From an uncultured Nitrospira sp. (lineage in GTDB: Bacteria; Nitrospirota; Nitrospiria; Nitrospirales; Nitrospiraceae): 64,000 nucleotides of DNA. The stretch lies in contig CABVSR010000009.1 in assembly GCA_902500995.1 (NCBI GenBank), positions 1-64,000 on the forward strand. The letters are read 5' to 3'. The notes under the pieces were generated by a model, which was not told the DNA's origin, did not search any database, and worked only from the letters and a program-made list of their open reading frames with translations. This document shows, piece by piece, positions 1 through 64,000 of this stretch (position 1 is its first letter; every line of letters starts with the position of its first letter). Made by a program: the position numbers and the translations under genes.

Positions 1-216
1 GCGCCTCTGGCGCACCGCCACCGGCGAGCCGGTGGGCCAGCCGCTCCGCCATGAGGATACGGTATGGGCCGTCGCCTTCAGCCCCGATGGAAAATTGGCC
101 CTCACCGGCAGTGTCGATCGCACCGCGCGCCTCTGGCGCACCGCCACCGGCGAGCCGGTGGGCCAGCCGCTCCGCCATGAGAATATGGTATGGGCCGTCG
201 CCTTCAGCCCCGATGG
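1..216 (+). repeat. 126-bp tandem repeat inside the WD40 gene
   Basis: Bases 1-90 and 127-216 match at all but two positions, with a period of 126 bp (42 codons, one WD blade). Identity extends to silent positions, so the repeat is recent or homogenised at DNA level rather than only conserved as protein. Confidence 0.85.
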
Positions 217-571
217 GATGAACGTGATGGCGGCAACCCATTGGTGGCTGCACCTTCACTCCATTTCGAACGAAAACGTGACAATGATAGCGAGCCGGTT
301 CCTTTCAGCAACCTGGACAGGTGGCTATCGATTTTCGAATGACTCAGGCACTGCGTTCGAAGTTGCCCTCAGAGCCACAGCAGAGTCAGTCAGAATTGAG
401 ACATTACGACTCGATATTCCGGAGGCCCAACCGATCAAAGGAAAGTCCGATGTCTTGGCAGAAGAATGGCAGCAAAAGCTCGCGCTCAAGTTCGAGGCGG
501 GTAAGATTGTGCCCCTGTGGGACGTTCCTCTACCGCTTTACAAAAAAGGAAGCAGGGGGAGCACGTTCTAG
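2..571 (+). CDS. WD40-repeat protein, C-terminal part (partial at left edge)
   Basis: The reading frame is open from the first bases of the window, so the start lies outside it. Two 42-residue WD repeats are visible (core VWAVAFSPDG, ending in RLWRTATGEPVGQPLRH), followed by about 115 residues without recognisable repeats. WD repeats form beta-propeller scaffolds. In bacteria, near-identical repeats with this RLW / AFSPDG signature often form the C-terminal sensor of large STAND-type NTPases or kinases, but the effector domain would be outside the window. The last repeat loses the pattern abruptly after AFSPDG, so the tail may be a replaced or shifted end. The stop TAG directly abuts the stop codon of the convergent nitroreductase gene. 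The family call is firm; the role is not known. Confidence 0.75.
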   Translation, partial: RLWRTATGEPVGQPLRHEDTVWAVAFSPDGKLALTGSVDRTARLWRTATGEPVGQPLRHENMVWAVAFSPDGMNVMAATHWWLHLHSISNENVTMIASRFLSATWTGGYRFSNDSGTAFEVALRATAESVRIETLRLDIPEAQPIKGKSDVLAEEWQQKLALKFEAGKIVPLWDVPLPLYKKGSRGSTF

Positions 572-1171
572 TTAAGCCAGCGGCGGCCAAGCTCCCCACG
601 AACCAGAAAATACGAATGCCGACATCGGTTTCCGCTCCCGGGGTTTTACTTCTCGCTCGCGCAGATACTCCGGCAGCAGGGCCGCCTCGCCAGGATACCC
701 GACCGCAATCATGGCCACCGGCTCATGTCCGGCGGGAATTGCGAGGTCGGTGCGAGCCTTCTCTCTGTTGAAGCCCGCCATCTGGTGCGCAATCAATCCC
801 AGCTCCGTGGCCTGCAAACAGAGGCTGAGCGCCGCCATTCCCGTATCGTGCCAGGCATGCCGGTTCGGCGTACCCTCGTCTTCAAAGTTCAGTCGCGCCA
901 CAGAGAGCATCAACACGGGAGCCCGGAACACCCATTTCTGGTTGCCTTCATTCAGACAGGCAAACAGCCGGTCGTAGCCCGGGGGATCCGCCTTCGTCCC
1001 GACGATGAAATGCCAGGGCTGTTCGTTATTTGAAGAGGGTGCCCACCTGGCCGCTTCGAACAGGCTTCTCAATGTGTCTCTCTCCACCATCCGTTCCGAA
1101 TAGGCCCGCGGGCTCCAGCGCCGCCGCAGCAGATCATGAATGGGATATTGCGTCTCAGCCGGCTTTTCCAT
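572..1171 (-). CDS. Nitroreductase family protein
   Basis: A 199-residue flavoprotein of the nitroreductase fold, expected to bind FMN and reduce nitro compounds or quinones with NAD(P)H in the cytoplasm. The N-terminal RRRWSPRAYSE and RWAPSSNNEQPW blocks are the family's FMN-phosphate-binding signature. The GLIAHQMAGF and AVGYPGE blocks in the second half also fit. The length is normal. An AAAGGA motif six bases before the ATG supports the start. It is the last of a run of minus-strand redox and stress genes and meets the WD40 gene tail to tail. The substrate cannot be inferred. Confidence 0.88.
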   Translation of the reverse strand: MEKPAETQYPIHDLLRRRWSPRAYSERMVERDTLRSLFEAARWAPSSNNEQPWHFIVGTKADPPGYDRLFACLNEGNQKWVFRAPVLMLSVARLNFEDEGTPNRHAWHDTGMAALSLCLQATELGLIAHQMAGFNREKARTDLAIPAGHEPVAMIAVGYPGEAALLPEYLREREVKPRERKPMSAFVFSGSWGAWPPLA

Positions 1172-1228
1172 GCATCATCCTTTCCCGGTGGTTCACATCA
1201 ATGCGCGCGGGCCATTGATCCCTGCCGC

Positions 1229-1336
1229 CTAAGCGGCCTCGCGCCAGGCCAGCACATGCTGGTAGACGCTGTCGACCAACGTGCCGTCCAGGTCGAAGAG
1301 AAACGCGAGCGCGTCGCGATCGTGCGACGGTGGCAT
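1229..1336 (-). pseudogene. Remnant of a HAD-superfamily hydrolase (N-terminus only)
   Basis: Translating the minus strand from an ATG at 1336 gives 35 residues containing LFDLDGTLVDSVYQHVLAWR, the classical HAD motif I with its nucleophile Asp, before a TAG stop at 1231-1229. HAD phosphatases of this type normally run 200 or more residues, and no continuation of the fold was recognised in any frame downstream. It sits just 3' of the OsmC gene. I read it as the decayed stump of a phosphoglycolate-phosphatase-like gene lost by deletion. Confidence 0.7.
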
Positions 1337-1341
1337 GCGCA

Positions 1342-1767
1342 TCAACTCTCCAACTTGGCATCCATCGTAATGGTCGTATTGAGTAACCGCGAAATCGGGC
1401 AGCCGGTTTTAGCCGCCGTGGTTGCTTTCTCCCATGCCGCCGCATCGGCCTTCGGCACCTTGCCCTTCACCTCCAAGTGAATGCCGGTGACCGTCCAGCC
1501 GGCATCCAGCTTCTCCATGGTGACCGTGGCAGTGGTCGCCAGCTGGTCGGCCACGAGATTCGCCGCACCCAATTGACCTGAAAGGGCCATGGTGAAACAA
1601 CCGGCATGGGCGGCCGCGATCAACTCTTCCGGGTTCGTGCCCGTTCCATTCTCGAACCTGGTGCTGAACGAATAGGGCGTCTGGGTCAGGACCCCGCTGT
1701 TCGTCGAGACCGTCCCTTTGCCTGTCTTGAGATCTCCCTGCCATTTTGCCGAGGCATTCCGTTTCAT
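1342..1767 (-). CDS. OsmC family peroxiredoxin
   Basis: A 141-residue OsmC-type protein. These proteins reduce organic hydroperoxides as dimers with two reactive cysteines. Both cysteines are present, in AAAHAGCFTMALS and AKTGCPISRLLN, and the N-terminal segment MKRNASAKWQGDLKTGKG is typical of OsmC. The start at 1767 is preferred over the upstream ATG because GGGAGG precedes it by five bases. It is probably an inducible stress gene. A long inverted repeat (1826-1894) lies in its upstream region. The distinction between osmC and the YhfA-like branch was not pursued. Confidence 0.9.
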   Translation of the reverse strand: MKRNASAKWQGDLKTGKGTVSTNSGVLTQTPYSFSTRFENGTGTNPEELIAAAHAGCFTMALSGQLGAANLVADQLATTATVTMEKLDAGWTVTGIHLEVKGKVPKADAAAWEKATTAAKTGCPISRLLNTTITMDAKLES

Positions 1768-1825
1768 GACATCCTCCCATCTCACTCGTTCATCGTTCGC
1801 TGCTATCGGGGGAATTGCACCCCTA

Positions 1826-1894
1826 TGGATCGGCGAATGAATCGTTGCACGTTAGAGACTTTCTCCGCTCTGTGCAAGCCTGTTCGCCGATCCA
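1826..1894. other. Nested inverted repeat upstream of the OsmC gene
   Basis: Outer arms TGGATCGGCGAA (1826-1837) and TTCGCCGATCCA (1883-1894) are perfectly complementary over 12 bp. Inside them TTGCAC (1845-1850) pairs with GTGCAA (1872-1877). The structure lies between the Spy-like gene and the OsmC start at 1767, in a spacer of about 180 bases. It could be a structured leader, an operator pair or a terminator for the upstream minus-strand gene. No T-run follows it. Confidence 0.6.
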
Positions 1895-1946
1895 CCGGTC
1901 GCGCCTCTACTGCACATCCCCCGTGATCATGTCTGACCCATCGTTC

Positions 1947-2387
1947 TCAATGGTCGCTGTAGCGGTCCATCCACTTGCGAATATGTTCCACCGCTTCTGT
2001 CTTCTGTTCAGGCCGGAGCGTCGCATGCCAGTCGGTCACCTTCGGCAACACACGCTGCATCACCCGCTTTTGCTCGGCCTGGTGCCGCTCCATGAGCTGC
2101 GTCAACTTGGCCTGGTCCAACCGATCGCTTTTCACCTGGGCGATCATCTCTTCCATGATCGCCTTATGCTCCGGTTGAGACTCGGCGCGCGCCGCCACCA
2201 TTTCATCTCTCACGACCATGAGCTTGGCCTTCTGCTGATCGTCCAGATCCAGATGTTTGGCGATCTTGCTGGTCATCCAGTCGGCGCGCTCCGCCGGCGT
2301 GTGATGACGATGACAGCCGGCACCGACAAGCGCCCCGGCGAGTACCAGCCCTCCGATTGCGACTCGAACCACGTGCTGCATGTTCAT
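1947..2387 (-). CDS. Spy/CpxP-like periplasmic protein, probable lipoprotein
   Basis: A 146-residue protein with an N-terminal signal segment ending in LVGAGC, which fits a lipobox with Cys as the first mature residue, followed by His-rich HRHH. The rest is highly charged and helical with LDLDDQQKAKL and LRPEQK elements like the LTxxQ repeats of Spy/CpxP chaperones, which bind unfolded envelope proteins or metals. AAGGAGG six bases upstream selects the ATG at 2387; a longer frame exists. An extracytoplasmic stress or metal-related role is likely but not proven. Confidence 0.72.
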   Translation of the reverse strand: MNMQHVVRVAIGGLVLAGALVGAGCHRHHTPAERADWMTSKIAKHLDLDDQQKAKLMVVRDEMVAARAESQPEHKAIMEEMIAQVKSDRLDQAKLTQLMERHQAEQKRVMQRVLPKVTDWHATLRPEQKTEAVEHIRKWMDRYSDH

Positions 2388-2452
2388 ACTGCCCTCCTTG
2401 GTGAAGTTGGTGAATGACATGGCACTTACGCAATGCCCTCATGAGTATTAAA

Positions 2453-2749
2453 TCAGTATTCGAAGGCCACGTGGTAGAGGGCCGGAGTCATTTCTACTCC
2501 CAATTGCCTCAACTTCTCCTTCATGGGCGTGACACTCTTCTCATAGGCCTTCCAATACACCGTTTCATCCTGCCAGATCGCCACGTTGATGTAATTGAAC
2601 CGGCTGTCCGGCTTGAGGCTCTTGTGAAATTTCCCGCTGATGAAGCCTTCCTGCTTTGTGATGTGCTCCTTCACGTCCTGCCACCACCGCACAAATTCTG
2701 CTTCTTTGGCCGCCGGAACTGAAAACACATTGATCAATGTCACCGGCAT
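2453..2749 (-). CDS. Antibiotic biosynthesis monooxygenase (ABM) domain protein
   Basis: A 98-residue single-domain protein with the ABM ferredoxin-like fold pattern: an N-terminal beta strand (TLINVFSVP), a helix with FVRWWQDVKEHI, the QEGFISGKFHKSL turn and the NVAIWQDETVYWKAY strand-helix. Such proteins are small dimeric oxygenases or quinone or aldehyde binders of varied function. A GGAGG motif six bases before the ATG supports the start. It lies among other small stress genes on the same strand. The family is clear; the substrate is unknown. Confidence 0.8.
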   Translation of the reverse strand: MPVTLINVFSVPAAKEAEFVRWWQDVKEHITKQEGFISGKFHKSLKPDSRFNYINVAIWQDETVYWKAYEKSVTPMKEKLRQLGVEMTPALYHVAFEY

Positions 2750-2853
2750 CCTGCACCTCCATTGACGGATATCACTTCGGCGAACTCACGTCACCGCCTG
2801 ATATCGCCATGATATTGATAACGGCCCAGTAGGGCTGCTCCCCCCGCACCGAC

Positions 2854-3090
2854 TCAGAGCGTCCGATGCGTACCGTCGCAGAACGGGGGATTCTTCGTCT
2901 GCTTGCATTGGCACAGGGCGACCGTTTTCTTTTCGGTCGTGACAAACTCCATCGGCGTAAAACCGGTGCCCTGGTGGGATCCGTCACAAAATGGTTGGTT
3001 CTTCGAACGCCCACACCGGCACCAATAGTAGGTGCCTGCTTCCAACTCCAACACCGCCGGTTGCTTCGCTGCAATGATTGGCTGGTCCAT
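2854..3090 (-). CDS. Double CDGSH iron-sulfur domain protein
   Basis: A 78-residue protein with two CDGSH-type [2Fe-2S] sites: CRCGRSKNQPFCDGSH and CQCKQTKNPPFCDGTH. Each has the 3Cys-1His ligand pattern. Such proteins carry redox-active, labile clusters and act in electron or cluster transfer. GAGGAGGA six bases upstream selects the ATG at 3090 over an upstream in-frame GTG. The first half is closely similar to the 37-residue CDGSH protein at 15261-15374, also at DNA level, so the two are paralogues. Confidence 0.9.
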   Translation of the reverse strand: MDQPIIAAKQPAVLELEAGTYYWCRCGRSKNQPFCDGSHQGTGFTPMEFVTTEKKTVALCQCKQTKNPPFCDGTHRTL

Positions 3091-3171
3091 GTTCACTCCT
3101 CCTCGTGATGCCCTCTGGTTACCTGTTGAATTAGGAATAGGCCCAATTGTTTGTGTCCCGTGGACGACGCA

Positions 3172-3639
3172 TTAGAACATCGTATTGTCGTTGGCTGCCT
3201 TGTCCGGAATCGGTTGGATGACGTCCCAGTGCTCGACGATCTTGCCGTTCTCCACCCTGAAGATATCCACGATCGCGACGCCACGGTCCTGCTCATCGAT
3301 CCTCGAATGAAGGTGCAGCACGACCAAATTCCCATCCCCCAAGACGCGCTTGATATTTACATGGGACCGCGGATGCTCCTTAAAGTACCCTTCAAAGTAG
3401 CCATAGAACGCCTCGGCACCATTCGGCACGTACGGATTGTGTTGGATGTACTTCGCTCCGATATACTTCTTCGCAGCCTCAGTGGGCTTGTGCTGATTGA
3501 ACGCCAGCTCATAAAAGTCACGGACCAGTTTCTTGTTGGCCTCTGTGCTGCGAGGGCGGCCCTCTTCGGCCATCACGTAAGCATTCACGGTCAGGATACT
3601 GAGAACCAAGGACCCCAATATGATCATGGTGCGTGTCAT
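3172..3639 (-). CDS. Exported SnoaL-like / NTF2-fold protein
   Basis: A 155-residue protein with a signal peptide (MTRTMIILGSLVLSILTVNA, then YVMAEE) and a SnoaL-like domain: LVRDFYELAF, AKKYIGAKYIQHNP, the central HSRIDEQDRGVAIVDIFRVE strands, and IVEHWDVIQPIP. SnoaL-like proteins have an NTF2 cone fold. Most bacterial members are uncharacterised, and the name comes from polyketide cyclases. Export to the periplasm is inferred from the leader. Nothing nearby suggests polyketide synthesis. Confidence 0.82.
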   Translation of the reverse strand: MTRTMIILGSLVLSILTVNAYVMAEEGRPRSTEANKKLVRDFYELAFNQHKPTEAAKKYIGAKYIQHNPYVPNGAEAFYGYFEGYFKEHPRSHVNIKRVLGDGNLVVLHLHSRIDEQDRGVAIVDIFRVENGKIVEHWDVIQPIPDKAANDNTMF

Positions 3640-3693
3640 CGTTCGACTCCCTTCACAGCGTAATTTGAAAACCAGCGACTCCGACTCAGAACG

Positions 3694-3993
3694 TCATCGC
3701 GCCGACCGTTCCCGAATCGGCGCCCGCGCGTCGCTGAAATTCTTGACGATGGCCCTCGTCAAACAGCCCGACGCGTCAATCGTGACCCCCTTGCGATACA
3801 GATGAGACAGCAGCGCGATACCTGCCTCGTCGATGAAGGTCACTTCGCGAAGATCGATATGGCATGGAGCCGGCGCATCGATCTTCTGTCCTAACCAGCA
3901 ATTCCGCAATTCCTCGACCCAGGGACCGGCCAGCCGCCCGGAAAGAACGAACGTGGTTCCCGGGTTCTTGTTCGACACCGTAATCTTCAGCAT
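3694..3993 (-). CDS. STAS-domain-like protein without the usual phosphorylation Ser
   Basis: A 99-residue protein resembling anti-sigma-factor antagonists: TFVLSGRLAG, then a LREVTFIDEAGIALL stretch that aligns with the STAS loop D-S-S/A-G. Here the residues are D-E-A-G, so the Ser normally phosphorylated by a partner kinase is absent. It may act as a constitutive binder. The start at 3993 has GGAGGG upstream; a longer frame without ribosome site is rejected. It lies 44 bases downstream of doxX, probably in the same transcript. Confidence 0.7.
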   Translation of the reverse strand: MLKITVSNKNPGTTFVLSGRLAGPWVEELRNCWLGQKIDAPAPCHIDLREVTFIDEAGIALLSHLYRKGVTIDASGCLTRAIVKNFSDARAPIRERSAR

Positions 3994-4037
3994 GGCCGTC
4001 CCTCCTGTCGTTCCATCCCTCTCGACCAGTCCGGCGC

Positions 4038-4544
4038 TCAGAACATCCGCAACGCGTAGCTCGCTTCCCGCGCCTTCGGGGCCGGCGACGTTGTCTGTTC
4101 CTCGAGCCGGCGGGCGATGACACCATCGAGCGCCCACTTCCCACCGCCGATCACCAGCAAGGCCAGGCTCATGCCAATCACCAGAAGATGATATTCAAAT
4201 CCTTCACCCGTTTGCTGCCCGAACCAGTTCATGAAGAAGCCTTGCGGCAAGTGCACGGTCAAGATCGCCCCCAGCATGATCACGATGAAGCTGCCCGCCG
4301 TGAACCGTGTAAACAGGCCGGCCAATAACCCCAGACTGCCGATGGACTCCCCGATGATCACCAGAAACGCGATTAACCATGGGAGGCCCATCTTCTGAGT
4401 GAAAAATCCCATCGTGCCTTCGAAACCGAACCCTCCGTACCAGCCCAAGAGTTTCTGCGCGCCATGCGCAAACATCACACCGCCCAGCACCACCCGCAGA
4501 ATCAAACCCGCCCATGAATCGTCTGTCTTGAAGAAGCTGTACAT
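4038..4544 (-). CDS. DoxX family membrane protein
   Basis: A 168-residue integral membrane protein with about four hydrophobic helices. The N-terminal GLILRVVLGGVMFAHGAQKL and the following GFGFEGTMGFF are hallmarks of DoxX. Family members include a thiosulfate:quinone oxidoreductase subunit in archaea and redox-related proteins in bacteria, but most are of unknown function. The C-terminal 25 residues are polar. An AGGAGG-like site precedes the ATG. It lies between a 43-residue ORF and the STAS gene, downstream of a candidate sigma-54 promoter. Confidence 0.88.
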   Translation of the reverse strand: MYSFFKTDDSWAGLILRVVLGGVMFAHGAQKLLGWYGGFGFEGTMGFFTQKMGLPWLIAFLVIIGESIGSLGLLAGLFTRFTAGSFIVIMLGAILTVHLPQGFFMNWFGQQTGEGFEYHLLVIGMSLALLVIGGGKWALDGVIARRLEEQTTSPAPKAREASYALRMF

Positions 4545-4568
4545 GTCGCACCTCCTGTTAAAGTGTCC

Positions 4569-4700
4569 TTACTGTCTCTGTGCCCGCACCCGTTGTGGAA
4601 CTGCGTTCGCCAACCGTTCCTTCACCAACAGCCCTGCCCGGAAAAGCGGCAGTGCCGCGAGCATTCCGTACCATCCAATCCAGAGCGTGATGTCTTTCAT
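4569..4700 (-). CDS. Small hydrophobic protein (43 residues)
   Basis: A 43-residue frame beginning MKDITLWIGWYGMLAALPLF, so one possible membrane helix, then a basic tail. GGAGGTGGCGC directly before the ATG gives a good ribosome site. It would be the first gene after the sigma-54 site at 4745-4759 and precedes doxX by 24 bases, which supports translation. I recognise no family. Confidence 0.5.
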   Translation of the reverse strand: MKDITLWIGWYGMLAALPLFRAGLLVKERLANAVPQRVRAQRQ

Positions 4701-4744
4701 GCGCCACCTCCGATTCCGTTGTGCGTTCCTACCCAGCCGTAATG

Positions 4745-4759
4745 GCAAGGCCCGTTCCA
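4745..4759 (-). promoter_or_regulatory. Candidate sigma-54 (-24/-12) promoter
   Basis: On the minus strand the site reads TGGAAC-GGGCC-TTGC: the invariant GG and GC are 10 bases apart and only one base differs from TGGCAC-N5-TTGC. It lies 45 bases before the ATG at 4700, and the next gene upstream (4901-7087) encodes a sigma-54 activator. A 6-bp inverted repeat GAAAGA / TCTTTC (4796-4816) upstream could be an activator site. Confidence 0.6.
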
Positions 4760-4900
4760 ATGGCTGCGCAACGAGGCAATGCAATCTAAGTGGTTGAAAG
4801 AACGTACAACTCTTTCTCGCGACGAAGAGGGAGAGCCGATGGCGAAAGGAACGTGACGAAGAGAGACCGACTGAAGATCGTCAGGTGACGAAGCGCATCG

Positions 4901-7087
4901 TCACTCGCGGGGACGGGAGATGCCGAGCTTTTTGATTTTCGACGTGAGGGTGGTGCGTTTCAGACCGAGCCTGGCCGCTGCACCGTCGGGGCCGCCGATG
5001 ACCCATCGTGTGTCGCGCAAGGTCCTAAGGATCTGGTCGCGTTCAGCATCGTGAAGGGTGACGGCGGGAGCTGGACGCTGTTGTGTCTGCACCTTGAGCT
5101 CAGGAAGCGGCACCTGCAAGTGGGTGCCATGAGTGAGAATCACCGCGCGTTCGACGAGGTTTTCCAACTCGCGGATGTTGCCCGGCCAGTGATAACGGGA
5201 GAGGGCCTCCAGCGTCGCCGCCGGAATGGACTCGATGGGTTTTTTCATGCGAGCCGCATACAGCTGCGTGAAGTAGCGGATGAGCAACGGAATATCCTCA
5301 CTCCGCTCACGGAGCGGCGGCAGGGTGATCGGAAAAACATTCAATCGGTAATACAAATCGCTGCGAAACTCCTGCTGCTCCACCAGCTTGGCCAAATCCC
5401 GGTTCGTGGCGGCAATCAACCGGATATCCACGCGCACAGTGCGGGTGCTCCCGAGCCGCTCGAACTCCTGTTCCTGGAGCACACGGAGGAGCTTGGACTG
5501 CAATTCCAGCGGAATTTCGCCCACCTCGTCCAGAAAAATCGTGCCGCCATGAGCCAATTCGAACCGGCCTACTTTCTGCGCGATAGCCCCGGTGAAGGCG
5601 CCCCGTTCGTGGCCGAACAATTCACTTTCGAGCAGGCCGGTGGGAATCGCCGCGCAGTTCAATTTGACGAAGGTGCGCGCGTGGCGGCCGCTCAACCGGT
5701 GGATCGCTCTGGCAATGAGTTCTTTCCCGGTTCCGGTTTCACCGAGAATCAGCACGGTGGCCTCGGTGGGCGCGACGATCTCCACTTGCGAAAGCACCTG
5801 CCTGAGCGCACGGCTGTCGCCGATGATGTCGTCGAATCCATGTTCGAGCCGGATCTCCTCTTCGAGATACTGCTTCTCTTCGGCCAATCGATCCTTCAGC
5901 GCGTGGATCTCCTGATACGCCAGCGCATTGTCGACGGCCAGCGCGATCTGCCCGGCCACCTGGCTCAAGAACTCGACGTCCTGTTCGCTGAAGGCCTGCT
6001 CATGATGGCTGGCCAGATTCAGACAACCGATCACGCGGTCGCGCGCCAGCAGAGGCAGGGAGCAGTTCGATTGAAATCCCTTCTCGACCAGCAGCTTCGT
6101 CACCGGGTGGGAAAACGCCTGCATACCGCGCCGGTCCGCAATCACCACCGACTGCTTCGTCGCCAGGGCAAGGCCGGCCGGCGAATCGTGCGCGTCGCTG
6201 CTACCTCCTTCTGTCAGGGCACCCTGATTGTCGGGAAAATCGAGCGCATGGAGCCGGACCCGATCCGTCTTACTGTCGTAGAGAATCAGGCTGGCATATT
6301 CCTGCGGGACCATTTCACGCAAACAAAGGCTGACGGCGCTGAAGACTTCGCGCAGATCCAAGGTCGACGCCATGGTATTCGTCATCCGCAACAACAGGCT
6401 GAAGCGGTCCCGCTGCCGTTCCACATCGCGCCGTGAGGCCTCCGCTGCCTCACGGTTGAGGACGTTTTCGACCGCCACCGCCACCTGCCGTCCCACCTGC
6501 TGCATCAGTTCCACATCGGAAGCCTGGTATGCATGCGGTTCCTGACTGGAGAACGTCAACGTGCCCAGGCGGCGCGCCGCCGTAGTCAAGGGCACCAGGC
6601 AACAGGACTGAATGCCGTCTTCGCGCATCAATGCGATCACGCCCGGCCAACGCCGCTCCTCGGCGAGATCGTTGAGCAACAGGCACTCCTGCGTCTCCCA
6701 GACCAAACCGGTCGGACTGTCCCCCGGCGCATGTTCATGGCCGCCGATGATGTCCGCCGCCACATTAGCCTGTAGCACATGGAGCCGCATGACCCCTCGC
6801 AGGGGATCGTGCAACGAAAGTCCCACAAAGTTCACCGGCACGACCGAGGGCAGCAGGCGCGCGAGGTCCTGCGCCAGCGCGGCCAAGTCTGAGTGGCGGC
6901 CGATCGCTTCCGTGACGCGCAGGAGGGCGCGATAGCGGTCGAGGTGGGAAGGGGAGGTCGCTGCGGCAGATTCAGCGTTCATGCGCGGCCTAGTATGCCG
7001 AAGCCCTAGCTCGCGCGCAACGTGGTCCTTCCCCGCCATCGATAGCTCGCGGAGATGGATCATGATCTTGCCCGGGGCATCAAGCAA
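4901..7087 (-). CDS. Sigma-54-dependent activator with two GAF domains (FhlA-like)
   Basis: A transcription activator of up to 728 residues. Two N-terminal GAF sensor domains (roughly 50-215 and 230-385) are followed by a short coiled linker and an AAA+ domain with Walker A GETGTGKE near 447. The sigma-54-contact motif GAFTGA is near 495, and Walker B is in GTIFLDEVGEI. The C-terminal Fis-type helix-turn-helix contains GAAARLGLKRTTLTSKIKKL. The architecture resembles FhlA. It would bind upstream sites and remodel sigma-54 RNA polymerase in response to an unknown small molecule. The start is uncertain; ATGs at 7063, 7039 and 6982 also fit and none has a strong ribosome site. The divergence from family members was not measured. 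Confidence 0.92.
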   Translation of the reverse strand: MLDAPGKIMIHLRELSMAGKDHVARELGLRHTRPRMNAESAAATSPSHLDRYRALLRVTEAIGRHSDLAALAQDLARLLPSVVPVNFVGLSLHDPLRGVMRLHVLQANVAADIIGGHEHAPGDSPTGLVWETQECLLLNDLAEERRWPGVIALMREDGIQSCCLVPLTTAARRLGTLTFSSQEPHAYQASDVELMQQVGRQVAVAVENVLNREAAEASRRDVERQRDRFSLLLRMTNTMASTLDLREVFSAVSLCLREMVPQEYASLILYDSKTDRVRLHALDFPDNQGALTEGGSSDAHDSPAGLALATKQSVVIADRRGMQAFSHPVTKLLVEKGFQSNCSLPLLARDRVIGCLNLASHHEQAFSEQDVEFLSQVAGQIALAVDNALAYQEIHALKDRLAEEKQYLEEEIRLEHGFDDIIGDSRALRQVLSQVEIVAPTEATVLILGETGTGKELIARAIHRLSGRHARTFVKLNCAAIPTGLLESELFGHERGAFTGAIAQKVGRFELAHGGTIFLDEVGEIPLELQSKLLRVLQEQEFERLGSTRTVRVDIRLIAATNRDLAKLVEQQEFRSDLYYRLNVFPITLPPLRERSEDIPLLIRYFTQLYAARMKKPIESIPAATLEALSRYHWPGNIRELENLVERAVILTHGTHLQVPLPELKVQTQQRPAPAVTLHDAERDQILRTLRDTRWVIGGPDGAAARLGLKRTTLTSKIKKLGISRPRE

Positions 7088-7202
7088 ACGCGAGCCTGTT
7101 CCAAACGGGAAGAGACAGGATCAGCCAAAATCCAGGCGGCGTTCAGCCGCCGTTACGTTCGCAGATCAGCACCTGAAACTGCACAGCACAGGCCGCAGCC
7201 CT

Positions 7203-7229
7203 GCGACCCAGGGGTAGCCCCTGGGTCGC
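7203..7229. terminator. Perfect 12-bp stem-loop after the protease gene
   Basis: GCGACCCAGGGG (7203-7214), a three-base loop, and its exact complement (7218-7229). It lies nine bases beyond the stop codon of the minus-strand protease gene, so it probably ends that transcript, although no T-run follows on the minus strand. Confidence 0.6.
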
Positions 7230-7237
7230 GGCTCCCG

Positions 7238-8287
7238 CTAAATTCCCAGTTCCGTCAGCAACGATGGGCGGGACAGCGCAAACTGGGTTCGAAGATGTTG
7301 CACGATTGAATCGATCCTCATCCCCTCATTATCGATCCACCGGTTATTGACTGCGTCCCAGTCTCCGGCCGCATGGTGCAGAGCAACCAGATCCCAGGCG
7401 TTGTTGAGCACGGGTGAGCCGGAAGATCCTCCCTCGGTGTCGGTCGTATAGTGAATGCGGTTTGAATAAATGTGGGTGACTTCATTCTCCTGAAGCGCCA
7501 CTTCCTTCATTCTTCCCGCCGGGTGCTGGATCACGTTCAACAGCTGCCCCGAGGAGTAGGTGATGGCGCTTTTAGGCAATTGCAAGTGTCCCCACTTCCA
7601 GCCGGGATATCTCGATGCAAACAATGGTGGTCCAATGGGGATGGTTGGGCCTGCTTCCGCCGCGGCCCCTATCATAGACATCACTTCCAGCATGGCCGCC
7701 TCGCCACCGGACGGGGAGACTACCGTGGGAGAAAGCGGCCAGATGATTCCCTTCGCCTTCACGCGCACCAATGTGAAGTCGAGCGCGGCATCGGTATAGA
7801 AAAAATTGTCGGGATCTAAGGACCAGGTGTCGATCGGTTGGGCGACCCCGTTCAGATCGATTTGATAATTGAACTGCGCCATGATGGTTTTCGCTTCCGC
7901 GACGCTGCCGATCACATGGTTGTTCGTCATGAGCAGGGAGTTCGCCACCAGAAAGCCGCTTCCCCACGGATCTCCCAGAGGATTGCTGCTGCTGACCTTG
8001 GGTAACCGCGCCACGGCCTTCTGTCTTAGAACACCTTCCTCTAGAAATGCCGCCGGCAGGAAGTTGCTGTCGCCAATAATTCTCTCGATAATGCTCCTGG
8101 ATTCCATGACACCACGCGGGATGGTGTCCGCGCCGACCTCAGGCCCGGGTGGTGGAAAATCGCTCCGGTGCTTCAGGGCAGCAGAAGGTGTTTTGGTCGG
8201 GTAGGCCTTCAATAATTCCTCCACAATTTTGCGATCAAATTGATCCAGAATGCCTTTCACTGTTTCACGCTCCGTCTTCGGTGACAT
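7238..8287 (-). CDS. Trypsin-like serine protease without signal peptide
   Basis: A 349-residue protein with an S1-type protease domain from about residue 90. The likely catalytic triad is His124 (TNNHVIG), Asp170 (AALDFTLVRV) and Ser289 (GGSSGSPVLN). About 90 residues precede the protease domain: a charged helical segment (DQFDRKIVEELLKAY) and a Pro-rich stretch. No signal peptide or membrane helix is present, so it should act in the cytoplasm, unlike DegP-type proteases, and no PDZ domain follows. Cytoplasmic trypsin-like proteases with short N-terminal domains occur in predicted bacterial conflict systems, which is only suggestive here. AGGAGG four bases before the ATG fixes the start. Confidence 0.85.
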   Translation of the reverse strand: MSPKTERETVKGILDQFDRKIVEELLKAYPTKTPSAALKHRSDFPPPGPEVGADTIPRGVMESRSIIERIIGDSNFLPAAFLEEGVLRQKAVARLPKVSSSNPLGDPWGSGFLVANSLLMTNNHVIGSVAEAKTIMAQFNYQIDLNGVAQPIDTWSLDPDNFFYTDAALDFTLVRVKAKGIIWPLSPTVVSPSGGEAAMLEVMSMIGAAAEAGPTIPIGPPLFASRYPGWKWGHLQLPKSAITYSSGQLLNVIQHPAGRMKEVALQENEVTHIYSNRIHYTTDTEGGSSGSPVLNNAWDLVALHHAAGDWDAVNNRWIDNEGMRIDSIVQHLRTQFALSRPSLLTELGI

Positions 8288-8445
8288 AGAACCTCCTAAG
8301 ATGATGGGTGATATCCGCAGATCGCGGAGATGACTTGGTTACACTTCAAGGGTTATGCCTCTGGCGCGGTCGACTCAGAACGCACGTTTTGACCGGAACA
8401 TGCGAATGCACACATTTCAGAAGAGGCTAGACCGGATACGTGGGT

Positions 8446-8509
8446 GAAGGAGCGATTTGTATCTCAACGTCCTTATGGACGTATCCGAAGAGATACGAGA
8501 CGCTCCTTC
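8446..8509. repeat. Nested palindrome, 64 bp
   Basis: Three concentric arms: GAAGGAGCG (8446-8454) with CGCTCCTTC (8501-8509), GTATCTC (8459-8465) with GAGATAC (8490-8496), and CGTCC with GGACG around a TTAT loop (8468-8481). It lies in the 284-base spacer between the protease start and the end of the ABC transporter operon. It may form a cruciform or end the efflux transcript. Confidence 0.7.
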
Positions 8510-8571
8510 GATGATGGTCGTCCAGACCGGTGTCGTCTATCGAAGATCGATGAGAGAGGAGGGGTGTCAGT

Positions 8572-9693
8572 TCACACCATCAACCCAATGGTTTTCCGAA
8601 GCCGCGCGAGCGCGACGCCGAAAAACGTGGCGCCGATCGCCGCCAGGCTGATGAACTGCGGCCACACGACCTCCAGGCCGGCGCCGCGATAGAGGATCGC
8701 CTGGGAGAGCGACACGAAATGGGTCGTGGGTGCCGCCAGCATCACCGTTTGCACGAACTCCGGCATACTCTCGCGGGGCGTGGCTCCGCCGGATAACATT
8801 TGCAGCGGGAGCAGCACCAAGACCAGCAACAATCCGAATTGGGGCATCGAGCGCGCGACGGTCGCGAGGAAGATCCCCAGCGATGTGCTGGCGAACAGGT
8901 GCAGGGCCGTACCGGCGAAAAACAGCGCCAGCGATCCTTCGATCGGCATCTTCAGCAATCCCTCCACGATGAAGAGCAGCGCAAAGGCGCAGGCGGCCAG
9001 GACCACCAGCCCCATCGGCCAGACCTTACTGAGCATAATCTCTAGGGGCGTCACGGGCATGACCAGGAGATGTTCAATCGTCCCGCGTTCACGTTCGCGA
9101 ATCAGCGCGGCGCCGGTGAGCACGAGCGACAGCATCGTCACGTTGTTGATGATTTGCATCACCGCCCCGAACCAGGTCTGAGTCAAGGAGGGATTAAAGC
9201 GGGCCCGGAGCGCCAGGTCTACCGGGGGCGCAGTGCCGGCGCGATAGCGGAGGGCGAATGCCTTCACCTCGTCGTTGAGGATGGTCTGTATGTAGCCGCT
9301 GCCGATGAAGGCCTGGCTCATGCGGGTGGCATCGACATTGAGTTGAATCGTCGGCACCCTCCCGGCCAGCAGGTCACGCTGGAACTCCGGCGGAATGTTC
9401 AGCGCAAACGTGAACAGGCCGGCATCCATGCCCTCGTCCATCGCGGCATGCGGAATCAGCGCCGGCGCCAGGAAATGCGGCGGATAAAATGATCCGGCCA
9501 GGCGGAGCGACAGCGGCGATTGATCTTCGTCGACAATGGCGATCGGCGCCTTGTTCAACGTGGACGGCATCGCGGTGGCCCCCACGTAGATCGCCACGGT
9601 AAACGAATACACGATCAGGATCAGCAGCCTCGAATCTCGCGCCAGGCTGCGCAGTTCTTTGATCCCCAACTGCAGAATATTCGCGACGCGCAC
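8572..9693 (-). CDS. ABC-2 type permease (YbhR/YhhJ-like)
   Basis: A 373-residue membrane permease: N-terminal helix after RDSRLLILIVYSF, a large extracytoplasmic loop of about 140 residues (from PIAIVDEDQSPLSLRLA), then five hydrophobic helices including a RERERGTIEHLLVMPVTP coupling segment typical of ABC-2 drug exporters. The GTG start follows the TGA of the upstream fusion gene directly, with AGGAGG inside that gene, so the two are translationally linked. With the HlyD-like and RbbA-like genes it forms a complete efflux unit, probably exporting a drug or hydrophobic compound. A cognate outer-membrane channel gene is not adjacent. Confidence 0.9.
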   Translation of the reverse strand: MRVANILQLGIKELRSLARDSRLLILIVYSFTVAIYVGATAMPSTLNKAPIAIVDEDQSPLSLRLAGSFYPPHFLAPALIPHAAMDEGMDAGLFTFALNIPPEFQRDLLAGRVPTIQLNVDATRMSQAFIGSGYIQTILNDEVKAFALRYRAGTAPPVDLALRARFNPSLTQTWFGAVMQIINNVTMLSLVLTGAALIRERERGTIEHLLVMPVTPLEIMLSKVWPMGLVVLAACAFALLFIVEGLLKMPIEGSLALFFAGTALHLFASTSLGIFLATVARSMPQFGLLLVLVLLPLQMLSGGATPRESMPEFVQTVMLAAPTTHFVSLSQAILYRGAGLEVVWPQFISLAAIGATFFGVALARLRKTIGLMV

Positions 9694-12486
9694 TCACGCC
9701 TCCTGCTTTTTCAGCAGCGCGACACAGAGTCCCATCAAGACCGGCACCGCCAGCACGAGAGCCAGGAGGGCGCTCTGCACGTCGGCAAATCCCAGCGCTT
9801 TCGAGAACGTGCCGCGGCAGATGGTCAGGAAATGGGCGGTCGGATACAGCCGCCCGATCACGGCGCCGAGCCCTTCCAAGGACGACACCGGATCGATCAG
9901 CCCGGAAAACTGTGTGGCCGGCAGAATCGTCAGCACGGCGGTGCCGAAAACCGCCGCGATCTGACTGCGCGTGAAGGCCGAGATCAAAAAACCCATGGCC
10001 GTGGCGGAGATCACATAGAGCAGCGCCGCCAGAGACAAGGTGAACACACTGCCGGTCAACGGCACCTTGAAGGCGGTGACCGCGAGGAGAGTCAACAGCA
10101 TGAAATTCAGCATCGCGAGCAGGATGTAGGGGAGTTGCTTTCCCAGCAGAAACTCCAGCCTCGTCACCGGGGTGACATAGAGATTCACAATGGACCCCAT
10201 TTCCTTGTCGCGTACCACGGACAGCGCCGTGAGCATCGACGGGATCAGCATCAAGAGAATCGCGATATTGCCGGGCACGATGGACACCACGCTTTTCACA
10301 TCGGGGTTGTAGCGAAAGCGCGTTTCGATCTGCATGAGGCCGGCGGACGGCGGGGAGCCGGGCCGGCGCGAGGCCACATCGGCCAGCCAGTGGGCATGGA
10401 TACCGCGCACATAGCCCTGGACGGTTTCGGCGCGTTGCGGCATGGCTCCATCGACCCAGGCGCCGATTTCCACGCGACTGCCGCGGCCCAGATCACGGGC
10501 GAAACCGGGAGGGATTTCGAGGGCGAGGCTCAGTTCGCCGCTCCGCATGCGCCGGTCCAGCTCGGTGTGATCGGCGATCGGGGCATGTTCGACAAAATAC
10601 CGCGATCCGGCGAGATTCATCACATAGTCGTGACTGGCGCTCGTCTGATCCCTGTCGAGCACGGCAAATGTCAGATCGTCCACGTCCATGCTGATACCGT
10701 AGCCCACCACGAACATCAGGAGCAGGCTGCCGAGCAGAGCGAGCGTGGCACGAATCGGATCCCGGCGGAGGCCGAGCGCCTCCACCCGTGTGTAGCTGAG
10801 CAGGCGGCGCAGATCCATCCTGCCTCGTGGCGGGGGAGTCACCACCGCCGGGACAGAAGGGGAGACGCCCGTGAAGGGAGGCGTCGCCCGGCTTTCCAGC
10901 AACGACGCTGACCTGGTCTCGCCCCCGGCCATCGCGTCCTCCAAATAGCCGATGAAGGCATCATCCAGATTGTCCACCCCGCGTTCCGCCATCAGCGTGG
11001 CCGGCTCGCCGCTGACCAGCACCTTGCCCGCATGCATCAGCGAGATGCGGTCGCAGCGCATGGCTTCGTTCATGAAATGGGTGGAGACGAAAATGGTGAC
11101 TTTGTCTTGTCGTGCCAGATCGATCATGATCTGCCAGAAGGCATCGCGGGCGACCGGGTCGACCCCGGAGGTGGGTTCATCGAGGATCAACATCTCCGGC
11201 CGATGGATCATCGCCACCGCCAGGGACAGCCGCTGGCGCAGACCCAGCGGCAGGGCATCGGGACGGGCGTCGATCACGCCGGTCAGGCCGAACCGTCCGG
11301 CCATGGCCTCAACGCGAGCGCCGATCTCCGTCGCAGGCACGTGGAAGAGTTCCGCATGCAGCGCGAGATTCTGGCGCACCGTCAACTCCGAGTAGAGGGA
11401 GAAGGCTTGCGACATGTAGCCGACTCGTCGCCTGGTGGCCAAATCCTTCGAGTCCACCGCCTGACCAAACAGCCAGGCTTGGCCCTCGCTGGCCGGCAAC
11501 AGGCCGGTCAACATCTTCATGGTTGTGGTCTTGCCGCAGCCGTTCGAGCCAAGAAAGCCGAAGATCTCGCCGCGCTCGATGCGAAAGGTGACATGATCGA
11601 CCGCGACGAAGTCGCCGAAGCGCATCGTCAGATCCCTGGCCTCAATCGCCACAGTACCGTCTTCGCCTATTCGAGCAGGAAGGACCACCGACCGGTGCCC
11701 TCGCCGCTCTTCCTCCGGGAGCAGGGCCACAAAGGCCTCTTCGAGAGACTTGGTCCCGCTCCGCTCGAGCAACTCCCGCGGAGAACCAGCCGCCAACAGG
11801 CGCCCGGCGTGCATGGCCACCAGCCAATCAAAACGCGCGGCCTCCTCCATATACGCGGTCGACATGAGCACGCTCATTCCAGGCCGGCCGGAACGGATAC
11901 GTTGGACGAGTTCCCAGAATTGCCGTCTCGACAGGGGATCGACTCCGGTCGTGGGTTCGTCGAGGATCAACAAGTCCGGATCGTGAATGAGCGCGCAGCA
12001 CAACCCGAGTTTTTGTTTCATCCCTCCCGAGAGTTTGCCGGCCGGTCGATCTCGGAACGGCGCCAGCCCCGTGGCATCGAGCAGATCGGCAATACGTTGC
12101 CGCCGCTCGACCTCGTGGTGCCCGAAGAGACGGCCGAAGAAATCAATATTTTCGACTACCGAGAGCGTCGGATAGAGGTTTTTGCCGAGACCTTGCGGCA
12201 TATAGGCGAGACGCGGGCAAACCTCCCGGCGATGGCGGGCGTCGGCCATATTGCCGCCGAGCACCTCGATCCGCCCCTGCTGGATCACGCGGGCACCCGA
12301 GATCAATGAGAAGAGGCTCGACTTCCCCACGCCGTCGGGCCCGATCAGGCCGACGATCTTTCCCGCCGGCACATCCAGGCTCACGGCATCGAGCGCGAGT
12401 CGCGTGCCGTAGCGCAGGCTGACATCGGAGACGCGGACGACCGTCTCCTCCCCCAGCGGGCGCTCGCGTACCTGGTCATCCATCAT
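9694..12486 (-). CDS. RbbA-type ABC transporter: two ATPase domains fused to an ABC-2 permease
   Basis: A 930-residue fusion. ATPase 1 has Walker [10 protein letters not shown] and signature [11 protein letters not shown]. ATPase 2 has Walker [10 protein letters not shown] and a weaker signature [11 protein letters not shown]. The last 370 residues are an ABC-2 permease with a large loop and six hydrophobic helices. The organisation matches RbbA/YhiH of enterobacteria, once described as ribosome-associated, but the genetic context (membrane fusion protein before, second permease after) supports an exporter. The start at 12486 overlaps the stop of the HlyD-like gene (ATGATGA), and an upstream GTG at 12519 is possible. 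The two permease domains probably pair as a heterodimer. Confidence 0.9.
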
Positions 12487-13556
12487 TCGGGCAACTTGAC
12501 CCGCAAAGAGTCGGGCCACTGGGCCTTGGCATCCAGACGGACATAGGCCATCCCCGGCAAACCGGTCTTGACCTTGCGGATATGTTTCCTGAGCAGGTCC
12601 GGATCGATCCTTGCCTTGACCCGGAACATGAGTTTCTCTCGCTCGTTGGCCGTCTCCACGGTCTTGGGCGTGAACTGGGCGTTGTCGGCGACGAAGGAGA
12701 CCTGCGCAGGAATCACATATTGTGGAACCGCATCGAGCACCAGACGCGCCTCGGAACCGAGTGCGACTCGGCCGGCTGCGGCGGTGGGGAGAAAAAATGT
12801 CATGTAGACATCGGCCAGATCCAGAAGGTTAAGCACCTTGCCGCCTGCGCCGACCACCTCGCTGGGCTGGGCGATACGGTATTGCACGCGCCCGTCCCGC
12901 GGTGTCTTCAGCGTGCTGTCGTTGATCTCGGCCTGCAGGCGTTCGATCGTCGCCCGCGCCGCCTCCTCCATCGATTCGGCCTCCCGCACTTGGGATCGGG
13001 CCGTCGCGATTGCAGCGACCGCGGCCGCGACCTGTGCTTTGGCGGCGCTGACCGCCGACTGCGCGCCCCGGGCAGCCGCACGCGTGTCATCCAGTTCCTG
13101 AAGTGCGATGGCCTGATCGGAGGCGAGGGGCTCGGAGCGCGCCTGGCGCGTTCGGGCCAACGAGAGATCGGTTTCGCGCTGCGCTACTATCGCGACGGCC
13201 GCTGCTTTCTCGGCTTCACGTTGTTCAACCAGGCTGCGGGCCCGCGCCACTGCACTCTGGGCCTGACGCCATTGCGCCTCGGCCTCCCGGCGTTGGGACT
13301 CGAGCACCTCGACATCCATCCGCGCGACGATCTGTCCGACAGTCACGAAGTCGCCTTCATGGACGAGAATCTCTTTGATGCGGCCCGGCGTCTTGGCGGC
13401 AATATCGATCTCGACGGCCTCAATGCGGCCGTTGCCGGCGGCAAACCCGTCGGTCAGGGGTGCCGGTTGGACAGACCGCCACACGAGAAACCCGAGGCCT
13501 CCCGCCACCGCTAACAGTCCGATCCTCACGAGCCATGTCGTCCTCATCTTGATCAT
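12483..13556 (-). CDS. HlyD-family membrane fusion protein (YhiI/YbhG-like)
   Basis: A 357-residue periplasmic adaptor. An N-terminal membrane anchor ([18 protein letters not shown]) is followed by a biotinyl-lipoyl half ([20 protein letters not shown]) and a long Ala/Glu/Arg-rich coiled-coil hairpin (about residues 90-210). The second lipoyl half and a beta-barrel domain come next ([20 protein letters not shown] onward). It would link the inner-membrane ABC permeases to an outer-membrane channel. It is first in a three-gene operon and its stop overlaps the next start. No strong ribosome site is seen before 13556; an ATG nine bases later is an alternative. Confidence 0.9.
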
Positions 13557-13712
13557 GCCGTTATCCGATGATCAATGCGGCTTCGAGCAGGCGCTTTGCC
13601 GGAGCTAGACGAGGCGTCCGCTCTGACTCAGTCTTGCTAGGTCTTAGGCCCGCTACTACCGATACCAGCACGATGCAAATCGATCACCGTTCACGGAGCG
13701 GGCAGGCTCATC

Positions 13713-14279
13713 CTAGGCTTTCGCCTTCTTAAGCCTGATCGTCCAATCCACCAAGGCCTCGAGCAGTTCTTTGATTTTTTGTTCGGTCTTCGCATCCTTG
13801 AGATTGCCCTGCTCATCAAACTTTTCGGAGGCATTGGCGATCATGACCTCCGGCTGATTCAGTGGGAACATGTTCAAGAACACAAACATCTGGCGCAGGT
13901 GATATTGCGCGCGCGCCGTCCCTATTGTGCCGACCGACGCTCCCATGATCGCAACCGGTTTCGCGTTCCAGGCGCTATCGCCGTAGGGGCGGGATGCCCA
14001 GTCGATGGCATTCTTGAGCACTCCCGGCACTGAGTAGTTATATTCCGGCGTCACGATCAACAGGGCGTCGGCCGCTTTGACCTTGGCCTTGAATTCGCGA
14101 GCCTGAGGCGGAAACGCCTGTTCAAGATCCTCATTGAATCCGGGAATCCCCTCAAGATCGAGAATATCCAATGTACTGCCTTTGGGAATGAGTGTGAGCG
14201 CGGCACGAAGCGCCGATTTGTTATACGACCCGTTGCGAAGACTGCCGGCGATCCCGGCAATTCTGATCACGTCACTCAT
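13713..14279 (-). CDS. NADPH-dependent FMN reductase family protein
   Basis: A 188-residue flavodoxin-fold enzyme. IAGSLRNGSYNKSALR binds the FMN phosphate, and TPEYNYSVPGVLKNAIDW is the signature of the family, which includes chromate, quinone and azo reductases. AGGAAGG lies before the ATG. The gene stands alone on the minus strand, with a perfect 16-bp palindrome 40 bases upstream. The electron acceptor is not inferable from sequence. Confidence 0.92.
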   Translation of the reverse strand: MSDVIRIAGIAGSLRNGSYNKSALRAALTLIPKGSTLDILDLEGIPGFNEDLEQAFPPQAREFKAKVKAADALLIVTPEYNYSVPGVLKNAIDWASRPYGDSAWNAKPVAIMGASVGTIGTARAQYHLRQMFVFLNMFPLNQPEVMIANASEKFDEQGNLKDAKTEQKIKELLEALVDWTIRLKKAKA

Positions 14280-14318
14280 GGTCTGCCTTCCTTTTCATCT
14301 CCCTGACCGCATGACGAA

Positions 14319-14334
14319 ACCGCTCTGGAGCGGT
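14319..14334. promoter_or_regulatory. Candidate operator palindrome before the FMN reductase gene
   Basis: ACCGCTC and GAGCGGT are perfect 7-bp arms around two bases, 40 bases before the ATG at 14279. The position and symmetry fit the binding site of a dimeric repressor. No regulator gene is adjacent. Confidence 0.5.
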
Positions 14335-14474
14335 CGCGCAGGCCGCCAGCATGTTGTCCGTTTCGGCCAGGTCACTTTGAACGGTTCGCTTCCGGAGTGT
14401 CAACACAAGTGGTCACATCACATTCCCTTGTGCTGGAGACGCTGTTGCCCAACTCCATCAGTGATTCTCGCGGG

Positions 14475-15215
14475 TTAATAGCCGGCGAACTTTTCCGTAC
14501 GGATATCACTGTCGTCGATGCCGGCGGCTTTCAGCATGGTCCGTAATGCCCCGACCATGCCCGGCGGGCCGACCACATAGTAGATCGGCTTCTCGATGTT
14601 CACGAGATGTTTGGCGAGCAAGGCCGCGTTGAGATATCCCGTCTCGCCCTGCCACGGACGGGAAGATGTCTCGGGCGCCGTCATGGTGCCCACGAAGCGA
14701 TAGTAAGGGTTTTTATCCTGCAAGGCCTGCAGTTCGTCTAAGAATGGGGCATCTTCCGGACGCCGATTGGAGTAAAACAGCACCATGGTGTGCGGCGACT
14801 GTTGCATGGCTGCATGAACGGCCATGCTGCGAAACGGGGTAATGCCGATCCCGCCCGCCAGCAATACGGCAGGGCGGGCCTGGTCCGCATGCAGCACCAG
14901 TTTCCCGAAGGGCCCTTCCATCTGAACAGGTGAGCCGATCGGCATACGTTGCAGTTCGCGCTTGAAGGCGGAGTCGCGCAACCTCGTGGCCACCATGAGC
15001 ATCCCTTCCTGCGGCGCGCTTGCAAGGGAAAAGGCCCTGGTATTGCCGGCATCATCGGTTTCCGACGGCTGCAGCAATGTCAGATCGACGAACTGCCCCG
15101 GCGTGAAGACAAACTGCGCCGGCTTGTCGAAGTAGAACGCCATCGTCCCCTCCGCCACCAGGCGCCGCTCGGTCAGCGTGATCGAATAGCCCTGTTCACT
15201 CTCGGCCCCGCTCAT
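14475..15215 (-). CDS. Ferredoxin-NADP reductase-like FAD oxidoreductase
   Basis: A 246-residue flavoprotein with the FNR fold. An FAD-binding barrel contains FTPGQFVDLTL and RAFSLASAP (R-x-x-S motif). An NAD(P)-binding domain contains LLAGGIGITPFRSM and ends with YYVVGPPGMV and EKFAGY. There is no [2Fe-2S] or other added domain, so it needs a separate redox partner. The adjacent 37-residue CDGSH protein (45 bases away, same strand) is an obvious candidate. The start at 15215 is chosen because GAGG lies five bases upstream; the ATG at 15230 has no site. Confidence 0.88.
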   Translation of the reverse strand: MSGAESEQGYSITLTERRLVAEGTMAFYFDKPAQFVFTPGQFVDLTLLQPSETDDAGNTRAFSLASAPQEGMLMVATRLRDSAFKRELQRMPIGSPVQMEGPFGKLVLHADQARPAVLLAGGIGITPFRSMAVHAAMQQSPHTMVLFYSNRRPEDAPFLDELQALQDKNPYYRFVGTMTAPETSSRPWQGETGYLNAALLAKHLVNIEKPIYYVVGPPGMVGALRTMLKAAGIDDSDIRTEKFAGY

Positions 15216-15260
15216 GTTCGCCTCATGCATGTAGACAATGCGCGCTGGAACGAGAACGGC

Positions 15261-15374
15261 CTAGAGCGACTTATGCGAGCCATCACAAAACGGCGGCTGC
15301 TTCGAACGCCCGCACCGGCACCCATAAGAGGTGCCTGCCTCCAATTCCAATATGGCCGGTTGTTTCCCTGCCAT
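15261..15374 (-). CDS. Minimal CDGSH iron-sulfur protein (37 residues)
   Basis: Only 37 residues, starting MAGKQPAILELEAGTSYG and containing one complete cluster site, CRCGRSKQPPFCDGSH. The upstream frame to 15491 lacks family similarity, so the ATG at 15374, preceded by a GGGGAAGAG stretch, is preferred. It closely matches the first half of the double CDGSH protein at 2854-3090, including much of the DNA. It lies directly before the FNR-like gene and may pass electrons to or from it. A single short domain must dimerise to bind clusters as in mitoNEET. Confidence 0.8.
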   Translation of the reverse strand: MAGKQPAILELEAGTSYGCRCGRSKQPPFCDGSHKSL

Positions 15375-15623
15375 GACTGGCTCTTCCCCAACCCGTCCTC
15401 CTGTGTGAGCGGGTGATGTGCCTTCGGCCCAAATTCCGCCCTTCGGCGTCGATCGCTGATATGCATCGCACGCAAGTCTCCTGCCATTCACAGCAGGCGA
15501 AACGCCGCTCCGGCATTGACCTATCTGTTCGGAGTCTCCTCGCTGTTGGGGAGAAACGCGTCAGCTCGAAGCGGTTCGCCTGCCGCAGAAAGGGGCACGA
15601 AGAATCCGGTTGACCGAGTTTGG

Positions 15624-16070
15624 CTAGAGTCGCAGCGGTTTGATCGGCGAGACCACTGCGTCGGGATTGGTTTTCCAGATCGCCTCATCCGCATCCACGT
15701 AGAGTTCCACCTCATTGCCGTCCGGGTCACGAAGATAGAGACTCTGGCTCACGGTATGGTCGCTCATGCCCTCGATCGCGATGCCGGCTTGCTCCAACTC
15801 TTGTTTGGCCGTGCGGAGCTCATCGAGGCTGTCGCCGACCTTGACCCCGATATGGTAGAGCCCGCGCCGCCGCCCCGGTGGAGGTCCCGGCGCATCGCCG
15901 ACTTGAATCAAGAGCAACTCGTGGTGCGTGCGGCCTGATGTGAGGGCCGCCGCCGCGCCGTTGAAAATCCGTCCGACCTCCCGGAATCCCAGCAAGTCGC
16001 GGTAGAACGCCAACGAACGCTGCAGCTCTTTCACATAAAACACGACATGCCCCAGATAGTGCGCCTTCAT
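15624..16070 (-). CDS. VOC family protein (glyoxalase / extradiol dioxygenase fold)
   Basis: A 148-residue protein with paired beta-alpha-beta-beta-beta modules. Candidate metal ligands are His8 in YLGHVVFYV, His in RTHHELLLIQV, His in GLYHIGVKV, and Glu in DPDGNEVELYVD. The ending SLYLRDPDGNEVELYVD is typical of VOC enzymes such as glyoxalases and catechol dioxygenases. GGAGGAAGG precedes the ATG. The substrate is unknown. It lies 27 bases after the stop of the helical protein gene (16098-16490) and may share its transcript. Confidence 0.88.
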   Translation of the reverse strand: MKAHYLGHVVFYVKELQRSLAFYRDLLGFREVGRIFNGAAAALTSGRTHHELLLIQVGDAPGPPPGRRRGLYHIGVKVGDSLDELRTAKQELEQAGIAIEGMSDHTVSQSLYLRDPDGNEVELYVDADEAIWKTNPDAVVSPIKPLRL

Positions 16071-16097
16071 CGTCCTTCCTCCTTCTCTGGCCTGCCG

Positions 16098-16490
16098 TCA
16101 CCTGAGTAGCGCCCTGACCGCGGCATGGGCCAGCACCACATCGGGCTCACGCTGCAACGCGTCGTAGTAGTTTCTGCCGAATCCATTGCCTTCCTCGGAG
16201 GGCGTCAACAGAGTCCGCACCGAGTCGATGATGTGAGTCGCCTCCGCCCGATCCCCGATGTCTTTCTCCTCGGAGAGCTCATCAATTTTCGCCATCAATT
16301 GCGACAGCGGGCGCAACCAGGCAAACCACGCATCGCCCAAGACGAGCTGGAAGAACGCGCCGTTCGTCTCGATCCGCCCATGTACCCGCTCATAGGAGAC
16401 CCGTTCGCTGTCCAGCAACGCCTTATGCAGGCGCAGCAACGACCGCGACAGATTGCTCAAATGTGCGCCCATGTGATCGTGACCGGCCAT
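16098..16490 (-). CDS. Uncharacterised helical protein (130 residues)
   Basis: A soluble, mostly helical protein with no signal peptide: LSNLSRSLLRLHKALLDSER, then a middle block AFFQLVLGDAWFAWLRPLSQ and an acidic C-terminal half. GGAGG before the ATG and the tight spacing to the VOC gene support that it is real. It resembles small conserved proteins of unknown function found in environmental bacteria, but I cannot name a family with certainty. Confidence 0.7.
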   Translation of the reverse strand: MAGHDHMGAHLSNLSRSLLRLHKALLDSERVSYERVHGRIETNGAFFQLVLGDAWFAWLRPLSQLMAKIDELSEEKDIGDRAEATHIIDSVRTLLTPSEEGNGFGRNYYDALQREPDVVLAHAAVRALLR

Positions 16491-16721
16491 GATCTCGCCT
16501 CCCTGCGTATCGGTTCCGCCTCTCCTGCGGGCTCACTATCCAGTTGATGGGCCTTGCGGCCACGCGCAAGCCGGCCGTCCTTGTCACTCAACGCCAGCTT
16601 CGTCTGGCCGCAGACGATCTGCCGGAGCGGGCGTGGCGTGAGTTAATCGAACGAACCGATCTCAGTCCACCTGGCGCCGGGCATCAGGCCATCCTTCGGG
16701 CATCACCCGCACGATCGTGCG

Positions 16722-17189
16722 TCACAAGCGCTTCTCTTCCAGGTCGTACACATCGAAATACACGTAGACGGGGCGGTGGCTCGGCACATGTTGAGGAATG
16801 TAGTCTTCCATATAGGCCTGCACCTGAGGGGTCATCTCGGAAAGACGCATGTCCCGCATCTGGTTATTCCACTGAATGATGGCCTGCCGGTCATCCACCT
16901 TGCTGTGGGCCGTGAGCCAGGCGGCCAGTTCGTCATCGTTCACACCGGTGGCCACGACGTCCTTGAATTGCTCGGGAGTGATGCCCGTGAACGAAAACAG
17001 GAGACCCGCCAGCGAGCAAGGCCAATAGTTGTACTCCCCGTTGAGACCTAAGAGAAAGGCCCGGCATTTGTCCGCGCAACGCGCGGCGATGACATAACCT
17101 CCCAACATTTCCCGCGGGCTGCGAGGGTAGGTCTTCGTCAGGTCTTTCGCGAGCGTTTTCACTTTGTTCAGATCAGGCTTCATAGTCAT
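16722..17189 (-). CDS. DUF5069-like protein
   Basis: A 155-residue protein with the pattern YPRSPREMLGGYVIAARCAD near the N-terminus, then KCRAFLLGLNGEYNYWPC, matching the DUF5069 theme of a conserved LGGY-x-x-xARxxDK segment followed by GEYxxxCPL. No function is established for the family. It lacks a signal peptide and membrane helices. ATGs at 17189 and 17183 are both possible, the former close to GGAGT. It is separated by about 110 bases from the VOC gene upstream. Confidence 0.72.
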   Translation of the reverse strand: MTMKPDLNKVKTLAKDLTKTYPRSPREMLGGYVIAARCADKCRAFLLGLNGEYNYWPCSLAGLLFSFTGITPEQFKDVVATGVNDDELAAWLTAHSKVDDRQAIIQWNNQMRDMRLSEMTPQVQAYMEDYIPQHVPSHRPVYVYFDVYDLEEKRL

Positions 17190-17301
17190 CCTTGTACTCC
17201 CTACCGCGATGGCCGGACGAGCCGGAGCCTTGCGTCCATAATCTTCCCCTGTTGAATCGAGGTCAACAGCCCTTGGAGGCGTTACTGAAGAGTCTGACTG
17301 C

Positions 17302-17745
17302 TCATACGGTCTTCTTTCGTGATCGCGTCCGTGACGCGTGGGAAACCGTGATTCCTGCTTTTTGCACCTCTTGATAGGGGAGGAGCCACACGAGAGACTC
17401 GTCGCTCAAGTCGCCGACTTGGATGCGATTGCCCCAGGGGTCGCGGAAATCGCAACGGAAGTGGGGTTCCATCTTCAACTTGTATTTGTGGGTGAGCTTG
17501 CGCCTGACTTCTTTGATCTGGCGGGCATCGCGCACCATCAATCCGAAATGTTTCATGCGGTCCGGCTGTAGCCGGTCCACTTCAAAAATGGCCATGAACT
17601 GATGTTCGCCCAGCTTGCACCAGGCGGCGCCCTCTCCACCACGCAACATTTCTAAGCCGAACACATCCGAATAGAACTTCACGGCCTTTTTCGCGTCGGT
17701 GACCTCGATGACGATATGGTTGCATCCGTAGACTTGAACCGCCAT
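17302..17745 (-). CDS. VOC family protein
   Basis: A 147-residue vicinal-oxygen-chelate fold protein, distinct from the one at 15624. NHIVIEVTDAKKAVKFYSDV opens the first module; DFRDPWGNRIQVGDLSDE closes the second. Candidate metal ligands are His10 and the Gln/Glu near the C-terminus. GAGGAG upstream supports the ATG. It is 12 bases after the DsbA-like gene, third in a pirin-DsbA-VOC operon. That context suggests a quinone or aromatic stress role, but no substrate can be assigned. Confidence 0.87.
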   Translation of the reverse strand: MAVQVYGCNHIVIEVTDAKKAVKFYSDVFGLEMLRGGEGAAWCKLGEHQFMAIFEVDRLQPDRMKHFGLMVRDARQIKEVRRKLTHKYKLKMEPHFRCDFRDPWGNRIQVGDLSDESLVWLLPYQEVQKAGITVSHASRTRSRKKTV

Positions 17746-17757
17746 GTCCAGCTCTCC

Positions 17758-18399
17758 TCACCCGGTGGCCTGCTCGATTGCCGCGAGAAAGGTCTCGACC
17801 GGCTGCGCCCCCGACACCACCGTTTTTTCGTTCACGAGGAAATAGGGCACCCCTCTGATCCCCAGCTGACGACCGCGCGCTTCTTCCTGCCGCACGGCCT
17901 CGATGCCGTCCTGGCTCTGCAAGAAGCGCCCGACCGCCGGGCCGTCCAAGCCGGCCCGACCGGCAAGGGACTGCAACGTCTCGGCCTCGCCGATATTCAG
18001 CCCTTCGGTAAAGTATCCGTGAAACAGCTCTTCAACCACGGCATCCTGGCGACCCTGCTGCTGAGCGAACCAGATCAGCCGATGGGCATCGAACGTATTC
18101 GGCGTGCGAGCAATACGATCGAAGGCGAACTCAATGCCGGCGCTCACGCCCGCCCCGGAGATTCGCTGGTGAATCGCCTGCATTTCCCCGGGCCCCCCGA
18201 ACTTCGCTTCAAGGTAGACACGGCGATCCATGCCGGCCTTCGGCATGGTCGGGTTCAGCTGGAACGGACGCCAGAACACGCGGGCAGATGCCTGTCTACC
18301 CGACGATTCCAACGCCTGTTCCAGCCGCCGCTTCCCGACATAACACCAGGGACAGACCACATCGGAGTACACCTCGATCATCAGTGCCGGGGTGGTCAC
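17758..18399 (-). CDS. DsbA-family oxidoreductase (FrnE-like)
   Basis: A 213-residue thioredoxin-fold protein without signal peptide. The active site is C16-P-W-C19 (YSDVVCPWCYVGKRRLE), followed by a helical insertion and GVRGVPYFLVNEKTVVSGAQ with the cis-Pro loop. The order matches FrnE, a cytoplasmic DsbA-like protein family tied to oxidative stress and polyketide clusters, also close to 2-hydroxychromene-2-carboxylate isomerases. Its ATG overlaps the TGA of the pirin gene by four bases, so both are co-translated. Confidence 0.92.
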   Translation of the reverse strand: MTTPALMIEVYSDVVCPWCYVGKRRLEQALESSGRQASARVFWRPFQLNPTMPKAGMDRRVYLEAKFGGPGEMQAIHQRISGAGVSAGIEFAFDRIARTPNTFDAHRLIWFAQQQGRQDAVVEELFHGYFTEGLNIGEAETLQSLAGRAGLDGPAVGRFLQSQDGIEAVRQEEARGRQLGIRGVPYFLVNEKTVVSGAQPVETFLAAIEQATG

Positions 18400-19280
18400 G
18401 ACAAGTGTCCCATCTTCCCCGCTTGGTAATCCTGCACGGCCTGGATGATCTCATCGCGCGTGTTCATCACAAACGGACCGTAACGGGCGATCGGTTCCGC
18501 GATGGGCTCTCCGCTCAACACCAGGATGGTGGCATCCTGCTTCGCCTCCAGCACCACCCGCTCGCCTCGTTGCCCGAACTGCCCGATTTCCACTTCGCCC
18601 ACGGTCTGAGACCCGTTGACTACAACTTGGCCATGGAGCACGAACAGGGACGAATTAAACCCTTCGGGTAACTCCAGTTCCAGCCTGTGGCCTGCCGTCA
18701 GCCGCAGATCGAACAGATGGACCGGGCTAAAGGTCTTCGCTGGTCCCTTCACGCCGCGAAACTCCCCGGCAATCACGCGCAATTGGCCGGCTCCTTCGCC
18801 GAGCTCCACGCTCGGAATGTCACTATTGAGCAAGGTCTGATACCGCGGCGCCGTCATTTTGAACGCCTTCGGCAGATTCACCCATAGCTGAACCCCTTCC
18901 AGGAGACCGCCTTGTTTCGCAAACCCTTCCTCATGCAGTTCCTCGTGGACGACACCGGAGGCGGCCGTCATCCATTGCACATCGCCCGGCCCGATCACGC
19001 CCCCGCTGCCGGTCGAGTCACGATGCGCCACTTTCCCGTGGTACATGATGGTCACCGTCTCGAACCCTCGATGGGGATGTTCCCCCACACCGAGCCGGCG
19101 GGTAGTCGGAGGAAACTGTTCCGGCCCCATGTAGTCGAGCATCAAGAAGGGAGAGAGTTGTTCCTCGACTCCTGCGCCCGGAATCATGTTGCGCACCGGA
19201 AACCCGTCTCCGACCATATGGTGTGACCCCGCCTGATAGACTCCCACAAGCTCCTTGGCGCTGGTTGTCTCTGCTCGCAT
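18396..19280 (-). CDS. Pirin family protein
   Basis: A 294-residue bicupin. The metal site is seen in GEHPHRGFETVTIMYHG and in VQWMTAASGVVHEELHEEGF (His, His, His, Glu). The C-terminal cupin begins around HLFDLRLTAGHRLELELPEG. Bacterial pirins have quercetinase or redox-sensing roles. AAAGGAGGG before the ATG at 19280 selects this start; the reading frame extends 50 codons further without family similarity. A strong promoter with a palindromic operator lies about 200 bases upstream. It is first in the pirin-DsbA-VOC operon. Confidence 0.92.
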   Translation of the reverse strand: MRAETTSAKELVGVYQAGSHHMVGDGFPVRNMIPGAGVEEQLSPFLMLDYMGPEQFPPTTRRLGVGEHPHRGFETVTIMYHGKVAHRDSTGSGGVIGPGDVQWMTAASGVVHEELHEEGFAKQGGLLEGVQLWVNLPKAFKMTAPRYQTLLNSDIPSVELGEGAGQLRVIAGEFRGVKGPAKTFSPVHLFDLRLTAGHRLELELPEGFNSSLFVLHGQVVVNGSQTVGEVEIGQFGQRGERVVLEAKQDATILVLSGEPIAEPIARYGPFVMNTRDEIIQAVQDYQAGKMGHLS

Positions 19281-19710
19281 ATCCGCCCTCCTTTCGTGTC
19301 CGTTTCCCGCACTGTACTGTCGCCATCCGGTTGCGCCGGCGGCAACCCTGAAGGAGGTGAATTTAGCGACCACCGCTCGCAGTGGCCACCTATTCAGGAC
19401 TGTACTCCTCCGTGCCTGCGAGTTCCACAATCTCGTGGTCCTTGCCTGCGGCTGCCCCGATCGTCTCGCACACCACTATAATAGTTCTAGTTAGAATCAA
19501 GTCAAGTGCGAACATCGCGTTCCTTCCCGCTTCGGGAATCGTGACCACGCCACGCCTTCACGTTATATGGGGGTCACTGAAGTCTCACCGAGGAGAAGAT
19601 ACGTCCGACAGGAGAAGACGCGTGTGGACGTCTTGGCAGGAGATAGTGGTGATGAGAATGGAGTGGGAGCAGCGTGAGATGCGAGGGACAGGACCGGTGA
19701 GGGTGGAAAG
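19281..19710. other. Intergenic region between pirin and smpB genes
   Basis: 430 bases with no convincing gene. It holds the promoter at 19478-19505, and short frames on both strands lack ribosome sites and family similarity. The part from 19580 to 19710 is G/A-rich on the plus strand, with no recognised element. Confidence 0.6.
19478..19505 (-). promoter_or_regulatory. Sigma-70-type promoter with palindrome in the spacer
   Basis: On the minus strand TTGACT (19505-19500), a 16-base spacer, then TATTAT (19483-19478). The spacer contains the palindrome TTCTA-AC-TAGAA (19485-19496), where a repressor would block polymerase. It points to the pirin operon. A chance TATAAT on the plus strand overlaps it but lacks a -35 box. 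Confidence 0.55.
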
Positions 19711-20190
19711 TTATTTCCGACTCTTGATCGCGCGCTCCACCTCGCGGCCTGCCTCCCGGGCCTTGATGGACTCGCGGCGATCGTATTGCTTTTTGCCTTT
19801 GGCCAGAGCCAGCTCCACCTTCGCGTGACCGCGTTTGGAAAAGTAGATGCGGAGAGGAACCAGCGTAAGACCCTTGAGCTGGGTTTTCCCGATCAGTTTG
19901 TTGATCTCCTTACGATGGAGCAGGAGCTTCCGTTTGCGAAGCGGATCATGATTCATCAGGTTGCCGTGCGAGTAGGGGCTGATATGGCAATGGTTCAAGT
20001 ACACCTCGCCGTCATCGACCGATGCGTAGCTGTCCTGGAGATTCACGCGCCCCTCTCGCAACGACTTCACCTCGGTTCCGCGCAGGATCACGCCGGACTC
20101 GAACTTCTCTTCGATAAAATAGTCGTGGTAGGCCTTCCGATTCGTGGCCACCACTTTGTACTGATCGTCGGGATCTTGCGCCTTGGTCAT
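19711..20190 (-). CDS. smpB: SsrA-binding protein SmpB
   Basis: A 159-residue protein matching SmpB over its full length: [20 protein letters not shown], then [20 protein letters not shown] and the C-terminal [20 protein letters not shown] tail, which enters the ribosomal mRNA channel. It binds tmRNA and delivers it to stalled ribosomes for trans-translation. The tmRNA gene itself was not found in the window. It is divergent from dciA with a 52-base shared upstream region. Confidence 0.97.
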
Positions 20191-20242
20191 GGTGAGAAAG
20201 CAACCGCTGTTTCAACGCCGCCCAGTTTGATATGATGCCGCC

Positions 20243-20740
20243 ATGCGCGGGCAAAGCACACTCGATTCCTTCGGCACTATTCTAGCAGGTGTCGCCCATC
20301 GGTTGGGCCTCGAGAGCAAACTCTTCGAGGCGCGCCTGCGCCGCCATTGGCCCGACATTGTCGGTGAGCCGATGGCGACCCACACGCGTCCCGACCAGAT
20401 CCGCTTCAAAAAGCTCCAGGTCTTCGTGCAGAACTCCGTGTGGCTGCAGCAACTCACCTTTCTGAAGCCGGTGCTCCTGGAAAAGGTCAATGGGTTGGCA
20501 GGGGGTGCGCTGGTGACGGACATCGTGCTGCGCATCGGGGAGTTTTCCGGCGAGCCGAAAGTGAACCCGCCGGCAGCGATCGGGCAGGAGCCTTCATCCC
20601 AGCCAAGCGCCGACTTGCTCAAGGAGGCCACACTTCACACGCAGGGCATTCAGGATCCGGCCCTCAGGGAACAGCTCGCGACGGTCATGGCGCAGGCGTT
20701 GTCGCTGAGGCCGCCGGACTCTTCGCAACGGGTCCCTTGA
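20243..20740 (+). CDS. dciA: DUF721 / DciA-like replicative helicase loader
   Basis: A 165-residue protein with an N-terminal DUF721 domain: LESKLFEARLRRHWPDIVGE, THTRPDQIRFKKLQVFVQNS, WLQQLTFLKPVLLEKVN. DciA is the ancestral loader of DnaB helicase in bacteria lacking DnaC or DnaI. The tail from about residue 105 is polar and probably disordered. Its place near gyrA, gyrB, dnaN and dnaA supports the replication role. The 3' end overlaps the convergent gene 20685-21299 by 56 bases. Confidence 0.85.
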   Translation: MRGQSTLDSFGTILAGVAHRLGLESKLFEARLRRHWPDIVGEPMATHTRPDQIRFKKLQVFVQNSVWLQQLTFLKPVLLEKVNGLAGGALVTDIVLRIGEFSGEPKVNPPAAIGQEPSSQPSADLLKEATLHTQGIQDPALREQLATVMAQALSLRPPDSSQRVP

Positions 20741-21299
20741 ACAATGGTCGCGAATAGACTGCCGTTGCCGCGCTGTCTTTGCCTTTTAGAACCGGTCCGA
20801 TGCGCCCTTCTTCTTCCTGCTCGTCTAACTTATAATATCCCCGCACCGATCCCTCGAATCCGTTACGCACCGCAGGATCTTCGCCTGCCACATACTTGTG
20901 CAGCATCTCGGGCTCCGTCCACCCTTCGTCCGTGAAGACGTAAATCGCGATACGTTGGTAGCGCCCTTTCGGGTCATCGCCGGTGGTCGGACGGATTTTC
21001 ATGGGGCCAAAATTTCTGGTCTCCGCACCCACCTTGCGGAAGCGTTCGATCAACGTTTCGATTTCGGTATCGCTCGTCCAAGACGGGACGTGCACCGCGA
21101 CGATGTGTCCCTCTTGGGACCCGATGCTGTAGGGAGGAATCGAACGATCCGGACGGCTGAGAAACATGCCGCCCCAGATGAGCGCAAAAGAACTGAATAA
21201 GACGCCTAGCGCCAATTTCACGACCGTATCCAGGGGGCGTTTAGCTGGACGTCCCGCAGGAGCCCCAGCGGCCGGCGGATTCTGGTGGGTCATCACCAT
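20685..21299 (-). CDS. Uncharacterised single-pass membrane protein
   Basis: A 204-residue protein. A Pro/Ala/Lys-rich N-terminus precedes one membrane helix (VVKLALGVLFSSFALIWGGM), then a soluble domain of about 130 residues (IVAVHVPSWTSDTEIETLIE, ERFRKVGAETRNFG, RIAIYVFTDEGW). The low-complexity tail ends in ASATTPAP. The domain probably faces the periplasm. It lies just upstream of gyrA's stop side and overlaps dciA tail to tail. I do not recognise the family. ATGs at 21299 and 21293 are equally possible. Confidence 0.75.
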   Translation of the reverse strand: MVMTHQNPPAAGAPAGRPAKRPLDTVVKLALGVLFSSFALIWGGMFLSRPDRSIPPYSIGSQEGHIVAVHVPSWTSDTEIETLIERFRKVGAETRNFGPMKIRPTTGDDPKGRYQRIAIYVFTDEGWTEPEMLHKYVAGEDPAVRNGFEGSVRGYYKLDEQEEEGRIGPVLKGKDSAATAVYSRPLFKGPVAKSPAASATTPAP

Positions 21300-21338
21300 G
21301 ATAAGGGCTGCCTGAAACCGCCGCCGTTCACGGAGTCA

Positions 21339-23798
21339 CTAGTCGCCCTCTTCGGGCACCCCTTCTTCGCGTTCGACCAGCCGCACCACGGCGACCACGC
21401 GGTCTTCGTCACCATCCATATCGAGCAGCCGCACGCCTTGCGTGTTGCGTCCGATTTCCCGGATGTCATCGACCTTGCAACGCAGCACTTTGCCCTGCGC
21501 AGCCATCAGCATGATTTCATCTTCGTCCCGGACCTGGAGGAATCCGACGGCGGCGCCATTGCGTTCGGTGGTCTTGACGCTGATGATGCCCTTGCCGCCG
21601 CGGCCCTGCACGCGATATTCGTTCACCGGGGTGCGCTTCCCGTACCCGCCTTCGGTGACGGTGAGAATCGCGGTGGTGGAATCGGGGGTGATGGTTTCCA
21701 TGCCGATGACCTCATCGCCCGGCTCCAGCGTGATGCCGCGCACGCCGTGGGCCGTGCGTCCCATGGCGCGCACATCTTCCTCTTTGAATCGGATCGTGAT
21801 GCCCTGTTTCGTGCCCAGCAGAATCTCGCGCTCGCCATCGGTGAGATCGACCCCGATCAACTTATCACCCGCATCGAGCGAGAGCGCGATGATGCCGCCC
21901 TGGCGCGGATTGCTGTAGGCCGACAATTCCGTCTTCTTGATCACGCCCTGTTTGGTGCCCATGATGACGAACCGATCCGCTCGGTATTCTTTCACCGGCA
22001 GCGTGGCTGTGACCTTTTCGTCTTTGGAGAGAGCCAGGAGATTGACCAATGCCTTGCCCTTGGCCGCCCGGCTCGCTTCGGGTATTTCATGCACCTTGAG
22101 CCAGTAGACCTTGCCCGCGTCGGTAAAGAACAGCAGGGAGTCATGAGTGGAGGCGGTGAACAGCGTTTCGACGAAATCCTCTTCCTTGATGCCCATGGCA
22201 ATCTTGCCTTTTCCGCCACGACGCTGCGCGCGATACAACGTGACGGCGTTCCGCTTGATGTACCCGGCATGCGAAATCGTCACCACGACTTCTTCTTCGG
22301 CAATCAGGTCTTCGAGGGTCAGTTCCGCTTCTTCCTTGACGATCTTCGTCCGGCGTTCGTCCTGATATTTCTCTTTGATCTCCGTCAGTTCGTCGCGGAT
22401 GATCTTGCGCACCAACGCTTCACTGCCGAGGACTGAACGCAGGTATTCGATGGTCTTTAGCACTTCCCGATACTCTTCGATCAACTTGTCGCGCTCCAGT
22501 TGCGTCAGGCGCTGGAGACGCATGTCGAGAATGGCATTGGCCTGGATTTCAGACAACCCGAACTGCTGCATCAAGCCCGCGCGGGCCACGTCGGGCGATT
22601 GCGAACGCCGGATCAAGGCGATCACGGCATCCAGATTGTCCAGAGCGATCTTCAGCCCTTCGAGGATATGGGCGCGCTCTTCCGCTTTGCGCAAATCGTA
22701 CGCCGTACGGCGCACGACCACTTCGCGCCGGTGCTCAACAAAGGCCTCAAGAATGCGCTTGAGGTTCAACACCTCCGGCCGGTTGTTGACGAGCGCCAGC
22801 ATGTTGACGCCGAAGGTCGTCTGCAATTGGCTGTGTTTATACAGATTGTTCAACACCACGAGCGGAATCTCATTGCGCTTCAGTTCGATCACAACCCGGA
22901 CTCCTTCGCGATCGGATTCATCGCGAATGTCGGAAATGCCGGACACGCGGTCTTCCTGCGCCAGGTCGGCTATTTTCTCGATCAGCTTCGACTTGTTCAC
23001 CTGGTACGGAATTTCGGTGATGATGAGGCGCTCGCGATCGGTGCGTTCGTCGGTTTCGATAGCGACCTTGGCCCGCACGGTCAGCAGTCCTCGGCCGGTC
23101 TCATACGCGTCCTTGATGCCGGATGTGCCGTAGATGAACCCGGCGGTGGGGAAGTCGGGGCCGGGGATCTTTTTCATCAGTTGGGCAATCGTCACCTCGG
23201 GATTGTCCAGTAGCAGGAGCAACCCTTCGATGACTTCACCCAGATTGTGCGTGGGAATGTTGGTCGCGTAGCCGACGGCGATGCCGCCCGCGCCGTTCAC
23301 CAGTAGATTCGGCACCCGCGAGGGCAAGACCAGGGGCTCGACACGCGATTCGTCGTAGTTCGGGCCGAAGTCCACGGTTTCTTTTTCGATGTCCGCTAAT
23401 AATTCTTCGGCCAGTTTGGTCAAGCGGGCTTCGGTGTACCGCATGGCCGCCGCCGCGTCGCCGTCCATCGAGCCGTAGTTGCCCTGGCCATCCACCAGCA
23501 TGTAACGCATGTTAAAGTTCTGCGCCATGCGCACGAGGGTGTCGTAAATCGCGGAGTCGCCGTGGGGATGGTAATTCCCCATGATCTCGCCCACGATCTT
23601 CGCCGACTTGCGGTAGGGCCGGTTCGCGGCCAGCCCCATCTCGTTCATGCCGTGCAAAATGCGGCGATGGACCGGCTTCAACCCGTCCCGCACATCGGGC
23701 AGCGCGCGACCGACGATCACGCTCATCGCGTAGTCAAGGTACGACGAGCGCATCTCATCTTCGATCGCAATCTGGCCTAGTCGTTCATCTGGCGGCAT
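21339..23798 (-). CDS. gyrA: DNA gyrase subunit A
   Basis: An 819-residue GyrA of normal length. The catalytic Tyr is residue 121 in AAAMRYTEARL. The quinolone region GDSAIYDTLV carries Ser82 and Asp86, the residues found in sensitive enzymes. The gyrase-defining box QRRGGKG lies near residue 525, before the C-terminal beta-pinwheel, so this is gyrase rather than ParC. With GyrB it introduces negative supercoils. GGAGGG precedes the ATG. A palindromic repeat fills most of the spacer to gyrB. Confidence 0.98.
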   Translation of the reverse strand: MPPDERLGQIAIEDEMRSSYLDYAMSVIVGRALPDVRDGLKPVHRRILHGMNEMGLAANRPYRKSAKIVGEIMGNYHPHGDSAIYDTLVRMAQNFNMRYMLVDGQGNYGSMDGDAAAAMRYTEARLTKLAEELLADIEKETVDFGPNYDESRVEPLVLPSRVPNLLVNGAGGIAVGYATNIPTHNLGEVIEGLLLLLDNPEVTIAQLMKKIPGPDFPTAGFIYGTSGIKDAYETGRGLLTVRAKVAIETDERTDRERLIITEIPYQVNKSKLIEKIADLAQEDRVSGISDIRDESDREGVRVVIELKRNEIPLVVLNNLYKHSQLQTTFGVNMLALVNNRPEVLNLKRILEAFVEHRREVVVRRTAYDLRKAEERAHILEGLKIALDNLDAVIALIRRSQSPDVARAGLMQQFGLSEIQANAILDMRLQRLTQLERDKLIEEYREVLKTIEYLRSVLGSEALVRKIIRDELTEIKEKYQDERRTKIVKEEAELTLEDLIAEEEVVVTISHAGYIKRNAVTLYRAQRRGGKGKIAMGIKEEDFVETLFTASTHDSLLFFTDAGKVYWLKVHEIPEASRAAKGKALVNLLALSKDEKVTATLPVKEYRADRFVIMGTKQGVIKKTELSAYSNPRQGGIIALSLDAGDKLIGVDLTDGEREILLGTKQGITIRFKEEDVRAMGRTAHGVRGITLEPGDEVIGMETITPDSTTAILTVTEGGYGKRTPVNEYRVQGRGGKGIISVKTTERNGAAVGFLQVRDEDEIMLMAAQGKVLRCKVDDIREIGRNTQGVRLLDMDGDEDRVVAVVRLVEREEGVPEEGD

Positions 23799-23809
23799 CT
23801 ACCCTCCAT

Positions 23810-23932
23810 CGGATGCTGAAAATGGTCCCCGGCTTCGTTCTCGGCTTGCCAACATCCTCAATGTACCCAGAGGGTACACCTGCGGTGTTGGCGTCGCCTG
23901 CGGCCTCGCCGGATGACCATTTTGAGCATCCG
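23810..23932. repeat. Palindromic repeat element between gyrB and gyrA
   Basis: End arms CGGATGCTGAAAATGGTC (23810-23827) and GACCATTTTGAGCATCCG (23915-23932) are nearly perfect inverted copies. The centre holds GTACCC-AGA-GGGTAC, also found in the element at 55365. It is part of a dispersed family in this window. Confidence 0.8.
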
Positions 23933-23958
23933 CTCAATTCATCGAACCAATGTGTCGG

Positions 23959-26433
<2,475 letters not shown>

Positions 26434-26527
26434 TCAACTCCTAGGTCGATGCGTTCAGTCTTCAGCCATCAGATCACAGCATGGGACGATCTGCCGATCG
26501 CTGCACGCTGACTGCTGATCGCTCGTT

Positions 26528-27658
26528 TCAAATCTTGATCGGCATCACCACGCATTTGAATCCCGGACTCTCGGCCTCCTGTATCAGGCAGGGGCTCAAG
26601 GCCGTATCCATCTGCAACGAGACCGATTCTCCGTCCATGACGCTCAAGGCGTCCAAGAGATAGCGGGCATTAAAGCCGGTGTGCAGCGCTTCGCCCTCAT
26701 AACGAGCCGCTAATTCTTCGGTGGCTTCCCCGTAATCCGGATTACTGGAGAACAACGTCATGCCCCCTGGGGCGAACGACATCTTGACCGCATTGGCCTT
26801 GTCCTTCGACAACACCGAGACACGCCGCAAGGCGCTCTCCAACAATCCGCGATTGACGATGATCCGCTTGCCGCTTTCCTTCGGCACCACCTGCTGGTAA
26901 TTGGGATAATTCCCCTCCATGAGCCGGGAGGTGAGCAACAGGCCGCTTTTCCGGAAGATCATGAGGTTCTTGGTGAACCCGATCAGCGGCTCCTCGTCGC
27001 CTCCCTCTTCGAGCAGGCGCCGCATTTCCTGAGCGGCTTTCTTCGGGATGATGGCCTTGATGTCCTGCGCCGGGGGCTTCGCGCTCGGGCTTCCGACTTC
27101 ACGCTCCGCTACGGCCAGGCGGTGACCATCGGTGCCCACGAGGCGCAGCAGCGTCGTTTTCTTGTCGGTGGCCGAGAGGCTGACGAGCAGACCGTTCAAG
27201 ATGTACCGGGCATCGTTATCGCCTGCGGCAAAGAGGGTCTTCCTGATCAACTCCAGTAAGCCGGCCCCGGCCAGCGGCGTCAATCCCTCCCGTTCAATCG
27301 AAGGCAACGCAGGATAATCGGCGCTGGGAAGACCGACGACCTTGAATTGGCTCTTCCCGAATTGGATGGTGGTCCAGTTGTTATCGCCGGAGGTCAGTTC
27401 AATCTCACCGCTCGGCAACTCCTTGATGATTTCGTACAATTTGCGCGCCGAGATCGTGACGCCGCCGGCCTCCAACACGGTGGCCTTGTACAACCCGCGC
27501 ATGCCGATCTCGAGATCCGTGGCGACGATTTCTGCCCCGTCGTGCTTGGCCTCCAACAGAATGTTCGAGAGGATCGGCATGGTGTTCCGTTTTTCCACGA
27601 CACCCTGCACGCGTTGCAAGCCCGTCAACAATTCCTCTCGTCCGATGCGTACCTTCAT
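26528..27658 (-). CDS. dnaN: DNA polymerase III beta subunit (sliding clamp)
   Basis: A 376-residue clamp protein with three repeated domains. MKVRIGREELLTGLQRVQGV opens the first; LPSADYPALPSIE, TDGHRLAVAE and a C-terminal CVVMPIKI (the family usually ends in M-P-[MI]-[RK]) mark the fold. It forms a ring on DNA that tethers polymerase. It starts 23 bases after the dnaA stop and is probably co-transcribed with it. Confidence 0.98.
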   Translation of the reverse strand: MKVRIGREELLTGLQRVQGVVEKRNTMPILSNILLEAKHDGAEIVATDLEIGMRGLYKATVLEAGGVTISARKLYEIIKELPSGEIELTSGDNNWTTIQFGKSQFKVVGLPSADYPALPSIEREGLTPLAGAGLLELIRKTLFAAGDNDARYILNGLLVSLSATDKKTTLLRLVGTDGHRLAVAEREVGSPSAKPPAQDIKAIIPKKAAQEMRRLLEEGGDEEPLIGFTKNLMIFRKSGLLLTSRLMEGNYPNYQQVVPKESGKRIIVNRGLLESALRRVSVLSKDKANAVKMSFAPGGMTLFSSNPDYGEATEELAARYEGEALHTGFNARYLLDALSVMDGESVSLQMDTALSPCLIQEAESPGFKCVVMPIKI

Positions 27659-27681
27659 GGTCGGTCTCCCTCAGAGAGCGC

Positions 27682-29025
27682 TCACGCCCTCAAGATCTGT
27701 TCTTTCAAGCCTTCCAGCGTCGTATGCAGGGTGCTGTCGGCCTCTTTGGCTTTGGTGATCTGCCGGCAGGCATGAATGATCGTGGTATGATCCTTGCCGC
27801 CGAATTGGCGGCCGATCTCAGGAAATGACGCGTCCGTGAGCTCCCGGCAAAGATACATGGCGATCTGGCGAGGATGCACCAGCGTTTTACTCCGCCGGCG
27901 CGATTTCAGATCGGCAATCTTCACATGGTATTTCGACCCCACGGCTTCCTGTATATCCTCGATGGAGACGATCTTTTTCTTTTCGCCGATGAGATCCCGC
28001 AAGACACTCTTCGCCATCTCCAGAGTGATGGCCTGCCCGGTGAGCGAGGAATAGGCGCCGACCCGTACGAGGGACCCCTCCAACTCACGGATGTTGTTCT
28101 TCATCGTGTTCGCCAAAAAATGGATCACGTCTTCAGGCAGCGCAATCCGCTCATCTTCGGACTTTTTCCGCAGGATGGCGATCCGGGTCTCGACGTCCGG
28201 TGGCTGCAGATCGGCAATCAGGCCCCACTCAAACCGCGACCGCAGCCGCTCTTCGATATCCGGCATGTCCTTCGGAAAACGATCGCTGGAGAGGACAATC
28301 TGTTTATGGGCTTCATACAGCGTGTTGAAGGTGTGAAAGAATTCCTCCTGCGTCCGTTCCTTCCCCGCTAAAAACTGGATGTCGTCGATCATCAGCATAT
28401 CGACGTTGCGGTACCGCTTGCGCAGGTCGATCATCTTGTCGTAGCGAATCGAATTGATGACTTCGTTCGTAAACTGTTCCGTCGTCAAATAGGCGATGCG
28501 CAGGTCGCTCCGTTCAGCCAGATAATTTCCGATGGCATTGAGCAGGTGAGTCTTTCCCAGTCCCACGCCGCCATACAGAAACAAGGGGTTGTAGGCCTTC
28601 GCCGGTTGCTCGGCCACGGCCATGCAGGCCGCGTGCGCAAACTGATTGCCGGCGCCGACGACGAAACTCTTGAACGTGTATTTCGGATTCAGTTGAATGC
28701 CTCGCTTGGAGCGTGAGGCCACGAATCCGCGTCCGGCCGTATCCGCTGCGGACTGATCAGGCTGCGCTTGAGCGGGCGCCTGTTTCTGGTTGACCACGAA
28801 CGAGACATCCATCCGCCCGCCGCCCTGAGCGGCCGATACCGCTTCGGCGAGCAGATCGTGATAATGCTCGCCTAACCAGTCGCCGAAAAATTTGTTCGGC
28901 ACGGCGAGATAGGCGGTCGTGTCTTCAATCCGATCCAGCACGACCGGAGTGAACCAGGTTTCATACACCTGTTTAGGCACCTTGTCTTGGATGTACACTA
29001 ACGCGTCGTTCCACATCTGATTCAT
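27682..29025 (-). CDS. dnaA: Chromosomal replication initiator DnaA
   Basis: A 447-residue DnaA with all four domains: N-terminal helicase-interaction domain ([13 protein letters not shown]), a variable linker with Gln/Ala/Pro (about 90-115), AAA+ domain with [16 protein letters not shown] and [20 protein letters not shown], and the DNA-binding domain with [20 protein letters not shown] and [12 protein letters not shown]. The upstream region holds several DnaA boxes, so autoregulation and origin firing are expected there. The start may be this ATG or the Met three codons later. Confidence 0.98.
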
Positions 29026-29040
29026 CTCATTAAATCAATC

Positions 29041-29362
29041 ACTTAAGAATGTTCACAGGCTTATACACAGGTGTGGACAAATACCTAGAACCTCACTGTT
29101 TTCGGGGTGCGGTGCAGAGAATCTCTTCGCTGTTCTTGTGGACATCCGACCATCACCACACCCATCACACTTCCTCATACACAAGCCCCCTCACCTTATC
29201 CCTGGAGGCCCCCTGCCTTATACACCATCTCATCAACATGGGCCAGGACCTTCCTCCGTCAAATCCGGCGCAGCTCCCAGTGTTCATCCACAGCATTCAC
29301 AGGACTTACTCCTACTCCGACGGCTCCTGATCTTCTCTTTTTAGAAAGAATATATAAGAGAA
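29041..29362. other. Probable replication origin (oriC) upstream of dnaA
   Basis: The spacer holds one perfect DnaA box TTATACACA (29061-29069), an inverted TTGTCCACA (29080-29072), and single-mismatch boxes: TCATACACA (29175-29183), TTATACACC (29218-29226) and TCATCCACA (29284-29292). A further inverted site, ATGTCCACA, lies at 29145-29137. An AT-rich stretch TTTTTAGAAAGAATATATAA (29338-29357) could be the unwinding element. No gene was found in these 350 bases. Confidence 0.75.
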
Positions 29363-29375
29363 GACGGTGGGGAGA

Positions 29376-29648
29376 TCACAGCACAACCGTCGAGTCATGC
29401 TCCGCAATCAACTTCACCAGCTCTCGATAGGAAATGTTCGTTCCGGATCCCTCCCGAACCGGCGCGCCGGATTCTTGGCGGAGAATGTAGACCGGACCGG
29501 GAAAGGGCGGTGCCGACGAGACAGCTCCTTCCAGTACCACGAGCGAAACACAGTCGGAAAGTTGTGTCTCCGCCGCCGCAGGTAACAATGATTCGGCGGG
29601 ATCCGAGATGGGCCGCCGAAGGAGATAGAGTGTCTTATGCTCCGGCAT
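29376..29648 (-). CDS. DsrH/TusB-like sulfur relay protein
   Basis: A 90-residue protein beginning MPEHKTLYLLRRPI and ending ISYRELVKLIAEHDSTVVL, with a central CVSLVVLEGAV strand. Size and pattern fit the TusB/DsrH group, whose partners carry sulfur as persulfide. It is third in a DsrE-, DsrF-, DsrH-like run on the minus strand. A catalytic Cys typical of true DsrH at position 20 is not present; the only Cys is in the central strand. Assignment rests on the trio context and fold pattern. Confidence 0.6.
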   Translation of the reverse strand: MPEHKTLYLLRRPISDPAESLLPAAAETQLSDCVSLVVLEGAVSSAPPFPGPVYILRQESGAPVREGSGTNISYRELVKLIAEHDSTVVL

Positions 29649-29663
29649 CGAGCAACATCCTTC

Positions 29664-30014
29664 CTAAAACACCAGGACCCGGTCGGCCGCAGCCATGGCC
29701 TGCCGGGCCGATTCAATGGTTCCGACAGTCACGGCAAATCCTTCTTGAAGGTCAGGCGGAGGGCCGGATGGATAGACGAGAAGAAACGGAATCTGAAGAT
29801 GCTCTAAGGAGGGGAGATATTTTTCGAGGATCTCCAGATCAATGATCTCGTCTGACTCTTCAGCGAGGAGACGGACCGCCGGCCCTATCAAAATGACGGT
29901 GATCGGATTTTCCCCCGCGGCCAAACCTAAGGCAATGCGCAGCGCCTCGACCGGGACGGCGGAAGTCAGAGGATCGGCCCGGATGATCAGGGCAATGGAA
30001 GCGGTTGCGGCCAC
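29664..30014 (-). CDS. DsrF/TusC-like protein
   Basis: A 116-residue Rossmann-like protein: IALIIRADPLTSAVPVEALR, then LAAGENPITVILIGPAVRLL and a C-terminal ARQAMAAADRVLVF. It matches the DsrE-superfamily layout (a helix following LTSAVPVEALRIALGL, and a strand ILIGPAV). No cysteine is present in the protein, so it cannot itself bind sulfur and would be structural. It starts 22 bases after the DsrE-like stop and lies 15 bases before the DsrH-like gene. Confidence 0.65.
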   Translation of the reverse strand: MAATASIALIIRADPLTSAVPVEALRIALGLAAGENPITVILIGPAVRLLAEESDEIIDLEILEKYLPSLEHLQIPFLLVYPSGPPPDLQEGFAVTVGTIESARQAMAAADRVLVF

Positions 30015-30036
30015 TATGCCATCCTTCGAGGAGCCA

Positions 30037-30357
30037 TTAGGTGAAGGCTAAAAACCGGTCGCAGCCGTTCACGATATTCGACAGCACCACTAACCCGCAG
30101 AGAGAGATGCGGGGATCGAGTTGATCGGTGGACACTCCATGTTGCTGGCAGCCGTAGGCACAGACGAACAACTTCATGCCGCGACCGACGAGGTCCGCAT
30201 AACGAGGGTCCCGAAGATTCTTGACCCCTTCGTCGATGCAATAGAGATACACGTCCGCCCCTTGGCCTAATGCTTCAGACGAGAGCGCGGCGACCGTCTC
30301 CACGCTGGGGTGTGACGGGGGTGTGGATAAGAGGAAGCCGACCTTAAATGCCCCCAT
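30037..30357 (-). CDS. DsrE/TusD-like sulfur-carrier protein
   Basis: A 106-residue DsrE-fold protein: FKVGFLLSTPPSHPSVETVA, ALGQGADVYLYCIDEGV, GMKLFVCAYGCQQHGV and SLCGLVVLSNIV. The Cys of LFVCAYGC corresponds to the persulfide-carrying position in TusD/DsrE, and other Cys lie nearby. In TusBCD the D subunit accepts sulfur and hands it to TusE for tRNA thiolation; DsrEFH does the same in sulfur oxidation. It is first in the trio. TusE, TusA or dsrC genes are not seen here, so the exact pathway stays open. Confidence 0.7.
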   Translation of the reverse strand: MGAFKVGFLLSTPPSHPSVETVAALSSEALGQGADVYLYCIDEGVKNLRDPRYADLVGRGMKLFVCAYGCQQHGVSTDQLDPRISLCGLVVLSNIVNGCDRFLAFT

Positions 30358-30476
30358 ACAAATGTGCCTGTGGAAAAAGTACAGTAGCTCTTAATAATCA
30401 AATAGTTATGGATTCAATGTTGCAAGCGGAGCGTACGAATTTTGGGCGGGAAAGTCAACTAGAAAAAGGAGCGTAA

Positions 30477-31733
30477 TTACCGCTTGAGAAGCCGGTCACG
30501 AAACAGGGATACGAGGTCTCGAATGGGAACATCTTCCTGCGCCTTCGTCTGCATATGGCGTACGGTCGCGGTCCCTTTTGCCACTTCGTCATCGCCAAGC
30601 AGAATGGTATAGAGGGCTTCCAGACGATCCGCCTGCCGGAGATGAGCCTTGAGTGACGTGGAGCGAAAATCCATATCCGCCGGCACCCCGGCACGGCGGA
30701 GCTCATCGAGGAGGACGAACCCCGCGTCGGCTGCTTGAGTGCCGAAGGCTGCGACATAGACTCGCGGAATGGAGGGCACGATGAACGTTTCGGGCAACAT
30801 CAAGGCAATGCGTTCAAGTCCAACGGCAAACCCGACCGCCGGGACGGCCGCACCACCAAGCTGTTCGACCAGACCGTCATAACGTCCACCGGCGCCTACC
30901 GCATTTTGCGCCCCCAGATGCGAGCAGGTCACTTCAAAGGCCGTGAGGCAATAGTAGTCGAGCCCACGGACCAGACGAGGGTTAACATGAAAGGGGATGC
31001 CAATCGACTGCAGGCCTGCCGTCACCCGTTCGAAATGTTGTTGCGCCGCCGGCGACAAGGAATCACCCAGGCAGGGCGCGCCCTCCGTCGCGGCTCGGCA
31101 GTCGGGAACCTTGCAGTCCAATACGCGTAACGGATTCGTCTCGATGCGGCGCCGGCAATTGCCGCAGAGACGGCTTTCCACGGTCTTCAAAAAAGCGACG
31201 AGAAGCGGTTTGTACCGAGCCCGATCCTCGGCGTACCCGAGGTTATTGATTTCCAGCGTCAAACCCGGCAGCGTGAGATCGGACAGCAATCTCCAAAGCA
31301 GCGACAGCACTTCGATATCGGCCCGTGGATCCGATAGTCCAAACGATTCCACCCCGAACTGATGAAACTGCCGCAGCCGCCCGGCTTGAGGCCGCTCGTG
31401 GCGGAACATGGGACCCGCATAACAATACTTTTGCGGCCTGGGATCGGCGGCGCGGTTATGTTCGATGAAGGCCCGAACCGTGCCGGCCGTCCCTTCCGGC
31501 CGCAGGGTCAGGGATGAGCCATCGCGATCCGCGAAGGTATACATTTCCTTTTCAACGATGTCCGTCGTGGTCCCGATGCTGCGCGCAAAGAGCGTGGTCG
31601 TCTCGAAGATCGGGACGCGAATTTCCTGGAACCCGTACGCGAGTGCCCAGCGCCGCGCGGTATCCTCAATGAAACGCCAGCGGGGTGACTCTTCCGGAAG
31701 GAGGTCCTTGACGCCTTTAATGGCCTTAATCAT
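30477..31733 (-). CDS. hisS: Histidyl-tRNA synthetase
   Basis: A 418-residue class II synthetase. Motif 1 lies around GFQEIRVPIFETTTLFARSI. Motif 2 is in the region containing YCYAGPMFRHERPQAGRLRQ, with FHQFGVESFG after it. Histidine-specific residues are in LVRGLDYYCLTAFEV and a motif 3 GAGGRYDGLVEQLGG. The C-terminal anticodon domain begins near IPRVYVAAFGTQAADAG. It charges tRNA-His. The length is normal. It lies on the minus strand after a 119-base AT-rich spacer from the DsrE-like gene. Confidence 0.97.
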   Translation of the reverse strand: MIKAIKGVKDLLPEESPRWRFIEDTARRWALAYGFQEIRVPIFETTTLFARSIGTTTDIVEKEMYTFADRDGSSLTLRPEGTAGTVRAFIEHNRAADPRPQKYCYAGPMFRHERPQAGRLRQFHQFGVESFGLSDPRADIEVLSLLWRLLSDLTLPGLTLEINNLGYAEDRARYKPLLVAFLKTVESRLCGNCRRRIETNPLRVLDCKVPDCRAATEGAPCLGDSLSPAAQQHFERVTAGLQSIGIPFHVNPRLVRGLDYYCLTAFEVTCSHLGAQNAVGAGGRYDGLVEQLGGAAVPAVGFAVGLERIALMLPETFIVPSIPRVYVAAFGTQAADAGFVLLDELRRAGVPADMDFRSTSLKAHLRQADRLEALYTILLGDDEVAKGTATVRHMQTKAQEDVPIRDLVSLFRDRLLKR

Positions 31734-32037
31734 CGCTCTAGCCGTGGGTTCGCGGTCATTCGTGCGGGACTATAACGGCGGGCTCGCCGGCAAGTCAACG
31801 CGTTGCGCGCGTCTTTCGTCAATCGTAAAGCGTCATTCGAAGAACAGGCTGTGCCGCTGTCGGTAGCCGTTTCCCAAAAACGGAGGACGGAGGTTCGCTT
31901 CTTGCGCCCGTGATCGAGCGGGCGTATAGTGCCCTCCTTGTAAAAAACGGCGGTATGACGCCGAGGTTTTCAGAGTTTGTCAAAACGTTTCTCAACAGGT
32001 CCGCTGCGTAACCAATTCCGACCTCTACTTCACGCCT
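31734..32037. other. Divergent intergenic region hisS / ThyX-like
   Basis: 304 bases. A frame on the minus strand reaches into it but is the antisense of the ThyX-like gene. No RNA gene, repeat or convincing promoter box was recognised. Confidence 0.6.
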
Positions 32038-33519
32038 ATGACGACTCCAGCACGCCGCGTGATCGCTCTGGCTCCGATGCCTCCGGAGAAGTCCGCCTAT
32101 GCCCTGGCGCGCTATAGCCGGTCTCCGGATTCGATCGAAGACAGTATCAAGTGGGTGCACGGCCATTCGTCCGAGAAATTCTGGGAACAGTTTTACTTCG
32201 ATTACGGGCACGGGTCGATCGCGGACCTCGGCCACGTCATTATTTGTTTTGAGCAGATTTCCGAACTCGCCGCCATTCGTTTAGAAGACGAACCGGTGTG
32301 GGACGGGCAAGCGAAGTCGAGCCGGTATCAGAATTTCGCCACCTCCAGCTGGTTCGTCCCCGGCACTATCCGGGGACAGGAAATCGAAGCAAGTTATCTG
32401 GGCATTCTGCGCGGGCTCTCTACGGTCTATCGCGCTCTGCACGATCCCTTGAGCCAATTCCTGACCGAGCGCGAGCCTCGACCGGAAAGCATGACGCCCG
32501 CCGCGTACCAACGGGCCATCACCGCGCGGGCCTTCGATGTCACCCGCTATCTGCTGCCCTTGGCGGCGCAGACCAATGTGGGGCAGGTCGTCAGTATCCG
32601 GACGCTCGAAAAGCAGATCACCCGCCTGTTGTCCTCGCAGATACCGGAATTGCGCCAAGTGGGAGAAGATTTGCAGGAAGCCTGTCGCAAGCCGCCGGTC
32701 AATCTCTGGGGTGAGTTGTCCGGTCAGGCGGCCGGGTTGGGCGAGCCGATGGCGCCGACCCTGGCGCGGTACGCGAAACCGAGCGTCTATCAAGCCGAAG
32801 TCTATACGGACCTGGCCCGCTACGCGAAGGACGTGCTGAAAGGCACCGGGCTGGATCAACCATCCGCCTATGGGGCCGCCGAGCCGGTCGATCTGATCGA
32901 ACCTCACGATCCGTTGGACGAAGTGGTGACGACGCTGCTCTATCGGGTCTCGCAAGCCCCCTATCGAAACATTCTCGCCGTCGTCCGGGACTGGACCGAG
33001 AAACAAAAGCAAGACACCCTGGAAGTCGCCTTTCAGAAGCGCGGGCCCTACGACGAATTGATCAAGGAATTCCGCAGCGGCTATGCGTTCATGTTCGATA
33101 TCATGATGGACATCGGCGGCTGGCGCGACATGCACCGGCACCGGCGCTGCCAGCAAGTACAGCAGAATTTCACGACGGTGCATGGGTTTGAAACACCGCC
33201 CATCCTGGCTGAAGCCGGGCTCGAACAGGAATATCGAGAGGCGATGGGGCACGTGAAATCGGATATCGAACGGCTGAAGAAATCCAGCCAGGAGGCGGCG
33301 CTCTACGCCATTCCGTTCGGGTTCTCCGTCCGCTGCCTGTTCAAGATGGACTATGCCGAAGCGGAATACATCGCGAAGTTGCGATCCGGCGTCAAGGGGC
33401 ACTGGTCCTATCGCACCATCGCCTGGCTCATGAAAGAAAAAATCACCGCACGGTATCCCATCCTCGGCGCGCGCATGCAGGCGACATCGCCGGATGTGCA
33501 GGATGCGTTGACGCGCTGA
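32038..33519 (+). CDS. Tandem ThyX-like protein (FAD-dependent thymidylate synthase superfamily)
   Basis: A 493-residue protein with two ThyX-like halves. ThyX enzymes methylate dUMP with FAD and carry the motif RHRxxSxNExSxRY. In the first half the end of the motif is kept (SSRY, residues 94-97) but the RHR position reads DEP. In the second half RHR is kept (residues 367-369, in MHRHRRCQQV) but the Ser and Arg are lost. Together the halves make one composite site. The length is about twice that of standard ThyX (220-260). A TPR gene follows after 23 bases. Thymidylate synthase activity is therefore uncertain. Confidence 0.8.
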   Translation: MTTPARRVIALAPMPPEKSAYALARYSRSPDSIEDSIKWVHGHSSEKFWEQFYFDYGHGSIADLGHVIICFEQISELAAIRLEDEPVWDGQAKSSRYQNFATSSWFVPGTIRGQEIEASYLGILRGLSTVYRALHDPLSQFLTEREPRPESMTPAAYQRAITARAFDVTRYLLPLAAQTNVGQVVSIRTLEKQITRLLSSQIPELRQVGEDLQEACRKPPVNLWGELSGQAAGLGEPMAPTLARYAKPSVYQAEVYTDLARYAKDVLKGTGLDQPSAYGAAEPVDLIEPHDPLDEVVTTLLYRVSQAPYRNILAVVRDWTEKQKQDTLEVAFQKRGPYDELIKEFRSGYAFMFDIMMDIGGWRDMHRHRRCQQVQQNFTTVHGFETPPILAEAGLEQEYREAMGHVKSDIERLKKSSQEAALYAIPFGFSVRCLFKMDYAEAEYIAKLRSGVKGHWSYRTIAWLMKEKITARYPILGARMQATSPDVQDALTR

Positions 33520-33542
33520 CGCGCTGACCGGCGAGCCATCCG

Positions 33543-34580
33543 ATGAATCACCCTCTCAGCCAGATCGAAACGGCCCTCCTCGCGGGTGACTGGGACCGGT
33601 TGGGGTATGAAGCCGGGGCCTGGGTTCGTGCGCTCAACGCTGCCAACGAAAAGGACCCCCGCCCGTATTTCGCATTAAATGTCACTCACCTGATTCGCGG
33701 TGAATTTGCCGACGCCTGGCGGGTGCATGCGCATGCCCTGCAGGAAGCGGAGGACATCGAGCGGGTGGGAGCATGGGTGCAAGCGCTCTTGAAGCAGCAT
33801 CCCGACAATCCGCATGTGAATCTGGTGCAAGGGATGTTTCTGGCGCAGTCCGGCCAGTCGGAGCAATCGGTGGTGTTCTACAAAGAAGCCGCCCGCCTCG
33901 CGCCACAATCCGCCTATCCCCATTATTTTCTGGCCCAGATCCATGAGCGGGCGGAGCATCTGGAAATGGCGATCAAGGAGTATCGTGAAGCGGTGAAACT
34001 CGCCCCGGCGTTCGCCGCCGCCCGCACGAACTTGGGCGTCGCCTATCAGGAGCAGGGCCGGCTCGAAATGGCCATTCCGCAATATCGCGAAGTGATCAAA
34101 CTGAATCCCAACGACGGTGTCGCCCATGCGAATCTGGGCTGCGCGCTGGCGGAGCAGGGAAAGTTCGAGCCTGCGCTCCAGGCCTATAAAGAAGCGCTGC
34201 GTCTCAATCCGAACGATGCCGAAATTCACTTTGCGCTGGGAGGCGTCTACGAAACCAAAGGCCGCATGGATCTCGCCATGAAAGAGTATCGTGCGGCGAC
34301 CGAGGCCAATCCCGAACTGGCTCCTGCGCACACAGCGCTGGGCTGGTTGTTGATGGAGCTCGCGCGGCCGACCGAGGCCATGGATGCCTTCAACCGCGCC
34401 GTGAAAGCCAACCCCGAGGAAGCACAAGCGCTTTACGGCATCGGGAGAATTTATGCCGCCAAGGGAAAACGGGAAAGCGCCGCCGAGAACTTCTCCAAAG
34501 CCATCCGCTTCGAAAAAGACCCCGCCAAGAAAAACGCCATCATGAACGCCCTCCACGCCAGTGGTCAGACGGGAGATTGA
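33543..34580 (+). CDS. TPR-repeat protein
   Basis: A 345-residue protein made of about eight tetratricopeptide repeats; clear ones include MAIKEYREAVKLAPAFAAAR, IPQYREVIKLNPNDGVAHAN and ALQAYKEALRLNPNDAEIHF. It lacks signal peptide and membrane segment, so it is a cytoplasmic scaffold for protein interaction. It follows the ThyX-like gene by 23 bases and is probably co-transcribed. The partner is unknown. Confidence 0.88.
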   Translation: MNHPLSQIETALLAGDWDRLGYEAGAWVRALNAANEKDPRPYFALNVTHLIRGEFADAWRVHAHALQEAEDIERVGAWVQALLKQHPDNPHVNLVQGMFLAQSGQSEQSVVFYKEAARLAPQSAYPHYFLAQIHERAEHLEMAIKEYREAVKLAPAFAAARTNLGVAYQEQGRLEMAIPQYREVIKLNPNDGVAHANLGCALAEQGKFEPALQAYKEALRLNPNDAEIHFALGGVYETKGRMDLAMKEYRAATEANPELAPAHTALGWLLMELARPTEAMDAFNRAVKANPEEAQALYGIGRIYAAKGKRESAAENFSKAIRFEKDPAKKNAIMNALHASGQTGD

Positions 34581-34710
34581 GGCCTGCAGGGCTCGCCCTT
34601 CTGTGCTCACGCAACGCGCGGCCTCAGAAGGCCCTCGACCGGCGTGCGAGCAATGGGCGGGCACGCGATCTGGGCCTTTGGAGAGGTGGGGTCTGCTTGA
34701 CCGGTAGTGA

Positions 34711-34759
34711 CTCCTCAGTTAGTATCCATAATGGTGCCATTACGGAATCCCCTGAGGAG
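34711..34759 (+). promoter_or_regulatory. Operator-like nested palindrome before the toxin-antitoxin pair
   Basis: An inner palindrome has arms TCCATAATGG and CCATTACGGA (34725-34746) around TG with one mismatch. Outer arms are CTCCTCAG (34711-34718) and CTGAGGAG (34752-34759), perfectly complementary. The outer right arm contains the ribosome site GAGGAG of the antitoxin. The inner part fits autorepression by the ribbon-helix-helix antitoxin. Confidence 0.65.
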
Positions 34760-34765
34760 AATACC

Positions 34766-35008
34766 ATGGCAACCTTGACCATCAAAAATATTCCCGAGCC
34801 CTTGGTGAAACGCCTCAAACAGCAAGCAGCCGCACATAGACGAAGCTTGAATTTCGAGGTCATTTCATACCTCGAACAGATGACCCAGAGCGTCCCCATT
34901 GACGCGGACACATTACTGGCCAGGGCGCGAGCCGTCCGCCGTATTCCGACGGGTGTTCGACTCAACGATCGTCTGCTCCAGGATTTGAAAACGGCCGGCC
35001 GTCCATGA
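34766..35008 (+). CDS. Arc/FitA-type antitoxin
   Basis: An 80-residue protein: MATLTIKNIPEPLVKRLKQQ, then AAAHRRSLNFEVISYLEQM, the ribbon-helix-helix pattern of FitA-like antitoxins, and a C-terminal tail (RIPTGVRLNDRLLQDLKTAG) that would wrap the toxin. The true start is at 34766, with GAGGAG upstream; the longer frame is a read-through. It overlaps the toxin start by four bases. It should neutralise the PIN toxin and repress the operon through the palindrome upstream. Confidence 0.88.
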   Translation: MATLTIKNIPEPLVKRLKQQAAAHRRSLNFEVISYLEQMTQSVPIDADTLLARARAVRRIPTGVRLNDRLLQDLKTAGRP

Positions 35009-35406
35009 TTGTGGCTGATACGAATCTGTTGATCTATCTCTATGTTCAAGGGCAACGGACCCAGGAGAGCGAAGCTGTGCTCAGGCGGGACGCAGTCTGG
35101 ACGGTGCCGCTACTGTGGCGATCGGAGTTTCGTAATGCCTTGGTCGGATTGATCCGTACCGGCGCGCTTCAGTTGAATGATGCGCTCGCCATGAGCGAGG
35201 AAGCTGAACGGTGGTTGAACGGATATGAATACACAGTGTTATCAGGGCGAGTGCTGGCGTTAGCTAATCAGTCGGGATGTTCGGCCTATGATTGTGAATT
35301 CGTGGCCCTCGCCCAAGACTTGGAAGTGCCCTTGGTTACCAGTGATCGTCAGATCCTGAAGGCCTTTCCAACAATGGCGGTTTCTCCGTCGGCTTTTGCG
35401 ACTTAA
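35005..35406 (+). CDS. vapC: PIN-domain toxin (VapC-like)
   Basis: A 133-residue PIN ribonuclease. The acidic residues that bind the metals are all present: Asp5 in VADTNLLIYLY, Glu in LWRSEFRNAL, Asp in GCSAYDCEFVALAQ, and Asp in VTSDRQILKAFP. VapC toxins cut specific RNAs such as initiator tRNA, but the target cannot be told from sequence. It overlaps the antitoxin by ATGA. The protein is intact, in contrast to the truncated PIN remnant at 52146-52271. Confidence 0.92.
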   Translation: MIVADTNLLIYLYVQGQRTQESEAVLRRDAVWTVPLLWRSEFRNALVGLIRTGALQLNDALAMSEEAERWLNGYEYTVLSGRVLALANQSGCSAYDCEFVALAQDLEVPLVTSDRQILKAFPTMAVSPSAFAT

Positions 35407-35518
35407 CTGGGGAGAATCGCTTCACAGGAAGACGTCAGCATTGAATCGGATGGCATCGCAAGTCCAGCGACATTCCCACCAGCGTCAATGTACCAACGTG
35501 GACATGGCTCTGAATTCA

Positions 35519-35640
35519 CCGGTTGCCCAAACGGGTGGCCAGCAAGGCCGCAGGCGAGGAAAACACCGCAGGCGTAGCCACAGGGTACGTCGAGGATTTT
35601 TTCGAGCCGAGAACGACGTTGGTCGCCTGTTTCAGCAAGC
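35519..35640. repeat. Palindromic repeat element, first of a tandem pair
   Basis: Imperfect inverted arms: GTTGCCCAAACGGGTGGCC near 35522 and GGTCGCCTGTTTCAGCAA near 35621. The interior carries AAGGCCGCAGGCGAGG and AGGGTACG motifs shared with the element between gyrB and gyrA. A frame on the minus strand through it (35403-35675) is repeat-derived and not a gene. Together with the next element it fills the 364-base spacer 35407-35770. Confidence 0.7.
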
Positions 35641-35647
35641 GGTGTAG

Positions 35648-35770
35648 CAGGTTGCGCAAAAAGGCTGTCCAGCAAGGCCGCAGCGAACGAACAGGTGAGT
35701 CGTACTCGTGCTGTACGGCGAACCTCTGAGTGAGGCGAGAACGCCGCTGGCGGACTTTTTCCGCAGCCTG
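35648..35770. repeat. Palindromic repeat element, second of a tandem pair
   Basis: Arms CAGGTTGCGCAAAAAGGCTG (35648-35667) and the complement of GGACTTTTTCCGCAGCCTG (35752-35770). The interior has the GAGAACGCCGCTGGCGGA block also found at 58545. Its right end abuts the stop codon of the next gene (35771), so it may end that minus-strand transcript. Confidence 0.75.
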
Positions 35771-36040
35771 TCAGAGTTCGCGGATGGCGCCCTGGAGGAC
35801 AGTCATCTGCGTCATGGGGTCGCCGGAGGCTTGGAGTTCTGCGCGGATCTGTTCTTTGAGGTAGTTCGTGTAGCCGATTTTGTCGAGGAGGAGATCGAGA
35901 AAACGTTCAGAGGAGAGCAGGCTTTGCGCCTTCAGTTCGTCGATGGTCTCGTCGCTCACCGGCACGTAGCTGCTGCCGATGTGGAAAATGATGTTGTAAT
36001 GGCGATCGCGCCCCAGGCGTTCGAACCGTAGTCCCTTCAC
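35771..36040 (-). CDS. Uncharacterised small protein downstream of the DAB operon
   Basis: An 89-residue soluble protein starting at GTG: KGLRFERLGRDRHYNIIFHI, GSSYVPVSDETIDELKAQSL, and a helical C-terminal half. AGGAAGG precedes the GTG. It lies 115 bases after the PII-like gene on the same strand and may be last in that operon. I recognise no family. The end lies against a palindromic repeat. Confidence 0.65.
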   Translation of the reverse strand: MKGLRFERLGRDRHYNIIFHIGSSYVPVSDETIDELKAQSLLSSERFLDLLLDKIGYTNYLKEQIRAELQASGDPMTQMTVLQGAIREL

Positions 36041-36155
36041 GTGCCGTCCTTCCTCTTACAGGTCAACGGGGGCACATTGTAGACAATCACCGGTGAGAAG
36101 ACAAGGTCGGTCTCGTGGCTGCGGGCTCGCCAGCCGCGGCGTTCCGGTCCCTTGA

Positions 36156-36497
36156 TCAGGGTTTCGCGCTCTTCTTTCCGAAATAGTCGCGCCGGCTGAC
36201 GGACACATCCGACACGAACATGACCCCTGAGTGGCGGTCAAACAGCGGTCGCAATCCGGCCAACACCGGCTCCACCTTCTCCTCGGGCACCACCGCCATA
36301 ATCATGACCAGGCTCTCCTGCTCGCTGAACATGAAGTGCGCCTCACGCACGCCATGGTGCCCCTTCCCGGAGATGTTGCCGATGATGGTGTACCCGGTCG
36401 CTTCGACCTTGTCCAGCAATTCCGTGACGAAGGGCCGGTGTTCCCCGGACACGATGACCCGGATTTCTTTCATGGGATGCAACGTCAGTGCGGCCAT
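36156..36497 (-). CDS. PII-like regulatory protein of the DAB operon
   Basis: A 113-residue protein with the PII ferredoxin-like fold: KEIRVIVSGEHRPFVTELLD, KVEATGYTIIGNISGKGHHG, LVMIMAVVPEEKVEPVLAGL, VMFVSDVSVSRRDYF. The loop equivalent to the T-loop is short (GKGHHGVREAHFMF), and the uridylylated Tyr of GlnB is absent. PII-like proteins next to bicarbonate transporters (for example SbtB) regulate carbon uptake through nucleotide binding, so control of DabAB is the natural guess. It starts 50 bases after the dabA stop. Confidence 0.75.
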   Translation of the reverse strand: MAALTLHPMKEIRVIVSGEHRPFVTELLDKVEATGYTIIGNISGKGHHGVREAHFMFSEQESLVMIMAVVPEEKVEPVLAGLRPLFDRHSGVMFVSDVSVSRRDYFGKKSAKP

Positions 36498-36547
36498 GTC
36501 TCGACTCCTTTGCTTTGCGAGAGATCGTCGTCTGCGATGAAGCGCGA

Positions 36548-39500
36548 TTACCCAGCCTGCGAGGGTTCACCCGGATGTTGAACCCTGCGCCACACTCCTG
36601 ACGGCATGTAGCGGTACCAGGTGCCGTCCTCAGGATCCAACGCCGCGAGATGAACCCACTCGTTGTGATAAAAATGCTGCAGAATTTCATGCCGCGCGAT
36701 GAGTCGTTCGATGCGCGAGCGCGGGGCTTCGACCAGCGTCATCAGGCGGATCGGTTCATGAAAGGGCAGCTCGCCGTTCATGACGGTTTGCCAGGCCAGT
36801 CCGAGGCGAAGATCGCTATAGGGGCCGGACATGATCCCCAGGCGGCCGACGACGTTGTGATAAATCTTGCTCCCGCTCCCATAGACATCATTATCCACGG
36901 CGGAGAAATAATGCTCCATGTTGATCCACTGCGCCACCACTTGCGGGGCGGTGAGGAGCACTTCGAGCCATCGGTCGGTCGGGTCTTCGCGATGATCATA
37001 GGATTGGAGAAAGATCCGCCCGGACAAATTCAGCCCCTTCGTCAGTTCCCGCCGGCCGATGATGAAGGCGGTGTTGCCGGAGAGGCCCCATTCGGGCCGC
37101 ACCTGACTCCAGTCCGCGCTGCGCTCAGCCACATGGCCTGACGCCTTCTCAAGCGGCAGCACGGCGCCGACATCGGGAAATCTCGTGCAACGCTCCTGGC
37201 TGGTGAGCTGAGCCGCTTCCCGTAAATCCTCATACAGGCGAGCCACATCCTTGCGGTGGGTCGGCGGTGCGTCTTCGAGATCGAACAGCTGCACCTCATC
37301 AGTCGTCGTATCGATCTGCCCGGCCAAAAAGTGCGTATCCGGCGGAATGACGATGCCGCGTTTGGCCAGCCGTTCACGCACCGGAGCGCGGTTGGCCATG
37401 GCCGCCAGGACACGCGCGTTCGGTTTCCCTTCATTGCCGCCGCAGGCGCCGCAGTCCAGCGCCGACTCGAACGGATTGTTTTCCGTGGTACTGCCGTGGG
37501 CGCAGAACAGCACGAGCCGGGCGAAATTTCGCACCAAGCCCATCATGCGCAACGCCGTTTCGAGAGTCATCACCTGCTCCTCGAGCGTGAAGCCGGTGCG
37601 CGTGATGCGTTCCTTCTGGCGCGAGGCTGCGCGGCCGTTGATTCGATAGTGCCGCTGCAGCTCATCGATAAACGTGGAGAGTTGCTCGCTCGAGAGATCG
37701 ATCGCCCGGGCGGCCTCGCTCAAGAACGGCTCCACGGGTGCGTCCTCGTCCAAGGCTCGCCGTCGCAGCGCTTCGACGAATTCGGCCTCGACTCTGGAGC
37801 CATGCAAGCCGAACCGATCGCGCAGGGCCTTCCAGATCAGCGCACGTTGCTCGGAGGCGACCATTTCTTCGGTTTCAGCCGGCGCCAGTTTGTCGACGGT
37901 TAAAATGGTCGCGATCGGCGGCACAAACAAGCGGCGGATCCAGCCGGTCAGTCGCTTGTAGAGAGCCGGCAGAAAGGTCTTGCCCATCATGGGCAGGACA
38001 TAAAACCAGCCCAAGGATTCGACCATCACATACGGCGTGACGACGTTTTCTTTCAAGTCGTGCAACAGCGTATGGCCCGCATGCACCAGTTTGGCCCGGG
38101 ACTGGTGTTTGGACACGTAATGGTCCAGGTAGCTGCGAGGGATTTCCCGCACCTCGTTCTTGGCGCGCATGATGACCGGGAACTGCTCGGTTTCATGTTC
38201 CTTGCCCCACGCGCGATATCGAATCAGGGCGGCAAAAAATCCCGCGAACCCGTAGGTCTCGTTGGCGCCCGTGGATTCCAGATGCCGGCGGAACGGCTCG
38301 GACCGCACATCGATGCAAAAGACCGATTGGGAGTGCGGGCGTACCGGCGGTTGACCGTCGGGGGCGGCAGGCTGCGGTTTGGTCGGCGCGCGCCGCAACA
38401 TCCCGAACAGGTGCTCGTGATACCCGGCCTCCAAGGCCTTCAGCCATACGGGTCCATGGGCCGTTTCGGGAAATTCGTCCATCCAGTCCAGGAGCCGTCG
38501 AAGGGCGGCCGGCGGCGCGTCCATCAACAGGGCCGGCACGATTTCGAGCGCCTGTGCGAGGGTGAGGAGGCGTTGGGCCATGGCCCGTTGCGAAGCCCGT
38601 TCCCGCCGCGGACCGAATTCGATTTGATAGTGGTGCGTGAGCCGCTCCCATTCGTGGGACAGACCGGCCTGGGCCGGTTGGCCGACCGATCGTGCGTGGA
38701 GGCGAGCGACTCGATCGGCAAAGGAAGCGGGCAAACGGCCGGCGACCCATTCCTTGCGCAAAAAGTACGCGGGAGACTGCTGGTCCATCACGCGCATGGC
38801 CGCGCGATAGGTGCCTTCGATGCCCAAGTGTTCCCGGCAGACCTGTTCGACCAGTTCGCGGACATACCAGAGCCGCACGGCGAGAAATTTTACCAGGCCG
38901 ACAGGGTAGGCCTGCTGCCAGGCATAATCGTTTTCCTCCGCCCTCCATTTGATGAAGCCGGCCCAACCGGGCAAGGCGGCAAGCTGCAGCGAGAGGTAGT
39001 CCTGCCGGAACTCTGCCGGGATCGCCAAGGCTTCGAGGCAGTCCAGCACCAGGTCTTCCGGATGTTCCGGCAGCGCGGCAATCTTTCGGCGGCTGTCCGC
39101 GATGCCGCAGGTCGTCCATTCATTGGCGGCCGCCTGCTTCCAGGCCGCATACAATCCCTGGCGCCGTCCCGGCATCGGCCAGGCGGCATGGCCTTCATCC
39201 AGGAAGGCCTCGCACCATTTGATCAGTTCGCCGTTGATCAGCTCGCCGATCCTGGTGCCCAGCGTCCGGTCGCACCAGGTCGAGAGAGTCACCTCGCGGC
39301 CCAGCGCAGCCACATCGTCGCGCACCGTGGCGGCGATCCGTTCCTGCACCGTCGGCGCGGCAAAGCCGACGAGGTGCTCGGCCAGGACCTCTACCTGTTC
39401 CTCGTTCGGCGCTCGTTCCATAAGCCGGTCACAGGTTGCCTCGCCCGGGCGCGACAAACCATGGGTCAGGCAGGCACGCAGCACCTCACGCTGTGAAATG

Positions 39501-39826
39501 CGGCAAGATCCGAGATCGACTTCTTGATCCTGCGCGAGGGGTGCCAAGGCCTCATCGAGATGGCGGACGAGAATGCGCCCGGTTTTGACGTAGCGACGGT
39601 AGAGATCCCCGGAAAGATATCCATCGCCGCCGAGGAATTGCCGGCCGCGCCGGACCGTTTCGGTAAACGGCAAATATTCGAGGCTGTGAAGAGGATTATG
39701 GTGCACAAAGGTGCGCATGGGCCAATACTGCGCGATGACTTCGCTGGCGAGCCGGATCATACCCCGCAATTCCATGCGGCGGGTTTCCTGATCCATCGGA
39801 TCTGCGGTGCGAATCATCTGGTCCAT
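36548..39826 (-). CDS. dabA: DabA, inorganic carbon uptake protein (DUF2309)
   Basis: A 1092-residue DUF2309 protein, a distant relative of beta-type carbonic anhydrase and the cytoplasmic subunit of the DAB bicarbonate/CO2 accumulation complex. The zinc ligands known for DabA are all present: Cys504 and Asp506 in FCIDVRSEP, His777 and Cys792 in HGSTTENN...SALDC, with the expected 15-residue spacing. Such complexes use the proton gradient to hydrate CO2 in one direction and supply carbon fixation. The start overlaps the preceding gene by 13 bases. A PII-like gene follows. Confidence 0.93.
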   Translation of the reverse strand: MDQMIRTADPMDQETRRMELRGMIRLASEVIAQYWPMRTFVHHNPLHSLEYLPFTETVRRGRQFLGGDGYLSGDLYRRYVKTGRILVRHLDEALAPLAQDQEVDLGSCRISQREVLRACLTHGLSRPGEATCDRLMERAPNEEQVEVLAEHLVGFAAPTVQERIAATVRDDVAALGREVTLSTWCDRTLGTRIGELINGELIKWCEAFLDEGHAAWPMPGRRQGLYAAWKQAAANEWTTCGIADSRRKIAALPEHPEDLVLDCLEALAIPAEFRQDYLSLQLAALPGWAGFIKWRAEENDYAWQQAYPVGLVKFLAVRLWYVRELVEQVCREHLGIEGTYRAAMRVMDQQSPAYFLRKEWVAGRLPASFADRVARLHARSVGQPAQAGLSHEWERLTHHYQIEFGPRRERASQRAMAQRLLTLAQALEIVPALLMDAPPAALRRLLDWMDEFPETAHGPVWLKALEAGYHEHLFGMLRRAPTKPQPAAPDGQPPVRPHSQSVFCIDVRSEPFRRHLESTGANETYGFAGFFAALIRYRAWGKEHETEQFPVIMRAKNEVREIPRSYLDHYVSKHQSRAKLVHAGHTLLHDLKENVVTPYVMVESLGWFYVLPMMGKTFLPALYKRLTGWIRRLFVPPIATILTVDKLAPAETEEMVASEQRALIWKALRDRFGLHGSRVEAEFVEALRRRALDEDAPVEPFLSEAARAIDLSSEQLSTFIDELQRHYRINGRAASRQKERITRTGFTLEEQVMTLETALRMMGLVRNFARLVLFCAHGSTTENNPFESALDCGACGGNEGKPNARVLAAMANRAPVRERLAKRGIVIPPDTHFLAGQIDTTTDEVQLFDLEDAPPTHRKDVARLYEDLREAAQLTSQERCTRFPDVGAVLPLEKASGHVAERSADWSQVRPEWGLSGNTAFIIGRRELTKGLNLSGRIFLQSYDHREDPTDRWLEVLLTAPQVVAQWINMEHYFSAVDNDVYGSGSKIYHNVVGRLGIMSGPYSDLRLGLAWQTVMNGELPFHEPIRLMTLVEAPRSRIERLIARHEILQHFYHNEWVHLAALDPEDGTWYRYMPSGVWRRVQHPGEPSQAG

Positions 39827-41118
39827 GGTTCACTCGTCATGGCGATTGCGGCGGGAGTGCCCGCCGGCGGCTCAAACATCCGGGACGGAGCCGTCCCCAG
39901 CAGGAGCAGCAACAGCAAGATGAGAAGCAGCGAAACGAATTCCGTCTGCCGCAAATCTTCGTGCCGGATGTCCAGACGCGACCGGCCGAACACGATCTGT
40001 TGAATGAGGTCGGTGTAGTACCAGGAGGCGGTGAGCCAGACGAGCATGATGATGGCGAACGGTCCCGACGGGGAAAAGGCGGGTGTCAGCAACATGCCCA
40101 GGAAGCCGGAAAAGACGCCGAACGGCGGCATGCCCAGCGCGGCGAGCGCCAGCAGCGCGAGCAGGGTGCTAAAACGGGGCATGGGATAGGCGAGACCGCC
40201 GAGCGCCCGGAAATCGATATCCCCATATCGCGCCCGGATGGCGTACCAAGCCAGGAGGAGACCGCTGATCGTCAGCCCCACCGCGCTGAGATACACCAAG
40301 GCCTGGGCCGGCGCGGTTCCCGTGTCGGCAATGAACCACCAGAGCAGGCAGAAAAAGGCCAGCGCCGCATAGCCGAGCCGCGGCAGCGGATGCGACTGAA
40401 TCAAGGCCCGCAGAGAACCATAGACTGCGCCGGCCAGCGCCAGGATCGCCACCGTGCGGAGCGCGGCACCGGGCAGGCTCGGGAGCAGCAGAGAGAGTGT
40501 GTGGAATCCCACCGTGGGCAGAACGAAGGCCAGAAAGGCGGGAAGATTGCCCGGCAATCCATTGAGCGCCGCCACGAAGCCGCTCTGCAAGGGCAAGAGG
40601 GGCAGCAGTGTGGCGCAGGTGATCAGCGAGGCGATGGTCGAAGCCGGTGCCGGAAGCGCCAAGGCCATCAGCGTGCACAGGATGCCCAGGCCGAATGACG
40701 ATATCCCTTGCCAGGTTTCTGCCGTGGAGCTCGGCGGATGCGCATACAACAATCCGGAGACGACGGCCAGGAGCAGCACCAGCAAGAACCCCTGCGCAGC
40801 CGCGTGGCTCGTGAGAATGCCCAGCGCCAGGCCGAGCAGGATCAGGGTCATGGTCCAGGCTGAATGGTGAGCCCGGTGCAACGGCTGCCCGAGGAGCGTG
40901 AGAAACGCCGTGACCGGAAGCAGGGACAGAAACGCCATGCCGGCCGGCGATTCCGGGTGTGCCAGAGATGTCCCGATGACGGCCAGCAGACTGGCTGCGG
41001 TCGTCACCAGCGCCACAGTTTTCATGCGCTGCAGGGACGCGTTCACCAAGAGGCAAAGACTGGCCCCTAACAAAGGAATGGCCAGGAGGAGCCAGGGTAC
41101 CATCCAGGCCTCGATCAC
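39814..41118 (-). CDS. Additional NuoL/M-like membrane subunit in the DAB operon
   Basis: A roughly 434-residue integral membrane protein with about 12 hydrophobic helices (for example FLLVLLLAVVSGLLYAH and FVSLLLILLLLLLLG). The second half, with PRFSTLLALLALAALGMPPF and GVFSGFLGMLLTP, resembles the C-terminal part of NuoM/MrpD proton-channel proteins, but the conserved channel Lys and Glu motifs are weak. It lies between dabB and dabA and overlaps dabA. The GTG at 41118, with GAGG upstream, is my start; an ATG at 41103 is an alternative. Confidence 0.75.
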   Translation of the reverse strand: MIEAWMVPWLLLAIPLLGASLCLLVNASLQRMKTVALVTTAASLLAVIGTSLAHPESPAGMAFLSLLPVTAFLTLLGQPLHRAHHSAWTMTLILLGLALGILTSHAAAQGFLLVLLLAVVSGLLYAHPPSSTAETWQGISSFGLGILCTLMALALPAPASTIASLITCATLLPLLPLQSGFVAALNGLPGNLPAFLAFVLPTVGFHTLSLLLPSLPGAALRTVAILALAGAVYGSLRALIQSHPLPRLGYAALAFFCLLWWFIADTGTAPAQALVYLSAVGLTISGLLLAWYAIRARYGDIDFRALGGLAYPMPRFSTLLALLALAALGMPPFGVFSGFLGMLLTPAFSPSGPFAIIMLVWLTASWYYTDLIQQIVFGRSRLDIRHEDLRQTEFVSLLLILLLLLLLGTAPSRMFEPPAGTPAAIAMTSEPWTR

Positions 41119-41176
41119 GACCGGCCCTCGATGGCGGCTGCAGACGCGCCGCCATGGTTGCACTGCCTGAATGCCA

Positions 41177-42871
41177 TCACGACAGCGGTTTCTCCAGGCG
41201 ATGGGCGACCTGCGCCACGACGCGGCCGATGGTGAGATAGAGCTGATCCAGATACAGCCGGTTCATGAAGAGGACGTAGAGGCGGACGAGAAAGGCCTCG
41301 ATCCATCCGGGAATCGTGATGGTGCGCCCGTGGGCATGGGCATACAGATAGACCCAACTCAAAATCGTCAACACCGTGGTGCCGAGGACGAGACTGTCGA
41401 ACAGCCGTCCGGGCAGCGCCGCGGCCTTGAAATAGCCGGCCACTTCATCGGCGTTCGGGTACAGAAAATGGGTGAAGCTCTCCACCGCAAACAGATAGGT
41501 GAACACGACGATCATCAGGGTCGCCAGCATGGCCGCCGACACCTTCCAGGAAGCGACCGCGCGGATGCGCGTCAAGGAGAGGATCGCCTGCGAAGACGTG
41601 ACCCAGATGAAGAAGAGGAGGATCACCGTCCCCTGCGATTCGAGCAGCGGAATGCGCAGCACGCCGTGCGTCACCAGCAGGATGATCAACGGCAGCAACA
41701 GGGTGGTCAAAAATCCTGTGGACCAGGTCAGGTTGGAAAATTCTTGTTCCTCCGTCTCGCGATCGACCGGCGGAAAGGAGGGTTCTTGGCGCGCCTTATG
41801 AATGACGTTGCCGCAGTTCAGGAAGACCGTCCCTTTGAACAGGCCGTGCGCGATGAGATGGAAGACGGCGAGGGAAAAGGCGCCGAGGCCGCATTCCATG
41901 ATCATGTAGCCCATTTGGCCGATCGTGGAGAATCCGAGGGTCTTCTTGATGTCGTTCTGGGTCAACATCATGGTGGCGCCGAGGATCGCCGTGAGCATGC
42001 CGATCACGAACACCACATGCAGCGTTGTCGGGCTCATGCCGTAGAGCGGGGCCAGTCGGTTCAGCAGGAACCCTCCGGCATTGATGATGCCGGCGTGCAG
42101 CAGCGCGTGGATCGGGGTCGGGGCGTAGAGCGATCGCGGCAGCCAGGTGTGAATCGGAAATTGCGCCGACTTGCCCATGGCGCCGCCGAAAATGAGCAGG
42201 GTCACCGCGGTGACGCCGTTCATTTCCCATCCCAGCGCGGGCCAGATCGAAAGGGTCACCGGCGACGCTGCGGCGCGTGTGAACAATGTCTCAAATTCCG
42301 ACGTGCCGTACAGCGAATAGCCCAGGACGATACCTGCGAGAAAAGCGGCATCGCTGAGCCGCAAGGTCGTAAAGGTGTTGGATGCGCCGGACAGGGTGGC
42401 CGCATGCCCGTGGTTGTGCGCCAGGAGAAAGAGCAGCCAGGAGAGAATTTGCCAGAAGATGAAAAGCATCACCAGATTGGCGCTGGCGACCATGCAGAGC
42501 AGCACCGAGGTCGTGAGGCCCAGCATGCCCAGATACCGTCGGTACCCGCGATCCTGATACAGGTAGCCCATCGAATAGCGGTAGATGAGGGTGTTGACAC
42601 CTGTGATCAAGACCATCATGGCCGCACTGAGCCGGTCGATGTAGACGCCGATCGGAAAGGCGAGATTGGCGACGGCGGCCGGATCGTACAATCGGAACAT
42701 GATCGGGCCTTCCACGGTCACCATGATCAATATGATGACGGAACCGAGGAAGGATGCCGCGATCGGGAACAGGCCTGATCGGGCGTTCTGCTCCTGGTCG
42801 GCTCGATCGCCGGTCATCACAATGAAGGCCGTGAGTAACGGCAACAGCGGGACAAGCGCCGACAAGGACAT
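41177..42871 (-). CDS. dabB: DabB, proton-conducting NuoL-like membrane subunit
   Basis: A 564-residue polytopic protein of the complex I/Mrp antiporter family: ANLVMLFIFWQILSWLLFLL, FGGAMGKSAQFPIHTWLPRS, YAPTPIHALLHAGIINAGGF and DIKKTLGFSTIGQMGYM are the classical TM7-TM10 signatures with the Lys and His of the proton path. In the DAB system DabB carries protons that drive DabA. It is first in the operon, with a strong hairpin in the leader about 30 bases before the ATG. The length and lack of other complex I genes nearby argue against NADH dehydrogenase. Confidence 0.9.
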   Translation of the reverse strand: MSLSALVPLLPLLTAFIVMTGDRADQEQNARSGLFPIAASFLGSVIILIMVTVEGPIMFRLYDPAAVANLAFPIGVYIDRLSAAMMVLITGVNTLIYRYSMGYLYQDRGYRRYLGMLGLTTSVLLCMVASANLVMLFIFWQILSWLLFLLAHNHGHAATLSGASNTFTTLRLSDAAFLAGIVLGYSLYGTSEFETLFTRAAASPVTLSIWPALGWEMNGVTAVTLLIFGGAMGKSAQFPIHTWLPRSLYAPTPIHALLHAGIINAGGFLLNRLAPLYGMSPTTLHVVFVIGMLTAILGATMMLTQNDIKKTLGFSTIGQMGYMIMECGLGAFSLAVFHLIAHGLFKGTVFLNCGNVIHKARQEPSFPPVDRETEEQEFSNLTWSTGFLTTLLLPLIILLVTHGVLRIPLLESQGTVILLFFIWVTSSQAILSLTRIRAVASWKVSAAMLATLMIVVFTYLFAVESFTHFLYPNADEVAGYFKAAALPGRLFDSLVLGTTVLTILSWVYLYAHAHGRTITIPGWIEAFLVRLYVLFMNRLYLDQLYLTIGRVVAQVAHRLEKPLS

Positions 42872-42890
42872 GCGAACCCCATGCTCGCGT

Positions 42891-42946
42891 TAAAATGAAA
42901 CAGGCCAGCCGGCGGTCCTTCGCGCAAGGAACCAACGACTGGCCTG
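42891..42946 (-). terminator. Terminator-like hairpin in the leader of the DAB operon
   Basis: Minus-strand stem CAGGCCAG (42946-42939) with CTGGCCTG (42908-42901) enclosing a second stem GGTTCCTT / AAGGACC, followed by TTTCATTTTA (42900-42891). There is no upstream minus-strand gene to terminate, so it may be an attenuator controlling read-through into dabB. Confidence 0.6.
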
Positions 42947-43261
42947 CACTGTCCCCGGCCTTTCCCTGAATGGAAACACCGGCAAGACCCTACTGCCTGT
43001 CTCAGTACATCGATGGAGTGGGTCCGGGCCGCGCAACAATCACGGCCTCTCGTCGGCACCACCGGAAAACTGGGTTAGATGTATCCGTGGAACCGGCGCA
43101 ATTGCAAGCGAAAACTCCGCCGGTTGACTCTGATGCGTCCGTACCCACGCTCGGTTGCAAGGCGGAGACGGCAGTTCCGGTACCGGCTCTCATAGGACTA
43201 GAGTCCTGGAGCGCCCGTGACTATAATCCGGTCGTCCGTGTCTATCTCACCAGGGAGCAAG
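42947..43261. other. Divergent region between DAB operon and DUF2294 gene
   Basis: 315 bases, no gene with ribosome site on either strand. Several short frames are present, all without family similarity. It presumably carries the promoters of both directions and the leader of dabB; no promoter box was identified with confidence. Confidence 0.5.
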
Positions 43262-43636
43262 ATGACCGTGCCTGCTGCCAGCAAGGGAGAAAAGGAAGCC
43301 GCCGTTCGCACGGCGATCATCAAATTCGAACAGGAATTTCTCGGTCGCGGCCCCGACGAAGTCCGCGTGTTCATTGTCCGCGATATGCTGGTGGCGCGGC
43401 TAAAGGGGGTGCTCACCCCCGCGGAGCGACAACTGGCCAAGACGGCCGAGGGCATCGACATGGTCAAGCGGCTGCGGCAAAACCTCATCGCCCAAGGGCG
43501 GGATCGACTCTGCGAACAGGTGGCGGATCTGATCGGCGCCAAGATTACCGCCCTCTTCACCGACATCGATACGGTGGTCGGCGAGCGTATTTTCGTCTTC
43601 ACCCTGGAATCCGATCTGGAAGCGAATTTTCGGTAA
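43262..43636 (+). CDS. DUF2294-family protein
   Basis: A 124-residue protein with IIKFEQEFLGRGPDEVRVFI, VRDMLVARLKGVLTPAERQL, then GRDRLCEQVADLIGAKI and DTVVGERIFVFTLESD, the pattern of DUF2294 (Na-translocating or bicarbonate-transport-associated by genome context in several bacteria). AGGGAGC before the ATG at 43262 selects this start over the longer frame. It is divergent from the DAB operon and shares its upstream region. It may be a regulatory protein of carbon uptake, an inference from position. Confidence 0.75.
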   Translation: MTVPAASKGEKEAAVRTAIIKFEQEFLGRGPDEVRVFIVRDMLVARLKGVLTPAERQLAKTAEGIDMVKRLRQNLIAQGRDRLCEQVADLIGAKITALFTDIDTVVGERIFVFTLESDLEANFR

Positions 43637-43662
43637 GATGAGTGAAGTGGGGCACTAGGGCC

Positions 43663-45138
43663 ATGACGAAACACAAGCTGGAAACCCTCACCTTCGACAA
43701 CAGCTACGCGCGCCTGCCGGAGGTGTTCTACGCCAAGGTGAATCCGACGCCGTTCGGCGCCGCCCCCTACCTGATCAGCGCGAATCGCGCAGCAATGGAT
43801 CTGCTCGACCTCGACCATGCTGAAGCAGCGCGACCCGAATTCGCCGGAGTCTTCGGCGGCAGCCTGCTGGTGCCGGGCATGGAACCGCTCGCGATGTTGT
43901 ATTCCGGCCACCAGTTCGGCGTGTATGTGCCTCAGTTGGGCGATGGCCGGGCTATTCTTCTGGGAGAAATCGTCAACGGGCGTGGCGAGCGGTGGGATCT
44001 GCATTTGAAAGGCGCAGGCATGACGCCCTTTTCCCGCGACGGCGACGGTCGCTCCGTGCTGCGCTCGGCCATTCGCGAATATCTCTGTTGCGAAGCCATG
44101 CATGGCCTCGGGATCCCGACGACCCGCGCGCTCTGTTTGGTCGGGAGCGACGACAAGGTCTATCGCGAGCAGGTGGAAACCGGCGCAACCATCGTCCGCA
44201 TGGCGCCCTCGCACGTGCGGTTCGGCACCTTCGAGATTTTTTACTACCGGAAGCAGCATGAGCATCTCCAGCGCTTGGCCGATTACGTAATCGAGATGCA
44301 TTTTCCCCAGCTGACCCAGGCTGCCGATAAGTATCTCCGCTTCTTTGCGGAAGTTGTCGAGCGCACGGCGAAGCTGATCGCGCAGTGGCAGGCAGTGGGC
44401 TGGTCCCACGGCGTGCTGAACACCGACAACATGTCGATCTTGGGAGCGACGCTGGATTACGGCCCCTATGGCTTCATGGATGATTACGACCGGGGCTTTA
44501 TATGCAACCATTCCGACTACAATGGACGGTATGCCTTCAACCAGCAGCCCTACATCGGCCTGTGGAATCTGAGTTGTCTCGCGCAAACCCTCTTGCCGCT
44601 CGCGCCGAAGGACGTCTTAAAAGAGGTGTTGGATGGCTACCAGGTCCTGGTCGATCGATCGTATCGAGAGCAGATGCAAAAGAAGCTCGGCCTCACGGAA
44701 GATCGCGGCGAGGACGAAACGTTGCTCCAGGAGCTGAAATCGCTCATGGCCGGCAGTCGCGTGGATTACACGATATTCTGGCGTGAACTCGGCACCTTCT
44801 CATCCGAGCCTGCGGCGAGGAACGAACGGTTGCGGGAGCATTTTTTGGATCCGGGACGGTTCGATCTCTGGGCTGCGCAGTACCGCGACCGGCTGCGTGG
44901 AGAGCAGAGCCGGGACGACGAACGGCGCGTTCGCATGGATCGCGTCAATCCCAGGTACGTCCTCCGGAACTATCTCGCGCAAGGGGCCATCGAGAAAGCT
45001 CAACAGAAAGATTACACGGAAATCGACTGCCTCCTGAATCTGCTGCAACATCCCTATGTGGACCAGCCCGGCATGAATTCTTACGCGGTCGCCCCGCCGA
45101 ACTGGGGCAAACATCTCAGCGTGAGCTGCTCCTCGTAA
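43663..45138 (+). CDS. selO: SelO (YdiU/UPF0061) protein adenylyltransferase
   Basis: A 491-residue pseudokinase of the SelO family, which transfers AMP to proteins under oxidative stress. Family blocks include SGHQFGVYVPQLGDGRAILL, LHLKGAGMTPFSRDGDGRSV, VGWSHGVLNTDNMSILG (the catalytic-like segment) and YGPYGFMDDYD. The C-terminal SVSCSS keeps the conserved Cys that replaces selenocysteine of eukaryotes. The start at 43663 is supported by similarity from the first residues. The gene follows DUF2294 by 26 bases and may be co-transcribed. Confidence 0.93.
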   Translation: MTKHKLETLTFDNSYARLPEVFYAKVNPTPFGAAPYLISANRAAMDLLDLDHAEAARPEFAGVFGGSLLVPGMEPLAMLYSGHQFGVYVPQLGDGRAILLGEIVNGRGERWDLHLKGAGMTPFSRDGDGRSVLRSAIREYLCCEAMHGLGIPTTRALCLVGSDDKVYREQVETGATIVRMAPSHVRFGTFEIFYYRKQHEHLQRLADYVIEMHFPQLTQAADKYLRFFAEVVERTAKLIAQWQAVGWSHGVLNTDNMSILGATLDYGPYGFMDDYDRGFICNHSDYNGRYAFNQQPYIGLWNLSCLAQTLLPLAPKDVLKEVLDGYQVLVDRSYREQMQKKLGLTEDRGEDETLLQELKSLMAGSRVDYTIFWRELGTFSSEPAARNERLREHFLDPGRFDLWAAQYRDRLRGEQSRDDERRVRMDRVNPRYVLRNYLAQGAIEKAQQKDYTEIDCLLNLLQHPYVDQPGMNSYAVAPPNWGKHLSVSCSS

Positions 45139-45358
45139 CGGTTTCTTGACTCCCCCCTTGTCCTGAAATACCAGCCTCACGGTATCCGATCAGATACGGC
45201 GCTGTATCCTCGCCGATACGACACATCCCAGAGCCGGAGCTGAGACACGCGATTTATGCCGCGGTTGATAGTCTACGTAGTTGGCATGGTACATGCTGCC
45301 CCCTAAGTAGTAGCAGCGGGCCACTCCAGCCTTGAGCCACTGAAGCAAAGGATTGCGC

Positions 45359-48300
45359 ATGGCCTTCAAGGGAGACGATTCCACCCTATCCCTAGCCACG
45401 ACGGTCACCCTGGCGCTCGCCGTGGCCGCCATGGTGCTCACCAAGGAGCCGCTGCAGAGTTCGCGTCCGCCGGGTCTGGGCACGGGCCTTCAGCAAATGA
45501 CCGGTGAACTCTCCGTTCGCGCAAGGCTGTGGGAAGACCCCTTCGCGGCCGTCGAGAAGGCTGTCGAGGCTCAAAGACAGATTTCGGTTCAGATCATGGC
45601 CGACGAGAAAAAGCTTGGTCTTGTGAAGGCGAGGATCGCCGCATCGTCGGAGAACAACGACGGCTTGAAAAGCCTGCAGGCCAAAATCACAGAGATGGAT
45701 GATGCTAGCCGCGAACAGTTACTGGTGTTGGTCGTGATGACTCAACATGGATACTCGGTCGAGGCCGCCGAGGTGCGCATTCGAGATCGGTACGCGGTAG
45801 GAGCCGGGCTGGAGGTTGGTTGTTTCGTTCCTAACAAGGGCGAGTCATTGTCCTACTTCATGTGGAAGTTTTCTGAAGAAGGAAGTTACCAAGACTCTCA
45901 ATACACTCCTTACGAATGGTACAAGCGAAACACGTTCAGTACCTGCATGTCGGGCAACAATTCCTTCCGTCAGATATTGGTACTGTGGGTCAAGTCCCCC
46001 GAGTCCGACGATAAGATCCTGGCTCGTCTCAATGCCTTGCTGAAAAAGATCCACCCAGAGGACTGGGACGAAGGCAAGAGGTTGCGGGTAAAACTCCTAG
46101 GCCCTCGCAGTTCGTCGGAGTTTCGAAGCATTCTGGAAGAAATCGAGGCGAGCCTCTCTAAAAACCCACACGCCCGCTACGCATGGCATGCGGAAAATGG
46201 CCGAGTCGAAATCTATTCCCCCTGGGCGACCGCAATGCCACAGCTCATCGGTCATGGGCTCAAGGCGTTTAACGGACAGCTCTGCGGCTCCACCACTGAC
46301 ACTCAGCAACCGCAGGAGACATTGCTGAGGGCGGCCTGCCTTGTACGTTCCTATCAAGTCACTAGTGACGACATTCTGTTTGAATCTCTCATAGAGGAAC
46401 TTGAGCGTAGACGGGTGAGAATCGGGACTGACCGGATTGTATTGATAGGGGAATGGGATTCGTTCTATGCCAGGGCTCTGCCTCTGACGTTTACAGCGGC
46501 CGCCTATCGGCATCATCACAACCAAGAAAAGTTTCATGGCGAGTGTAAATCTCGGTCTTCGTCACGATCCGGCGAGGCGAGGTCAGGTGACAATCAGAAA
46601 TGTCTGTCGGTCGGGCATGGAATCGAACGAGTATTCGGAAACAGGGGGCTACAGGAAGAACTCAACATCGTTCAATACAGCTACCTGAGCGGTCTGGATG
46701 GAGAGACGGCGGAGGATCAAGCCAAACGAACCAAGTCGAAAGATGACGATAAGGCTAAGGACCGGGATAAGGGGGAAGGTAAGGGCCCGTTCCGTGACAT
46801 CGCGTCATACGAGCGGCCTGAGGGACAGGCACAGCTGGACTATGTGCGGCGATTGGTGACGCGCATCAAGGCCGAATGCCAGGACGACCGCCAGCAGAAT
46901 AAGAACAATACCGAGAAGAATCACGAACAGAACACGGACGGCAAGAAACGAAGTGGAACGGTCAAGGCCATCGGAATCCTTGGACGAGACCCCTATGATG
47001 CGCTGCTGATCCTACAAGCCGTACGCGAAGAATTTCCGAATGCCCTGTTCTTTGCCACCGATCTGGATGCCCGCTATTTTCATGAGGATGAGCAGAAGTG
47101 GACGCGTAACCTCATCGTGGCCTCGCAATTCGGGCTCCAACTGGCGCCGTCGCTGCAGCAGAGCATTCCTCCATTTCGCAGCTCGCTTCAAACCTCCACG
47201 TTTTTTGCCGTGCTGCAAGCCGTCGGTGCGGTTGCATCGAGTCCTGAGAATGGGCTGATTCCGCCCCGCATCTTCGAAATCGGCCGCCACGGAGCGGTGG
47301 ATCTGAGTACTGACTGGCCTGGGAAAGGCTTACCCACGATCCATCCCCTTCGAACCGATGTCGACCGCGAAACCAGGACATTCAAGCCGCCGCCGCAACT
47401 CGCGTTTCTCTGGATCGTCGGACTGACTCTCGGGTTCTTGGCGCTCTGGGGCTACGGGCGTCTGTGGAATTGGATGACGGCACGGGACGAACCAGATCCG
47501 GCCAAGCGCCGGCTTCAATGGATCCCGCGCTCAGCCTGGGTGCTGATTCCCGTGGTGATGGTATTGGTATTTACGTGTCAGGTTGTCCATCTTACAACGT
47601 ATGCCGAAGAGGAACCGTTTTCCTGGACCGACGGCGTGAGCATTTGGCCCACGGAGGCTCTGCGGTTTATGGCCATATGTCTCAGCCTCTTTTTCCTCTT
47701 CAAGGCGCGTGCGGATTCCGCCCGCAACATTGATGAGCTCACGAAGTCCTATTCCTCCGAATTGCAATCTGATGACAATTCCAAGGCTGGCAGATGGCGG
47801 GACAAATTGAAAGGTTTCGGGAGTGACCTGAACTGGATGTTCCACGGCTCCAAGCAGGACTATCCGGGGGACCTTAAGGATCTGTGGATGCGTTACCGCC
47901 GCGCCCACGGGTTTCTACCGCGCGCGGCTCGCATTGCCATGGGATTTGCGGCCTATCTCTGCCTTCTCCTGCCGTTGGTGCTGGTCATGAACGACGGCAA
48001 ACTCCGCCTCTCCGTCCCTTGTCGCGGCACGTTCAGTTGTGCCATTGACGTGGGTTTACTCGTTGCGAGCGTCTTGTCATTCCTCATCCTGAATTTAGCC
48101 TTATTAGACGCGGTGATTCTCTGCACTAAATGGATTCAGGAAATGCCGTCGGCAACAGGCGATCTGACCTCGATGCAGAAGATCCGCCTCATCGTCGAGC
48201 GGAGCACGGTAGTGAATCGGCGCGTGCTTCATCCCTTCCTGGTCCTATTTCTATTGATCGCCGCCCGGAACCATTACTTCGATAATTGGGATTTCCCGCC

Positions 48301-48613
48301 CGTGTTGATCTTGGCTTTGACTGTCAATAGCCTTGTATTAATCACCAGTGCTACTGTGCTCTATGTGGCGGCGGTGGGAGCCAAACGGCGCATCATTGCT
48401 CCCTTGCAGGACCAACTCGATAAGACCGCTCCGTCAGCCGATCAGACCGGTTCAGCTGATCAACGTGCATCAAATGAGTCGATCCGGCTACTCATCAAAG
48501 AGATCGACAGCATCCAACAAGGCGCCTTCGTGCCCTTCTATCAGCAGCCGATGGTACAGGCAACGCTGGTGGCCGCTCTCGCCTTCCTGCAATACTGGTA
48601 TCTCGGCCAGTAA
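45359..48613 (+). CDS. Large uncharacterised membrane protein with extracytoplasmic domain
   Basis: A 1084-residue protein. One N-terminal helix (LATTVTLALAVAAMVLT, residues 12-28) is followed by about 650 residues that are predicted to lie outside the cytoplasm. This part includes VRIGTDRIVLIGEWDSFYAR and, near 540-600, a stretch AIGILGRDPYDALLILQAV with NALFFATDLDARYF, reminiscent of a type-I periplasmic-binding-protein fold. Two Lys/Glu/Asp-rich low-complexity segments (about 455-490 and 520-540) sit inside. From residue about 683 there are seven or eight membrane helices. The ATG at 45359 has AAAGGA six bases before it; a TTG is two codons upstream. No family recognised. Confidence 0.85.
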   Translation: MAFKGDDSTLSLATTVTLALAVAAMVLTKEPLQSSRPPGLGTGLQQMTGELSVRARLWEDPFAAVEKAVEAQRQISVQIMADEKKLGLVKARIAASSENNDGLKSLQAKITEMDDASREQLLVLVVMTQHGYSVEAAEVRIRDRYAVGAGLEVGCFVPNKGESLSYFMWKFSEEGSYQDSQYTPYEWYKRNTFSTCMSGNNSFRQILVLWVKSPESDDKILARLNALLKKIHPEDWDEGKRLRVKLLGPRSSSEFRSILEEIEASLSKNPHARYAWHAENGRVEIYSPWATAMPQLIGHGLKAFNGQLCGSTTDTQQPQETLLRAACLVRSYQVTSDDILFESLIEELERRRVRIGTDRIVLIGEWDSFYARALPLTFTAAAYRHHHNQEKFHGECKSRSSSRSGEARSGDNQKCLSVGHGIERVFGNRGLQEELNIVQYSYLSGLDGETAEDQAKRTKSKDDDKAKDRDKGEGKGPFRDIASYERPEGQAQLDYVRRLVTRIKAECQDDRQQNKNNTEKNHEQNTDGKKRSGTVKAIGILGRDPYDALLILQAVREEFPNALFFATDLDARYFHEDEQKWTRNLIVASQFGLQLAPSLQQSIPPFRSSLQTSTFFAVLQAVGAVASSPENGLIPPRIFEIGRHGAVDLSTDWPGKGLPTIHPLRTDVDRETRTFKPPPQLAFLWIVGLTLGFLALWGYGRLWNWMTARDEPDPAKRRLQWIPRSAWVLIPVVMVLVFTCQVVHLTTYAEEEPFSWTDGVSIWPTEALRFMAICLSLFFLFKARADSARNIDELTKSYSSELQSDDNSKAGRWRDKLKGFGSDLNWMFHGSKQDYPGDLKDLWMRYRRAHGFLPRAARIAMGFAAYLCLLLPLVLVMNDGKLRLSVPCRGTFSCAIDVGLLVASVLSFLILNLALLDAVILCTKWIQEMPSATGDLTSMQKIRLIVERSTVVNRRVLHPFLVLFLLIAARNHYFDNWDFPPVLILALTVNSLVLITSATVLYVAAVGAKRRIIAPLQDQLDKTAPSADQTGSADQRASNESIRLLIKEIDSIQQGAFVPFYQQPMVQATLVAALAFLQYWYLGQ

Positions 48614-48702
48614 TCCCATTACACTAAGTATCAGGTTGGTCTGGGAGACGATCTGCCTGCGCCTCGCAGGGACGACCGATCTCACGAAGGAGTTGTAGCC
48701 CC

Positions 48703-49416
48703 ATGCGTTTTGAAAAACTCGGCGGCCTGACGGTTCGCCTGACCGGAGGCACCGACGGCAAGGGCGGCGGCAATGGCCCATGGGTGGTGCTGCTCCATGG
48801 ATTCGGCGCGCTGGGTGATGACTTGGTGCCGCTTAGCGAATATCTGGACGCGCCTGCGGGCACGCGGTTTCTTTTTCCCGAAGCGCCGATTCAGATTCCC
48901 ATGGGCTTTGGCGATTCGCGGGCTTGGTGGATGATCGATATGGCACGCATTCAGGCCGATCGAGCGGCGGGTAAGGTCCGCGACATGTCCGGCGAGATCC
49001 CGCGCGGGCTGCCGGAGGCGCGCGAGCGGGTGAAAGCTTTGCTGGAGGATGTGCATAAGAAACTGGGGGTCGACCCGGCCAAGACCCTGCTGGGAGGCTT
49101 TTCCCAAGGCGCGATGTTGTCCTGCGACGCGTTTTTGCAGAGCACCCTTCCCTATGCCGGGCTCATCCAACTGTCGAGCACGCTGGTGGCCAAGCAGGAG
49201 TGGGGGCCGTTGATGGCCAAACGAAAAGGACTGCCACTTTTTCAGAGCCACGGCACACAGGATCCGATTCTCCCGTTCAGCATGGCCGAGCGGTTGCGCG
49301 ATGAATTTCATCATGCGGGGTTAGTGGTCGATTGGCAGCCGTTCCGCGGAGGCCATGAAATTCCGGAGCCCGTTCTGCGCCGGCTTGGCAGTTTCATCCT
49401 GAAAGCGTTGGGCTAA
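48703..49416 (+). CDS. Alpha/beta hydrolase (phospholipase/carboxylesterase family)
   Basis: A 237-residue esterase of the YpfH/acyl-protein-thioesterase group: VVLLHGFGALGDDLVPLSEY, FLFPEAPIQIPMGFGDSRAW, a nucleophile elbow GGFSQGAML (Ser), acid in SHGTQDPILPF (Asp) and His in FRGGHEIPEPV. It is cytoplasmic and hydrolyses short ester or thioester bonds of unknown substrates. The start is set by AAGGAG before the ATG. No clear operon; the membrane protein stop is 89 bases away. Confidence 0.92.
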   Translation: MRFEKLGGLTVRLTGGTDGKGGGNGPWVVLLHGFGALGDDLVPLSEYLDAPAGTRFLFPEAPIQIPMGFGDSRAWWMIDMARIQADRAAGKVRDMSGEIPRGLPEARERVKALLEDVHKKLGVDPAKTLLGGFSQGAMLSCDAFLQSTLPYAGLIQLSSTLVAKQEWGPLMAKRKGLPLFQSHGTQDPILPFSMAERLRDEFHHAGLVVDWQPFRGGHEIPEPVLRRLGSFILKALG

Positions 49417-49489
49417 TACATGCTGTGCAGCCGAGAGGCTCGGTTCAGCCTCGTGCTCCATGCCGGCTGGTTCCTGTTGGGTGACGCTG

Positions 49490-50194
49490 ATGGCAGATGA
49501 TCGCAAAACGGCAGGCTTACTCTCTACCCGATCGGCCTATGATCAATGGGCTGAAGATTATGACGACGAAGATCCCTCCGTTCTTCTCGACCAGCCGTTT
49601 CTGCTGTCCATGCTGAAGCCGTTTGCAGAGTGCCGCATTCTAGATCTCGGGTGTGGAACCGGTCGCTATCTGCGGTTGGCGAGTCACGATGCCGCTGTGA
49701 TTGGCCTGGATTTGTCTCGAGGCATGCTGGAGCGGGCCAGGCGGCAAACGCCACCGGCTGCTGGTGCCAGATGGATACAAGGCTCGGTCGAGCGTATTCC
49801 ATTCGGTCCACAGACATTCGACCGCATTGTCTCCGGACTGGTGCTGGACCATGTCCATGATCTCTCGGCATTTTTTCTGGGCATCGCGGCAGCGCTCCGG
49901 CCAGGCGGGCGAGCCGTCGTCACGGCGGTCCATCCGGACATGCAACGGAAAACCGGTCCGACGGTGCGATTCACGGCGGCAGGCCGGGAATATCGTACGG
50001 AAGGGACCATGCATGAAAAGTCCGACATCCTCGCAGCCGTTCAGCAGGCAGGGCTATCCATCGAAGCGCTCGAGGAACCACGAGTGACAGCACCACTCAT
50101 TGCTCGCCGGGAGGCTTGGAGAGATCGGCTCGGCTGTCCGGCGCTGTTATTATTGGCCCTCACGCGCACGGCGGATTTTCATCATGACCACTGA
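49490..50194 (+). CDS. Class I SAM-dependent methyltransferase
   Basis: A 234-residue methyltransferase: ILDLGCGTGRYLRLAS is the SAM-binding motif I, VIGLDLSRGMLERAR motif II with the acid that binds ribose, and IPFGPQTFDRIVSGLVLDHV leads to motif IV. The N-terminal STRSAYDQWAEDYDDEDPS is like UbiE/BioC. The substrate is not predictable. The start at 49490 is preferred to an upstream frame start. Its 3' end overlaps the next hydrolase gene by 11 bases. Confidence 0.9.
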   Translation: MADDRKTAGLLSTRSAYDQWAEDYDDEDPSVLLDQPFLLSMLKPFAECRILDLGCGTGRYLRLASHDAAVIGLDLSRGMLERARRQTPPAAGARWIQGSVERIPFGPQTFDRIVSGLVLDHVHDLSAFFLGIAAALRPGGRAVVTAVHPDMQRKTGPTVRFTAAGREYRTEGTMHEKSDILAAVQQAGLSIEALEEPRVTAPLIARREAWRDRLGCPALLLLALTRTADFHHDH

Positions 50195-50939
50195 CCCCAC
50201 GATGTTTGAACTACAGGGCGCCGATCAGAGGCGCATCCGCGGCAATCGCATTGCGGGCAAAGACCGCCAGATTCTGTTCATCACCGGGTTTCTCTCCAAG
50301 CGTTGGGGCAACAAGAGTAAAGCCCTGGCCCAATGGTGCCAGGAGCGAAGGTGGGGATTTTGCTGTTTCGATTTTCGCGGGTGGGGCGATTCGGAAGGCC
50401 AGTGGGGTGACTATCGATTGCTGCACTGGCTGGAGGATGCGGAAGCCGTCACCCAACTGCTGGCCGATGGTCCGCCGATCACCATCGTGGGCAATTCACT
50501 CGGCGGCTGGCTGGCCTGGCTGGTGGCACAGGAGCAACCGTCCGTCGAAGAACTCATTCTGATCGCCCCGGCCTTCAATATGATGGACCTGCGGGCGGCA
50601 CAAATCTCCGCTGAGCGGCGCGAGCAGTGGCAGTCGACGGGTGTCATGCCCTGGGACGACGAGCCTCTGCACAGGGACGCGCCGATTCCCTGGCATTGGG
50701 TCGAAGACAGTCAGACGTTGTGGCGCCGTCGCTTCACCATGCCGCGACGCGTCAAGACGACCATTCTGCACGGCCTGCAAGATGCGGTGATCAACCCGGA
50801 AGGGAGTTGGGCCTTTGTGCAACATGTGCTGTCGCAGGATCCGGAGTTTCCTATCGAATTACTGTTGAAAACCGGCGATCATCGGCTGAGCGGTCCGGAA
50901 CACCTGGATACATTTCGGCGGCTGGTGGTAAAGGATTAA
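50184..50939 (+). CDS. Alpha/beta hydrolase
   Basis: A 251-residue hydrolase of the ABHD10/palmitoyl-thioesterase-like type: IAGKDRQILFITGFLSKRWG, FDFRGWGDSEGQWGDYRL, nucleophile GNSLGGWLA (Ser), acid in HGLQDAVINPEGS (Asp) and His in KTGDHRLSGPE. It overlaps the methyltransferase gene and is probably translated with it. A small Cys-rich gene follows 2 bases later. Start at 50184 with an ATG at 50202 as alternative; neither has a clear ribosome site. Function unknown. Confidence 0.88.
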   Translation: MTTDPTMFELQGADQRRIRGNRIAGKDRQILFITGFLSKRWGNKSKALAQWCQERRWGFCCFDFRGWGDSEGQWGDYRLLHWLEDAEAVTQLLADGPPITIVGNSLGGWLAWLVAQEQPSVEELILIAPAFNMMDLRAAQISAERREQWQSTGVMPWDDEPLHRDAPIPWHWVEDSQTLWRRRFTMPRRVKTTILHGLQDAVINPEGSWAFVQHVLSQDPEFPIELLLKTGDHRLSGPEHLDTFRRLVVKD

Positions 50940-50941
50940 CC

Positions 50942-51109
50942 ATGCTGGTCTTAGTCCATAAAGAATGCGGGGGCCCGGCGTTGGAGGACTCGCCTGTCGG
51001 GGAGGTCTGCGCGGTTCCGGTCGATCGGTTTCCTTTTCCTTGCTTCACCTGCCTGGAAGAAATCGTCGACGAATCGGAGTTGCGGCTCACGCAGGACTTG
51101 GGCATCTGA
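50942..51109 (+). CDS. Small Cys-containing protein (55 residues)
   Basis: A 55-residue frame with AAAGGA six bases before the ATG and only two bases from the preceding stop. The sequence starts MLVLVHKECGGPALEDS and contains CFTCLEEIVDE. Four Cys (residues 9, 23, 34, 37) and one His could bind a metal. I know no family. The palindromic repeat at 51114 begins five bases after the stop. Confidence 0.6.
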   Translation: MLVLVHKECGGPALEDSPVGEVCAVPVDRFPFPCFTCLEEIVDESELRLTQDLGI

Positions 51110-51113
51110 GCCT

Positions 51114-51254
51114 GCAGGACGCGGAAACAGTCCGCCGGCGGCGTTTTCCACGCCCGTGAAGCGTGAATCGTGAAGCGTATCTCGTCAGGAGCCGCAACCG
51201 GACTGTCACGAGAGACGAATGACGGGTAGGATTCTGCATTTTTGCGCATCCTGC
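51114..51254. repeat. Palindromic repeat element
   Basis: Arms GCAGGACGCGGAAACAG (51114-51130) and CATTTTTGCGCATCCTGC (51237-51254) are imperfect inverted copies. Between them GTGAAGCGTATCTCGT (51169-51184) is the inverse complement of a block at 58464. It belongs to the same family as the elements at 55365 and 58367. Confidence 0.7.
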
Positions 51255-51338
51255 GATTGGGTTGATTGGAGACGGCAGGAGGAGCGAGTTTTCACGATAA
51301 GCGATTGTTCCGCAGCCTGCCAGGAAAGCGAGGGGTTC

Positions 51339-52145
51339 ATGTCATCGTTAGGCGCACATAATAGCGGACCGGACTCAGAAGGTCCTGATGTTCCCGAACC
51401 GTCCCATGCCGAAAAGGCCAGGACCTTGGTGCATCTGCAACAGACGGGCGGGCTGTCGACCATTTCGCGCAAGCAACCGGGCTGGCCCTTCGGGTCGGTG
51501 ATGCCGTACGGGTTGGATGATCAGGGGCAGCCGAGTTTTCTGATCAGCGGCATGGCGATGCACACGCACAACCTGCTCGGCGACCCGCGCGCGAGCCTGC
51601 TCATCACGCCGCCGGAGAGTCAGCGGGATCCGCTGGGTGCGGCGCGGGTGACGTTGATGGGTTCAGTTACGAAGGTTCCCAAGGACGAAGTCGCTCCGGT
51701 GCGCGAGCGATATCTCGCCCGTCATGCGAACGCGGCCTACTGGGTGGACTTCGATGACTTTGCATTCTTCCGTATGGCCCTCGCGGATATCTATTTTGTC
51801 GGCGGGTTCGGATCGATGGGATGGGTGGCACCGGCTGATTACATGGCGGCGGCCGTCGATCCATTAGCCGAGACCGCGGCGGACCTCATTCGCGAGATCA
51901 ATACGAGGCAGCAGGAAACGTTGTTACTGCTCGCCCGTGAATGTGGCAAGCTGGATGCCGAGCAGGCGAGTATCACGACGATGGACCGATTGGGATTTCA
52001 TCTGCGGGTCAAAACACCCGACCGCATGCAGGGCGGACGATTCGCCTTCGCCACCGCTGTTCGCAATGCCGACGAAGCCCGCGCCGGCCTTGCCGATCTG
52101 GCCACGAAGGCCAGGGCTGGAACCGCGGTGCTGCATTCCCTGTAA
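51339..52145 (+). CDS. HugZ-like pyridoxamine-phosphate-oxidase fold protein
   Basis: A 268-residue protein: an N-terminal split-barrel domain with TLVHLQQTGGLSTISRKQPG, FGSVMPYGLDDQGQPSFLIS, ARVTLMGSVTKVPKDE and FFRMALADIYFVGGFG, followed by a DUF2470-type C-terminal domain (ITTMDRLGFHLRVKTPDRMQ). This pair occurs in HugZ haem-degrading proteins and related haem or flavin binders. GAGGGG before the ATG at 51339 supports this start over the longer frame. Haem oxygenase activity is plausible but unproven. Confidence 0.85.
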   Translation: MSSLGAHNSGPDSEGPDVPEPSHAEKARTLVHLQQTGGLSTISRKQPGWPFGSVMPYGLDDQGQPSFLISGMAMHTHNLLGDPRASLLITPPESQRDPLGAARVTLMGSVTKVPKDEVAPVRERYLARHANAAYWVDFDDFAFFRMALADIYFVGGFGSMGWVAPADYMAAAVDPLAETAADLIREINTRQQETLLLLARECGKLDAEQASITTMDRLGFHLRVKTPDRMQGGRFAFATAVRNADEARAGLADLATKARAGTAVLHSL

Positions 52146-52271
52146 CTACCAGCGAGTGCGAACCGGGTATTGGGTCATCAAAGGATCGGGCGTGAGCAGC
52201 AGACAATCATGTTCAATTGCTTGGCCTTCGAGAAAGCCCACAGAAAGGTACAGCTATCGGGCAGATAGTTT
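52146..52271 (-). pseudogene. Deleted PIN toxin remnant next to the Phd-like antitoxin
   Basis: Read on the minus strand, NYLPDSCTFLWAFSKAKQLN resembles the first 20 residues of a PIN toxin (typically NYLLDTCTFLWAL). In another frame, LLLTPDPLMTQYPVRTRW then TAG (52148-52146) resembles the last residues of the same family. The middle, about 90 codons, is missing. The start position reads GTA instead of GTG, overlapping the antitoxin stop. The toxin is inactivated by an internal deletion. Confidence 0.75.
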
Positions 52272-52545
52272 ACTTGCGCTTTCTCCCAAACGCCTGAAGG
52301 AATGCGTCCGGGAGCGGTTCGGAGAAACTGCGCGGGACGGTAAAGCGCCCTTTGGCTAGCCCGATGGGCCGAGCATGGGTGAGACGTTGTGGCAGCGCCG
52401 TGATCTCCGCAATGGGGTGATTGCGCTTGCACAACACAATCCGCTCCTCCGCCTTAACCTTGGCCAAATATTTGGAGAGATGTGTCTTAGCCTTATGCAT
52501 ATTGAGCTTGATCACACCTACACACTCGGCCAGTTTCCGAGTCAT
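52270..52545 (-). CDS. Phd/YefM-type antitoxin
   Basis: A protein of about 91 residues with MHKAKTHLSKYLAKVKAEER and IVLCKRNHPIAEITALPQ, the Phd antitoxin DNA-binding pattern. The start is not certain: ATG at 52545 with AAGAG upstream, or the GTG at 52515. It is intact, but its downstream toxin is only a remnant, so it is an orphan antitoxin. It could still bind DNA or neutralise related toxins. Confidence 0.78.
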   Translation of the reverse strand: MTRKLAECVGVIKLNMHKAKTHLSKYLAKVKAEERIVLCKRNHPIAEITALPQRLTHARPIGLAKGRFTVPRSFSEPLPDAFLQAFGRKRK

Positions 52546-52628
52546 GTCAAGCAACTCTTTTCTGATTTTTGGCTGAAATGGCCCTAGCAGCAGCGGCCTC
52601 CCCTATCAAGTAGAGATACTTCTAGTGC

Positions 52629-52820
52629 TTAAACGTGTTCGTCGAGGTATGCAACAATCCCATTTATGCGAGGTCCCAGCTTACCTCCGTTATCTGCCTC
52701 TGGTATTTCAAATCTCCTAACGAATGTCTCGATCTGGTGATGTGCAGAAAACTGCAACGCGTCAATCAGCTCGACCAGGGTGTTGGATGAAAAGCGGGGC
52801 ATTATGTCCTCCAAACCCAT
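52629..52820 (-). CDS. Small helical protein or gene fragment (63 residues)
   Basis: A 63-residue frame, MGLEDIMPRFSSNTLVELID to a DEHV end, with amphipathic helices LVELIDALQFSAHHQIETFV and a conserved-looking EADNGGKLGPRING block. It looks like a whole short domain of the type found at the N-terminus of larger effector proteins, but no such gene follows. I do not recognise it with certainty. It may be a truncated gene. Confidence 0.4.
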   Translation of the reverse strand: MGLEDIMPRFSSNTLVELIDALQFSAHHQIETFVRRFEIPEADNGGKLGPRINGIVAYLDEHV

Positions 52821-52858
52821 TCGTCATAGCCCAGATTTTCTGCTGTCCGAGGGCGCCA

Positions 52859-53581
52859 TTACGGTCTACCGGTGGCTCTGAGAATCTCTTGATGCAACGT
52901 CTCCGAATGCGGGTTCCTCACCTCGCGGTGGATGACGATGTCGGTCGGCGTGACCGGTTTACCGTAGTAGGCTCGGCTCCACTCGTCCCGCGAGATGAGC
53001 GCCGCTCCTTCCAACGACACACCCGCAAACAGACCTTTGGCCCGCACGAAGGACAAGAGGTCCGCGCTGAGGTTGGGCGTGGTCGCGCCGGACACACCGG
53101 CTCCGACTGGGCCGACGGCGACTGATCCGTCCGCACCCAGTTTGAAATTGCCCAGCAGCAGCGAATCGACCGCGCGTTGCGTCAGAACCAGCAAGACGAC
53201 CTCTGACATTTGCGCGCCGAACTGAAACCCGATGCTGGCGGCCCCCATCGTGAAGAACGCCGGTTCGCTCCATTCGCCGGTCTTTTCGTCCTTGGCCACA
53301 AAGACGCCACTGCCGCCGGCCGCGCCATAGATCAAGGCGCCTTTCATGTAGTGCGGCACGATGAACAGGCCCTTGGCCTCTTGGATGTGGTCGCGAAACC
53401 AGGTCATGTTGGCATCGGCTAGAAAGTTGGCGAGGGTCATGCGCGACTGGTCCACCAGATCGCGCTGCTCGCGGTCGTCAGCAAAGACCGAGTCGGCGCT
53501 CGTCCAGGCGGATAGGTTCAGGCACACTACCGCTAGAATGGTCAGGCAGGATCGGCTGGGGGCTGGGTGGTTTCGAATCAT
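52859..53581 (-). CDS. Lipid-binding SYLF-domain protein, exported
   Basis: A 240-residue protein with a signal peptide (SCLTILAVVCLNLSAWTSAD) and a SYLF (DUF500/Ysc84) domain: GLFIVPHYMKGALIYGAAGG, SGVFVAKDEKTGEWSEPAFF, GAASIGFQFGAQMSEVVLLV and LGADGSVAVGPVGAGVSGAT. SYLF domains bind phosphoinositides in eukaryotes; in bacteria they are envelope proteins of unknown role. The domain covers nearly the whole mature protein. It is divergent from ettA. Confidence 0.9.
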   Translation of the reverse strand: MIRNHPAPSRSCLTILAVVCLNLSAWTSADSVFADDREQRDLVDQSRMTLANFLADANMTWFRDHIQEAKGLFIVPHYMKGALIYGAAGGSGVFVAKDEKTGEWSEPAFFTMGAASIGFQFGAQMSEVVLLVLTQRAVDSLLLGNFKLGADGSVAVGPVGAGVSGATTPNLSADLLSFVRAKGLFAGVSLEGAALISRDEWSRAYYGKPVTPTDIVIHREVRNPHSETLHQEILRATGRP

Positions 53582-53682
53582 GTCGATGAGTGCTTCTTGC
53601 GCGGTTGTGAATAGTGCCGCGCTTTGTTATGGTCATCGATTGCACGATCGAACAGACGGTTCACACTCTACTGAGGATGGCT

Positions 53683-55365
53683 ATGGCGACGAACGATAAG
53701 CAAGTTATTTTTTCATTGGTCGGAGTGGGGAAAGTCTATCCGCCCAAGAAACAGGTCCTGCGCGATATCTACTTAGGCTTTTACTACGGCGCCAAGATCG
53801 GTGTGCTGGGATTGAACGGGTCAGGCAAAAGCTCGCTGTTGAAAATCATTGCCGGGGTGGATCCCAACTATGTCGGCGAGATCACACGCTCGAAGGGTTA
53901 TAGCGTCGGCTTGCTCGAACAGGAGCCGCAGCTCGATCCCAACAAGACCGTCAAAGAAGTCGTAGAAGAAGGCAAGAAGGAACTCGTCGCCTTGCTGCAC
54001 GAATACGAAGCGGTCAGCAACAGCATGGGCGAGGCGAGTCCCGATGAGATGGAAAAACTCATCGACAAGCAGGCGCAATTGCAAGAGAAGATCGAAGCCG
54101 CGAACGGCTGGGAACTCGAAAGCGAGTTGGAAATCGCCATGGATGCGTTGCGTTGCCCGCCCGCCGATCAAAAAGTGGGCGTGCTTTCCGGAGGCGAAAA
54201 GCGCCGGGTGGCCCTGTGCCGGCTCATGATCCAGGAGCCCGACATTCTGCTGCTGGACGAGCCGACCAACCATCTCGATGCCGAATCGGTGCAATGGTTG
54301 GAGCAGCATCTCCAGCAGTACAAGGGGACGGTCATTGCCGTCACCCACGACCGGTACTTTCTCGACAACGTGGCGGGTTGGATTTTGGAGCTGGATCGCG
54401 GGCATGGCATTCCGTTTCAAGGCAACTACACCTCCTGGCTGGAGCAGAAACAGGATCGGCTGGAGAAGGAAGAGAAGGCCGAATCGAAACGCAAGAAGAC
54501 GCTGGAACATGAGTTGGAATGGATCCGGATGTCGCCGAAAGCCCGGCAATCGAAGGGCAGGGCGCGCCTCAATCGCTACGAAGAACTGGTCAATCAAAAG
54601 CAGGATCAGCTGGCCGCCGAGTTGGAGATTTATATCCCGCCTGGGCCCCGCCTGGGCGATGTCGTGGTGGAAGCGAAGGGCATCAGCAAAGCCTTCGGCG
54701 ACAATGTGTTGTATGAGAATGTGGAATTCAGCTTGCCGAAAGGCGGCATTGTCGGGGTGATCGGCCCGAACGGTGCGGGGAAGACGACCATGTTCCGCAT
54801 GATCATCGGCAAGGAGAAGCCGGACAGCGGCACCATCCGGATCGGCGAAACGGTCAAGCTGGGTTACGTCGATCAGGACCGATCGCTGGATCCAAACAAA
54901 ACCGTCTACGAAATCATCTCCGACGGGCAGGACACGATCATGCTGGGTAAGGCCGAGGTCAATGCGCGCGGGTACTGTGCCCGCTTCAATTTTGCCGGCA
55001 CCGACCAGCAGAAAAAAGTCAAAGACCTGTCGGGGGGCGAACGCAATCGGGTGCACCTGGCCCGTATGCTGAAAGAAGGGGCGAACCTGATCATTCTCGA
55101 TGAGCCCACCAACGACCTCGACGTGAACACGCTTCGCGCCTTGGAAGAAGGGCTGGAAGGGTTTGCCGGCTGTGCGGTCATCAGCAGCCACGACCGTTGG
55201 TTCCTGGACCGCATCGCTACGCACATCATGGCCTTTGAAGGCGACAGCAAAGTGGTCTGGTACGAAGGGAACTACAGCGAATACGAAGCCGATCGGAAGC
55301 GGCGGCTCGGGAAAGAAGCCGACCAGCCGCATCGGATCAGGTATCGCAAGCTAACCAGGAACTAG
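53683..55365 (+). CDS. ettA: Energy-dependent translational throttle protein EttA
   Basis: A 560-residue ABC-F protein with two ATPase domains: [16 protein letters not shown] and [14 protein letters not shown] in the first, then [18 protein letters not shown] and [20 protein letters not shown] in the second. The linker includes the arm and the [20 protein letters not shown] block typical of EttA. It binds the ribosomal E site and gates elongation according to ATP level. GAGG before the ATG at 53683 selects this start. A palindromic repeat begins at its stop codon. Confidence 0.95.
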
Positions 55366-55492
55366 CAGGCTGTTGAAAAAGGGCTGCCAGCAGCGTTCTC
55401 AGTCACACGCCTCCCTGCGACGTACCCAGAGGGTACGACTCAGTCGTCGTGCTTCTTGCGGCCTTGCTGGACAGCCTTTTTGAATAGCCTGC
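55365..55492. repeat. Palindromic repeat element directly after ettA
   Basis: End arms GCAGGCTGTTGAAAAAGG (55365-55382) and CCTTTTTGAATAGCCTGC (55475-55492) are nearly complementary, continued inward by CTGCCAGCA / TGCTGGACAG. The centre has GTACCC-AGA-GGGTAC as at the gyrB-gyrA element. It should form a long hairpin and could end ettA transcription. Confidence 0.85.
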
Positions 55493-55563
55493 AATGTTTC
55501 TAAACTAGTTACCATTCTTATGGGAGAGAGATCCATTTTTCCGGCTCAGCCGTAGATTCACAC

Positions 55564-56814
55564 ATGAGCATGGTACCGGAACGTTTTCTCGGCTGTTGCC
55601 TCGCGACGTTGCTGCTGACCTGGGTGTCCTGCACGACTGGCGATCCTCCTCGGGCTCTCTCCGCTGACCCTCGCCCCGCACCCAGCAGGGCCACGCTGCA
55701 ATTAGGACACAAGGAACTGGCGGATGGCCGGTTCGTCGGGCTGGCCTTCTCCGGGGGTGGGAGCCGAGCAGCCGTGTTCGGTGCGGCGGTCATGAAGGAA
55801 CTGGACCGGGTTGGCCTTCTCTCGCAGGTCGATGTCTTGTCCGCTGTGTCGGGCGGTGCCCTGCCGGCTGCTGCCTATGCGCTGGAGGGCTACCGTGACC
55901 TGAATTTTCAGAACGGCTTCGTGGAGCAGATCGGCCGGGATATTCAAGGGGCAGTGACGGGGCCCTGGTATGCCGCTCCACACAATCTGATCCGGTATGC
56001 CTTTAGAAACACGGTTCCAGCCGAACCGGTCATCCGCGCCCTGGATGACCAACTGTTTCACGGCGCGACCTTCGCCGACCTCAATCCCTCCCGGCCGATC
56101 TTGTTGTTGAATGCCACGAATGCTCTGACGGGCGACCCGCTGATCATTGCCGATCAACCGTTCGCGCCGTTGGGCATCCCGCTGGCGACGTTCAGTATTG
56201 CCCGCGCCGTCTATATGTCGGCCGCCTACCCGGGCGTGCTGGAACCGTTGAAGTTAGCGGACGGGCGCACGAACGGGGCGTCTCTCGAGCCGATCCTTGC
56301 CTATGATGGAGGCGCGGCCGACAACCTGGGTATTCGGACGCTTATGCAGGTGGTTGACGACGCGTTGATCGACCGGCCTGTGACGGATCTGTTTCCGCAG
56401 GGCTGCCTGATCATCTCCATCGATGCGACGGGCCGCCCGAGCAACGAGGCGCTCAAACCCCTCTCCGCTGCCGCGGCCCTGCTCAGAGGCCACCGTCGCA
56501 ATGTCTTGGAGCTGGCGGGAATTCCTGCCTCCCGGCAGGATGCGGCGCAGTTCGGTACCTTTCGGGTCGGTCAGAACGGAAGCGGAGGGGTCTGTCAGTT
56601 TTGGCATGTGGCATTGCGCCAGCTGCCGGATAGTGATCCCTTGGGTGAGCGCGTGACGCATATTACCACCAACCTCGGCCTGTCGGCCGACGATCAGGCT
56701 GCGTTGACGGCAGCCGCGGCCCGCCTTGTGGCGAGGGGGCGCGAGGAGATGAACGGGACGGCCGGTTGGGCCGGATTCCTGGGGTCCAAGCCGGCGCTCC
56801 TCTCACATCCATGA
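55564..56814 (+). CDS. Patatin-like phospholipase, probable lipoprotein
   Basis: A 416-residue protein with an N-terminal leader and a lipobox WVSC, then a patatin domain: oxyanion GLAFSGGGSRAAVFG, nucleophile Ser in VLSAVSGGALPAAAY (GxSxG variant A-V-S-G-G), and catalytic Asp in LAYDGGAADN. Patatins hydrolyse membrane lipids. Lipidation would place it at the inner or outer membrane facing the periplasm. The gene overlaps the next SDR gene by ATGA. Confidence 0.9.
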   Translation: MSMVPERFLGCCLATLLLTWVSCTTGDPPRALSADPRPAPSRATLQLGHKELADGRFVGLAFSGGGSRAAVFGAAVMKELDRVGLLSQVDVLSAVSGGALPAAAYALEGYRDLNFQNGFVEQIGRDIQGAVTGPWYAAPHNLIRYAFRNTVPAEPVIRALDDQLFHGATFADLNPSRPILLLNATNALTGDPLIIADQPFAPLGIPLATFSIARAVYMSAAYPGVLEPLKLADGRTNGASLEPILAYDGGAADNLGIRTLMQVVDDALIDRPVTDLFPQGCLIISIDATGRPSNEALKPLSAAAALLRGHRRNVLELAGIPASRQDAAQFGTFRVGQNGSGGVCQFWHVALRQLPDSDPLGERVTHITTNLGLSADDQAALTAAAARLVARGREEMNGTAGWAGFLGSKPALLSHP

Positions 56815-57485
56815 GTGCGGCGACCGACAGGCATCACATCTTTGTCACCGGTGCCACCGGCTACATAGGCGCCCGACTCATCCCCTTGCTGATCGAACGA
56901 GGCCATGATGTGACGGCGTTGGTTCGCGAGTCATCCGTGAAGAAACTTCCGGCCGGGTGCCGAGTCGTGGTCGGCGATCCATTACGCGCGGACGGCCTGG
57001 CGGAATCTGTGCGGCGATGCGATACCCTGGTGCAGTTGGTCGGCGTGCCGAAACCCGCGCCATGGAAAGGGGCACAGTTCCGCGCGATCGATGGACCTTC
57101 TGCTATGGCGGCGATTCGAGCTGCTGCCACGGTCGGTACGCACCACTTCGTCTATGTCAGTGTCGCCCAGCCGGCGCCCATCATGCGAGACTACATCGCC
57201 GTGCGCCGTGCTTGTGAAGCGGCGCTTGAGGCGGCGGGGTTGGTCGCGACGATTCTCCGGCCCTGGTACATTCTCGGTCCCGGGCATTGGTGGCCATTGG
57301 CGCTGGTGCCGGTTTATCGTGCCTTGGAGCGAGTGCCCGCGACGAGAGAGGCGGCCATGCGCTTGGGATTGGTGACGATCGGACAGATGCTTTCGGCCCT
57401 GCTCTGGTCCATCGAACAGCCCCCGATGAAGACGAGGGTGATCGAGGTACCGGAGATCAGGCGTCTGGGCGGAGGAGAAATATGA
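56811..57485 (+). CDS. NAD(P)-binding SDR protein (NmrA/YwnB-like)
   Basis: A 224-residue atypical SDR: IFVTGATGYIGARLIPLLIE is the dinucleotide-binding glycine motif TGxxGxxG, with DVTALVRESS, DTLVQLVGVPKPAPWKG and ATILRPWYILGPGHWWPL following. The Tyr-x-x-x-Lys catalytic pair of classical SDRs is lacking, as in NmrA-like proteins. It overlaps the patatin gene and the following SDR gene by four bases each, so the three are translationally linked. The role in a lipid or sugar pathway is a guess. Confidence 0.85.
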   Translation: MSAATDRHHIFVTGATGYIGARLIPLLIERGHDVTALVRESSVKKLPAGCRVVVGDPLRADGLAESVRRCDTLVQLVGVPKPAPWKGAQFRAIDGPSAMAAIRAAATVGTHHFVYVSVAQPAPIMRDYIAVRRACEAALEAAGLVATILRPWYILGPGHWWPLALVPVYRALERVPATREAAMRLGLVTIGQMLSALLWSIEQPPMKTRVIEVPEIRRLGGGEI

Positions 57486-58366
57486 AACCGGTCGCGCTCA
57501 TCACGGGCGCCGCCGGTTTGATCGGTGGCTATCTCGTCAGAACTGCGCCGCGCTGGGTCCCTGATTGGGAAACGCGCGGCGTGACGAGGCAGGAGGCCGA
57601 TCTTACCGATCGAGGAGACGTACAGCGGCTCTGGGATCGTCACCGGCCCGACCTCGTCATCCACTCCGCAGCGTTAAGCCGGACCGGCCTCTGCGAACAG
57701 GATCCTGCGCAGGCCCGGCGGATCAACGTCGAGGCGACCCGCGTTCTCGCCGACCTGGCCCGCGACGTGCCATTCATCTTCCTGTCCACCGATCAAGTGT
57801 TCGACGGCGCGAAAGGGCAGTATGTCGAAACCGATGCTGTCCATCCGCTCAACGTCTATGCGCAGACGAAGGCTGAGGCAGAGCAGGTGGTGCTCGACAA
57901 TCCGGCCCATGCGGTCGTGCGCATCGCGCTGACAGCGGGAACGTCGCCGACAGGCGACCGGAGTTTCGTGGAAGATATGCGGCGCGCTGCGGGGAAGGGC
58001 CAGCAGCTCACGCTGTTCACGGATGAATTTCGCTGCCCGTTACCGGCGGGTGCCTTGGTGCGGGCGCTCTGGGAATGTGCGGTGCAGCGCCGATCGGGCC
58101 TCTATCATCTGGGAGGTCGGGAGCGGCTGTCTCGATGGGAGATCGGGCAAGTGTTATCGCAGCTCTATCCCGAGTTTCGTTCCTGCCTCCAACCGGGATC
58201 AGTCGCCGCCTATCACGGCCCGCGGCGGCCGCCGGACCTGTCGATGCGCAGCGACAAAATTCAGGCGCTCCTGTCGTTTCGCCTGCCGGGACTCCGGCAA
58301 TGGCTGACGGAGTTTCCCCCAGACTGCATCGATCCCTGGGACTATCCTGCGTCAGTCACGCCCTAG
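57482..58366 (+). CDS. RmlD-like SDR sugar-nucleotide reductase
   Basis: A 294-residue extended SDR of the dTDP-4-dehydrorhamnose reductase family: ALITGAAGLIGGYLVRTA, ADLTDRGDVQRLWDRHRPDL, VIHSAALSRTGLCEQDPAQA, FIFLSTDQVFDGAKGQYVET, NVYAQTKAEAEQVV (Y-x-x-x-K) and LYHLGGRERLSRWEIGQVL. It could reduce a nucleotide-linked keto sugar, though no rml genes are adjacent. It overlaps the preceding SDR gene by ATGA. Confidence 0.88.
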   Translation: MKPVALITGAAGLIGGYLVRTAPRWVPDWETRGVTRQEADLTDRGDVQRLWDRHRPDLVIHSAALSRTGLCEQDPAQARRINVEATRVLADLARDVPFIFLSTDQVFDGAKGQYVETDAVHPLNVYAQTKAEAEQVVLDNPAHAVVRIALTAGTSPTGDRSFVEDMRRAAGKGQQLTLFTDEFRCPLPAGALVRALWECAVQRRSGLYHLGGRERLSRWEIGQVLSQLYPEFRSCLQPGSVAAYHGPRRPPDLSMRSDKIQALLSFRLPGLRQWLTEFPPDCIDPWDYPASVTP

Positions 58367-58575
58367 CCGGCTGCGCAAGAAGGCCCTCATACCCGCCGTT
58401 CGTGAAACGTCGTTCGTCTCTCGTTCTTCGTATCTCGTCGATCGTTTTGCGTTTCACGCTTCACGAGATACGCTTCACGGAAAATGTTTCACCGTTCGCG
58501 TCTCAGTTTGACGAAATCTGCTTCACACTTCACGGGTGTCGAGAACGCCGCTGGCGGACTTGTTCCGCATCCTGC
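58367..58575. repeat. Palindromic repeat element, longest of the family
   Basis: The ends GGCTGCGCAAGAAGGCC (from 58369) and GGCGGACTTGTTCCGCATCC (from 58552) are inverted relatives, with GAGAACGCCGCTGGCGGA (about 58540-58557) as in the element at 35648. The middle contains many CTTCACG / CGTGAAG blocks in both directions, including ACGAGATACGCTTCACG. It fills the whole gap between the RmlD-like and cytochrome genes. Confidence 0.75.
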
Positions 58576-58579
58576 TAGC

Positions 58580-58936
58580 TCAGTGCGGCAGCGTACGAAT
58601 ATAGGCCAGCACATTGTGGATGTCCCGGTCGGAAAGCCGTCCCTTCCAGGAGGGCATGTTCGGTTTTCCTTCGTGGATCGTCGCGAGCAGCGCGTTATCT
58701 GACTTGTTCCTGGTCTCGGGCGCCGTCAGGTTCGCCGGATCCGCACCGAGCAACTTGTAGCCGTCTCCTTTCCCCTCAGGGCCATGGCACCCGGCGCAAT
58801 ACTTGATGAAGAGCGTCTTCCCCTTTGCTAAAGGAGAAGCTTTCGGCGCAGGATTGTCTCCGGCTCCAGAGTGGGTCGGTCCCGCAGCCACTCCGGCCAT
58901 CGCGGCGATCAGCATTCCGACGAACCCTATCCTCAT
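58580..58936 (-). CDS. c-type cytochrome, small, exported
   Basis: A 118-residue monohaem cytochrome c. Signal peptide MRIGFVGMLIAAMAGVAAG, haem motif CAGCH in LFIKYCAGCHGPEGKGDGY, and a Met ligand in KPNMPSWKGRLSDRDIHNVL. It is a class I cytochrome of the SoxX/c5-like periplasmic kind. It could be an electron carrier for a respiratory chain, but no oxidase gene is adjacent. The start has GGAGGGACGGAT upstream. Confidence 0.92.
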   Translation of the reverse strand: MRIGFVGMLIAAMAGVAAGPTHSGAGDNPAPKASPLAKGKTLFIKYCAGCHGPEGKGDGYKLLGADPANLTAPETRNKSDNALLATIHEGKPNMPSWKGRLSDRDIHNVLAYIRTLPH

Positions 58937-59120
58937 ATCCGTCCCTCCGGTGTGATGTCACGGTACTCGTCACAGTCTCGATGTTGAATCTTACCGGTCT
59001 CTGCAGGTGAATGCCATGCTGCACCGGCGGCTCTGTCTTGATGGAGGGCGGCATAGTACAATGGCCTGACTCTGTGCGATGCATCCGGTTGTATGTGGCT
59101 CCTGTCCGATCGCTGATCGC

Positions 59121-59918
59121 ATGACAACGAGCGATCCCCTGTCCCTCCTCCTGACCGCCTGGGTCGCCTCGGCGCTCCTGATGGGTGCGCTGTGGCTGCT
59201 CGAACGCCGCCTCCAGAATCTTTCCCTGGCCGATGTGGGTTGGTGTTACGGGCTGGCGTTGGTCGTATGGTGGTATGCCGGCGCTGTTCCGGGCGAACCG
59301 GCCAGGCGTCTTCTGGTGGCGTTGCTGGTGTGCCTCTATGCCGTCCGCCTCGGCACCCACGTGCTCATCGATCGGCTGTGGGGTAAGTCGGAAGACGGTC
59401 GCTACCGCGCCCTGCGCCGGCAATGGGGCGAGCAGGGCCCGCTGCATCGGTTCTGGTACTTTCAACTCCAGGCGGCCGCCATCGCCTGGTTCTCCCTTCC
59501 AGCGCTTGTCGTAATGCAGAATCCTCATCCTCCGTTTCATCTCCTGGAACTGCTCGGTGTCGTGTTGTGGGTGGTCGCGGTGGCAGGGGAAGCCATCGCC
59601 GATCGGCAGCTGGCCGCCTTCCGGCGCCAGCCCTGGAACAGAGATCGCGTGTGCCGGGATGGACTCTGGTACTACTCGCGCCATCCCAATTACTTTTTCG
59701 AATGGCTGCACTGGTGGAGTTACGTGGTGATGGGACTGGCGAGTCCGCTGGGGAATTGGGGCGTGACCTTGATCGGCCCGCTCACGATGGGCTGGGCCTT
59801 GCTCAAAGTCACCGGCATTCCCTGGACGGAAGCGCAGAGTATGGCCAGCCGCGGCGAGGAGTATGCGGAGTATCGTCGAACTACCAACGCGTTTATTCCC
59901 TGGCCTCCGCGCCTGTGA
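59121..59918 (+). CDS. DUF1295 membrane protein (steroid 5-alpha-reductase-like)
   Basis: A 265-residue polytopic protein with about six helices and the C-terminal NADPH-binding block of the DUF1295/steroid reductase family: DGLWYYSRHPNYFFEWLHWW, GWALLKVTGIPWTEAQSM and GEEYAEYRRTTNAFIPW. Bacterial members are largely uncharacterised and act in the inner membrane on lipids or isoprenoids. The start at 59121 is chosen because similarity begins there. Confidence 0.88.
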   Translation: MTTSDPLSLLLTAWVASALLMGALWLLERRLQNLSLADVGWCYGLALVVWWYAGAVPGEPARRLLVALLVCLYAVRLGTHVLIDRLWGKSEDGRYRALRRQWGEQGPLHRFWYFQLQAAAIAWFSLPALVVMQNPHPPFHLLELLGVVLWVVAVAGEAIADRQLAAFRRQPWNRDRVCRDGLWYYSRHPNYFFEWLHWWSYVVMGLASPLGNWGVTLIGPLTMGWALLKVTGIPWTEAQSMASRGEEYAEYRRTTNAFIPWPPRL

Positions 59919-59942
59919 TCGCCGTCCGCCTCCTCGGTATGG

Positions 59943-60164
59943 CTACTTCCCGGCGAGTTCCGCCAGCCGCGCGCGAGCGATCTTGGCGGCGGGACTGTCC
60001 GGATACTGACGGACGATGTCTTCGTAGAGTTCCTTGGCATGCGCCATGTTGGTTTGCCGTTCTTCGAACCGGGCCGTTTCGAGCATTTGCGAGGCCTGAT
60101 CCGGACCGCAGCCTGACGTGACGAGGAGCAAGAAGAGCATGGCGGGTGTGAGCCATCTGGTCAT
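59943..60164 (-). CDS. Small lipoprotein with TPR-like segment
   Basis: A 73-residue protein with lipobox LVTSGC after MTRWLTPAMLFLL, then one TPR-like helix pair (MAHAKELYEDIVRQYPDSPA). GAAGGG precedes the ATG. Such short TPR lipoproteins occur in outer-membrane-associated complexes, but nothing here identifies a partner. It is convergent with the DUF1295 gene, 24 bases apart. Confidence 0.72.
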   Translation of the reverse strand: MTRWLTPAMLFLLLVTSGCGPDQASQMLETARFEERQTNMAHAKELYEDIVRQYPDSPAAKIARARLAELAGK

Positions 60165-60259
60165 GCGGCGGTCCCTTCGTTGATCGATCGAGCGGCGTCA
60201 TGCCCGCAGTGCGGGCAATGATTCACCCGGTTTCACGAGGCCGGCGGAGATACCCATCG

Positions 60260-60571
60260 TCACGAGGCGCGGCCGTCCCGGATGCCATACCGCGGTGAGG
60301 TAATGGCTTCACTCTTGCACCGGGGGCATCGGCTCGGGCGCGTGAGCTTGGTGCGATCGCGGAACGTGTACGTACAGTCCTGACAGTGCGAGGGCTCCAG
60401 CACAAAGGTGCGGGAATCGTCGCGAGCCAGGGTTTTCACAATATGGGGCAGATGCTCCTCCACCTGGCGCTCCGGGATGCCGAGGAGTTGGGCCAACTGG
60501 TGCGACGATAGCCATGTGCCGGTCAGCAGCATCATGATGCGCTGCCGCGGTGTCTGCTGTGGAGTGAGCAT
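60260..60571 (-). CDS. HTH and zinc-ribbon transcriptional regulator
   Basis: A 103-residue protein. The N-terminal half has a winged helix-turn-helix like MarR/ArsR families (RIMMLLTGTWLSSHQLAQLL, GIPERQVEEHLPHIVKTLA); the C-terminal half carries a zinc ribbon CQDCTYTFRDR...CPRC. The combination resembles small regulators whose ligand is unknown. It lies divergent from the tldD gene with a 113-base gap, so it may regulate that operon. Confidence 0.78.
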   Translation of the reverse strand: MLTPQQTPRQRIMMLLTGTWLSSHQLAQLLGIPERQVEEHLPHIVKTLARDDSRTFVLEPSHCQDCTYTFRDRTKLTRPSRCPRCKSEAITSPRYGIRDGRAS

Positions 60572-60684
60572 GCTGCGTTTATTCTAGGCGAACCGCCCGC
60601 CGATGAAAAGGCAGGAACAGCAGCCACGATCTTGTTATACTACGCGAAACTGCCTGTGCGTTCGGCACAGGGAAAGACACCGTC

Positions 60685-62148
60685 ATGACTGGACTGCAGT
60701 GGGATGAACTGGCCGAGTTAGCCTTGTCTCGTCTGCGCGCGGCCGGAGTCGAGTATGCGGATATTCGCCTGCTGGACACGACCACGCGAACGCTCGAGGG
60801 GGAAGACCGGCGCATCGCGCACATTCGCGAGTCCACCGATCGAGGCTTCGGCATCCGTGTGCTCCACCGAGGCGCCTGGGGGTTTGCCGCCAGTTCCATC
60901 ATCTCGCTCGAAGAAATTCCTCGTGTCGCCGATTTGGCCGCGGACATCGCCAAAGGCTCTGCGTCGCTCGCGATCACCAAGGTGCATTTGGCTCCTGAAC
61001 CGGTGCATCGTGACCGGATCGTCACGCCCTGCCGCCTTGATCCCTTTGCCGTGCCGTTGGAAGAACAGGCCGAGCTGTTGCTCCAGACGATGGAGGTGAT
61101 CCAGCGGCACCCGGGCGTGGTGAGAAGCCATGCCAGCCTGTGGGCGCAACGCGATCGCAAACTGTTCGTCTCGACCGAAGGGTCGCACCTCGAATTCGAC
61201 TTAGTCGCGATGGAGGCCGACTGCACGGCCACGGCCGTGCATGACGGACGATTTGCGAAACGTTCCTTCAACACGCCGAGTCTACGAACGGGCTACGAAC
61301 TGGTGCGTGATGCCGACTGGGCGCGTGAAGGGGCGCGCATCGCGGAACAGGCGGTGGAGAAGGTACGGGCTCCGGCGATCGATGCGGGACGGTACGATCT
61401 GGTGCTCGACCCCGAGCACCTGTCATTGACCATGCATGAATCCTGCGGACATCCGAGCGAGCTGGATCGCGCGCTCGGATACGAAGCCAACTATGCCGGA
61501 ACCAGTTTTCTCACTCCCGACAAACGCGGCACGTACCGCTATGGCTCTTCGCATGTCAATCTGGTGGCCGACAACACCGAAGCCGGTACGCTGGCGGCAA
61601 CCGGCTACGACGACGACGGCGTCAGTTGCCAGAGATGGGATATCGTCCGGGAAGGTATTTTTGTCGGGTACTGCACGAATCGCGAAGTGGCGCCCAGAAT
61701 CAAGGAGGAGCGCTCGCGCGGGTCGAACCGTGCCGATAGCTGGGGGTCGGTTCCCATGGTGCGCATCGCCAACATCGGCCTGGAGCCGGGCGCGGCCACG
61801 CTGGACGAGCTGCTGGCCGACGTGAAGCGAGGAATTTATATCGAGGGCCACGGATCTTATAGTATCGACCAGCGGCGGTACAACTTTCAGTTCGGCGGCG
61901 ATGCGTTCTGGCTGATCGAGAACGGCCGGCGCACACAGATGGTCCGGGATGTCATCTACCACGGCATTACGCCGGAATTCTGGGGCCGCTGCGACGGCGT
62001 GGCCGATGCCGCCCATCGACGGCGTTACGGCTTCACCAGCTGCGGAAAAGGCCAGCCGGTTCAGTCAGGCTGGATGACCCACGCCGCGTCCCACGCTCGT
62101 TTCCGGCGCGTGGATGTGATTTGCGGGCACACGAAGGCCGACGCATGA
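60685..62148 (+). CDS. tldD: TldD metalloprotease
   Basis: A 487-residue TldD: the zinc motif H-E-x-x-x-H is in MHESCGHPSELDRALGYEAN, and the third ligand, a Cys, is in the SCGKGQPVQSG segment near the C-terminus. The TldD/TldE pair cleaves unfolded peptides, including microcin and CcdA substrates in E. coli. Other family blocks include DRGFGIRVLHRGAWGFAA and NTPSLRTGYELV. The stop overlaps the start of pmbA (ATGA). The partner is encoded next to it. Confidence 0.95.
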   Translation: MTGLQWDELAELALSRLRAAGVEYADIRLLDTTTRTLEGEDRRIAHIRESTDRGFGIRVLHRGAWGFAASSIISLEEIPRVADLAADIAKGSASLAITKVHLAPEPVHRDRIVTPCRLDPFAVPLEEQAELLLQTMEVIQRHPGVVRSHASLWAQRDRKLFVSTEGSHLEFDLVAMEADCTATAVHDGRFAKRSFNTPSLRTGYELVRDADWAREGARIAEQAVEKVRAPAIDAGRYDLVLDPEHLSLTMHESCGHPSELDRALGYEANYAGTSFLTPDKRGTYRYGSSHVNLVADNTEAGTLAATGYDDDGVSCQRWDIVREGIFVGYCTNREVAPRIKEERSRGSNRADSWGSVPMVRIANIGLEPGAATLDELLADVKRGIYIEGHGSYSIDQRRYNFQFGGDAFWLIENGRRTQMVRDVIYHGITPEFWGRCDGVADAAHRRRYGFTSCGKGQPVQSGWMTHAASHARFRRVDVICGHTKADA

Positions 62149-63491
62149 CCTCACCGATCACGTCTTCATGGCCGAAATTGACGAGCCGCCAGGAATTCGA
62201 ATTCCTGGCCGACCTTGTCATGAGTCACTCCACCGGCGAGCACACGTTCTTCTCATTGCGCGATACGCACGGCGGCACCGCGCGATTCGCCAACAACCAA
62301 ATCATTCAGAACGTCAATCAGCGGCGAGGCAGCCTTTCGGTGACCGTGGCTTTCGGGCGACGCCATGGGACGGCCAGCACCACGGATTTTACCGCCGGGG
62401 CGGTACGGGAAACCCTCAAGCAAGCCGAATCGCTGGCCCGCCTGTCTCCCGACGATCCGGAGTATCTCCCGCCGGTCGGGGCGCAAACCTATCTTTCGCT
62501 ACCCACCGCACGTCCGGAAACGAGTGGCGCGGGTCCGGCCCGCCGGCTCGACTATGCGCGCGAAGCCATCGGGCAGTGCAAGATGGAAAATTTGAACGCG
62601 GCCGGCACGGTGTCGTCGAGCGCGGCGACGGTCGGATTGGCCGCCGATACAGGCTTACGGGCCTACGAGGAACGGACCGAGGCGCGATTCAGTTTGACCG
62701 TCCAAGCCGGCGACGCCACCGGCTGGTCGGCGGCCGCCCATCGATCCATCGATCGCCTCCATGTGCAGGAGCGCACCTTGGCCGCCATCATTAAGGCCAA
62801 GCGAGGAGCGGATGACCCGCAAGAGCTTCCGCCCGGCCGGTACACGGTCATTCTGGAACCGGCGGCCGTCGCCGGGCTACTCAGCCCGATGATCTGGATG
62901 TTGGACGCAAAACCCTTTTACAAAGGAACCAGCCCGTTCAACGGGAAGCTGGGTTCCCGCCTCATCGATCGCCGGCTCTCGCTGTTTAATCAGCCGGCCC
63001 ATGCCGACCTGTTGGGACATGGGTTCACGCACGAAGGGTTGCCCGTGATCGAGTCCGGCTGGATCGAGTCGGGCGTGCTCACCCAGCTTCTGCATGATCG
63101 ATACAGCGCCCGGGAGCACCAGATCGAGCCGCTGACGACATTGGAGTCGCCCCACTTCTCAGGCGAACGTCCCATCGGCACCCGGGTGGAGGACCTCGTT
63201 CGTACGACGCAACGCGGGATCCTCGTGACGAACTTCTGGTACATCCGGCTCGTGAATCCGTCCGACCTGACACTGACCGGTATGACGAGGGATGGCACCT
63301 TTCTGATAGAAAACGGGGAGATCACGTCGGCCGTCCGGAATTTTCGTTTTCACGACAGCCCGTTGCGCGCCTTCAACCAGGTGGAGGCCTACACCACGCC
63401 GGCGGAGGCGGTGACCTCGGAGACCGGAAAGGCGCTGGTGCCGGCCATGCGCATCCACGATTTTCACTTCTCCAGTGTGACCAAGTTTTAG
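62145..63491 (+). CDS. pmbA: PmbA/TldE, partner of TldD
   Basis: A 448-residue TldE-type protein, the non-catalytic half of the heterodimeric protease: FSLRDTHGGTARFANNQIIQ, VRETLKQAESLARLSPDDPE, and TNFWYIRLVNPSDLTLTGMT with FLIENGEITSAVRNFRFHD. The HExxxH motif of TldD is absent, as expected. It overlaps tldD by four bases. Confidence 0.94.
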   Translation: MTSPITSSWPKLTSRQEFEFLADLVMSHSTGEHTFFSLRDTHGGTARFANNQIIQNVNQRRGSLSVTVAFGRRHGTASTTDFTAGAVRETLKQAESLARLSPDDPEYLPPVGAQTYLSLPTARPETSGAGPARRLDYAREAIGQCKMENLNAAGTVSSSAATVGLAADTGLRAYEERTEARFSLTVQAGDATGWSAAAHRSIDRLHVQERTLAAIIKAKRGADDPQELPPGRYTVILEPAAVAGLLSPMIWMLDAKPFYKGTSPFNGKLGSRLIDRRLSLFNQPAHADLLGHGFTHEGLPVIESGWIESGVLTQLLHDRYSAREHQIEPLTTLESPHFSGERPIGTRVEDLVRTTQRGILVTNFWYIRLVNPSDLTLTGMTRDGTFLIENGEITSAVRNFRFHDSPLRAFNQVEAYTTPAEAVTSETGKALVPAMRIHDFHFSSVTKF

Positions 63492-63599
63492 GCGGCCCTT
63501 TCGCGCGGCCCGCGAGAAAAAACCTCCTCCGGCCATTGACTCGGACTATGGGAAAGAGTAATGAATTGAGAATCGTTCACCGAGACCACGTCGGTTGCT

Positions 63600-64000
63600 A
63601 TGACGCGGAAACAGCAGCGTTTGGCCGAAAAGCCCATTCATCTCCTGACGCTCGCCCCGGACAAGGGTGAGAAGGGGGCGGTGAATCCGTTCGCGCCTTC
63701 GCCGTTGCGCGCGGCGATCGGCAAGGTGTTCGTCAAGCTCGAAGACATGACCGAACGGTTCGAGGATTGGTGCCAGTACGGCAACTCTGAGGACCGGACG
63801 GAGCAGCCCATCGGACAACGGGTCTCGAAATGGTTGGGCGCTCCTGTCGCGCGCCATATCGAGCATGAAGTCCAAGCGGAACAGGGGTTGGTTCCCCATC
63901 GCCGGTGGGATGGTGCCGTCGGTGATCTCATTTTCCGGTTGCGCGACCGTGCGGGGTTTCTGCAGCGTGCCTTGGCTGCTCAGGCGCGTGAGCTCAAGGA
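63600..64000 (+). CDS. Start of an unknown protein cut by the right edge
   Basis: An open frame begins at ATG 63600 and continues to the window end, 133 residues: KQQRLAEKPIHLLTLAPDKG, FAPSPLRAAIGKVFVKLEDM and HIEHEVQAEQGLVPHRRW are visible. It is polar, without signal peptide. The ribosome site is weak. An in-frame TGA at 63567-63569, with no start codon in between, rules out an upstream start. I recognise no family. Confidence 0.55.
   Translation, partial: MTRKQQRLAEKPIHLLTLAPDKGEKGAVNPFAPSPLRAAIGKVFVKLEDMTERFEDWCQYGNSEDRTEQPIGQRVSKWLGAPVARHIEHEVQAEQGLVPHRRWDGAVGDLIFRLRDRAGFLQRALAAQARELK

Follow-up and report, generated by a model that had tools for sequence, protein, structure and literature searches.

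The DAB2 complex consists of two subunits, DabA2 and DabB2 (structure 9rd0), and the model drawn from it (PMC13144422) is the one behind the mechanism that we propose below. A first-pass annotation of the DNA considered here had taken the known DAB systems to be made of DabB and DabA only, which is wrong: DAB1 of Halothiobacillus neapolitanus (hneap_0909 / 0908 / 0907) is described as having three subunits (PMC13144422), and its gene order was printed in 2015 as NuoL, a putative membrane protein, a DUF2309 protein of 1046 aa and PII (PMC4633670). The interstitial gene has been assigned to PF00361, and DAB1 with this gene complements E. coli that is free of carbonic anhydrase (PMC7714395). In 2017, a link was drawn between extra membrane subunits and how many ions are moved, in an account that also describes one clade of these operons with PII at the 3' end and another with NuoM genes (PMC5700660). 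Our search of the literature turned up no published structure or function of the third DAB1 subunit and nothing on DAB in Nitrospira.

The membrane subunits of cyanobacterial NDH-1MS (NdhF3/NdhD3/CupA) have a CO2-hydrating partner, and they include, as the Nitrospira locus does, one NuoL-like and one NuoM-like protein. NDH-1MS draws its energy from ferredoxin oxidation (PMC13144422), whereas the Nitrospira locus holds no redox module. In MpsABC of Staphylococcus aureus, MpsA is NuoL-like, MpsB is DabA-like and an MpsC family gene lies nearby, all as in Nitrospira; the Nitrospira locus differs in that its mpsC is divergent and upstream and in that a NuoM-like subunit has been added. The Staphylococcus mpsC, downstream and co-oriented, has been called dispensable, and the same 2019 paper describes mpsC as collocated in staphylococci only (PMC6689103).

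The Nitrospira locus and its host genome

How does the Nitrospira locus compare? In the window, by which we mean the whole stretch of 64,000 nucleotides that was analysed, four genes are transcribed from the minus strand in the order dabB, Mid (as we call the middle gene), dabA and PII, and a fifth, mpsC, lies upstream of dabB and is transcribed divergently from it:

dabB, 41177-42871, minus strand: 564 aa; predicted NuoL-like proton-conducting subunit; Proton_antipo_M (PF00361, E 2.9e-46) and Proton_antipo_N (PF00662)
Mid, 39814-41118, minus strand: 434 aa; membrane subunit of predicted NuoM fold; NCBIfam NDH_I_M, E 6.4e-17
dabA, 36548-39826, minus strand: 1092 aa; predicted beta-carbonic-anhydrase-like catalytic subunit; PF10070, E 3e-262
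PII-like regulator, 36156-36497, minus strand: PF00543, E 6.3e-23
mpsC, 43217-43636, plus strand: PF10057, E 3.4e-35; exact start uncertain

The end of Mid runs 13 bases into dabA. The layout is that of DAB1, with a membrane-protein gene between dabB and dabA and PII after dabA, and the three-subunit arrangement in itself was already known from Halothiobacillus. What is new is a NuoM form that is of full length and looks inactivated, together with the fusions of DabB to Mid and the tight link to mpsC. The third protein of DAB1 has been called small, whereas Mid of Nitrospira has 434 aa and, as modelled, a full NuoM fold (hneap_0908 is compared here by its description); and DAB1 sits in a carboxysome locus, whereas the Nitrospira genome gave no match to the BMC shell family (PF00936). 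The first-pass annotation had placed DabB, the middle gene, DabA and PII correctly, as coordinates, Pfam and NCBIfam agree, but it missed mpsC as well as a Mid-less DAB operon elsewhere in the genome.

The host genome (3.97 Mb, 97.6% complete), for which Mid points to Nitrospira as the closest named relatives, carries that second operon on contig C2 in the order dabB-dabA-PII (L033 4438-9847). Since this operon has no Mid, Mid would not be needed for DAB chemistry, which by analogy the two-subunit form should carry out without it. The C2 operon adjoins a sensor kinase and a sigma-54-type regulator frame. A search for the carbonic anhydrase families beta-CA (PF00484) and alpha-CA (PF00194) gave no match in the genome, and one RuBisCO-type match scored 79.6 bits.

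The subunits and the proton path

To judge from conservation, DabB looks like the NuoL-like subunit of DAB / DAC complexes with its proton path in place: K234, H259, K309, S315, H338, H342 and K346 are invariant in 20/20 sequences, and the path is also kept in 12/12 of the fusions described below. The matching residues of DAB2, which we paired through the numbering of PMC13144422 and through complex I alignments, have been mutated and found important (PMC13144422). Gln141 (19/20) stands where NuoL has its glutamate, and the absence of this glutamate from DAB has been described before (PMC13144422); no solved relative matched the C-terminal part of DabB. DabA, for its part, combines the PF10070 domain, the two Cys, the Asp and the His, and the finger Glu by which DAB / DAC complexes are recognized. 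The four metal ligands listed in the first-pass annotation (Cys504, Asp506, His777 and Cys792) hold up, in that DabA2 in 9rd0 has the same motifs at the aligned positions and that they, together with E603, are invariant in 21/21 aligned DabA. Glu603 aligns with the finger residue Glu444 of DabA2 (9rd0_A), which has been reported as essential (PMC13144422). Zinc ligands, finger glutamate and DabB proton-path pattern are, in other words, common to DAB2 and the Nitrospira proteins; DAB2 differs in having two subunits and in the length of DabA2, with 870 residues in the 9rd0 entry vs 1092 for DabA of Nitrospira.

The PII-like protein expected behind dabA is there as well, and among solved structures its sequence is closest to 5d4n/5drk, which we take to be CPII of Thiomonas (phmmer E 8.8e-35 to 5d4n, residues 1-103); at E<=0.01 its solved-structure matches were 5d4n-type and 5d4l entries only. 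PII is not special to the three-subunit form, because it also stands behind two-gene DAB operons on Nocardia and Mycolicibacterium plasmids.

What kind of protein lies between them? The Mid reading frame ends at 39814, and its longest start, GTG at 41163, would give 449 aa; we have taken ATG at 41118 (434 aa) as the start because relatives of Mid begin there. No Pfam family matches Mid at E<=1; PF00361 is matched by 17 of 24 Mid relatives, and the NDH_I_M match of Mid is limited to residues 184-431. The protein had been called NuoM/MrpD-like in its C-terminal part, which is right for the sequence but not for the fold, where the likeness spans the whole length. A single-chain AlphaFold2 model made with an alignment of 24 relatives (pLDDT 84.6, pTM 0.87) superposes on E. 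coli NuoM (3rko_C) along residues 6-418, with a VIA Z of 40.5 at 2.4 Å over 412 aligned residues and a Foldseek TM of 0.82; 3rko_C is equalled by MrpD and by further NuoM and NdhD chains, and chain D of 6tjv, which bears on the likeness to NDH-1MS, gives Z 39.7. That is, the predicted fold is the NuoM fold of a conducting NuoM / MrpD subunit. We considered that Mid might be a stray NuoM of complex I and rejected the idea, as the genome has its own NuoM, NuoN and NuoL genes on contigs C1 and C4, and these score far higher with the NuoM model.

The residues tell another story from the fold. The positions of E. coli NuoM that we take to be its proton-carrying residues, K234, K265 and E407, are held in the sequence alignment of 24 Mid with NuoM by Leu171 (L in 23, A in one), Pro201 (P in 24/24) and Phe339 (F in 20, L in three, M in one), and the DabB-Mid fusions carry similar residues at the same three positions (L/V in 11/11, P in 12/12, F/Y/L in 12/12). 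Mid has no His at the NuoM 322 and 348 positions of that alignment. In a profile alignment to the host genome's own NuoM, no acid of Mid falls at the TM5 glutamate (NuoM Glu144 region), and the helix aligned with this region has no conserved acid among the 24 Mid. By these alignments Mid lacks the proton-path residues of a conducting subunit, and the second proton path through the middle protein that the first-pass annotation had suggested is not borne out; a structural part is a more likely description of Mid than a second proton channel. Two polar positions within predicted helices are nevertheless kept, His206 in 22/24 and Lys/Arg237 in 24/24, and Gln241 is also conserved, so that an unusual proton or ion route by way of His206 and Lys/Arg237 may exist.

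Distribution of Mid, its fused and short forms, and mpsC

The survey of Mid covered Nitrospirota and plasmid records. In the 175 genomes of the host's family we counted matches at E<=1.4e-44 as strong, leaving out one fragment at 2.9e-20 and the weaker rows, which we took as complex I subunits. The co-occurrence with dabAB in other genomes that the first-pass annotation led one to expect was found, in that no strong listed Mid stands away from dabA: dabA is directly downstream in 139 of the 140 strong matches listed, and the other (G018) is cut by the end of its contig. For 94 of these Mid the neighbour was checked by coordinates against the listed DabA and for the other 46 from locus sequences, 45 of which have dabA behind Mid, with G018 as the remaining one. 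DabA itself is present in 158 of the 175 genomes, with at least 150 DabA in the family, and Mid marks one kind of DAB, since 56 of the 150 listed DabA are without it. Two genomes of the family have a third DAB type, with dabA upstream of dabB and no match to Mid or PII (L087 and L088).

A Mid search of genome contigs gave 108 matches, and the best 80 of them are our named loci, which bear titles of Nitrospirota type only (one is titled Nitrosospira) and include Candidatus Nitrospira defluvii (FP929003.1, L112). Among these best 80 of 108, DabB is missing only in L121 and DabA only in L119, both cut by contig ends; the order thus seen in 79/80 named loci for each neighbour led us to reject the view that the middle gene arose by chance or mis-assembly. 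PII follows dabA in 65/65 of these loci with room for it, and two dabB stand in tandem before Mid in 28 of the 64 with enough upstream sequence (L040, L042, L043, L048 and L065 are among them); in the four pairs that we aligned, neither copy has lost the proton-path residues. The plasmid records gave no Mid match at E 1e-5.

Mid-like matches outside the host's family often lie in frames of about 880-930 residues, as we saw in a wider sample of 395 Nitrospirota genomes from which 29 further loci were examined. In 13 of the 29 (L196, L197, L199, L200, L202, L203 and L205-L211, of which L197 is cut at a contig end), one frame encodes DabB and then the part of Mid that starts at about residue 130-200; chance or mis-assembly was rejected as their source, as they are seen in 13 loci from several families. 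Other examined loci have Mid as a separate gene, either full or shortened, the short frames having 362-391 aa (L213, L215, L218, L219 and L222); L217, where DabA gave no match, seems to be a different complex. Since the fusions retain only the second half of Mid, this half would be its essential part. In a tree of DabA, the nine fusion rows that could be used fall together (SH-aLRT 100), the rows with full and with fused Mid form one group of 41 (SH-aLRT 98), and the short-Mid rows group with the Mid-less C2-type rows at 92, so that loss and separate gain of Mid are both possible. An AF2 model of a fusion was weak (pLDDT 68.1, pTM 0.74) and was dropped as a guide to how Mid packs on DabB; its last part still resembles NuoM in the second half of that fold (7qsd_M 192-453), with Z 27.8 at 2.2 Å over 256 residues.

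Taken with the linkage to dabA, the fusions support, indirectly and from sequence, the view that Mid is a genuine and conserved third subunit of a putative DAB complex. The three-component complex of the first-pass annotation survives to this extent, with the middle protein as an indirectly supported member, but not with a second proton path.

A possible counterpart lies outside Nitrospirota. Plasmid 1 of Nitrobacter hamburgensis X14 (NC_007959.1, L223) carries dabB, a gene for a 253-aa protein, dabA and PII, twice in tandem beside RuBisCO, the two operons being near-identical. The 253-aa protein is half the size of Mid and can be aligned over its full length with the second half of Mid. The alignment scores 21 bits, or 36 bits when the fusion profile is used, where the best of 500 shuffles reached -2.3 and -3.1 and unrelated membrane frames stayed below 3.5 bits; true NuoM/NuoN score as high against Mid. 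Like Mid, the 253-aa protein carries L, P and F at the three lost positions. These alignments show that the Nitrobacter protein and Mid share a superfamily; orthology rests on gene position.

The company of mpsC was surveyed in the same 175 genomes. Of 139 strong listed MpsC genes in the family, 108 are within 8 kb of a strong Mid, and all of these are upstream and divergent; MpsC occurs without a strong Mid in 17 of the 175 genomes and Mid without a listed MpsC in 20. In 6 of the 13 fusion loci (L196, L200, L202, L203, L205 and L211) mpsC stands shortly upstream in the same orientation. Mid-less operons are mostly without mpsC, and weak matches (51-53 bits) stand beside two of them (L076 and L081). 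This synteny in the Nitrospira family speaks against the published view of mpsC as collocated in staphylococci only; function is a separate matter. A gene that had been set aside for lack of synteny, mpsC, is in this way reopened by its linkage to Mid. Directly behind mpsC in the window is a gene for the protein adenylyltransferase SelO (43642-45138, plus strand).

Probable mechanism and other readings

What might such a complex do? We think it probable that the Nitrospira locus encodes a DAB1-type, membrane-potential-driven CO2-hydration complex, in which Mid is an integral subunit of NuoM fold that has lost its proton path and serves as a structural or coupling partner. By analogy with DAB2, DabA would hydrate CO2 at its zinc site, which would be switched to hydration by protons flowing through DabB and by the finger glutamate of DabA, and bicarbonate would be released into the cytoplasm and build up in the cell. 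Mid would most likely pack on DabB, by way of its second half, and might hold DabB or shape the finger cavity, and the PII-like protein would probably adjust the complex to the level of bicarbonate or nucleotides. Sequence and modelling establish the genes, their conserved order, the fusions, which residues are kept or lost, and how Mid folds; from these we infer that a physical complex forms, which way transport runs and what Mid and PII do. Nitrospira is described as fixing carbon by the rTCA cycle (PMC8115632), so the bicarbonate would presumably feed carboxylases, not carboxysomes. If the complex works as DAB2 does, it would bear on how widespread nitrifiers supply carbon fixation without carboxysomes.

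Could Mid instead be a second active channel, for protons or sodium, so that two ions pass per CO2? The whole NuoM fold and the conserved His206, Lys/Arg237 and Gln241 favour this, the tandem dabB copies may mean extra ion paths in other forms, and the idea is close to the published suggestion about the number of membrane subunits (PMC5700660); we nonetheless hold it unlikely, given Leu, Pro and Phe in place of K234, K265 and E407, no His at the positions of His322 and His348 and no conserved acid in the Glu144 region. An inactivated-looking Mid argues, moreover, against counting membrane genes in order to count translocated ions. That Mid keeps no catalytic residues would suit a protein that acts in assembly or stability only and stays outside the finished complex, as would its lack from the second DAB operon, yet the natural joining of its second half to DabB in one covalent chain is more readily explained by a permanent subunit and its linkage to dabA is near-perfect, and we give this reading only a slim chance. 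A sodium/bicarbonate symporter, such as MpsAB of Staphylococcus is proposed to be (PMC13144422), would stand in place of a proton-driven CO2 hydratase, and the adjoining mpsC is in its favour; it seems to us quite improbable, as DabA keeps the zinc ligands and the finger Glu of DAB2, for which sodium was reported not to be needed (PMC13144422).

A bolder version of the reading that we prefer is that a whole NuoM was recruited and its proton path switched off, making it a lateral coupling or locking subunit of a CO2 hydratase that was then trimmed stepwise (full, shortened, second half fused to DabB), with MpsC, dismissed as unrelated to the transporter, as a functional partner. We offer this tentatively, as an idea that could be right and that we would sooner doubt than assert. 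For the preferred reading, too, the series found in Nitrospirota (full, short, fused half, none) points to which half of the third subunit matters, and the DabB-Mid fusions are single chains usable for structural work.

Beyond the 3' end of the DAB operon, the window also holds a gene pair for a FitA-like RHH antitoxin and a PIN-domain protein (34763-35403, plus strand).

Follow-up and report, generated by a model that had tools for sequence, protein, structure and literature searches.

The window analysed here, 64,000 nucleotides of a contig from an uncultured Nitrospira sp., carries a gene for a 1084-aa membrane protein within a conserved group of genes. The features of the locus, with those predicted within the protein, are:

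36548–42871, reverse strand: DabA/DabB-type inorganic carbon transporter genes, divergent, part of the conserved locus
43217–43636, forward strand: MpsC (PF10057), conserved upstream neighbour
43642–45138, forward strand: SelO protein adenylyltransferase, conserved upstream neighbour
45359–48613, forward strand: whole gene for the 1084-aa membrane protein, intact ORF with conserved MAFKGDD start
45380–45445, forward strand: predicted N-terminal anchor helix, residues 8–29, N-terminus inside (model, topology)
45710–47308, forward strand: predicted periplasmic type I periplasmic-binding (Venus-flytrap) domain, residues ~118–650 (structural match over 118–603, strand/helix order, weak profile score)
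46715–46792, forward strand: charged low-complexity insert 1, residues ~453–478 (sequence)
46877–46963, forward strand: charged low-complexity insert 2, residues ~507–535 (varies between orthologues)
47399–47449, forward strand: TM0, residues 681–697, predicted to re-enter the membrane after the sensor, running from outside to inside (models, topology)
47528–48610, forward strand: seven-helix domain, residues 724–1084, with a predicted 7TMIC-like (insect OR/GR) fold (topology, model, Foldseek, VIA)
47609–47650, forward strand: extracellular loop 1 and start of TM2, residues 751–764, with the invariant EP.....G.S.WP, predicted to face the sensor (conservation)
48455–48607, forward strand: predicted split TM7, TM7a 1033–1051 (cytoplasmic) and TM7b 1064–1083 (model; criteria of PMC9998090)
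48703–49416, forward strand: Abhydrolase_2 (phospholipase/carboxylesterase), conserved downstream neighbour, at 8–11 nt in several relatives

The ATG at 45359 is the correct start, given that the orthologues share the MAFKGDD N-terminus. Other Nitrospira, among them 'Candidatus Nitrospira defluvii', carry close full-length orthologues (51–72% identity), and the family profile detects members in 119 of 175 Nitrospiraceae genomes, or in 84 if only the 114 good ones are counted, so that, judging from sequence, this is a real gene and neither a chance frame nor an orphan. The observation of the initial annotation that this intact 1084-residue frame belongs to no recognised family holds in the searches performed: the best hits have E-values of 0.066 in Pfam, 2.3 in NCBIfam and 0.85 among PDB sequences, none of them credible, and there is no match in PADLOC. 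Pfam and NCBIfam searches with 17 diverse relatives likewise gave no match, and comparison of family profiles with Pfam, NCBIfam, PADLOC and PDB sequences yielded nothing credible either. Matches to a sodium channel and a serotonin receptor (E 0.01–2) were rejected, being limited to short hydrophobic stretches. The family is a previously unclassified one, represented by a large membrane protein in most Nitrospiraceae.

Phylum-wide, the profile search is positive for 86 of 395 genomes, including another family of the same order and one genome from a distant family. A 35% identical paralogue lies on another contig of the genome from which the window comes. Wherever the frame is intact both domains co-occur, and the membrane domain was never found in an intact frame without the sensor. 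A search of plasmids recovered a single fragment, a 174-residue N-terminal relic in Methylosinus (31–38% identity; the family profile scores it at 77 bits), so that the family also occurs outside Nitrospirota, on an alphaproteobacterial plasmid; a search for viral relatives found none. The relic, on a plasmid of Methylosinus sp. C49 (L091, 13842–14363), comprises the anchor helix, the ARLWQDP motif and the first strand. One orthologue in a metagenome-assembled contig (L007, 663–3848) is broken into three frames, probably by sequencing error or as a decaying copy.

Family-averaged hydropathy delineates a single helix at the N-terminus and eight towards the C-terminal end. The summed K+R content of the loops following TM0, TM2, TM4 and TM6 is 5.1, 12.5, 5.3 and 9.0, respectively, against 0.6, 1.6 and 1.1 for the alternate loops, and, as expected under the positive-inside rule, the N-terminus would be located inside and residues 30–680 (~650 residues) in the periplasm. 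The layout originally proposed from the sequence, i.e., an anchor, about 650 residues outside and a C-terminal helical region, is upheld by hydropathy and loop charges, with eight helices in the latter region. The two charged low-complexity inserts mentioned there also exist, the second one being nearly missing from a 77%-identical orthologue (L001).

The full-length AlphaFold2 model was built from an alignment of eight mostly similar sequences and is of low confidence (pLDDT 52); a Foldseek search with it returned no significant row. When the Foldseek candidates were aligned using VIA, residues 118–603 of this model matched type I binding proteins and Venus-flytrap receptors, with Z of 8.9 for both 4eyq and 3ukj, 8.1 for LivK (3td9), 7.9 for mGlu4 and 7.4 for NPR-C, and Z of 7–9 for dozens of type I chains; among the matches listed there is no other soluble fold. 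The model, low as its pLDDT is, contains an alpha/beta fold of two lobes whose strands are ordered as in type I proteins, and the predicted secondary structure follows the canonical succession, beta1-alpha1 through beta8. Conserved motifs, namely, GPRSS following strand 3, SPWAT in strand 4, E/SWDxxYGR in strand 5 and AIGILG...FFATD in strands 7–8, occupy positions that correspond to the motif sites of type I proteins such as LivJ. In hhalign comparison with 22 Peripla_BP_6 proteins, the score was 26.5 against a mean of 14.9 (sd 2.0) for shuffled profiles, none of the 60 shuffles reaching it, although a long control family scored as high; with a larger alignment, the score was 23.5 against 16.1 for shuffled profiles. 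The hhalign probability in these comparisons was 1–2.5%. The hhalign alignment with Peripla_BP_6 keeps the GPxSS/SPxAT register. No Pfam match of the sensor domain was detected for the query or the 17 diverse relatives. The profile comparison for this region thus gave a signal that exceeds the shuffles but is weak. The type I periplasmic-binding fold proposed in the initial annotation is supported by the model, in which it spans residues ~118–603, the block quoted there representing strands 7–8 only; the assignment draws on structure, the backing from sequence being weak.

The membrane region (residues 672–1084) was modelled separately, from 10 mostly similar sequences, with pLDDT of 69 (80–90 in the core helices) and pTM of 0.66. 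In the Foldseek search with this model, rows 1–12 were all insect ORs and GRs (best E 0.009, probability 0.98), albeit with low TM-scores (0.2–0.36) and VIA rmsd of 5–7 Å. In the VIA comparison, the first 15 rows were again insect ORs and GRs, with Z of 10.7 for Gr43a, 10.4 for BmGr9 and 9.2 for Orco (9.2–9.3 across the two models), and the first unrelated row consisted of designed proteins at Z 8.3; these values are to be read with the caveat that helical bundles may reach Z 13 through a common arrangement. The predicted topology is that of 7TMICs, i.e., seven helices (residues 724–1084, following the extra TM0), the N-terminus inside and intracellular loops (~78, 34 and 57 residues) longer than the extracellular ones. 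The helix lengths also agree, with a long TM4–TM6 anchor, in which the projecting helices comprise 41, 34 and 50 residues (these are lengths only, packing being judged by the alignment Z), and with TM7 split into segments of 19 and 20 residues with a loop of 12 residues between them. The published threshold for 7TMICs is a Dali Z above 10 to Orco (Benton and Himmel, PMC9998090), and the VIA Z used here is on the Dali scale; the Orco value obtained here falls just under this threshold and slightly below the accepted distant members of the class. For comparison, PHTF scores 11.8–12.9 and unrelated seven-helix proteins score 2–4 against Orco (PMC9998090). By this measure, the predicted membrane domain makes a borderline-to-good case for 7TMIC membership.

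The TM7 motif TYhhhhhQF is absent, the C-terminus reading LQYWYLGQ or LLEYLATFF. This motif is typical of insect GRs, is partly or wholly missing outside insects and is not required there (PMC9998090); hence it is not a defining feature of the 7TMIC superfamily. Profile comparison with the C-terminal half of Orco produced scores like those of shuffled controls, without a signal, and the helices match no transporter family by sequence or fold. With the sequence-profile tests being weak for the binding domain and negative for 7TMIC, both assignments are made by predicted fold only.

Among 18 diverse members, 8 of the 14 invariant residues of the membrane domain map to the 49 extracellular-loop positions (1.7 expected, P = 4e-5) and 1 to the 195 intracellular positions; the invariant W763 and P764 directly adjoin extracellular loop 1. 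The EP.....G.S.WP, PxRG and R..YFD loops thus make up an outer face towards the sensor that is conserved. Such clustering is as expected if the sensor acts on these loops.

In the core clade, to which the window copy belongs, the gene occupies one conserved locus, and this syntenic clade is well supported and phylogenetically stable. The order is MpsC, SelO, the 1084-aa gene and Abhydrolase_2, adjoining the divergent DabAB bicarbonate transporter; SelO is found at most two genes upstream in 25 of the 26 loci, a DabB-type gene in 23, MpsC and a nearby EttA gene in 22 each, and Abhydrolase_2 downstream in 19. Pfam searches confirm the neighbours MpsC, SelO, Abhydrolase_2, Hydrolase_4, a PNPOx-like protein, DabA and its NuoL-like partner. 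The gaps that flank the gene in the window are 214 and 89 nt, and the spacing had originally led to the conclusion that the gene has no linked neighbour. This does not hold in the relatives, where the order SelO, 1084-aa gene, Abhydrolase_2 is kept: in 7 of 18 loci, the directly following Abhydrolase_2 gene starts after 8–11 nt, so that in these seven loci the two genes are probably transcribed together. Copies of a second clade sit between dnaE and NnrS. The remaining copies are scattered, and no recurring neighbour was found among them; a second copy in one genome (G116; L060, 3481–12804) lies among patatin-like, metallo-beta-lactamase-fold and S1/P1 nuclease genes. The pattern is that of an ancient core gene accompanied by paralogues rather than that of a defence gene.

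Within 36548–43636, the window contains DabA, a middle gene (39814–41163) and a DabB/NuoL-like gene, all on the reverse strand, and the divergent MpsC on the forward strand, i.e., a complete MpsABC/DAB-type inorganic carbon uptake locus that is kept in relatives. MpsAB is a bicarbonate transporter in Staphylococcus aureus (PMC6689103, PMC8552792). A row of genes on the reverse strand at 21339–29025 begins, by eye, like GyrA, GyrB, DnaN and DnaA in their N-terminal sequences, so the window is probably close to the replication origin. That the sensed signal is inorganic carbon would be a speculation from this neighbourhood, and the existence of a paralogue beside dnaE weighs against a role bound to the DabAB locus.

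The gene family, its architecture, topology and predicted folds and the conserved outer face are the basis, obtained by prediction and conservation, of the reading that we favour, albeit tentatively and at slightly less than an even chance: a receptor-channel in which a Venus-flytrap sensor would gate a seven-helix channel of the insect OR/GR fold. In such a protein, the two-lobed domain, tethered to the membrane on both sides, would bind a small periplasmic ligand and close, and this movement would pass via the conserved extracellular loops to the seven-helix domain. By analogy, the latter may assemble into an oligomer, probably a tetramer, and open as an ion channel lined by TM7b, the segment that lines the pore in insect receptors (criteria of PMC9998090). 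Ligand binding, oligomerisation, the pore and ion flux are what we infer here. The original suggestion of a receptor or channel gains support from the insect-chemoreceptor-like predicted fold of the last seven helices. With somewhat more reserve, we propose that a core gene of a free-living bacterial nitrifier encodes a ligand-gated ion channel whose seven-helix, insect-chemoreceptor fold is driven by a Venus-flytrap domain.

The same domains could instead form a receptor that is no channel. As in class C GPCRs or 7TMR-DISM proteins, ligand binding would then be relayed by the Venus-flytrap domain and the seven helices to another protein in the cytoplasm. We consider this unlikely but worth retaining: the sensor plus seven-helix layout, the absence of a catalytic domain from the protein and the cytoplasmic loops of the sizes given above are compatible with it, and one distant copy (G294; L051, 8121–12901) is followed by a TPR-S/guanylate-cyclase gene that might encode a signalling partner. 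However, this gene was not seen elsewhere, no recurrent signalling partner was found among the copies, and the matched fold is that of channels rather than GPCRs. It is improbable that the protein is a transporter with its own fused binding protein, in which the helices would transport a solute that the periplasmic domain has captured. Type I binding proteins do usually serve importers and the core copy shares its locus with the DabAB inorganic carbon transporter, but no ATPase or other energy-coupling gene is directly adjacent, and the lack of a transporter match for the helices also speaks against it.

Even less probable is an envelope protein in which the binding-like domain, with no small ligand, is structural or regulates envelope enzymes, as the C-terminal domain of LpoA does; the stability of the core gene and its charged, variable inserts would agree with such a role, whereas the strong conservation of the C-lobe and of the ligand-contact motifs of type I binding proteins would not. 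Finally, we regard as very improbable the possibility, raised in the initial annotation, of a defence effector, which would be triggered by infection and permeabilise the membrane. A few non-core copies adjoin patatin, TPR or cyclase genes, and there are scattered PADLOC matches among neighbours. Nevertheless, PADLOC scanning of the neighbours of 13 mostly non-core copies revealed no recurrent defence system, the protein itself lacks a PADLOC match, and the window copy is a vertically kept core gene syntenic with SelO. The defence proposal is thus not supported.

If the receptor-channel reading is correct, the animal sensory-receptor layout exists in a free-living nitrifier, an added domain is able to drive the 7TMIC fold, and a tractable bacterial protein becomes available for ligand finding and gating tests. 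It also provides a testable function for a core gene of a nitrite oxidiser located beside bicarbonate uptake genes. Insect odorant and gustatory receptors were long regarded as an animal invention. Structure-based work first took 7TMICs to plants, protists and vertebrates and found none in prokaryotes (PMC9998090); their transfer to prokaryotes has been mentioned (PMC11526382). Later, in 2023, Himmel et al. reportedly described 7TMICs across the tree of life, including bacteria and archaea.

Among known systems, class C GPCRs (mGluR, the sweet taste receptor) have the same succession of a Venus-flytrap ectodomain and a seven-helix domain, but the helices of the 1084-aa protein resemble those of 7TMIC channels, whose orientation in the membrane, with the N-terminus inside, is opposite to that of GPCRs, and no evidence of G-protein involvement was found for this family. 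Bacterial 7TMR-DISM receptors, which consist of an extracytoplasmic sensor and seven helices and end in cytoplasmic output domains, are similar in the first two respects; the 1084-aa protein lacks the output domain. With type I binding proteins and Venus-flytrap receptors (Peripla_BP_6 and ANF_receptor; LivK and the ectodomains of mGluR and NPR-C), it shares the predicted two-lobed fold, the strand order and the GPxSS, SPxAT and YG positions; unlike them, it has large inserts and no Pfam match, and its sensor is anchored in the membrane at both ends and fused to eight helices. In contrast to the insect members of the 7TMICs, the protein has a periplasmic domain and TM0 and lacks both TYhhhhhQF and sequence-level similarity. 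With the 7TMICs at large (Orco, OR10, Gr43a and BmGr9, plant DUF3537 and PHTF) it has in common, as predicted, the seven helices with the N-terminus inside, the long TM4–TM6, the split TM7 and intracellular loops longer than the extracellular ones, and insect ORs and GRs are its best structural matches in the PDB.
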